Shown piece after piece: positions 1 to 64,000 of a stretch of 64,000 nt of DNA (the first letter of the stretch is position 1; every line of letters begins with the position of its first letter). The translations under genes were made by a program, and so were the position numbers. Source of the DNA: Eunapius fragilis (taxonomy: Eukaryota; Porifera; Demospongiae; Spongillida; Spongillidae); assembly GCA_963681505.1 (NCBI GenBank), contig OY811973.1, positions 10,475,975 to 10,539,974 of the forward strand. Reading direction: 5' to 3'. The notes beneath the pieces are model-generated. The model worked only from the letters and a program-made list of their open reading frames with translations. It did not search any database and was not told where the DNA came from.

Positions 1-351
1 AAAAGTTAGGGGGCGCATGAGCTGGGCCATATAGCTACTCAGGCCGTCATATATACATAAAATTTCGTAGTGCTCTCCATTTCGAAATAACGTATGGCTA
101 TAGGGGCCGTTCATAAATTACACAACGCTTGGATGCGGTTGGTATCCACACCTGAGAATGTGGTATGCCAATAGCCACAGGTGCGCAACGCTGGTTGGGT
201 TGCCCACCACATCCTGCTTACCACAGCTAACACTGAGGGAGACTTGTGCCATTGTGCTTGCAGCCTGACTTGGCGAGTTATTTTTATTATGACACCTGCG
301 ATAGTGCAGATAGGATGTTATTACAACACACAACCACAAACACACACACAC

Positions 352-421
<70 letters not shown>

Positions 422-999
422 GAGAAGTGCAGAGTAAATGCCAAGGAGTACAGCAGTGAGGTTTGAGTCATCTAAATTTCATGGTGGCTACACTGCTTTA
501 GAAGGAAGTCAATAGGTAGCTGTCAGTATTTCCTTAGATGCGAATATGAAACTATGTTCCCATCTAAACACTTCCAAGCGCGCTCTCAATGGTCCAAAGA
601 AGAGCAATGTTTCTGTGATTAAACCAGCAAGCGTTTGCTTGTTGAGCCGGGATTTCGTTATGCAAAATGTACCAAGTTCTGAACTTAACTACTTTCGCAC
701 ACTGCTCACGGAGCGTGCGAACAAAAAACGACAGGTCTTACAGTGTTGATAAGCTAACGTTGACAAACGCAAAGTGACAACGATCGGACGTCATCTGCTC
801 ATTCTCGTTCCCACACCTTTCTCTAGTTCCCTCTGTACTGCCGCCGAACATGGAGAAGCACTGTTAATAATTAAATATGTACGAACCAGCTAAAGCATTT
901 AATAACACGAACAAGGACGAATGTATGTCTGAACAAAAAACAGAGGGAGGGGGAAGGGGAATTTTAAAAAAAAAAACCTCAGTTTGTGCATACAGCGGT
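1..999. other. intergenic, (CA)n tract
   Basis: No gene is supported here. The main feature is a (CA)n microsatellite at about 338-419. The long open frames over it are Cys-Val or Thr-His dipeptide artefacts of the repeat. The segment 840-999 is the 3' flank of the LIM gene on the minus strand. Confidence 0.6.
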
Positions 1000-1386
<387 letters not shown>

Positions 1387-1700
1387 TTAAACCGCACACA
1401 CTCATGTCCTCCGGAAGCCATCGGCAGGAAACTCCGTCCCATTGGCAGTTTACGGAGATTTCTTTGGCAACAGCGCATTATCGAATTATAGGTGGTCGAG
1501 AAATTCGACTCCCGTGTATTGCTATTTAGTAACCCTAAATGGACCACCATCCTAACCTCTCACAATTACCCAGTAACTCTGCTGATAGTTGATGGCTAAT
1601 TCCTTTGGCCCAAACTGGCGCTTCATGATTGGATGAGCGCATACTGCGAATGCCTAGGAATACGCTAGGCGATACCTCTAAGACTTGGACATGCGTACGA

Positions 1701-1776
1701 ACACACACACAAAATTCGCCACACACCACACACACACACATACACACACACACGCACAACGCACACACGCACACAC

Positions 1777-1817
<41 letters not shown>
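1701..1817. repeat. (CA)n microsatellite
   Basis: Imperfect CA dinucleotide repeat of about 115 bp with scattered CG and TA interruptions. Confidence 0.9.
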
Positions 1818-1819
<2 letters not shown>

Positions 1820-2935
1820 GCCTCCATTACAAGCTATTACTGTAATGGCTGCATCCTAAACACATGATGGTCAGGACCACACCCACCACATATCTGTAAG
1901 GAGCCCACAAGTACTACCTCAGCAAACATTCCTACACAGACGTTCTGACTGAACATCACACTATCAAAGTATAATGGACAAGCAGCATGCCACACTGGCG
2001 AACTGCCTCAAGTTATGCAATCTCTTGCTTCCTTAAGTGGACACACCAAAAAAAAACAATAATACCATGAAATGAAAACAAAGACCTTTCCTGTTGCTCA
2101 AAGGCAAACCAAAAACAAGACCCTGCACTCCACCCCCTGAGGGACACAGGTGAATGATAGGGAACACGGTAAGGACAAATCCCTAAAGTGATATCAATTA
2201 TTAGCGTTGTTCCACATCAAAGGAGGGCACTTACAAGACACAAACTCTGTTCCTTGTCATTTCATTTCAGTACAAGGCTGCCTATGTCCCCTCCATGTCC
2301 CCAAGAGTACCTTTTACTTGCACATGCCGCCTATTCAAACACATACCTGTTATGCGCACGGACCAAACAATAGTGAGGGGATATCATGACAATACCCAAC
2401 GGCAGCTTAGAAGAAGATACAGTACTCCATTAAACCACCTGCAAGCACGCAGACTTCTCCTAAATATGCACCAATCAAGGAATGCACATCTATCACCAAT
2501 TAGTAATCACCATGGAGACGAAACGCTTCATATAGATTTTATGTCACAAGGAATCCTGCAGTTTAGTACCCACTACCACCATAGCAACACACACACACAC
2601 ACACACACACAACACACACACACACACAACACACACACAGGTTAACAGAGTATCCCAGACCTGCTGCAACACAGCCCCCATGTACCTGAGCTATAGGCAC
2701 ACAATCAAGTTATATATGGATCAGACGGTTGCAACTTGCTATCTGTTTACAGCACAACCCAAACGGTTGATTATCGATTGAACTCTAATTAATGCCACCC
2801 ATCATATGTACAACTTTTGAAGTTGGCAATAGAAACATGTCTATTGTGCAAATATGTGCACACTATATTTTGAAGTTAAAAACATGCCCATTGTGTGTGT
2901 CGCTGCATCAGGACTTTTGAACTGAAATATGCCAA

Positions 2936-3000
2936 GTGTGTGTGTGCATGTGTGTGTGTGCATGTGTGTGTGTGTGCATGTGTGTGTGTGTGTGTGTGTG

Positions 3001-3063
<63 letters not shown>
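2936..3063. repeat. (TG)n microsatellite with regular CA interruptions
   Basis: TG repeat punctuated by single CA steps (tgcatg) at semi-regular spacing. Confidence 0.9.
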
Positions 3064-3064
<1 letters not shown>

Positions 3065-3169
3065 TGCTTTGCAACACCGGCCTTCTACAGTACAATGATG
3101 CATAAAGGTCCACCAAAGCTCCTGATCACCGAGTAGGTTGGCCAGGGTACAGATATATAGTGTGGTACT

Positions 3170-3275
3170 GGATCCAGCTACCAGTACGCAGCCTGGTTCT
3201 GGATCCAGCTACCAGTACACAGCCTGGTTCTGGATCCAGCTACCAGTACACAGCCTGGTTCTGGATCCAGCCATA
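3170..3275. repeat. 31-bp minisatellite, 3+ copies
   Basis: Direct repeats of a unit containing ctggttctggatccagc and taccagtacacagc, just past the 3' end of PSMD14 copy A. I do not see it downstream of copy B. Confidence 0.85.
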
Positions 3276-3415
3276 GCATACATAATGTAACATGGGCAAG
3301 CTATAGTTAAAAAAAAGATTACACAGCCTTAGAAGTCCCTCTGTTACATAGAGACATTATATACAATGCAATGAACACATCAGTGTGGTCCAGTTACATG
3401 TCACCACAGATGGCA

Positions 3416-12240
<8,825 letters not shown>

Positions 12241-12408
12241 GGTTTAGTATGGTGCCTCGTACCCAGACCTCACGATCATGCACTTGCAGGTAAATAGAAG
12301 TTGCGGTGTAGTACCATTAAGTCAATTGCGCGTTACGTAATAATCGTGCCACTCCAGGGCTATTATTTATAGGAAAACAGTACTCATAGAAAATAGATGG
12401 GGAGGGTG

Positions 12409-15150
<2,742 letters not shown>

Positions 15151-15200
15151 ATGCAATGAACACATCAGTGTGGTCCAGTTACATGTCCCCACAGATGGCA

Positions 15201-23835
<8,635 letters not shown>

Positions 23836-23905
23836 GGTTTAGTGTGCAGTTTAGACCTCACGCGCACGAGCATGTACTTGCAGGTAAATAGGATTTGCGG
23901 TATAT

Positions 23906-25755
23906 ATCTAAATAATGACCGCCATTGGTAATAAGGCCAGCAAGTATTAATAAACTGATATTTTACATAAAAGGGGAGGGGTCTGGGGTAGCCGCTTAAT
24001 ACTGTTATCCAGGGGCGGATACAGAATTTTATGGAACGCCGTATGTTGCAAAACTTTTCACCAGTGAGCGGGCCATGCAGTCAGCTATGAATTATGTTTC
24101 AGCGCCCCCTAATGTGCACGTTATGCGCCCCAAAAAGAAACTCAACCGTGGACCCTACCTGGGCAGCATTAATTCTCAATAATAATGTCTAACAATTATT
24201 CAGATGTTCTGCTCCATATTGTGATAACTTGGCTCTAAGATATATGAAATCGTATACAGTATACAATCAAAGGTACAAATACCTAGTTATACATTGATAA
24301 AGGGGCGGCTCGGAACAGTGGACTTTCACACCTCGGAACAGTGGACTTTTGACATCATTTAGGAATTGCAAACGTAAACGGCGTTGCGGGGTGGGAAAGG
24401 ATTATACGATAACGTCTGCATTGCGTAACAATGTGCCAATTTGTCATACTAGAGGGATTTTTCATGGGAGTATATCACCATTACTAATCTATTACAATGA
24501 CATTTTGGTTTACATGTACATAGTTGTAATAATACTTGAATGTGCGCAACGTGCAGAGAGAAAAATGTGTGGACTTGAAAAAAGTAAGCCGGTCATTGTT
24601 TGCGCATCGTAGAAAAAAAAAATCGAAGTTCGAAAGAGCCCACTTTTTTTTCTTCTCAAAAACGGCCTAGGCAGACGCTCAAGAAACAAACACCGATGGA
24701 TAGACAGACTATCCGTGCATTTATAATTAGGTGCTGGGATGTGATTTTGACTCATTTCTTTACACACGCAGGCCAATAATTCAATAAAAATTCAATGTTA
24801 GATATTCTTTGTGTTGTATAGCAACGTAACTACGTCTTCAAGTAGCTTAGCAGCGTGCCAAGGTGGTTCCAAATACTGTACTAATTTGTATAACTCAGTA
24901 CGAAGACGGATCCGGCTCGTGGTTTGGGTGATATTAGAATATTATGATTAGTGTACAATCGTTCCGATGACCGCGTGAGATCGGCTCGATAGGCGCGATC
25001 GTTGCGAGCAATGATTATGTAATTTTATCCAATTTGGCGTTCCATACACGACAGCCTGTTAGCGGCGTCGAACTTATCTTGGAGTGACTTGACTTGTGTT
25101 GTAAAAGGTAGCGTGACCCGAGCGTTTTCCTAACTATTATGAATTTCCTTTATAAAATCTGTTTGGGCCATACATACAAACAGAGATAATATATATATAT
25201 TATCTCTGATACAAATCCTTTACAACGTTGTATGTAGAGCGATTAGGCTACTACATCAGCTAACTAATCACGTGATTTAGGTTAAAGTCCCTTTGCCCTC
25301 GGCAGCTCGTGATAACGCATCGATTCTACGCTCATTGCGCGGCATTTACAAAGCAACTCCATCTTTAAATACCACACGGTTGAATTTACGCTACAAGTTC
25401 TTAGTAAATACACAGCGGGAGTAAATACATGTTTGTAGCTTAGATGTAACAGTAGATATGGTACAATATTCAAGTCATTGATGGGTGTGGTTAATACATT
25501 TGTAATCGGATAGCATAATGATTTTAGGGGTGCGGTCAGGAAAATGGGCATGCTCGTAGGCGGAGGGGAGGGGGGGCCTGTTCCTGAAATTTGTAGGATG
25601 TGTGTCAAGAACTTTTACTTTTTGCCCCCCCCCCCCCCCCCCCCCCTTTCATCGCGCAAAACAACTTTAAAAAAAAAAAGACTAGTCCAATTCAAACTAT
25701 AGTCACTACATAGCTACAAGCAGTTACAGCAAGACCATTGCATCCAAAGGGTTCT
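23906..25755. other. intergenic
   Basis: No gene supported. A G-rich element end (ccaggggcggatacagaattt) is at 24,010. A short direct repeat cggaacagtggactttt occurs at 24,310-24,350. A perfect 28-bp palindrome cagagataatatat... spans about 25,181-25,208. A poly-C run is at 25,626-25,646. The segment 25,358-25,460 is a copy of the promoter region of the micro-exon gene. Confidence 0.5.
25358..25460 (-). promoter_or_regulatory. second copy of the micro-exon gene promoter
   Basis: Homologous, same strand, to 28,515-28,600: both contain (plus strand) aaatacc-cacggt, gaatttacgctay and cgggagtaaatacatgtttg. On the minus strand the TATTTAAA box is retained and is followed by a short ATG frame (MELLCKCRAMSVE...) with no recognised family. 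It may mark a lost or truncated paralogue. Confidence 0.45.
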
Positions 25756-28456
25756 TTATAGATTTCTGAACTTGTTTGCAGGAGCCCTGTTAGAAGGGAG
25801 TCATACACTCATATTTAACCATGCAGACTGCAACACAATCTGATTATCAAATTAACACAATCGTTCAGTCTAACTTACGGTGTCGGCTTTTGTAGCTATA
25901 TGGTGGAGTGAAAATAAAACATTTGAAGTGTGCCATAATGAAAAATGGCAGCATGCCAAAACAATAACAGTAAAAGAATTTGCAACAAACAGCAAATTGC
26001 AATCATTGATACTTACACACTGCATTATAGAATCCATGGTGACAATGAAAAAGCAGGTATGTTACAGCACACAGTTGCATATTCAACATCATTATTGATA
26101 CTTACACACTGCATTACGCATATTTTAATCCATGGTGACATAAGTAGGTGCGTTAATATCCAATGGGGAAATGCAACATTATCGACTTACACACTGCATT
26201 GTCCATAAAGTGTGCACAGTGATAAACATATGAAGGAGCAAGGTAATGAAAGCATTGATACTTACAGACTGCATTGATAGTATCCATGGCAACAAGGAAT
26301 AGGTAAAGGTGAAATGGGAAGCACAGCACAATTGATAACTTACACCCTGTATTGTTCATACGGCAACAAGGAATATTTATAGGCATGGTAAATGTTGAAC
26401 TGGAAAATCAACATTGCTGATACTTACAGTCTGCATTATTCATAATAGTAAAATGGTAACAAGGGAAAAAATAGGCATGGTAAGGTGCAATGGGAAATGC
26501 AGCATCATTGATACTTACAGTCTGCATTGTTTATAATAGTATCAACGGCAACATGGAATAAGTAAGCATGGTAGTAAAGGTGGAATTGGAAATCCAGCAT
26601 CACGGATACTTACTGGCTGCATTGTTCATTAAAATTACCATGGCAACTAATTATAAGAGGAGCAATGGGAAATGTAACACTTACATACTGCAGTGACAAT
26701 AGTAACCATGGCAACATGGAGTAAGTAAGCATGGTAAATTATGTATGGGAAATCCAGCACCATTAATACTTACAAACTGCATCATTGTTCACAATAGTAA
26801 CCATGACAATGAGGAATATTAGTGCCATGGGGAATTCCAACATCATTGATACACTTACTATCTGGATTGTTAATGTATGTAGCAGTATCCGTGGTGACAA
26901 AAACAGATGTGTTAAAGGAACCGGGAAAGTCAATGTAACGTCAATACACCAATACTTACACACTTGATCGTAAATAGTATCATGATCAGACCAGAATAAT
27001 TAGACATGATAAAGTGCAATAAGAAATGTAACAGCATTGATACTTACACCCTGCATTGTTCATAATGGTGTCCATGGTGAAGGTGCATGTTAAGGTGCAG
27101 TGGAAAATTGCAGCATCATTGAACTTACAGGCTGCATTGTTCATTATGGTAACCATGGTGACAAAAAAATAAGGGTAGTAGGCGTGTTAATGTTGATTTT
27201 GGAAGTGCTACATCATTAATACTTACAAGCTGCATTGTTCATAGTAGTATCCATGGTGAATGAGACATGTTAAGGAGCAGTGAAAAATTTAGCCCCATTA
27301 TGTTGAACTTACCTTCTGCATGTTCATTATGGTATTCATGGTGACAAGGAATAAGTAGGCATATTAAAATATGCAATGGAAACGCCACAGTATTGATACG
27401 TACAGGCTGCATTGTCCCAGGATAACAAGGAATAAGCAGTATGTTATAACGTGCATGAAAAATGCCGCGCATCATTGATACTTACACACTTCATTGTTGA
27501 TAATAGTATCCATTGCAATGAGATAGTTATTTTTGAATAGAAAATGTAACATCATTGATGCTTACGGCCTGCCATGTTTATGATATATAGTGTCCGTGTC
27601 AACAAGGAATAAGTAGGCATGGTAGAAAATACACGATCATTGATACTTACAAGCTGCATTATTAATCATAGTATCCATGGCAACAATTGGCATGGTAAAG
27701 CGGTAACTAATACAACATCCATGCTACTTACAGCCTACAGTTGTATTGATCAAATGGCAGCAGTTTTTAATACAGAGCATGGTAAAAGAGCAATGGGAAG
27801 TGCAACACCATTGATATGTATACCTTCTGCATTGTTCACAGTAGTATCCGTGGCAACAATGAGTAAAGTAAAGATGGAAAATGCCACATCCGTGATACTT
27901 ACCGTCTGCATGTATATATAGTTCATAGTATCCATACAAATAGGAATAAATAAGTAGGCTTGTAAGGGTATAATGGGAAGTGCGGCATCACGGATATTGA
28001 CTTACGCATTTCTTTTAAAAAATAATAATATCCATCGTAACAAGGAATAAGAAGTTTTGTTAAGGTGCATGCATGCAATGAGATTTGCAATAACTTACAA
28101 AACGTTGCTGCGTAGTTCATCCATGATGAAGAGTATCCAAGGTGACGAGAAAATGTTGGTACATAAGATAATTCGTTCATATACTATGCCACACCGTTGA
28201 TACGTTCTGACCTGGATTTTTACATCCTTTGAATCAACTTCTATAATTATAATACAGTTGCATGTAAATCAATGCCCGGCTGCAAACCGGCAACGCGACA
28301 CTCTTACCCTCGTCCTCTTCGTTGTCAGGCTGCATGAAATGTATATATATCGTACATATATCTATAGGACGCCTATATACAATCGCAAACCTGTTGGGGG
28401 CGGGCGTCAGCGAATAGCGTCAGTAGGGTCGCAAGAAGAACTAGTTCCTTCAGCAT
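25756..28456 (-). CDS. micro-exon gene: secreted six-Cys peptide built from single-codon exons
   Basis: Inferred exons, 5' to 3': 28391-28456 (signal peptide, MLKELVLLATLLTLF), 28308-28329 and 28212-28240 (acidic linker), 28099-28107 (9 nt), 28006-28011 (6 nt), then 23 exons of exactly 3 nt starting at 27903, 27824, 27732, 27651, 27566, 27486, 27404, 27313, 27227, 27129, 27048, 26960, 26859, 26774, 26685, 26614, 26519, 26428, 26344, 26266, 26191, 26106, 26017, then 25879-25886 and 25756-25786 with stop. Every one is bounded by AG and GT (mostly GTAAGT). Phases close and the total is 240 nt. The product would be 79 aa, with Cys at about 44, 50, 56, 65, 66 and 67 (spacing C5C5C8CCC), so presumably secreted and disulfide-linked. 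I recognise no family; the C-terminal half faintly resembles a VWC module. The last two exons are least certain (25879-25895 is an alternative in the same phase). Confidence 0.7.
25887..28211 (-). repeat. array of near-identical short introns flanking the micro-exons
   Basis: About 26 tandem units of 68-104 nt. On the minus strand each runs GTAAGTATCAATGATG ... CCCATTGCACC ... TTCCTTGTTGCCATGG ... TACTATTATGAACAATGCAG, with indels. The ends GT and AG and a TACTAT-like branch-point candidate about 15-20 nt before the AG are kept, while the 3 nt between consecutive units differ: TGT, TCT, GGT, ACT, CCA, TAT, TTT, ATA, AAG, GCC and others. Confidence 0.9.
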
Positions 28457-28600
28457 TCTCTGTTGCAGCCTGCAGGGGTGTGATATGTGACTAGAGCGAT
28501 TTGCTAGCTTAAATACCGCACGGTCTGAATTTACGCTATACGTTCTCGGCATACACAACGGGAGTAAATACATGTTTGTAAAGATGTAAGTGGTGGAATA
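28457..28600 (-). promoter_or_regulatory. promoter and 5' leader of the micro-exon gene
   Basis: On the minus strand GGTATTTAAGC (TATA-like) lies about 70 nt upstream of the ATG at 28,456. The block 28,515-28,600 is duplicated at 25,358-25,460, which argues that it is a functional or formerly functional unit. Confidence 0.45.
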
Positions 28601-28911
28601 CTTACAACCTCTAGCAAACCTCACAATTAACATTGTTTCAACAACATCCGGAAAATTTACGAGTCCGGATTATGAAAATTTTAGTAGTACGCCGAACATG
28701 ACGAGTGTTTAGGTCCTAAACAATAAGCTTTAGTCCTAAACCAAGCTATGTCCATATACGAGCGAGTTCACATGTTGATAAACATGACATGACATATGTT
28801 TCATTGTACGGAAACCCTTAGCGATTTATGTCCCATCTCTCGGCTCAAGGCCCTTAATACGAGTATTTGCGGCCGCGGGCCTAGACAGGAGAGGGTACTG
28901 GCAGAGGAGGA

Positions 28912-29154
28912 TCCAGGAATTTAGGAAGGGGGGGAGGCAACAATAATGAAAAGTTATAATTAAGTGAGAAATGGGTGTGGTTCACCGAAAGGAGGTGGGT
29001 GCGGGAGGGGGTAAGCTTTTGGTAGCTATACGTTCAAAATGCAATTAAAAACGCTATATTGCGCGACTATGAATATTTAATTAGACGAACGAAAGGCAGG
29101 GGGGGGGGGGGGGGGGGGGGGGGCATAGCCCCCTCTCCCCTGGATCCGCCTCTG
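28912..29154. mobile_element. G-rich MITE-like element
   Basis: Ends cagaggaggatccaggaat and ggatccgcctctg are inverted. The interior (gcaattaaaaacgctatatt, gcgcgactatgaatattt) matches the element at 45,176-45,454. It includes a long poly-G run at 29,100-29,123. Confidence 0.75.
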
Positions 29155-29237
29155 GATCGGCTAGTAATTGAAGCTATTAATGTTATCGTATTTCTACAAC
29201 AAAGGCAGAGAGACAATATTTATTATCTCTGAATCTA

Positions 29238-29592
29238 CTTACCTCTGGTAGATTTTAAAGATTCAGTTATATGTCTGCTTTCCGTGATCGCATCGTAAGT
29301 TCTTTAGAACTACAACAAAGGTTAGCACTTATTAAGATTCATACCTATCGCTGGCTTTTTTCCACACACCACACACATGCAAAAAAACGCGTCGAATAAA
29401 TTTTTTGATATTCAATTGATTTGTCACTTACATTCTGGTACAAAATGTTTACATACCTGGTACAAACTACAAACTGTTAACAATATGTACCAGAATGTAA
29501 GTGACAAATCATATGAAAATCAAGAATTGATTCTACGCGTTTTTTTTTTTGCTGTGCACGCACTGTATACAATCCATACACACACGCTGTTA

Positions 29593-29629
<37 letters not shown>

Positions 29630-30462
29630 ACCACACACACTGTTCAATCCACACTAACCACACCACAATTTTTAGTCCACACACGCACACTGTTCAGTCC
29701 TCATCACACACACACCATCCACTCACTTCACTGCACACATGCACCCATCACCACACTACACACTGTTCAGCCCTCTCACATTTCACACACACGAAACTAT
29801 TTTTAGTCCAACAAATACACACTATGTGCACACTGTTCAGTCCTCATCAGACACACATGCAAACACACACACACCCACACCCACACACTGTGCAGTCCTC
29901 ACCACACACACACACATGCATACTATAGATATACCCACACACAGGACATACCTACACAGCAGGGACGCACCTCAGAATAATAGTACACACCAACTACACA
30001 ATTCTCTGAACTACCGGCTTATCTCTGGTAGATTTTAAAGATTCAGTTTCTATGTCTGCTTTCTGTGATCGCATTGTAAGTTCTTTAGAACTACAGCAAA
30101 GGTTAGCACTTAATAAGATTCATACCTTTTTTCCACACACCGCACACATGTGCAAGCACTGTATACAATCCATACACACACGCTGTTAAGCACACACACA
30201 CATACACACGCTCACACACCACACACTGATCAATCCACACTAACCACACCACAATTTTTAGTCCACACACACACTGTTCAGTCCTCATCACACACACACA
30301 CACACACACACACTGTTCAGCCCTCACACATTCACCATCCACATGCACACTACACACAGCCAAATATTTAGTCCAACAAACACACACGTGTGCACACTGT
30401 GCAGTCCACCACAGAAACACTGTTCAATCCACACACACCACACCTATGCATGCACGCACACA

Positions 30463-30493
<31 letters not shown>

Positions 30494-30545
30494 TGTGCAG
30501 TCCTCACCCACACGCATATGCATACTAGATATAACTACACACAGG
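29238..30545. repeat. tandem duplication of CA-rich sequence
   Basis: Unit 1 (29,238-29,975) and unit 2 (30,016-30,560) share ctctggtagattttaaagat, cgtaagttctttagaac, ctgttcaatccacactaacc and the trailing gcatactagatata block. A frame opening at MSAF-DRIVSSLELQQRLAL is kept in both units but I do not recognise it. Confidence 0.8.
29379..29552. mobile_element. foldback MITE-like insertion
   Basis: Inverted repeats of about 70 bp: gcaaaaaaacgcgtcgaat at the left and ttctacgcgttttttttttgc at the right, meeting at gatttgtcacttacattctg and its complement. The duplicated unit lacks it at the same point (cacacatgtgcaagcactg near 30,144), giving an empty site. Confidence 0.8.
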
Positions 30546-31460
30546 GACACACCTACTCACCTGCTACACACGAGGGGCACACATACACACCAAGGGCACT
30601 TCACACTTCACTGCAAACATGCCCCCCATCCACACATACTGTTCAATCCTCTGATATTGAAAAGGAAAAGGAATAATGAAATAGAAGCCAATATGACAAC
30701 ATGCTACAATATAGGTCTATTTCATTTTCCGTTTCGATACAGAAGCCTTGTTCTCTTGCTTTTTACACCACGGATAATAGGCATTCATTTAATTATAAAT
30801 TTACATACACCTACATTTAGCACAGAATTTCAAGGAGGTAGATTTGCTAAATAATGTAGGTCTGTTATGTAATCTTGTATAACTTTGATAATAGAGGGCT
30901 TTGAATATTTTGACTGATACAATCACTTAACCGATTACAATAATTGAAATCTAACTGGATTGTTAGTATTTAGCTAACTACAGCAACATATAATCAAGCA
31001 GTTAATTTAATTTCAATCTTGAGATCTTACGTGGACACCCTGTACTGTATTTAATTTCTCTTCAAAAATCAACTGATGATTTATATTTCACAAACAAATC
31101 TCGCTCACTAATTATGAAATGATGAGGTCGCGCAGACTAATTATAAAGTACAAGCGTGGGCAAATTTCTTTCCGCCACTCGTTATTATCCATATTGAACT
31201 GGCAGGAGAAAACAAACATACGACATCTTACCTGTAAACACTTTAATTCTCCACCTACCCCCTCCCCCCTAGTCTCGTGCCCACACCCAATGCATCGCAG
31301 CTGCGGGTGGATTACATCACCGCTACGCTTGCATAGGGTCTGGAGACTCTCGCATACAATGTTTGGCCCAGGGCGAAGGATTTGTAACGCAACCAATCAG
31401 ATTTCGTGTATACAATGAATAAGGTTACAAGTGCGTGACTTATTTGTTAATATTGCAATT

Positions 31461-32095
31461 ATGGCTGATGTCATCACTCTCGATAATGCCATCACTCTCG
31501 AGGCGAAGAAGCTGGGTTTTGTTGACGCGACAGATGACCAGCGCTATGTTGTCAAGCAGTTTCTAAAGGGCTCCGACATATTTGTAAGTCTTCGAACTGG
31601 AACTGGAAAGTCCCTGTGCTATTGGCTGCTTCCTTGGTTGTGTGACACTTTAAGAGGCAGATCAGGATCCATAGCAGTGGCGTAGGAAAAGGGGGGGCAG
31701 GGGGGGGGGGGGGGGGGGGGGCCATGCCCCCCTATACTTTTACACCAGTGATACTACAGATAAATGCGTAATGAATTGCACTGATTCTAGTGTAGTTTTG
31801 TAACGTCGTTAGATGCAAATAGCGTTGGCGTCTGGGGCATAGCCCGAGACCCCAATGCGGAAGCTTACAGCACTCCCCTAGCTGGCTGGGGGAGGGGCAC
31901 CGCTCTCCCGCCATGATGACCATCGAACTTTGCCCCCCCCCCCCCCCCCCCCCCCCCACGTTTAAACTCCTTCCTACGCCGCTGCATAGTGCTGGTTGTA
32001 AGTCCTTTAGTAGCTTTGATGAAGAATCAAGTGGACGTGTACATGTGGGAAGCACTGTGTAGTAGCCTCCTGGAGCGAACCACAGTTTGGATTTG
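31461..32095 (+). pseudogene. RecQ-like helicase fragment, interrupted by insertion
   Basis: From ATG 31,461 the frame reads MADVITLDNAITLEAKKLG, then a Q-motif-like QRYVVKQFLKG and a Walker A segment RTGTGKSLCY, typical of the N-terminal part of RecQ-family ATP-dependent DNA helicases. After codon ATA the frame is broken by the 310-bp element at 31,675-31,984. Immediately beyond it the same frame resumes with VSPLVALMKNQVD, the RecQ motif Ia, and then ends at a stop near 32,095. The DEAH box and later motifs are absent, so it is a truncated, disrupted copy and not a working helicase. Confidence 0.75.
31675..31984. mobile_element. MITE with TIRs and 5-bp target duplication
   Basis: Starts cagtggcgtaggaa and ends ttcctacgccgctg (13 of 14 bases inverted). 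It is flanked by catag at 31,670-31,674 and 31,985-31,989. It contains poly-G and poly-C blocks that could pair with each other. It interrupts the helicase frame. Confidence 0.85.
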
Positions 32096-32303
32096 ACACA
32101 CCACACATAGCGATTCACCCATCCCCAGCTTCAGATATTCATTGCACAATATTGATTGCGTCACATGACAGTAAGATTTTATCGTGTAAGCCCTGGGACA
32201 AACATTGTATGCGAGTGTCTCCAGACCCTATGCAAGCGTAGCGGTGATGTAATCCACCCGCAGCTGCGATGCATTGGGTGTGGGCACGAGACTACCTCCC
32301 CCC

Positions 32304-32919
32304 CCCCCCCGCCCCCAACTCCGAAAATGAGCACCGCGCAATTTAGTTTGTACACGTTTCATACTTTTAACAGGAAAAAAAGAAAATCATGCAGCTTTTG
32401 ATGTCACTGTAACATCTCCTCTTTGCCCAGCCATACTAAGCCAAGGGAGTCATGCAAATCATCTGGTGAAGCTTCTACGGCAGCGGAGACTGCTCGGGCC
32501 GCAAGCTTCTCACCAATGGTCCCATATGTTAGGAATTGGGGTGGACGTGCATTGCCTTAGCTGTTGAGACGTTCTGCAACTGGGGTAAGGAGGCTCACCT
32601 CACATTCTCTAGGTAGGCATCCCACCTTGCCATCAGCATGTCCTCTCCCAAACCTTCCATCTTGGCAGACATCTACAGTAGGCTGAACATCACCTTGGTC
32701 AGGTCTATTGCCAGAGCCATCTTGGCAAGGGAGTTCCTGCCCTCGTGACTTGACTTTATTTGTTTGCGCTATAACTTGGCATTTTAATCCTGAACGTGCG
32801 TCTATTCCCCGTTTAGAACTTCCTGTCAGCTGTGAATGTTATGTATAATTAACTAATTTGTGAGCAATAATAATAAAAACGTGCAATTGATTCCCCATTC
32901 ATGTACTATAAATAAATAT
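32304..32919. other. intergenic
   Basis: No gene recognised. It lies between the inverted-repeat block and the 3' end of the TRIM gene. Confidence 0.5.
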
Positions 32920-35900
32920 CTAAAATATAACAATGCAATGGTTAGACCCATCTGAGATCAGTACCTCGCCTTTACTGTTCACACAGATTCCGTAGGAGGA
33001 CTGCAAACATCTCAGCACCTCGCCCCCCTTGACCCCCAGGTAGCGTATCAGCTCCCCACGGGGGGTGAGCACGGACACGACCGCCTGCATGTGGCTAATC
33101 AGTATGAAGCTGTCCGGGTCGCACGCTATCCTGCAAGGCGGGAGCTCCAACTGGATGACGTTATCCCTGAACCCCGGCTGCGGAAACACCGCCCCCTCCA
33201 GGGTGAACGCCTGAATACGTCTATTCCCCAATTCAGCCACCAACAGCCTGTTCAGCGGGAGGTCTATGGCGACATCCCGCGGGGCGTTCATCTCTCCCGA
33301 CTTTGTCCCGAGCTTTCCAAACACATGCACGAGCTTGTTGTTGTTCTGGCGGAACACCTGTATGCGATGGTTGCCACGGTCAGCCACGTACACCTTATCG
33401 TTGCTCAGAACGGCTATCCCCTCGGGGTTGTTGAACTGGCCCGGCTGAGACCCCAGCTCCCCGAACGTGCTCTGGAAGACCCCCGCGAGGGAGACCTTTT
33501 GGACGCGATGGTTGCTGCTGTCCGATATGTACATGAAGGGAGGTTTGCCCTTCGTCACGGCAACCGCGAGGGGCAAGTTGAGCTGGCAGCGGGCGTTGCC
33601 GTAGCCACCGTAGGTGCACTGAAGCGAGTTGTTCTCGCCAAGGACCCTCACGCAGAAGGCGTCGGTGAACACAATGTGATCGTTCAGCGTCACCGACAGG
33701 CCGCGCACGTTGGCCACCTCAGGACTAAGCTTAGACTTCGGGATGATATTGCTCGGCTTGTCCATGGAGTGGTAGTCCCTGCTCTTGAAGACAACCAGCT
33801 TGAACACGGCAGGAGTGATGGGAATGCCGTTTACGGTGATCACCACCGTATGCAGGCCGACGCTGTGCGGCACAAAGCCGACCGTGTACTGACCGATCGG
33901 CACCGCGTCGTCGCCGCTGTCGTCGGTTACGGTGGCGGCTATGGGCCCCTCCGGCCCGTCGATCGCCACCTTCAGGCTCGTCCCCTTCACGTAGCTGCGC
34001 TGGCCGAATCGGTCGTACGCCCTGACGGTGAAGCGCGCCTCCCTGCCCACGAAGCCCTTCGTGAGGGACTCCCCCTGGGCCGTGAACCTGGACGGGACGG
34101 GCTTGCAGTAGACTCCGCCCACCTCCTGCGCCATCCCCTCGAGGGTCCCGGGGATGTAGCAGTGGGGGCCCTCGTCGACGCTCTCGCACGGCTTTCGGGG
34201 CCTCTCCTGAGCCTTCAGCATGGCGTTGGTCACGTTGTCCACGACCCCTTGCTTCTGCCCGAGAAACAGGACGGCCTGGGGAGGAGTCACGGCGGCCTTG
34301 AGGTTGTCCACGTGGAGCGAGAGCTCCCTCTTGGCCTGCTGCAGGGACTCGTGCTGGTCCCGGAGGTTCCTGATCTTCTCCGACACGGCAACCTCCGTCA
34401 GGTCGACCAGCTGCTGCTCCCTAGCGCGGAAGGCGTCCACGATCTGCTGGAACGTCTTGTGCACCTGCTCGGCAATCTCGTTCTTCCTCGAGCCCATGAC
34501 CTCGATCATCCTCTCCACCTCCAAGATACCCACGTTCACGCTGTGGAGGACGACCTCGGCCTTGTCCAGGACGTTCTCGCGGAGGGAGGCCATACCCTCG
34601 TTCACGGCGTCCTCCAGCTTGCACACGTCGTGCCTCTGGTGGCTGCGGACGTGGCAGTCCCCGCATATGGGGAGGCTGCACCCCGGGAGCCGGCAGTAGT
34701 ACTCGAGCGGTTTGCGGTGTGTGTCGCATACGGGAGCTGTGAGGATTTGGAAGGGGGCAGTGAAAGGAAAGATGAGAGGAGGAATTTGACAGTGAGAGGA
34801 GAAGTGGCAGGGAGTAATGGATAGATGTGTATTGATATCATCCTACCTCTTACCGTTTATCACAGCATCCCTCTCCATCCCCCATTTGCTAGCCCCCTTA
34901 CATCACCCCAACGTCCACCCTATCTCACCACCCTATCATTTCTCCTTCCCACACTGCCTCCACCAACCCTCCTCCTCTCACCATTACCACCATCCCTCCT
35001 CCCTCACCACCTCTCCTCCCCTCACCATCCCTCCTCCCCTCACCATCCCTCCTCCCCTCACCATCCCTCCTCCCCTCACCATCCTCCTCCCTCACCATCC
35101 CTCCTCCCCTTACCACCCTCACCATCCCTCCTCCCCTCACCATCCCTCCTCCCCTCACCATCCCTCCTCCCCTCACCATCCCTCCTCCCCTCACCATCCC
35201 TCCTCCCTCACCATCCCTTTTCCCCTCACCATCCCTCACCATAAATACCTCTCAGCTTACATTGCTTACCCAGGTCATGCCCACCAGGGATATTTGGAGT
35301 GGCTACCAATATTGGCTTCAGAACTTCAACTGCATAGCCGAGATCAACGTTGCGAGGCAGTCCAGCCACGCCCCTGTCGCCCAGGGAAATAACCCTGCGA
35401 CACCGAGGGCAAATAATCTCATCTCCACCTGAACAACCAATCAAATGAACACAACTTTCAACCAGACAATATTTATAAGGCAAGGCCACACCCTCAATGG
35501 CAAGGCCACACCCTCAACGGCAAGACTACACCCTCAAATGCAAGGCTACACCCTCGAAGGCAAAACCATACCCTCAAGGCAAGGTCACACCCTCAACGGC
35601 AAGGCCACATCCTCAAATGCAAGGCTACACCCTCGAAGGCAAGGCCATAACCTCAAAGGCAACAAAGGCAAGGCCACACCCTCAAATGATGTATAGAGAC
35701 AAAACTGCATAATAGTAACATTCAACCCCACACCCTTGTGTATAACAGTTATGTAGTACGACCCCTTGTGACCCCACCCTTCCCCAGGGGTTATTTAGTA
35801 CGGCCCCTTGTGACCCCACCCCTCCCCCAGGGGTTATTTAGTACGGCCCCTTGTGACCCCACCCCTCCCCCAGAGGTTCTTTACAATGGCCCCTTGTGAC

Positions 35901-37892
35901 CCCACCCCTCCCCCCAGTGGTTCTTTACTACGGCCCCTTGTGACCCCACCCCCTCCCCCCAGTGGTTCTTTACTATGGCCCCTTGTGACCCACCCCCTCC
36001 CCCCAGTGGTTCTTTACTATGGCCCCTTGTGACCCCACCCCCTCCCCCCAGTGGTTCTTTACTGTGGCCCCTTGTGACCCACCCCCTCCCCCAGTGGTTC
36101 TTTACTACCGGCCCCATTGTGACCCCACCCCCTCCCCCTAGTGGTTCTTTACTGTGGCCCCTTGTGACCCCACCCCCTCCCTCCAGTGGTTATTACTTTG
36201 TGATATATATCAGGGTCCTCCCAGATATAAGGACACAGTGCTCAGATAAGCAGCCAGAATGAAAAGCTGCTTCTGCTTAAGATCCTGTGTGGGTGACAAT
36301 TGGCCAATACATCTTGCAGGTATCTGTTGTGTCCTCTAGAGGCTATGGCACTGGCTTGTGTCCTCTAGAGGCTATGGCACTGGCTTGTGTCCTCTAGAGG
36401 CTATGGCACTGGCTTGTGTCCTCTAGAGGCTATGGCACTGGCTTGTGTCCTCTAGAGGCTATGGCACTGGCTTGGCTATTGTACTGGTTGGTTTATACAT
36501 AACATACGCACAGACCTGTGGTCTTGATTTTTAAGTACTTATAGTGATTTGAGGGTTTCATGTACATGTTGTGCATGCACACGAACTGTTAAGAATTTGA
36601 ACCAGCCAATATGGCCTAACTAATGTTATTTATGAGAACATTTGTATTACATCCATCTAAGGATTAAATATGCATCCACAGTTTACTTTAGGTCTTTAAA
36701 TAGAATTTTACCACACGTAAACATGTGAAAAAATAGTGAATCCCAATGCTGCGGGTGGGCTTCAAGGTTATCTGCCTCATCTTAATTAGATGAGTGCATG
36801 TTGATGCTTTTTTGGCTCACCCACACCCACATCCACACACAGCACTAGTACACATATGCTGCGCATGTGTGCACTAAGTAATGAGGTCACTGCTGATACT
36901 GTACAGAGCTACAAGTTTGCCTTCCCTAAATCACTTCACTGCACGTCTCATCCACAAAGCGTGCGTGACAAAATTCAGTGCCTATCAGCTGTGAAGATTA
37001 AGAAAGGTGAAACTCAGATGGTTGGGAGTAGCCGTAAGTTAATGCAAGGAAACCTGTAACGACTTGTATTTTATATTTTGAGAGCATCCCCCCCCCCCCC
37101 CGGCATGGAGCCACAGGTAAAGTGTGAATGTCTGAACGCACTGTAACACAGGTGGCACTCACACGGTTGCTACAACAACAACAACAACAAAAAAAGACAC
37201 TACGTACGGTATTTTTTAGGCGATGAAAAGAATATGGACATCTGAAAGACTGAATCCTCCCTGGTATTCTAAACAGAAGCTGCCAGAGGGGTGGTAAAAA
37301 GGCCTTGCTATCTCCACGCATCGGTTGGCAGCTCCATCACAGGTAATGCGACACCGCAGCAACATTCTACGCTCATCAGTGGGCGTGCTCACAAATTCAC
37401 ACAACCAGGATGCATTTACCACCACTTTATGCAACAAAAACGTACGGTGCCAAGGAGGTGGTATACTAGGAAAGGCTGCACACTTCCCGCCCCCCCCGCC
37501 CCCCCCCCCCCACACACACACATCCCCTCAAATATCGTCCCCCTGCTACGTGTTAGTTTGTGTGCTTCTAATGTATGCGCACACGCATTCATTCTATACC
37601 TTTCTCCCCACTCTCCCAAAACTCTCCAAAATAACTTCTCTTATCGGGCTGACCGTACGCACGCTACGTGCCATTCATAAGCCGACAGAACAGCATGACC
37701 AGCTATTCAGTATTTTACGCATGTAAGCGGGAGCCCTCACGCTTACCCAAAGGGTTCTCTGGGTCGAATTCGGCCTTTCGGACAAGCCTCTGGAGGCAGG
37801 GCGAAACAGTAAGAGTGCTGACATGGAAGAATGCGAGGGTCGTCGAAGTGCTCCAAACACACGGAGCAAGAAATGCCGTCCTCTGCCATCAT
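32920..37892 (-). CDS. TRIM-NHL protein (TRIM2/3/71-like), RING frameshifted
   Basis: Three exons: 37747-37892, 35270-35428 and 32920-34736, about 706 aa when read across the shift. Order: RING (CSVC...CQHSYC in exon 1, CPRC in exon 2), B-box zinc finger (VCDTH...YYC...CGDCH...H, about residues 102-145), coiled coil (about 150-240), filamin-type immunoglobulin repeat (about 285-390), and a C-terminal run of about six NHL repeats (NNPEGIAV, YVADRGNHRIQVF, ISDGSNHCIVIF). Family members are E3 ubiquitin ligases and/or RNA-binding translational repressors. In exon 1 the frame after HSYC is off by one: seven bases instead of six separate TGT from the next zinc-ligand TGC, and exon 1 is 146 nt where 145 fits the phase-1 junction. 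The RING is therefore broken, by mutation or by sequencing error. The start MMAEDGIS directly follows a possible acceptor, so a non-coding exon may lie upstream. Confidence 0.85.
34905..35245. repeat. 18-bp pyrimidine-rich minisatellite
   Basis: About 15 copies of ccctcctcccctcaccat in the TRIM intron between exons 2 and 3. It is nearly pure pyrimidine on the plus strand, so it is a triplex-prone tract. Confidence 0.9.
35460..35690. repeat. 20-bp minisatellite
   Basis: About 11 copies of caaggccacaccctcaacgg variants in the TRIM intron between exons 1 and 2. Confidence 0.9.
35755..36195. repeat. about 45-bp minisatellite
   Basis: About ten copies of a unit with ggttctttactatggcccct and tgtgaccccaccccctcccc. 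The unit contains C-runs in every copy. Confidence 0.9.
36328..36475. repeat. 29-bp minisatellite, five near-perfect copies
   Basis: Unit composed of tgtgtcctctagaggctatg and gcactggct. The copies are essentially identical, so it is a young array. Confidence 0.9.
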
Positions 37893-38526
37893 CTGCGTGC
37901 CATAAACATAATACTTATTACAATAATAAGGTGAAAGAAGAAATATTGAAATTATACAAATCAAATTTATGGTCGAAAGGAATCTGAACCGCGTACCGTG
38001 AAACCATTAGTCCCCGTACATGTACCAGAAATCACATATAAGCCCAACCCACAATCACTCAATTGAATATATATCTTAGGTGCATAAAGTATACCTTCCT
38101 TCCCCTAACTACGTACCCTTGGATGGGGATACTGCTGGGTGGGTGGGGTCAGTAGTGATTACATGTAAGTGGGGGTGTGATGGGGGGGGGGGGGGGGGGG
38201 GGGGCAGAAAAGCCCTGGCAGGACAGGCATAGTAGTCAGCTTAGGTGACGGGAGTTAGTTAGTTGAGCAAACTTTTTAGTTTTTGGTTTGTACTGTCTGT
38301 GGAGTTTGGTATTAATACGGAGGCATCACTGGGGGTATACATGGTACCGGGTTGTCTGTCAAACAGCACAACGCTACTGCTGCTTGGGGGGGGGGGGGGG
38401 GGGGGGTGAGAGTACTTGAGTCACTTTGGATAGTCATAAAGACTGTGGTACACTTTTGGAACTAGGTTTAGGCTGATGCAATTAACGATATATCACTTGA
38501 AATAAAAAATAAACTAATTAATTTAT

Positions 38527-39006
38527 AGTTAGTTGTAGGTAAGGTTTGAAGGTTTGTTAATGCTCTCAGTGTGCTCTCAGTGTGCTGTGTGTTGTTTTGT
38601 ACAAGTAATAAAAACATTCTCTACACGAGAAGGTTGGTGGTATATAGGAATCAATTAAAAGGTGATGGTGGTGTAAAAAGCAAGGGAACAAGGCTTCTGA
38701 TTGAAAAGGAAAAATACAATAGACCATTAGCAGCATGTTGTCCTATTTAAATGTGCGTGCTAATATAGGTCTATTTCATTTTTCCTTTTCAATCTGAAGC
38801 CTTCTAAGTAAACTGATCTCACGCTATAATCAGATAAACCATGCACAACAATACATGACCAAATTGACGTAAGCAACTTTGGCCTTATACACACATTTCA
38901 ATACAGCGCATATTACTATAAAACGAAGAGAGACGCAGTATCTAGTTAGTTGTAGGTAAGGTTTGAAGGTTTGTTAATGCTCTCAGTGTGCTGTGTGTTG
39001 TTTTGT
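38527..39006. mobile_element. inverted-repeat element between 65-bp direct repeats
   Basis: The sequence ttagttgtaggtaaggtttg ... gctgtgtgttgttttgta occurs at about 38,529-38,602 and again at 38,946-39,007. Between them lies an element with gggaacaaggcttctgattg at 38,688 and its inverted partner ttttcaatctgaagcctt near 38,790, of the same family as 49,084-49,351 and 30,655-30,770. Confidence 0.6.
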
Positions 39007-39298
39007 ATTCAAAGGCAGCTGCAAGTAGGTGTATTTATGCAACTGCTCAACTAACTCCATTAAAAAACACCATGTGTATTAACTGAAGCATTATGCACAA
39101 TTGAAACCCAGTACCAAAGACAACAGAAAGTCTAAGATCTCTTCTATCACACTAAATTTTCTCAATGCTACTTACCACAATCTGATTTTGGATAAGTAAC
39201 CACAGATGGTACTCTGTTAAAACACACGACAGCAACAATTCAGAGTGGGAAATTCAACTATCCCACTCTTAATAAAGAACGCCTTTCCTACTGAGCCA

Positions 39299-39507
39299 AA
39301 GGCGGATCCGGGAGGGGAGGGGGGGGTTGCAACCCCCTCTTTCATATAAGGTACCCCCTCTTCTGCAGTGCTAAGCAGCCCGCCCCCTCCCCGCTTTTCG
39401 TATCGGGCCTGAAGCGGACAGCCCCCCCCCCCCCCCCCCCCCCCCCCCCGCTTTCCGTATCGCGGGTCTCAACCCCCCCTTTTGGAAAATCCTGTATCCG
39501 CCCCTGC
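39299..39507. mobile_element. G-rich MITE-like element
   Basis: Ends aaggcggatccgggagg and cctgtatccgcccctg are inverted. The interior has gcttttcgtatcgggcctga, tandemly repeated as gctttccgtatcgcgggtct, around a poly-C run. Confidence 0.65.
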
Positions 39508-39906
39508 TGACTCTTAGTTCCCCCTCATGTGCAGTGGAATTCCCAACGTCCTCTACTATAATTGTTATTGAAAAGCTGTACATATGTGTATGCTTTTACG
39601 TCCTTACCTATTTTCTGATCCTTGTGATCGACTGTATAGGCCTAATTCTGAGTTAGTTCATGATCCCCATATATGCATCAAATTATACTGTATTCCCCCC
39701 TCCGCCCGATGCATTTATAACCACAGTTTATCTGTCCAAAGCCTAAGCCTAAGCCACGAACGCAATGCTCGTTGGCTATTGTTCATCAGACTCGCCACCG
39801 CACTGACCGCAGGTTTCGACAATGGGGCGCTTTAATTGGAATTTAATTCCGTAGCTACAACGGTCACACCCAATTCTGTGTTTATAGAAAACCTATCACT
39901 AAAAAA

Positions 39907-41007
39907 ATGCGCCGAAGACAGACGCTTCAGAAAGTAGTAAAAGAATTCGATGCATTTCCAAAGGTACCCGAAGATTACCAGAAGCCGACGGTTCGAGGAG
40001 GGACGCTTTCGTTGCTCTCCCTATCCATCATACTACTACTCGTCATATCCGAATTCTTCTACTACAGGAGTACAGAAACGACCTACCGCTATTCCGTAGA
40101 CACAGCAATGGAGAGCGAATTGAGGTTAAGTATCGACATGACCGTGGCAACGCCCTGCCGGTTCCTGGGGGCAGACTTGATCGACCTCTCGGGTGACAGC
40201 ATAGCGTCCGTGTCGGACATGAAGCAGGAAGACGCCGTGTTCGAACTCACCCCCGCGCAGAAGAGGTGGCTCGACCGAAAGAGGGCAGCCCACGAGTCCG
40301 TCTCGGAGCTTCGCTCCTTAGGAGAGCTGACGTTCCTGACGTCCCTCGTCGGTAGCGCCATGCCCGCCGCGGACAGAGACGAGCGGCCGAAGGACGCCTG
40401 CCGCGTCCACGGCTCCCTGTCCGTCAGGAAGGTGGCGGGAAACTTCCACGTCACGACGGGGCGCTCGATCCCGCACCCCCAGGGCCACGCCCACCTCAAC
40501 GTGTTCGTCCCGCAAAACGAGCTGAACTTCTCGCACCGCATCGACTCCCTGTCCTTCGGTCCCGTCGTACCAGGAGCGGTTAACCCCTTGGACGCCACGC
40601 TCCAGATCACCGCAAACAGGCATCACATATTCCAGTACTATCTCCAAGTAGTGCCCACCAAGCTGAGGACCGTGGACCAGAGGTTAGACACGTGCCAGTA
40701 CTCTGTGACCGAACGGAGCAGGCCAGTGGAACACCAACTGGGTAACCACGGCGTCCCAGGCATATTTGTCAAGTACGAAATGTCACCCATGATGGTGGAG
40801 ATTATAGAGAAGAGGAAACCACTCCTCCAGTTCCTTATAAGGCTAATTGGTATCGTCGGAGGCATATTCGCCACGTCCGGCTGGCTGCACATCATGATTG
40901 GAATCGTGAGTGAGTTCTTATCACCCAGGAGCAATAAGTTGCCCGAGCCGTTGTCTGCGGCAACGCCCAGTGTGGGCATTGCCACTCCCTCTGGTGTGAA
41001 CACGTAG
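39907..41007 (+). CDS. ERGIC2: ER-Golgi intermediate compartment protein 2
   Basis: An intronless frame of 366 aa, close to human ERGIC2 (377 aa). ERGIC2 is a two-pass membrane protein that cycles between ER and Golgi and forms a complex with ERGIC3 in early secretory transport. Diagnostic segments: the N-terminal VKEFDAFPKVPEDY before the first membrane span (about residues 32-52, LSLLSLSIILLLVISEFF), the lumenal DACRVHGSLSVRKVAGNFHV and IPHPQGHAHLN, FSHRIDSLSFG, the QYYLQVVPTKL and YSVTER segments, GIFVKYEMSPMMV, and a second span RLIGIVGGIFATSGWLH. The start is the first ATG, preceded by AAAAAA. Codons are GC-richer in the middle of the gene than in the flanks. The lack of introns may reflect retroposition or ancestral intron loss. 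Confidence 0.93.
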   Translation: MRRRQTLQKVVKEFDAFPKVPEDYQKPTVRGGTLSLLSLSIILLLVISEFFYYRSTETTYRYSVDTAMESELRLSIDMTVATPCRFLGADLIDLSGDSIASVSDMKQEDAVFELTPAQKRWLDRKRAAHESVSELRSLGELTFLTSLVGSAMPAADRDERPKDACRVHGSLSVRKVAGNFHVTTGRSIPHPQGHAHLNVFVPQNELNFSHRIDSLSFGPVVPGAVNPLDATLQITANRHHIFQYYLQVVPTKLRTVDQRLDTCQYSVTERSRPVEHQLGNHGVPGIFVKYEMSPMMVEIIEKRKPLLQFLIRLIGIVGGIFATSGWLHIMIGIVSEFLSPRSNKLPEPLSAATPSVGIATPSGVNT

Positions 41008-41114
41008 GTGTGTCTCTGTACCGCCACCTCCCTCCACAGTTCGTTTTATTAGGTTTGTAATCGGACCATTCAATTTTGATATCAGGCAATTTGGAATGCT
41101 CTTGGTGGGTGTGT

Positions 41115-41262
41115 GCCAGGGTTAATGTGAGAGCAGTGGGTGGGGCTAGTGAGAGAGCAGTGGGTGGGGCCAGTGAGAGCTGTGGGTGGGGCCAGTGAGA
41201 GCAGTGGGTGGGGCCAGTGAGAGCAGTGGGTGGGGCCAGTGAGAGCAGTGGGTGGTCGTGAA
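41115..41262. repeat. 22-bp minisatellite
   Basis: About six copies of gagagcagtgggtggggcca(gt) between the convergent ERGIC2 and beta-helix genes. Confidence 0.9.
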
Positions 41263-41417
41263 GGCTATTTATAGCTGCACTTGACAAACCAATGTCTACA
41301 CCATTAGCCCAGTGGTGCCCACACAATCATGTACACAACAGAGAAAAATACAATTTTAAGACACAAAGTAAAACAAAATTGCAAAACGTATCACCTGTCT
41401 CAGTCCTGTAAGCAACA

Positions 41418-43860
41418 CTACAGGCTTCTTTGTCCCATATGCACCACCACTGAGTCATGCACAATTGCGACTGTGAACTTGTGGTAGTTAGTATCAAGTG
41501 CTCCAATTGACAAATCAAGGTTCTGTCTATTATTGTTCTCCTGTGGTGGCTGTGTACTCTGTCTGCAAGAGGGAAAATACAGAGTGCTAGATGTAAGGGT
41601 TATTATAAATGCAATTTTGGAATGTAGTTTCATTGCAGCATGCTTAGCAGGCAGCAATGAAACCACTTTCCAAATAAGCAATGTATCTACTTTTGAACTT
41701 GAAGACCACACGTGCGTATCTATTTGGACTACTTATTTAAATTAAAAACTTTGGGGCAGTGATTTTTGATTGCTGAAGATAACAACTTTAAAGGACTGTG
41801 TGCCGTTGTTGCTGGTATTATCTAGCTTGTCACCATTGGCAATTAGCAAAACTTTATTTTATACATGCAATGTGTTCCATAACACACATACGGCATACAT
41901 GTTGATACAGTCTAGGTGTGTATGCTAAAAGAATACCTGAAAAGTGAGGCCACACCCACAGCTACACAGACCACTCCTGCCAGGAGGGGGAGGTAGTAAA
42001 ATGGAGTCAGGAGACCTGCATAACTGGTGAATCCAGGCATGATGCAGCCATCTTTGTTGCTCAGGGGGACAGAGAGCTGGGTTGTGTGGGAGTAGAGCAG
42101 GTCCTCAGGGATTGCCGAGTCTCCCACTATCAGCAGCATCATCAGGAGGTCCACACATAGCACCACCTCAAGAAGGTTGACCACAGCTGACTTGTAGGGC
42201 TGGATGAAGGCGTAGGCACACAAGTAGACCATGAGGAGGTAGGAGGGAGGGATGGGGTTCCCGGGGAAGGGGAGAGTGAAGAGGAGGAGCAGGAACCTCC
42301 TGGCTAGCTCCATGGCACCCCACCACCTCCAGTCCTCCTTGAAGGCATTGGTGAGGGGCTCTACCAGGTGACGAAGCCACAATGGTCTCTATGGAAACAA
42401 AGTATGGCATTCATGTATGAAGAAAACCCTTAGTTATAAACTCCCCAACCCTCCAGCCCTAGTTCAAAAGGAGCATCAGTGCCATATTAACATGGCAGAA
42501 TGAAATGAATATATAAACAGTTTTAAACCTTTAATTAAAAAACAATCTGGTCAATTAAAAAATGCACCCTCCCCCCCCCCCCCCATGTAAGGAAATGACC
42601 AACCTTCAGTTTCTCCATGGCTATCAGTGCCACCAAAGGTATAAGCCCCGCCTCCATCACCAGGGCCAAGATGGAGAACAGGGCCAGGGGGAGGTGCCCA
42701 TGTGAGAAGCAGTCCACTGATCCATCCACATACCACCTCTTTGAGGGTGGAGGGGAAGAGGAGGGGGGGAGGGGGGGGTGTCGCCCAACCCCAAAAGTGT
42801 AAAGCTGTGATCACTGAGAGCACTATGTCAAGATAATTATACATTGGGGGGGGGGGGGGGAAGGGGTACAAGGTGTGGGACCAGCCCCACGGATGTAAAG
42901 CAATGATCAAAGAACTGCCATGTACACAGCCAGCACAAATATCCCTCTCCATTGATGCACTTATGCTAACCCCGTACAGGGCTGAATCTCCTTCACCGGC
43001 AACACAACCACCCCCAATAGATTGTTACTACTTCAAATAGTCTAGCTGTTTATTTATATTAGTGCGTCAACCAATAGTAAATATGATCTTACAGGCTTGG
43101 TGTGTCCATTGCTGTCTTGGATATGTGGACAGTTCAGAACACTCATGGATGTGTGCACTGCCTGGGTGTACAATAGGAGCACTAGAGTCCACATTCCATA
43201 CCATGGTATGGAACGGAGCTTGAGCACCTTCCTGAGGTGTGCAAGTATGTGGTGTACTGTGATCTCCTATATGTTACTATAACCACCCGCTCACCTGATC
43301 ACCAAGGTGATCCCAACAGTTAGACCAACCAGAAGAGGGGGTGTGTATCGGAGGCAGTAGGAGACCAAAGGGTTAAGGTTCCTGAGGAGACAGAAGTCGT
43401 AAGGGAAATAGAAGGCCAGGGATGAGGAGATGTAGTAGAGATATGGACGGACTATTTCAAAGGAGATGGGAAACTCCTCACTGATGAGGGGAGCCAGCTG
43501 AGAAGGAAGGGATCACATGCCTGTCATGTGACATGCGTAATATTCTCGGCAATTTATAGAGTGGCTCACTTGAATGGCAAACAGACAAGGGTAAAATCCT
43601 GCCATTAGTGGGTGAGGGTAAATCATGATGAGAATGGTTGCTATGACAACCACCACATCTAAGGGAAGACAAAAGGATCAGTCCAATGAGGTTACAGGGG
43701 AGCAGACCAGTAGGGACATGAGGGACTTACACAGACCCAGGATGAGTAGTCCATTCACATTTCCACATGTAACACACCTGTTAGTCAGAGCACTAACACC
43801 ATATCCTTGGGGACAGTGACCACACAGTACTCCTAATAGAAGGGGGTGTGGTTAGTGGGA

Positions 43861-43899
<39 letters not shown>

Positions 43900-46800
43900 G
43901 TCCTGTTGCAGTTACACTGGGCCTCAGGGCTATCATACTGGTATACACTCCCATGGGTGTTAGAGCCAGCACTGGTGTTGTGAATCTGTACACAGTGACC
44001 ATTTGGACAGCGATAGGTCTTCAATGCCACACCTACAGCCACCGCCCACAAGGAGGGCTGAGAAAGGGAGGGGGACGAGTATGACAAGTAGTCACATGAT
44101 GATTATGTGGCAGTCAGGTGATGTGGACTTGCCTTGAGGAGCACAGAATTCAAACCAGGTTCACAGTTCCATATGTTGGCATCATTCAATGTGTTACACA
44201 TACACAAGAGGCCAACGTCAGATGATGTGAGATGAGAATGCTCCAACATGTATCCTGGTGGGCAGTGCTTGATCGCCACGGATACATTGTATTTAAATTC
44301 TTGGCGATGCTATGACATCATAAATTATGACACCAATCGTTAAAGATGCGAAACATGCACACCATACATTTAGAGCATGACTGTCTGTAAAGAGGGAGAG
44401 AGAAACATTGACTACTTCATAGTATTCCTGCATCAATGAATAGGAGCAGTCGGTGGTGACCATTGATGGTAGGTCCGATAGGAGGCTTGGATGGAATACA
44501 GGTCCTGACTGTTGTGGAAGAGAAGAGAGATGGGAGGATATATATAGTGTGGAGTGTGGGAAGAGAGATTGAGAGTTGGGTGGGATGGAGAGGGTGGAAA
44601 CATGTGGGGGAATGAGAGGGAGTGATGGGAAACGCAAGTGTGGGAGGAAGTGGGCGGGGATACAATGGAGGGAGTATAGTATAAAAGGACTGTCAGCATA
44701 CAAACATGTACTCCATAAGGACCCACATTAATAATTTATATTCCCCACATTACATAGTAACACATGTCCCACCTTTACACACCCAACCCAACCCCCCCCC
44801 CCCCCCCTCCGCCCATAGCTTAGACTACTGCAACAAGGAATTTAAAATCGCCGGTGGATAGATATGTGCATGTATGGTGAATGCTTAAATGAACAATCCC
44901 TAAAAATAGATGAGCTCAACAGACACTGCTTCATTGGTAATACAGTTAAAATGCACGAATGCCATTTGATTTGTCTTTCAATACTGTGATGAGAATCACA
45001 CTCTGAAGAAATGAGTATTTTTTTCAACTAAAACTATGTCAAATACTGCACTTGTTAAGCGACTACTGAGTAGCACTTGATTAAAGAGTCTCTCAATTGC
45101 CGAACATACTTCAGATTTTGCAAATATATGCAAGGATATAGTAATTACCATGTAAGGACATGTAGTTTTTCATGGCAGGGGCGGATCCAGGAATTTTGAA
45201 AAGGGGGGGAGGGGGGGGGAGGCACCAATAATGAAAAGTCAGATAAGTGAGAAATGGGTTCATCGAAAGGGGGTGGGTACGAAACGCGAACGCTTTTGGT
45301 AGCTGTACGTTCAAAATACAATTAAAAACGCTACATTGCGCGACTACGAATATATAATTAAACGAACGAAAAGGAGGGAGGGGGGGGGGGGGGGCACGTG
45401 CCCCCGGTGCCCCCCCCCCCCCCCCCCCCTCCCCCCCCACGGGATCCGCCACTGATCATGGAAGACAAAACTTAGCTGTGTTGTTAATTTGCAGTGTATT
45501 ATTGGATTCTGATTTTAGGACCAAACCTTTCTAGTATCATTTGACTGCTGCGGCCAAAATTTTAGTCCAGTCTAAAAACATTTTGGTGTTGGTCCTCACA
45601 CCTATGTGCACTGCGCATACATGCATGCATGCGTCCTATGAAGTGTTACATGAGAGCTGTTAGAATGCAAGGATTATAGGACTATCTTTGTCCGCAAAGT
45701 GCGCAAATATCTTGTCAGCGATTAATTGCAGCAGAGGATCAAATTATTTTTTCAGTGAACTTCTAAGTAGTCAGGGAACCAATACTTGTAATGTAGACCA
45801 TTTCTCTCTGGTGCAACGAAGTGGTGTATGCATACCACATGTGGTTACATGCATACCCTTAACTTCCAGTTTGCCACTAAAAGACCCTAGAATATATAGG
45901 TAACAGACATTTTGGTCCAGGGGACCATTTATTATCACTGAAATGTTTGGCCACCTCAGGCCATGCTTTCCAGATTGCTGCCCCAGATATGGACATAGAA
46001 GGAGGTGGAGCCATTAGACCAGCCCTCACTGACCTTGTTCACAGATGATGTATTGGAAATTCTGAAGACAGCATATGTTGCATGGTTGAGTTCATCAAGA
46101 CCGCTCAGTTGCAAGGGAATCGTCTCCCCAGGTGATGCAGAGTACAAGGATTTCTCTACATTAAATGAAACAGCAGGAGTTTGGACATAGATAATGCGGC
46201 TTGCATTGTCCTGAGGCTGATGTCCAAGGTTACGATTTGATCCATCTGCATGCACAAAGGGCCACTTTCGAATGTTCTGGCTGTCAAAGAATGGATCAGT
46301 TAAGCCTCTCCATGAACAGAAATCCAGTTGACTGATGTAAGCCACAGGTCCGATAAGGGCAGAGTTACCAGAGAAGGTCACATTAAGCTGGAGATGGGAG
46401 AGAATTATCATTGTGTACACACTGGGAGAAGAGGACACACCCCCTTCCACATGAAAGGAGACAGCTGGTAGTTTTCATATCGAATGAAGCAGAGAGGGTT
46501 GTACAGTAGCCTGGTGAAGCCAGGTACTTCAGGGCTGTACTCAGAGACAAAGGCTGCTCCTAGCCTAACAATGTTAACCACCACAATAGAAGAACTCTCT
46601 CATTAAGCACAGCTTACCTTCCATGGTTGCCTTGGAAATTCATAGAGGTCCCTTCAGTGAGTATCAGCTGTCCCTGTGAGGTCACATAGACCGCTCCTCC
46701 ATCAGAGGTGTCAACATTGTTCCCAATAAAATCAAATGTACCATTCATAGTGACTGTGGCTCCAATAACCTGTGCATATGATGTGCAGCTTTGGACACAC

Positions 46801-49800
46801 AACAGTTGGATCGGTTTCTAATAAGAGCCTACCCTCAGTGCTGCCCCAGCATTGTTAAGGAAGACGTTGTGTCCCTCCATCAGCAGTGGACCATAGGGCA
46901 TAGCCACTATGCCTCCAGTGACTCCTACGTTGTTCTGGAATGTGCTGGGACAAGCAGGAATGAGCACCACTGGAACACTACAGTACCTACATTCTAAGAA
47001 CATTACTACAACAGCAAGTGCACATACAGAATGCAGTTTGATATATTCATGAACCACACATGTACACCATATGAAATGACTAGCCGTTGTAAGATAAAAT
47101 ATTCGTATTCCGTATTTTGTTTATTTTAGGATTACGATTACTGGCTTATCCGGTTTATCAGGATCCCTGCATACACAGGAATGTTTTATGTACTACGGGA
47201 TCATTGCGGACTTAGTGCACATTTCTAAGATCCTCTGAAAAATTGGTCTTCATTTTGTAATTATGTGTACATATTTGATGCTCCATCCTGGAAAAATTTA
47301 CTGACACATCCCTGTTCACAGCAACAACCATGAATGGTTGATGGAAATACATGCTTTGGTTTACATAAGTCCAAGTCAGAGTTATACATTGTGAGCCATA
47401 CTCCCAAAAGTGCAAATTTAATTACAATGCAATTCGCGCACCAATTGAACAAATTTCAAAATGTGGGAAGAGTGTGTGCCAAGGAAAGAGCACACGTGAA
47501 GACCCACTTCATTGATGTGTAGACATTTCTTAAGGCTCTGCACAGCGCTCACGACATGTATTACCATCCCAATGAAGGACATTGACAAAAAGCACTGACA
47601 AACAAGTTTAAGTGCACTGGATGTTGGAAAGGCTAAAAACTTTTCCTCTCAATTAACTTTATACCTCTTGTTTTATTTCCTTTTAGAATCATCAAGTGGT
47701 CTAAGGTGATATTTAAATACTGTACCAGTTCAACTCTCACCCCACACACCCCCCCACGTCCTCCAACCACTTACCAGTTGGTAATCCTGTAAGGATAGAG
47801 GTAGGAGAAGGACTGGATAAAGGCCAGAGTCGCAAATCCAATGGCCGCCGCATACACTGATGCATGATTACCATCAAACACAGAATTCTCAAATGAGACA
47901 AAGTATCCATCATCCGGGCTCAAGGATGGAGCAGTGTAGGCTCCACCTCCATACTGTGCTGCAAAGGGTTAACATACCTTTGTCAACTGAATTGTTTATA
48001 TACACAGGAACGTCAGCGCATCAGCTGCAACATGGAAACTTGATTCCTACTACTGTGCCCACCATGACCACACCAACTTACATAACCACACACACTTAAC
48101 AATGAAGGTTCAGAGGCTGCACTGCTATAACATGCAAATTATGCCGAGCCATCCTACTGAGATAGCACTGTCCCACTGTACCCACCTTGGTTCTGTAGGA
48201 AGGTACAATTGGTGATGACCATGCTGTTCGGTGTGGATCTGATTGTTGTGGAAATCCCACCACCAGCTCCGTCACTTCCATATCTCCCAGTCGCACTGTT
48301 GCCTTCCAGGAGTGAGTTGACCAATAGGAATGTGTGACCAGACCCTATGCCATCAATGTAGAAATAAACCCCGCCCCCTCTGGTAGCGGCTTTGTTGTTG
48401 ATAAAAGTGCAGTTAATTACTTTGATAATGACAGGGTCATCTTCATTCACATACACCGCCAGACCCGCTCCTCTTCCGACAAAAACCTTCCTCTGGATCA
48501 AGGCACTTGAAGTCACCTGTTTTTCAGGGTAGGCCGTGTTGCCCTTGAACGTGCTTCCCGCCACTAGTACGCTCGGCTTGGTTTGATTCGTGGGCGACAC
48601 TCCATGGAAACCGATGGCCACACCTCCTGCATTGCCCCGATACTGGGAGTTTTGTATAATGGAAGTGGCATGGTTGTCAGTGAATGAACAGTTCACTATC
48701 TCCGTGGTGATGCAATTGTACACATCCAGAGCCCCTCCCCCTACAAAGGACCTATACAGGAGGCACAGATATAGTTCAGTATAACAGTGAATTGTTCTAC
48801 CTGGCATTGTAGTCATATATGCATATGCATAAATTCTTCTTTGTGCACACGTGTAAGATTGGTTAAAAAGAATCAAGGCTTCTGACTGAAATGTAAAAAT
48901 GAAAAGAACCTAATATTTCTTTTTTCCCATTTCAGTTGGAGCCTTGTTCCCTAGCTCGTTTATCAAAACTGTCTCATGTGTGGAACTTTAACTCCTTCAT
49001 GCATGCCTCAGATAATGGAAATTCAGGAGAGGTGAAGGATGTCATCCAACCATACCATGCACGAAGGAAGATACTAAGGTACACAAGTAAAGAAAAGCAT
49101 TCTCTAACGAGAAAGTTGGTGGGATATAGGAATTGGAGGCAAAGGTGGTGTAAAAAGGAGGGGAACAAGGTTTTGAGAAAAGGGTAAATGATACTAAAAA
49201 TCCTATATTTAGCACGTGTAAATGTAACAGAAAAGAAGTGGGGTTTTCCCTTTTCTCAAAACCTTGTTCCCCTCCTTTTTACACCACCATTGCCTCCAAT
49301 TCCTATATCCCACCAACTTTCTCGTTAGGGAATGCTTTTCTTTACTTGTTTCCTCTATCTTTTCATTATCATTTTTTATCGATTATTAATACTGGCTAGT
49401 GCCCCCCCCCCCCCCCCCCACCCCCCGCTTCAATTACCGTCACGAGCAGATGCCCGCTTTTGTTTGGGATCACTGTAAGGAACGCGGGAGAATTCTAACT
49501 CGTTGTCTGCTCTTCTCTATTGTGTTTGCACAATTCTAAATATACGTAAATGTCGCCATGGGAACGTTTCTATCTAACATTAGGCATTACGTATTGATTA
49601 CGTATGTCCGTTTCATGTATATCTGATACCTGAAGATGTCCTTCCAAGAGATTCTAAAGCGATTGGTATAATTGGCGCTCTTTAAAACCATTCTTATCCG
49701 GAGTTATACTCACCGAGAAGAAGAAGAAGACGACGACGACGACGACGGAGAAGATTTGGCCTGGGAACGAGGTAAAACACGAACATTTTGTTCTCTTAAA

Positions 49801-51267
49801 ATTTAGCAAGCAGTTTGAAGACTGGAATAAAGCATTAAAATGACCGTCTTTGCCTTCTGGTTCGATAGCAACAAAGAGCAACACTACCCGTTTCTCGGTA
49901 CGCGAGTTATACGCGGGTCGCGTTTAAAAAAAATGATATTCACGATCCGGGTGAATTCCTATATAGGAACTACTATCGTCGTTTCTGATGTACCATGTGT
50001 ATAAAATTTTCAAATGCTTGTATAGTGAAGTGCGCTAAGTGAACAAGCTTTGTCACCCTCACGTTCTGGGAAAACGTTAGTGGTAGGTTGATATTTGACA
50101 GACAAAACAAGAGTGCCGTGCCGTGCTGTGTTCTGACTGGAGGTCAGTGCAGGATGGAGGGCCGGGGGTGCCTCACGAGAGGGTCCATATCTCCATGCCT
50201 ATGCATGCGCTGATTCGAGTGCATGACAATTAACTTACTTTGCAAAACGGATCGAGAGGGCACAGTACTCTATTTCGTGGAAGGGTGAAATTTGACGGTC
50301 AAAATCCCCTAGGATACATTTTGGCAGAGTAGAATAATATTTGGCAGCCAAAATCTATCCTAGGACATTTTAGCTGAAAATATCAATCCCATGGGATACT
50401 TTTTGGCAGCGAAATTTTATCCTAGGATAAATTTTAGGTAGGATAATTTTTGCGGCGACAGGCCCTCACTCCTTATAGCTGGTTCTCAGAAATGGTACGT
50501 GATCATGGTAACCCGTGCATTATCATAGTTCTCTTTCAAGATGGCTACCGTTTTCTATATGTTTTATATTGTATGCTCTGTCAAGAAGGCGACTGTGACG
50601 TCATAGTGAGTATATAGCTTACATTTTTATACATAACAACATGGATTTTTGTATAGGTTGGATGTTATTGTGAACAACTCGAGAAAACAAGACTAGCTCC
50701 GTTGTACGAGGATGTGCCCTGCCAGTAATTAATGCAGTCAGAGGGATTCGTGCACGTGACATGCACACTCCTTCATCTCAAGGCCGGGTCTCACTCACCC
50801 ATAGATATTACTCTAATATCTATGACTCACCTGAAAGCGGAGTTATTGATGTCCAGGTAGCCGATGTTTTCCAGACGAATAGGTCTGTCGCATCCATAAA
50901 CGTTTACAGACGAGATGACAACAGTCCTCAGTCCGTAGAGATGGAGGGAGTGTAGGTTTGTTGCGTTGGAGGAATTGAACGAGCACGACACACGTGATGA
51001 CGTGCTTCCAACAATAGACAGGGAAAGGTCCGTGGCGTTCACGAAGACAGGCGTGGTGAGGGAGTGGTCTCCATCTAGGAGGTCCACCGTGACGCATGCC
51101 CCGGGCCCCTGGAGGGAGGAGAGGTTACGAAGGATGTCTTCGAGGGACTGGCAAGGTGGGTACGAGGCACCGGAACATCTCGCAGAGGCTTGTACGGACA
51201 CACACGAGTCCTGCGTCGTCGTCACGCGTAGGGCGGTAAGGAAGATGAGGAGAAGTAACGCAGTCAT
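41418..51267 (-). CDS. secreted-end beta-helix, multi-pass membrane protein
   Basis: Seventeen exons: 50831-51267, 48186-48751, 47775-47958, 46833-46944, 46618-46769, 46441-46564, 46034-46387, 44368-44508, 44133-44309, 43898-44057, 43731-43832, 43570-43658, 43295-43497, 43093-43231, 42604-42738, 41937-42388, 41418-41562. They total 3672 nt (1223 aa) with every phase matching. A signal peptide (MTALLLLIFLTALRV) is followed by parallel beta-helix repeats of the pectate-lyase/Pmp-like type (NCSFTDN, NCTFINN, NCTFLQN, NCTFQNN), roughly residues 60-525. Next comes a beta-rich stalk (SPGETIPLQL), then a Cys-rich EGF/TNFR-like region (HCPPGYML, CPNGHC, CNCNRTG, CGHCPQGYG; about 690-835) and about eight hydrophobic spans (about 836-1175). 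It is likely a cell-surface receptor or adhesion protein; the family is uncharacterised as far as I know. The intron after exon 9 starts GCAAGT (GC-AG). The donor of exon 10 is in a (GT)n run. Confidence 0.85.
43863..43897. repeat. (CA)n at the exon 10 donor of the beta-helix gene
   Basis: A 35-bp CA repeat. On the minus strand exon 10 ends GGACAG and the intron begins GTGTGTGTGT. Confidence 0.9.
45176..45454. mobile_element. G-rich MITE-like element in intron 7
   Basis: Ends caggggcggatccaggaatt and gggatccgccactg are inverted. The interior matches 28,912-29,154 (caattaaaaacgctacatt, gcgcgactacgaatat). It inserted in the beta-helix gene intron between exons 7 and 8. Confidence 0.8.
48868..48950. 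mobile_element. short inverted-repeat element
   Basis: aatcaaggcttctgactgaaatg at the left and catttcagttggagccttgtt at the right form a hairpin of the same family as 49,084-49,351. It lies in intron 1 of the beta-helix gene. Confidence 0.6.
49084..49351. mobile_element. long-TIR palindromic element
   Basis: Two arms of about 105 bp are nearly perfect reverse complements: acaagtaaagaaaagcattc ... ggaacaaggttttgagaaaa on the left and ttttctcaaaaccttgttcc ... gcttttctttacttgt on the right, around a spacer of about 55 bp. It is non-coding, so a non-autonomous element in intron 1 of the beta-helix gene. Related single arms or degraded copies are at 14,715-14,840, 30,655-30,770 and 38,618-38,810. 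Confidence 0.85.
49352..50830. other. remainder of intron 1 of the beta-helix gene
   Basis: I see no exon here. It has a poly-C run (49,403-49,430), a (GAC)n stretch at 49,730-49,747, and an internal repeat around 50,285-50,450 with variants of ttttggcag and ctaggata. Confidence 0.5.
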
Positions 51268-51643
51268 CCAACTGTAGCAACGAACACCGTACAGTTTGAG
51301 TGATTGCGCATGCAGAAGCGTAGGATGAGCATGCTAATGGAATTCATATCATGACACAACTAAATAAGGTAATATAATTATGCGTATATAATAAACTACA
51401 CTAGTTAGCCGCTATTATATGAGTACGCACATTTTTGGGTTTGCGCAGTCGCGAAAATTATCAAATGCCAAGAATTGAAGGATGTATATGGGATCGAAAA
51501 GGACCTAGGGACCCGGCTAAAGCGATATCAGTCCTTCATCAAACTTGCATGACGCATGCTATTAAAATATACATGAAAAGCTGAATGCACAATGCCGACA
51601 TCAAAATCAAATAAATAGACCCCTATGCATCTATTAATACAAA
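51268..51643. other. upstream flank of the beta-helix gene
   Basis: Presumed promoter region on the minus strand, AT-rich. No TATA box is clearly placed and no other feature is seen. Confidence 0.4.
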
Positions 51644-51794
51644 TGTAACGTGAGTCTACTAGTTTAATTGAAATCACCACTGAAACGTAGAACAGACCAA
51701 ACAAAAAGGCTCGCTATCTATATACCAGTAGTCACGTGCACACACAGTCTGTTCAGTTCATTAGCACTTCAGGTGTTAAACACTGTTCATTACA
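51644..51794 (-). repeat. 3' LTR of a Ty3/gypsy fragment
   Basis: 151 bp that read, on the minus strand, TGTAATGAACAGTG ... ACTCACGTTACA, with TGTAA/TTACA inverted ends. It is immediately preceded (51,795-51,806) by a polypurine tract AAAGGGGGAATT. Confidence 0.7.
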
Positions 51795-51837
51795 ATTCCC
51801 CCTTTAGTTTCTTGTGTCCACACAAGATGAATGTCTC

Positions 51838-53076
51838 TTATAGACGGACAGGGGGGTTTCGAATACGTTGAGGGTATCTTCGTACAGGAACTTCCATCTG
51901 TTCCTCTTCTGGTCCAAAGTCTTCGCCTCTTTCATTCTCATTTCTGGGGGCACCCTCCTCGGTTGCTTCCTCCTCTACATGTACCGGGGCTTCTTCATCT
52001 TCTGTGATGACATCATCTTGGATCATAGTTTCCTCTTCTCCATGTACCGGGGCTTCTTCTTTATCTTCCTCCTCTAAAATCAAATGCCCACTAGCATCAT
52101 CTGGCTGGTTTGAATGACTGTGTCTGTGTCCAGCATCCCTCTCATTTCTGCTAATTTGTTATAACTCAGGTTCAGGGTGACCATAATACAGTTTCAGTCG
52201 ATTGGCACGGACAATTTGACACTTTGTACTGCCTATAAGCTGTATCATGTAGTTGACATTGGTAACTTTGTCCAAAACTGTGTACGGTCCCCGCCATAAA
52301 GATGATAACTTTCTGCTCAAACCACTCATAATAGCTGGTACATACAACCAAACTATGTCTCCTACCTGAAATAGGCACTCCCCTGTACTTGCTTTGTCCA
52401 CTGAGCGTTTTTGACGCTGGTGAGCAGCATCCAGTTGCTGGCGCACTAATGAGAATGTGCCTTTAAGGGACCTCTGTATATTCTGCACGTACTGTGGTAT
52501 TTTCTTCTTCTGCTGCAGCATACGTCCCAGCATAACATCCACAGGTAAACTAGGAGAACGGCCAAACATAACAAGAAATGGTGTGTATCCCGTTGACTCG
52601 TGGATAGCCGTTCGGTATGCCAAAAGGACAGTTTGCAGATGATCATTCCAATCCTTTTGATGATCACTAACCACCTTAGAAAGCATGGCCTCCAATGTGC
52701 GATTAAACCTCTCCACTTGTCCATTTCCTTGTGGATGATAAGCAGTAGTCTGTGTACGCTGTATTCCCAACAATGTGCACAAGGACTGAATCACATCACT
52801 CACCAGATTAGCACCTTGGTCACTGTGAAGGTACTGAGGTACTCCGTAACGACACACCACTTCTTTTACCAAGACCTTAGCTAGGGTAATACTATCAGTT
52901 GTAACCAGAGGAAAAGCCTCCACACATTTACTAAACAGGTCAGTTACCACAAGTATATATTTGTGCCCCCTTGTCGTAGCTGGTAAAGGACCCATGATAT
53001 CCCATGATATTTTTTGAAAGGGATATTCACTTTCAATAGTGCCAATCGGGGCTTGATGCAGATTGACCCCATCCTT
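51838..53076 (-). pseudogene. Ty3/gypsy pol fragment (integrase)
   Basis: The frame begins inside pol (KDGVNLHQAPIG) and covers the integrase core: WDIMGPL and VVTDLFSK (first Asp), HSDQGANLVSD (second Asp), HPQGNGQVERFN (catalytic Glu), then the GPY/F-like segment WRGPYTVLDKV. A TAA at 52,159 interrupts it; the same frame continues through an acidic tail to RYPQRIRNPPVRL, a usual end of such polyproteins. Gag, protease and reverse transcriptase are missing, so the copy is 5'-truncated. A TTCATAG just ahead of the first codon looks like a splice acceptor but I have no evidence of use. Confidence 0.85.
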
Positions 53077-53235
53077 CTATGAAAGAAGTATATTTAAATG
53101 TAATGTTGTGTGTACAACTCAAGCAATCTGGCATACAGATGTGAACTTGTCTTCAGTTTCTGTTGATGCAGGCAAGAAGTATTTTAATATCATGAATCAC
53201 ATACCTCCTTGATCATGTGCAGCACCAGCTTTGAC

Positions 53236-53435
53236 AATTGCAAGTGTTGCACCAGAGTTGACATGTGCTCCACCAGAGTTGACTTGCGTTGCACCAGAGC
53301 TGACATGTGTCGCACCAGAGCTGACATGTGTTGCACCAGAGCTGACATGTGTCGCACCAGAGCTGACATGTGTCGCACCAGAGTTGACATGTGCTCCACC
53401 AGAGCTGACATGTGTCGCACCAGAGCTGACAAGAA
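53236..53435 (-). repeat. 21-bp repeat coding for a 7-residue unit
   Basis: About nine copies of gtcagctctggtgcgacacat (minus strand), open as SSGATHV repeats. The open frame is flanked by a possible acceptor near 53,500 and a donor GGAG|GTATGTG at 53,206, so it could be an exon of the gene whose other exons are at 54,071-54,722, but the phase does not fit. Confidence 0.5.
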
Positions 53436-54070
53436 TTGTACCACCATCAGTGCTGGCAGCACCACCAGGTGCTGCACCTAAACCATGGCTCACACTGTCA
53501 GCTGCTAGTCGTGATTGAAGGAGTCGAGCAATTATTTTTTACATCAGAAAACCCATTTTGTAGTATCCTTTCCACTGAATCACTACTGGTTGACTAAATA
53601 CAGTACAAATTTAGACATATGGTTATAGTAAATTCATTCCTATGGTACCTTTTCATGAAACCTTGCTTTTTTCCTCTAACGAAGAACACAATGGTTTATT
53701 ATGCATGAGCACTACACAAAATGTTCTTATGGGCATGCATTGTGACTTTACCTTTACTTCACTGTCATCTCCCTCCACTGTTTGCTATATGTTTACATAT
53801 GTAAATACATAAGTTCCAAACTGAGGGTGTTACTTACATGTACATTCTCTTGAAATTCACCACCCCAAAATTGATGCCTTGGCTTCAAATTGAGGCAAAG
53901 GTAAGAACAGAAAATACTGTATACCAAACATGTCAATAAGACACTGAATTTCGAGATATCACTTAATTTTTATGTAACTGTGTTGAACTTAATTAGTCTA
54001 TTTCACAATCTCTTAAAATAAAATTTATCCTCAATGCGGTTAGTGTGCTTTATATTTACAAATGCTTTAC
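53436..54070. other. no gene seen
   Basis: AT-rich sequence between the repeat-coding frame and the small tandem exons. Nothing is recognised. Confidence 0.4.
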
Positions 54071-55388
54071 CTTTTCGTGTGTAATAGCCATATGATTAGC
54101 TTTCTGTTTTCCTTTTGCATAGTCCTGGATAAAAAAAATTGATTTTTAATTAATGTTCTAACATATTCAATGACACATACCTGTGTTTCTTCGTCACTGC
54201 AGCTCTGTGAAAGGATGAGGACTTCGTTTTCTGTTTCTGCTTTGCATGGTCCTGGTAAAAATGATGTTGAGTTATACTGTAATAATACTTACCTTTCCTG
54301 ATTATAATATACCTGCATTTCTGCTTCTTCATCACTGTGGCTCTGTGAAATGGATGAGGACTTAGTTTTCTGTTTCTGCCTTGCATGGTCCGGGTAAAAA
54401 TGATGTCAGTTCAGTTATACTGTAATAAAATTTAATTGCATACCACTTTGTCATCACTACTGTCTCCCACAGATGAAGAGTCTTCTGGAAATACTTGAGA
54501 TCGGGGGCTTGCATCAGCTGTATAAGAATGAACAAGTACTTTCTTATTCTAACTGGATGGATACAGAGTACCCTTAAAACGCTTGAAATGAACAGAATAA
54601 CTTGTTCCTTTATAGACCCAAATGAGTTCCTTTCCAGGCTTTAAGTCATCCTGGGTGACATATTCCCTATTATCCGTTGATAGTGATGATGTCTTGCAAG
54701 TGTATACTCTATTGTTCTGCATATATTACAAAGTTATATTCATATCATTTCATGATGATTCACGATCTGAGCGGTACATAAAATCAACGATACATGAAAT
54801 TTGTGGTAATCACGCGCGTATTACATCACTATGTATGTTGGTATAATATATGCCATATGAGCTTAAGACACCGCATTCTTTCCTCATGTTTCCGGCCTTT
54901 ATCTAATACGCAACATACATAGTGATGTAAGACGCGCAAGATGACGTAGACGTAAGGTCTATTGAAATATATAGCGTGGGCGTTTTTTTATTTCACGCGT
55001 ACGAGAGTTGATAAAGGCTAGCTAAACGCCGCCACTATCCAACTCGGGCTCGCTCAGAGGCGTTCCATACACTGTAATAAGCGGTCCGTTGAGATACATA
55101 ATGAAGTCCTTTCGTGTGCTGTGATCATATACAACTTTCCATCCACGTTGCTATAATTATAAATATTGACTCAACGACCATCAAACGTCGAAATGCACAT
55201 GTGTTTATGACATGTAGTATATGCGCGCGCGTTATAACGTTAGCACTTTAAGTGCACATTATTAGTGCTCTACAGTATACATGATGAAACTTACGATCAT
55301 CAGCTCGTTTGTCATCGGCAGCAAGTTCAATGTTCTCATGTAGGTATCTTGGTGGAGGTTTCACTGTACGCTTACTTTTTGGCGGCAT
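54071..55388 (-). CDS. unrecognised multi-exon gene, Lys/Ser-rich
   Basis: Candidate exons: 55295-55388 (MPPKSKRTVKPPPRYLHENI, possible alternative first exon) or 54572-54722 (MQNNRVYTCKTSS, with DDLKPGKELIWVYKG), both ending in phase 1 and compatible with 54444-54517 (DASPRSQVFPEDSS). These are followed by three look-alike exons near 54313-54390, 54181-54251 and 54071-54124, each beginning DHA or DYA then a KQK motif. The first of the three has ccgGAC where the second has cagGAC, so its acceptor may be shifted to 54375. The second is 71 nt, which breaks the frame. The LKPGKELIWVYKGTSY segment resembles modules found beside BEN domains, but that is weak. Its true 3' end is unknown. Confidence 0.35.
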
Positions 55389-55479
55389 GATACAAGCACG
55401 TGGTACGAATTTTTTACGCGTAAAAATTTGTTTTCGCAAAATTTGAGCTTGCCGGTTATATTATGAGTAACAATGGTGC

Positions 55480-55635
55480 CCAGACACCAATCAGTAGACC
55501 AATGTGCTTACAGCTAATAGTCCAATGGTGCCCACACACTAATAGTCCAATGGTACCCACACACTGGTGCCCGTCCACACACCAATAGTCCAATGGTGCC
55601 CACACACTGGTGCCCGTCCACACACTAATAGACCC
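55480..55635. repeat. about 25-45 bp minisatellite
   Basis: Repeats of aatagtccaatggtgcccacaca and ctggtgcccgtccacaca upstream of the preceding gene. Confidence 0.85.
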
Positions 55636-55918
55636 AGATCGCACTGGTGGAAACCGAAAACGGTATAAAGAGTACCAAAGGAACCCCGCTCTTTCTGTAC
55701 CAGAAAGGACGGCAGCACGATACAAGCAACGAAGCTCGCGTGAAATAGGTAGTTAAGCGAATTAGTACTATATGTGCATATTGGCTAGCGTTAATTACAT
55801 GTTAATTATATGCTGGTGGGGTTCATGTTCACTCATGATCACTTTGAGGTAACAGCAACCAGATGCATGTATGAATATAGTTATTTCTCTTGCATTGAAA
55901 TGATTTTTTTACTAGGCC

Positions 55919-56491
55919 ACAAAAGGAAGCGATATAATAAAGACTCGAGCATTCCTATTCCAACCAGTACCAAACGACGATGGCTGAGCAGTATGTATGA
56001 TTCACTTTACAATGCATGTAGATGTGATACAGAGTTGCTCCAGAGTATCAACTGCTTCAGACACAAGCAGTGATAGTAGTGATGATCATACAGTAGCTTG
56101 AAGAGAAATCTGAACAGTGATGTTGAGGAACTTGATGGTAGTCATAAAAGTGATAGTGGTGATCAACTGCAAGATGCTTGTCATGGCCATGATGATCTTG
56201 GTGATGTTAGTATTGATCATAGGCATTATACGAGTAGCCATGGTAATGATGGTGGCCTTGATGGCCATGACGATAGTGACATGGTTGCTGGTAATGAAGA
56301 CAATGAAGATGGTGATAGTAATGAAGATGATGGTGAGGGTGTTGGTGGTGGTGATGATCACAATGAAGATGATTGTGATGGTGTTGGTGGTGGTGATGAT
56401 GGCAATGATGATGATTGTGATGGTGTTGGTGGTGGTGATGATGGCAATGATGATGATTGTGATGGTTTTGGTGGTGGTGATGATGATGGCA

Positions 56492-56535
<44 letters not shown>

Positions 56536-56580
56536 GATGATGATGATGATGATGATGGTGATAGTGATGATGGTAGTGAT
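55919..56580 (+). other. Asp-rich open region ending in (GAT)n
   Basis: A possible exon 55,919-55,988 (HKRKRYNKDSSIP, after a polypyrimidine and AG, before GTATGT) and an open frame from 56,098 (MKRNLNSDVEELD) that degenerates into GAT-coded Asp runs with Gly and Asn. It is interrupted at 56,581 by a retroelement, and the (GAT)n resumes beyond it. I cannot show that it is a real gene rather than an open microsatellite. Confidence 0.25.
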
Positions 56581-56653
56581 TGTAGTGTGTACCAAATATC
56601 TTATTCCAATAATCGAGCACCATGCGCATGCGCATCCTAATAATACTACTACA
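56581..56653 (-). repeat. 3' LTR (73 bp)
   Basis: Inverted ends TGTAG/CTACA. It contains the palindromic gcgcatgcgc-type core catgcgcatgcgcat. The polypurine tract AAAAGGGAGA lies just upstream of it on the minus strand (56,654-56,663). Confidence 0.9.
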
Positions 56654-56702
56654 TCTCCCTTTTCAATACATGTTGTTAGAATGTTCAATACAATGTTTCT
56701 CA

Positions 56703-59700
56703 TTAGTATCTATCCGGTGGCTTGGAAATTCTTCCACTTCTTGTAGTTGTCCACCTTGGTGCAACCAAATCCTCATGTTCTGCAATGTCGTTCTGTTGGG
56801 GTGTATTGCTGACCTCATCATTTCTTTCTCCTGTATCATTTTCTACTGTCTCCTGTTCCTCCTGCGGCATCATTATCTTCTGGGCATCATCATTTTGGTG
56901 CATAGTATTTTCATCTCTTTCGGACCTTCCACTCTCCTCGTTTTGTATTCCCAACCTCTCTTGAATGTCTTGATCATCAAGCTCACTCTCAGGTGTTTCA
57001 CTGTTCCTGCTTTCAGCTATTTCATCCCTCCCAGGTGCTTCCTCTTCATCCTCTGCTTCAGTAACTGGATTTTCCACTCTCAAAGGCTCAGGCTCTTGCT
57101 GTACCACTGTACCCCAAAGTTCACTTTCTTCACTAATATTCAGTGATTGAGAAGAATAAGTCCTGTCTTTAGTCTGCCTTTTCAGCAACGTCAAAAAGCG
57201 TCGATTCCTGCGGTATTCCCCAATGGTAGTGTTGATGATGTATGATCTGGGAGCTACTCTTTTGACAACGTTTCCCTCTATCTTACGATCAGTTATCCAC
57301 ACTTTGTCACCTGGGTTTAACTCTGGTAACTCCACTGCTCTGTGACGGTGATCAAAATTGATTTTCTGTAACCCCTTTACCTGAGATTCCATTTCTTTGA
57401 CAACAGCTTGTTCTGGAACTTTAGGAACGCGTTCCTGCTCAATGATTGGCACCGTGGTTCGCAACTTTCTACTCATTAGCAATTCTGCTGGGCTGTATCC
57501 ATTTTGCAAAGGTGTGGCTCTGTACGATAGCAATGCTAAACATGGATCAGATGTTTTCTTCCACATTGTCTTGATCGTTTTTACAGCTCGCTCCGCTGCT
57601 CCATTGCTTTGGGGAAATAACGGACTACTCGTTATATGGTCAAATCCATATTCCTGACTGAATTTCAGGAATGAGTGAGATGAAAACTGTGGTCCATTGT
57701 CTGAAATGAGTTCTTCAGGAATACCATGTCTTGCAAATATTGACTTTGTTCGGCTTATCACTTCCTCTGCTGTCATATGATCCAAATGTGCAATCTCAAT
57801 AAACCTGGAATAATAATCGACAATAAGCAAGTAGTTGTCCCCTTTCCAGTGGAAAATGTCTGCAGCAACTCTCTGCCATGGTAAAGAAGGTAACTGTGTT
57901 GGTATTAACGGTTCCACCTGTTGTGGTTGATGTTTAATGCACTGTGGACAATTCTTCACCAATTTCTCCAAATCTTTTGAGATGTTAGGCCACCATACAC
58001 TCTGTCGAGCTCGCTCTCTACATTTAGTTATCCCTTGATGTGCACCATGGATTTTATTTAAAATTTCTGTTCGGAGTGACTCTGGAACAACAATCCTACT
58101 TCCTCTCAACAGTAGCCCTTTTTCAATGCTCAACTCTCCAGCAACTGAAAAATATGGTTTAACTGCTTCAGGTACATCTTTCTTTTCTGGCCACCCTCTG
58201 TAGCTGTACGCAGCTATCTGCCTACATACACTGTCAGTTTTCTGACATTGACGTATCTGGTTAAGTTTCTTGTCAGTAGCTGGGATACCCTGGATAATCC
58301 AATGAACGAATGCCTCTATGTCATTGTGTTGAGCTTTTTCCTCATCCGAAGGTTGAGTTACTGGAGCTCTTGATAGCGCATCAGCAATAGTGAGGTTTTT
58401 GCCAGGTACATGTGATATTGAAAACTTGAAGCGCATTAGTCTCAAGCGAAAACGTTGTACCCTGATGGGAAGCTCCTCCAGGTTCTTCGTACTCAACAAG
58501 GGAACCAATGGCTTGTGATCTGTTTCCAAATGGAATTTTAATCCCAGCAAATAGTCTGAGAAACGTTCACAAGCCCAGGTTAGCGCTAACGCCTCCTTTT
58601 CAATTTGTGCATATCGCTGCTCTGTTGGAGTCATAGCTCGTGAGATGTAACAGACTGGAAGTATTTTACTATCTCTCTGTTTCTGTAAGAGGACACCACC
58701 CAACCCAAATGAGGATGCATCTGCTGAAACCACTGTAGGGAGATTAGGATCATATAAAGCCAATAGTGGTGAACTACTAAGTAGCTTTTTAATTTTCTGG
58801 AAAGCTCTTTGCTGATCCGTTCCCCATACCCACGAATTTTTTTACTAAGCAAATCTCGAAGAGGCTTTGTTTCATGGGCGATATGAGGTGAGAATTTGCT
58901 CAACTGGTTGATTATCCCAAGAAACCTTCTAATATCACCAACATCCTTCGGTTCCGGAAACAGAGTGATGGCCTTCATCTTTTCCGGGTCTGGACTGATC
59001 CCCTGATTACTCACAACATGACCCAGGAATCGTATCTCTGTCTTCGAAAATTCACACTTACCTGCATTCAGTGTAAGTCCAGCTGAAAGTAGACGTTTGA
59101 GAACTTGATCCAATCTTCTGTCATGTTCCACCCGTGTTGTTCCAAAAACCAGAATGTCATCAATCAAACATACTACTCCGTCCATACCCCCAAGAATCGA
59201 AGACATTCTCTTCTGAAACAATTCAGGGGCTGATGTGATTCCAAATGGCAAGCGCTTAAAACAGAAGCGCCCAAACGGAGTTATAAAAGTTGTCAACAAG
59301 GCTGATTCACGAGCCAATGGGATCTGCCAAAATCCTGAATTGGCATCCAATTTAGAGAACAATTGTGCCCCAGTGAGTTGTGTTAAGATTTGATCAACAA
59401 CTGGCAAAGGATGATTCTCTCTACAAACATTCGCATTTAGCTTTGTAAGGTCAACGCAAATTCTGATATCCCCATTTGCTTTTGGTACTACCACCATCCC
59501 TGCACACCAATTGGTTGGTTCTTCTACGCTTGATATCACACCAAGTTCTTCCATCCGCTTCAACTCTGCTTTGACTTTAGGCAATAAAGGTGTGGCAACC
59601 CTTCGTGGAGTTGTGATAGCGAATGGTGTGGCTCCCTCTTTCATCCGTATCTTGTATTCTGGTCCCATTATTCCTAATCCTTCAAACAACTTAGGATATT

Positions 59701-60874
59701 TCTGTTGCACTGCTGTCACTCCCACAAAATCCACTCGTTGCAAGAGGCTTAAAGATTCAATAGCAGGTCTTCCAAGTAGTGGTACTTGCAGTTCAGGAAG
59801 GACATATATATCCTGCTTTACTTCTTTTCTCCCAAGTCTTAGGGTTCCTAAGAAACAACCCCTCACCAACAGTTTTTGATTTCCTGGACCATACAGGATC
59901 TTTTCTGGATAGCGAAGTGTCGTATTTTTCAACTGCTTGTACACACTTAGGGGAATTACTGTCACGTCTGCGCCAGTGTCAAGCTTGAAATGTATCTGAT
60001 GTCCATTCAAACTAAGACTCTGTTTCCATGGAGATTTGTCTAAGTTGGTATCTCCAAGTGTATCGATAAACACAGCCTGGACTGAACTTGCAGTCTTTGT
60101 GCGACACATTTCTTTCCAATGGCCACGCCTCTTACACTTGTGACATATCGACTCCCTTGCTGGACAGTGTTCATAGCTGTGTCCTGGGGTCCTTCCACAA
60201 TAGGAGCATTTACCTCTGTATTCTGATCCTCCCCCTGCGCCAGGTGTGTACCCTTGTGCTTTCCTTGGTCGCACCTCTCTATCCTCAGGTTTAGCTTTAA
60301 AATGCACTCGATCTATTCGCTCTTCCGTTTCCACTTCCCTTCTCAGTAGAACTTGCTGCTTCTTCACCATTTCTGATTGACGAACCATTGTCACTGTTTT
60401 TTCTAACGTTAGATCTGGGTCCAATTGTAGCTTCTCTGAAAGAGACACGTCTCTCAGCCCTACAACAATTCTGTCTCTAATCAGTTCGTCACGCAGACCA
60501 GCAAAGCCACAATGTTCTGCAAGAGCATGCACACTGGTAACAAAATCATCGACAGATTCACCCTCCTCTTGCTTTCTCCGATTGAATTTCGCCCGCTCAA
60601 AAATCACGTTCCTCTTCTTCCCAAAATAGGAGTCAAATTTCTGTTTAACCACCTCGTATTTCTTCTTGTCCGTCTCGCTCAAGTTAAACATGTGTAGGAT
60701 ATCCTCTGCTAAATCTCCCATCGTATACAGAAGCATATTTACCTGTTTCTCTTCACCCTTTGAGTCCAATTCAGTCGCGAGTCGAAACCGCTCAAACCGT
60801 CTGACCCATTTCGGCCACTCTTCCGGTTGGTTGAACGTGAAACCCTCTGGAGGTGTTACTTGGCTAGTTGCCAT
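56703..60874 (-). CDS. gag-pol polyprotein, one frameshift
   Basis: The first frame (58,631-60,874) carries Gag with two zinc knuckles (CSYCGRTPGHSYEHC, CHKCKRRGHWKEMC, about residues 220-260), an aspartic protease LDTGADVTVIP (about 305) and reverse transcriptase with LIDDILVFG (about 600). Near 58,838-58,844 a run of seven A (minus strand) puts the remainder in the -1 frame. That second frame supplies the end of RT (NSWVWGTDQQRAF), RNase H (SADASSFGLGG, EKEALALTWACERF, ETDHKPL), the integrase zinc finger (HGAHQGITKC...NCPQC), the core with DIFHW, SDNGPQFSSH and NGAAERAVK, and a C-terminal RSGRISKPPDRY. Gag and pol are one continuous frame otherwise. The shift lies inside the RT-RNase H connection, not at gag-pol, so it is probably an inactivating indel or a homopolymer read error and not programmed. 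Confidence 0.92.
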
Positions 60875-60893
60875 GGCTTAAAACTAGATTAGA

Positions 60894-60911
60894 GCAACAC
60901 CGCTGCCACCA
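60894..60911 (-). other. primer-binding site
   Basis: TGGTGGCAGCGGTGTTGC directly after the 5' LTR, starting with the TGG expected to pair with a tRNA CCA end. I cannot assign the tRNA. The gag ATG follows only about 20 nt later. Confidence 0.7.
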
Positions 60912-60984
60912 TGTAGTGTGTACCAAATATCTTATTCCAATAATCGAGCACCATGCGCATGCGCATCCTAATAATACTTCTACA
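60912..60984 (-). repeat. 5' LTR (73 bp)
   Basis: 72 of 73 bases are identical to the copy at 56,581-56,653 (ctt against cta near the end). Confidence 0.9.

Positions 60985-64000
<3,016 letters not shown>

Follow-up and report, generated by a model that had tools for sequence, protein, structure and literature searches.

Candidate one-codon exon arrays in a family of putative secreted-peptide genes of the demosponge Eunapius fragilis

A gene family in the demosponge Eunapius fragilis very probably encodes secreted pre-pro-peptides whose mature part is specified by a row of genuine 3-nt phase-0 exons, each a single codon, that would be spliced stepwise; the exon status of the 3-nt units is read from the selection acting on them and not from RNA. 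The prepro regions are conserved, and the mature peptides appear to be fast-evolving and either Cys-rich or probably amidated. At least 40 signal exons of the family were found on twelve contigs of the 219-Mb genome. A search of the openly available literature, from which most subscription papers and preprints are absent, found no description of a one-codon exon array or of a sponge micro-exon family.

The gene in the 64-kb window

The window is the whole 64-kb stretch of DNA that was analysed, and the gene lies on its minus strand. Exons were found by exact string and joined (Table 1). The preliminary description of this DNA had proposed a signal exon and two short exons followed by exons of 9, 6, 23x3, 8 and 31 nt, and this layout proved exact to the base. 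The joined exons (66+22+29+9+6+23x3+8+31 = 240 nt) closed with a stop, as its phase arithmetic had required, all acceptors were AG and all donors GT, and the 25 array units were intact, with stop-free single codons and an unbroken frame. The predicted product, MLKELVLLATLLTLFADARPQQPDNEEDEEVDSKDVKIQQRFKCTKALACPKLPGCIFYPTTGSCCCPTPAPANKFRNL, terminated by a stop, reproduced the Cys spacing C5C5C8CCC.

Table 1. Features of the window gene (positions in the window; signal peptide status of exon 1 judged from sequence)
Feature	Position	Strand	Remarks
Exon 1, putative signal peptide MLKELVLLATLLTLFADARPQQ	28391..28456	-	66 nt, end phase 0; exact string match
Exon 2, predicted acidic propeptide PDNEEDE	28308..28329	-	22 nt, end phase 1
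Exon 3	28212..28240	-	29 nt, phase 0 restored
Array, 25 AG-[exon]-GT units	26017..28107	-	introns 68-104 nt
u1 CAACGTTTT (QRF)	28099..28107	-	9 nt
u2 AAATGC (KC)	28006..28011	-	6 nt
u3 ACG (T)	27903..27905	-	exact string match
u4 AAG (K)	27824..27826	-	weak donor GTATAC; passed over by length-penalising PWM chain
u5 GCT (A)	27732..27734	-	exact string match
u6 CTT (L)	27651..27653	-	exact string match
u7 GCC (A)	27566..27568	-	donor GTAAGC
u8 TGT (C)	27486..27488	-	exact string match
u9 CCT (P)	27404..27406	-	donor GTACGT
u10 AAG (K)	27313..27315	-	exact string match
u11 CTT (L)	27227..27229	-	exact string match
u12 CCT (P)	27129..27131	-	exact string match
u13 GGT (G)	27048..27050	-	exact string match
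u14 TGT (C)	26960..26962	-	exact string match
u15 ATA (I)	26859..26861	-	exact string match
u16 TTT (F)	26774..26776	-	exact string match
u17 TAT (Y)	26685..26687	-	exact string match
u18 CCA (P)	26614..26616	-	exact string match
u19 ACT (T)	26519..26521	-	exact string match
u20 ACT (T)	26428..26430	-	exact string match
u21 GGT (G)	26344..26346	-	exact string match
u22 TCT (S)	26266..26268	-	exact string match
u23 TGT (C)	26191..26193	-	exact string match
u24 TGT (C)	26106..26108	-	exact string match
u25 TGT (C)	26017..26019	-	exact string match
8-nt exon CCGACACC	25879..25886	-	without in-phase stop in the window gene
Last coding exon, stop TAA	25756..25786	-	31 nt; would be 3' UTR in loci with a stop inside the 8-nt exon

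Across the window, the pattern [CAG/AAG/TAG]-NNN-GT[AG][AC]G had 28 minus-strand and seven plus-strand sites; 22 of the 28 were concentrated in just two bins of 1 kb, those at 26 and 27 kb. The array is built of ~91-nt tandem units (2.3 copies of 95 nt in the repeat report), and an Rfam search of window positions 25000-29200 matched no family. A 6-nt exon, TCGTGC or TCATGC (SC), opens the arrays of four paralogues, L020, L023, L025 and L028.

The family could be functional and the window copy an ageing member, some of whose units are spliced inefficiently. Three irregular donors (GTATAC, GTAAGC and GTACGT) and a propeptide shorter than in the seven others aligned would fit such a history, which is at odds with 25 units free of stops and frame breaks and with an intact six-Cys framework. 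Since the 8-nt exon is stop-less here, the frame continues for 12 residues, and similar run-on tails are apparently present in L043 (10 residues), L044 (9) and L046 (7); the tail is thus not unique to the window gene, which lowers the chances of an ageing copy, and we consider this reading unlikely.

Members of the family and their products

The preliminary description dealt with a single gene; its layout is real, but the gene is one of a family. A search with exon 1 gave matches at 74-89% in 16 places among the matches listed, and a second query brought the number of places to at least 40. The longest array, in L012, comprised 52 three-nt exons as read by a PWM chain penalising every length except 3; exon 3 of this locus was looked for and not identified. 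The commonest array intron lengths were 88 and 78 nt, with a family mode of 88 nt (introns of 60-115 nt kept). Unit (488 in all), intron and pair counts exclude L015, an inverted copy of L014, and the atypical L029 and L030, in which longer exons are mixed in; L002-L008, which are parts of larger stretches, were left out of later family counts. L029 holds three 4-nt candidate exons. Automatic picking of exons 2 and 3 returned none for L018 and implausible top picks in several loci. Precursors were assembled for ten loci and eight were aligned, among them L001 minus its 9- and 6-nt exons; exons 1-3, the prepro region, were conserved across the alignment.

A homology search gave 42 matches (E down to 2.1e-26), 16 of them named Ephydatia muelleri, and signal and propeptide are homologous between the family and these proteins. 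Seven of the 16 Ephydatia muelleri models have the same exon 1-2-3 joins and a long exon 3, and six (P0005, P0007, P0008, P0017, P0023 and P0033) continue past exon 3 into the array intron, which begins with GTAAGTATCAATGAT and is read through as a VSIND-like sequence. The array is absent as codons from the annotated models. The source tagged lgn, which belongs to the same database, contributed no match and thus no assembled spliced transcript.

Of 14 loci inspected for the penultimate, 8-nt exon, eight had an in-phase stop in it, whereas in the remaining six it was stop-less or not found. For L024 and L027 no end could be placed; at the other loci with a placed end, the terminal micro-exon held an in-phase stop in every case (12/12), and eight of these 12 members outside the 8-nt-exon group ended in Gly-Lys-stop. 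The predicted products form two classes, one Cys-rich, many of its members carrying CCC close to the end, and one mostly ending in Gly-Lys-stop. Peptides of the latter kind are probably C-terminally amidated. A genome search with PF03712 gave 12 exon-level matches (best E 1.6e-5), which do not tell PAM from dopamine-hydroxylase-like enzymes. The best E in a Pfam search was 0.18, and a PDB search gave no meaningful match (best E 0.057). A role as host-defence or deterrent peptides would be the most likely option, held with about even confidence.

Exon length, stop avoidance and codon divergence

Claims about exon length rest on length-neutral searches, because the PWM chain penalises lengths other than 3 (earlier chains passed over weak units and were superseded by a later one). 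Genome-wide, ATGCAG-N{0-12}-GTAAGTATC gave 486 matches, of which 473 enclosed 3 nt, five 6 nt, three 9 nt and at most five another length; 481 were thus 3, 6 or 9 nt long, and a control pattern gave four matches. A search without length preference placed 438 of 456 matches at 3 nt, with three matches on the reverse strand; the 7-, 11- and 13-nt matches and one 9-nt match among the 456 were the terminal Lys-stop exon. Units of 3 nt served to build both this pattern and the flank model, so that decayed units of other length may escape them. When AG and GT did not enter the score, both were still present in 376 strong units and one was lacking in three. The intron start GTAAGTAT was perfect in 382 of the 488 units.

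For the preliminary description, unconstrained triplet variation in a related genome would have counted against the exons. Among the paralogues the triplets do vary strongly (0.03 and 0.05 bits at positions 1 and 2, 0.9-2 bits in the adjoining columns), yet none of the 488 was a stop, against 11.7 expected. The units are related by descent and their counts are not independent; after de-duplication the figures were 0/218 against 6.4 expected (P 0.0006), and in two held-out sets 0/99 and 0/56 against 2.8 and 1.6. Among the genome-wide 3-nt matches, one triplet of 473 was a stop. Decay of the kind that the preliminary description would have counted as contrary evidence was seen in two arrays, L047 and L049, which have no recognised signal exon and show broken lengths, with 2-, 4- or 5-nt exons. 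Gln was encoded in the arrays by CAA (7) and never by CAG, which would create a tandem acceptor; the corresponding counts in two ordinary ORFs were 8 and 39. A third-base test over all codon boxes was not significant (P 0.42) and became so only without the stop-bearing boxes (P 0.0001; de-duplicated, 0.012).

These data bear on two readings in which the triplets are non-coding. Under the first, the array is a minisatellite within one intron of ordinary genes for small secreted peptides, AG-NNN-GT belongs to the repeat and splicing bypasses the whole stretch. The tandem units, a frame that survives skipping of the whole array and the Ephydatia muelleri models without array codons would fit it. 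A silent repeat, however, would not be expected to keep its length and its AG and GT and to avoid stops at the most variable spot of the unit, and exon length does break down in the two arrays that lack a recognised signal exon; we regard a minisatellite as very unlikely. Under the second, the units serve as ratchet points for recursive splicing or else form a regulatory splice array. Their closely spaced AG and GT have a strong consensus, and stepwise removal would be required under this and the coding reading alike, but a ~2.4-kb span needs no ratchet, and ratchet points are under no requirement for sense codons, a constant 3 nt or an in-phase terminal stop. We find this reading extremely improbable.

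Triplets and flanks were compared in nearest pairs of units. In pairs matched on both flanks, 45, 44 and 30% of triplet positions differed, versus ~3% of flank positions, a flank rate biased downward by pairing on both flanks. When pairs were matched on one flank only, divergence was 16 or 23% on the other flank and 48-54% at triplet positions 1 and 2. Among 23 collinear runs of at least three near-identical introns, nine retained every interior codon and 14 did not, the latter overlapping one another and all including L009. In a non-overlapping collinear set, 40 of 3362 intron bases and 10 of 84 interior triplet bases differed, with 23 of 28 codons unchanged. On these comparisons, targeted hypermutation was rejected as the main reading, and selection together with unit exchange remains our default.

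Near-identical introns adjoin different codons, also across chromosomes, as would follow if introner-like mobile introns had inserted between the codons of a contiguous coding sequence. Such insertion predicts all phases and many exon sizes, whereas the genome-wide pattern enclosed 3, 6 or 9 nt in 481 of its 486 matches and the interior codons of collinear blocks are mostly unchanged; this origin seems to us highly improbable.

Proposed splicing mechanism and known systems

On the preferred reading, that of true one-codon exons, each array intron would be recognised by intron definition. The 5' end of U1 is able to pair with the first eight intron bases, GTAAGTAT, and this pairing would need no exonic contribution, leaving the three bases of the exon open to any sense codon. 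Two spliceosomes cannot fit on an exon of 3 nt; the introns would therefore be removed in succession, every step adding one codon to the growing exon and re-forming a 5' splice site, in an order like that of recursive splicing. Arrays may lengthen and shorten through duplication and loss of whole units, so that peptide length would shift by one residue per unit, and codon identity would diversify faster than the surrounding introns. With a single phase-0 codon in every array exon, skipping of any combination of them would leave the frame intact. Each gene might then yield combinatorial peptides differing by single residues, fed by a codon-diversifying process (selection plus short-tract exchange, even targeted mutation), which is proposed because codons change while the adjoining introns stay nearly constant; we put this forward tentatively and think it rather doubtful.

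Schistosome micro-exon genes (MEGs) have a signal-peptide exon and symmetrical exons. One account gives their exon sizes as 3-81 bp (PMC10526429). Like MEGs, the sponge genes have predicted secreted products and runs of tiny exons, a signal peptide that, from its sequence, stands alone on the first exon, and most of the mature region in symmetrical micro-exons, exons 1-3 and the last two not being 3-nt units. Unlike in MEGs, nearly all array exons measure 3 nt, with as many as 52 of them in succession, introns are 68-104 nt in the window gene (up to 5 kbp in MEGs), codons are hypervariable, and the host is a demosponge and not a fluke.

Published sources describe single tiny exons of 3 nt in Ncam and troponin T and of 1 nt in plant APC11 and VPS55, and adjacent 5- and 12-nt exons in rice; for the 1-nt exon, one report proposes intron definition plus recursive splicing (PMC4674806). 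Unlike these cases, which are single or paired, the tiny exons of the sponge would make up almost all of the mature coding region throughout a family. As at ratchet points, the introns would probably be removed step by step, with a 5' splice site re-formed each time, but whereas ratchet points are non-coding, typically a zero-length exon in a long intron, each sponge step would add one codon.

The family also resembles conotoxin-like and host-defence families, which have a conserved signal and propeptide, a hypervariable mature region, Cys-rich forms and Gly-Lys ends, all with parallels in the sponge; we know of no counterpart in them of the sponge exon architecture. PRDM9 zinc-finger arrays are homogenised coding repeats differing mainly at hypervariable codons. 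The sponge units are likewise homogenised, with hypervariable codons, but they are introns with one codon each, whereas the PRDM9 units are coding.

If confirmed, the arrays would represent the exon at its logical minimum, one codon, over nearly an entire mature peptide and throughout a family. They would provide a natural test of the spliceosome on exons too short for exon definition and would suggest that intron bases suffice for the recognition of a 5' splice site. Standard annotation would miss such products, as in the Ephydatia muelleri models, and a sponge peptide repertoire would be hidden; its gene design would let peptides evolve, and perhaps be spliced, residue by residue.

The window gene and its family

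An exact string search recovered, on the minus strand, the exon layout that the preliminary description had claimed for the window gene (66, 22, 29, 9, 6, 23 × 3, 8, and 31 nt), with 30 exons in all. The exons sum to 240 nt, so that the frame closes as claimed, giving 79 codons and a stop, and rebuilding the product reproduced the described spacing of its six cysteines. The introns of its array, the row of AG-[exon]-GT units, are 68–104 nt long. Other features of the window and the genome are collected in the table.

Coordinates of the window gene and of other features of the window and genome
Feature	Location	Strand	Description
Window gene (L001)	window 28,456 to 25,756	-	array gene
Minisatellite	window 23217-23477		31 bp, 8.4 copies
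TRIM-like frame	window 32920-34839	-	B-box, filamin repeat, NHL repeats
386-codon single open frame	window 39847-41004	+	ERGIC_N and COPII-coated ERV domains; apparently intronless
Retroelement ORFs	window 56706-60877	-	aspartic protease, reverse transcriptase, RNase H, integrase domains; two frames overlap
GAT/ATG trinucleotide repeat	window 60986-64000		uninterrupted; sequence read 60,986 to 62,500, base composition suggests continuation to window end
L014, array gene	C12:3138192	+	inverted copy of L015, ~10 kb apart; array codons same throughout
L015, array gene	C12:3126334	-	inverted copy of L014
Stop triplet (TGA)	C1:24190380		~2.7 kb downstream of L018 array
Partial cox1 copies	C9:9625139-9675257		TAG and TAA stops; likely nuclear copies of mtDNA

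Comparison of the window-gene region with its own genome (219 Mb, 24 contigs) returned at least 151 matching pieces. A signal-exon query found at least 40 places, counting both the query and the window gene; those listed lie on contigs C1, C3, C6, C7, C11, C12, C13, C18, C19, C20, C21, and C22. The first exon of the family, MLKELALLVTLLALFADARPQ, shows few changes among members, and clear counterparts of exons 2 and 3 (...MSDEVEENSDSLTNRDDILE and EMITSYLRAKSAGSL) were present in 8 of the 10 assembled loci, L001 and L014 being those without them. The arrays of loci L009 (GKGGKRGGPRGGGPRGPKIGGGGK), L011 (LRRRPRPRPDPLRRLLPPLLPPIRGK), and L016 (CDPGCPGCICSWRGK) differ, although the DNA of their exons 1–3 is 95.6–98% identical. 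Loci L029 (C18) and L030 (C11), possible intermediate forms, seemingly carry 3-nt exons among ordinary longer ones.

Each of four ENA-contig ORFs (P0011, P0019, P0026, and P0041) is identical from end to end to a stretch of L020, L045, L024, and L018, respectively; thus, a second assembly of the same or a very close species exists. The nearest named proteins were from Ephydatia muelleri, which by name accounted for 16 of the 42 proteins matched by precursor alignment (two annotation sets pooled). Exons 1 and 2 and the long-form exon 3 were joined as predicted in seven of the 16 (P0001–P0005, P0007, and P0008), while six (P0005, P0007, P0008, P0017, P0023, and P0033) read on into an array intron, as in ...VKPQ-I-VSIHDV and ...LTFQ-H-VSINDIAFPMA, where the tail is a translated GTAAGTATCAATGAT-like intron. 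The published models of this species are described as AUGUSTUS predictions trained on RNA-seq (PMC7385117), and the Em-numbered protein set is taken to be those models. At the sequence level they show the array in a second species, which does not in itself prove the one-codon exons as transcribed; the lgn source of the protein database contributed none of the 42 matches, and thus no spliced transcript to this search.

On contig C24, mitochondrial cox1 contains nine in-frame TGA codons (Trp under table 4) and is surrounded by trnR, trnS, trnD, and trnC on one strand. Two open frames on that strand, judged by eye, are presumably nad3 and nad4L, and we take the gene order to be demosponge-like. 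The top-scoring cox1 match was a UniRef cluster labelled Demospongiae (94% identity), while entries without a name reached 95%.

Exon length and coding constraint

Exon length was studied by scoring the flanks alone, themselves learned from 3-nt units, with lengths of 0 to 39 equally permitted. Across 21 loci, 438 of 456 matches enclosed 3 nt, while three matches were found on the opposite strand. Other lengths were 6 nt (3), 7 (6), 9 (4), 11 (4), and 13 (1); the 7-, 11-, and 13-nt matches and one 9-nt match correspond to the terminal Lys-stop exon AAATGAG/AAATAAG. Held-out sets gave 3 nt in 70/76 and 49/51 matches (opposite strand, 0). Genome-wide, ATGCAG-N{0-12}-GTAAGTATC, its flanks likewise derived from 3-nt units, matched 486 times, versus four for the reversed control, at lengths of 3 nt (473), 6 nt (5), 9 nt (3), and others (at most 5). 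Across 23 loci (L015 repeating L014), a codon-blind exon chain that favoured 3 nt placed 534 three-nt exons, the longest run being 52 in L012.

Chain exons that are not multiples of three, with terminal stop exons left out and L047 and L049 kept apart, came first in L013 and L018 (23 nt, interpreted in both as exon 3) and in L043 (16 nt), and last in L045 (17 and 19 nt) and L030 (8 nt). In L029, every copy of a triplicated block contains a 4-nt candidate. L047 and L049 served as a control for decay: L047 has candidate 4- and 5-nt exons and lost donors, and L049 one 2-nt exon. For neither array was a signal exon recognised within the retrieved stretch, or nearby among the matches listed.

No stop codon occurred among 488 triplets of 20 loci, where shuffling within columns predicted 11.7 and left at least two in each of 5000 trials. 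After de-duplication (one entry per locus and triplet), the count was 0/218 versus 6.4 expected (P 0.0006); held-out sets, each weak alone, gave 0/99 and 0/56 (2.8 and 1.6 expected). Genome-wide, one of 473 triplets was a stop, and TGG occurred four times. A broader scan that included stray non-array sites found 3/654 stops, versus 62/177 on the opposite strand. With the AG and GT columns unscored, 376 strong units retained both and three lacked one; thus, AG and GT are under constraint.

The third base was T in 75% of array codons, versus 11% in two ordinary window ORFs. Since this base always adjoins the G of GT, CpG loss via C-to-T change is a likely reason. A third-base box test gave P 0.42 over all boxes, and P 0.0001 (de-duplicated, 0.012) without stop-bearing boxes, a split chosen after the all-box result. 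Glutamine was encoded by CAA seven times and by CAG never; a CAG codon right after CAG would form a second acceptor, with deletion of the codon.

Probable splicing and evolution of the units

Of 488 units, 382 have GTAAGTAT as the 5' site and 439 have GTAAGT. An exon-final G is the usual exon partner of U1, and only 35 of the 488 exons end in G; pairing of U1 with eight intron bases would make exon bases dispensable. A TACTAT motif 15–20 nt upstream of the exon is the likely branch site. Array introns would be removed one after another, because a 3-nt exon is too short for two complexes. Intron definition combined with recursive splicing has been proposed for a 1-nt exon (PMC4674806).

Information content is 0.03 and 0.05 bits at triplet positions 1 and 2, and 0.89–1.97 bits in the ten columns on each side, where the search itself partly determined AG and GT. 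In pairs of units chosen on one flank, the other flank differs by 16 or 23%, and triplet positions 1 and 2 by 48–54%. Of 28 interior codons in duplicated blocks that do not overlap, 23 were unchanged. Gain or loss of whole units explains the differences in peptide length. In L009, four consecutive introns are identical between chain introns 3–6 and 16–19, and of the five codons that flank or separate these introns, three are different.

Array ends and products

Array ends fall into two groups. In the first (L029, L030, and L045, whose ends are unplaced, are left out of its counts), the end is a Lys-stop exon, AAATGAG or AAATAAG (L009, L010, L011, L012, L016, L017, L022, L026, and L050), an Asn-stop exon, AATTAAG (L051), or AAG then TGA (L014 and L021). 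Gly precedes Lys-stop in 8 of these 12 loci (L009, L011, L014, L016, L021, L022, L026, and L050), and in L022 a distance of 2.5 kb separates the last unit from the terminal exon. The second, Cys-rich group has an 8-nt exon, with an in-phase stop in 8 of 14 loci (L013, L018, L019, L020, L023, L025, L028, and L048). In L001, L043, L044, and L046 it lacks a stop and the frame continues into the next exon, stopping after 7–12 residues; the acceptor of that exon was chosen by a simple motif in the last three. L024 has an 8-nt exon without a stop and an unplaced end, and in L027 no 8-nt exon was found.

The predicted products consist of a signal peptide, an acidic propeptide, and a hypervariable mature part. 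Whereas the window gene has six cysteines, five were counted in each of L019, L020, L023, L025, and L028, and L027 has seven; among other members are cationic peptides rich in Gly and Arg or in Pro. Searches of Pfam and PDB found no meaningful relative. As the first reading of the gene proposed, the closest known design is that of schistosome micro-exon genes, whose exons are 3–81 bp (PMC10526429). In the literature searched, mostly outside subscription papers and preprints, we found neither arrays of one-codon exons nor a micro-exon family in a sponge described. Signalling peptides are the main alternative for the function of these products; we favour the view that the family encodes secreted defence or deterrent peptides.
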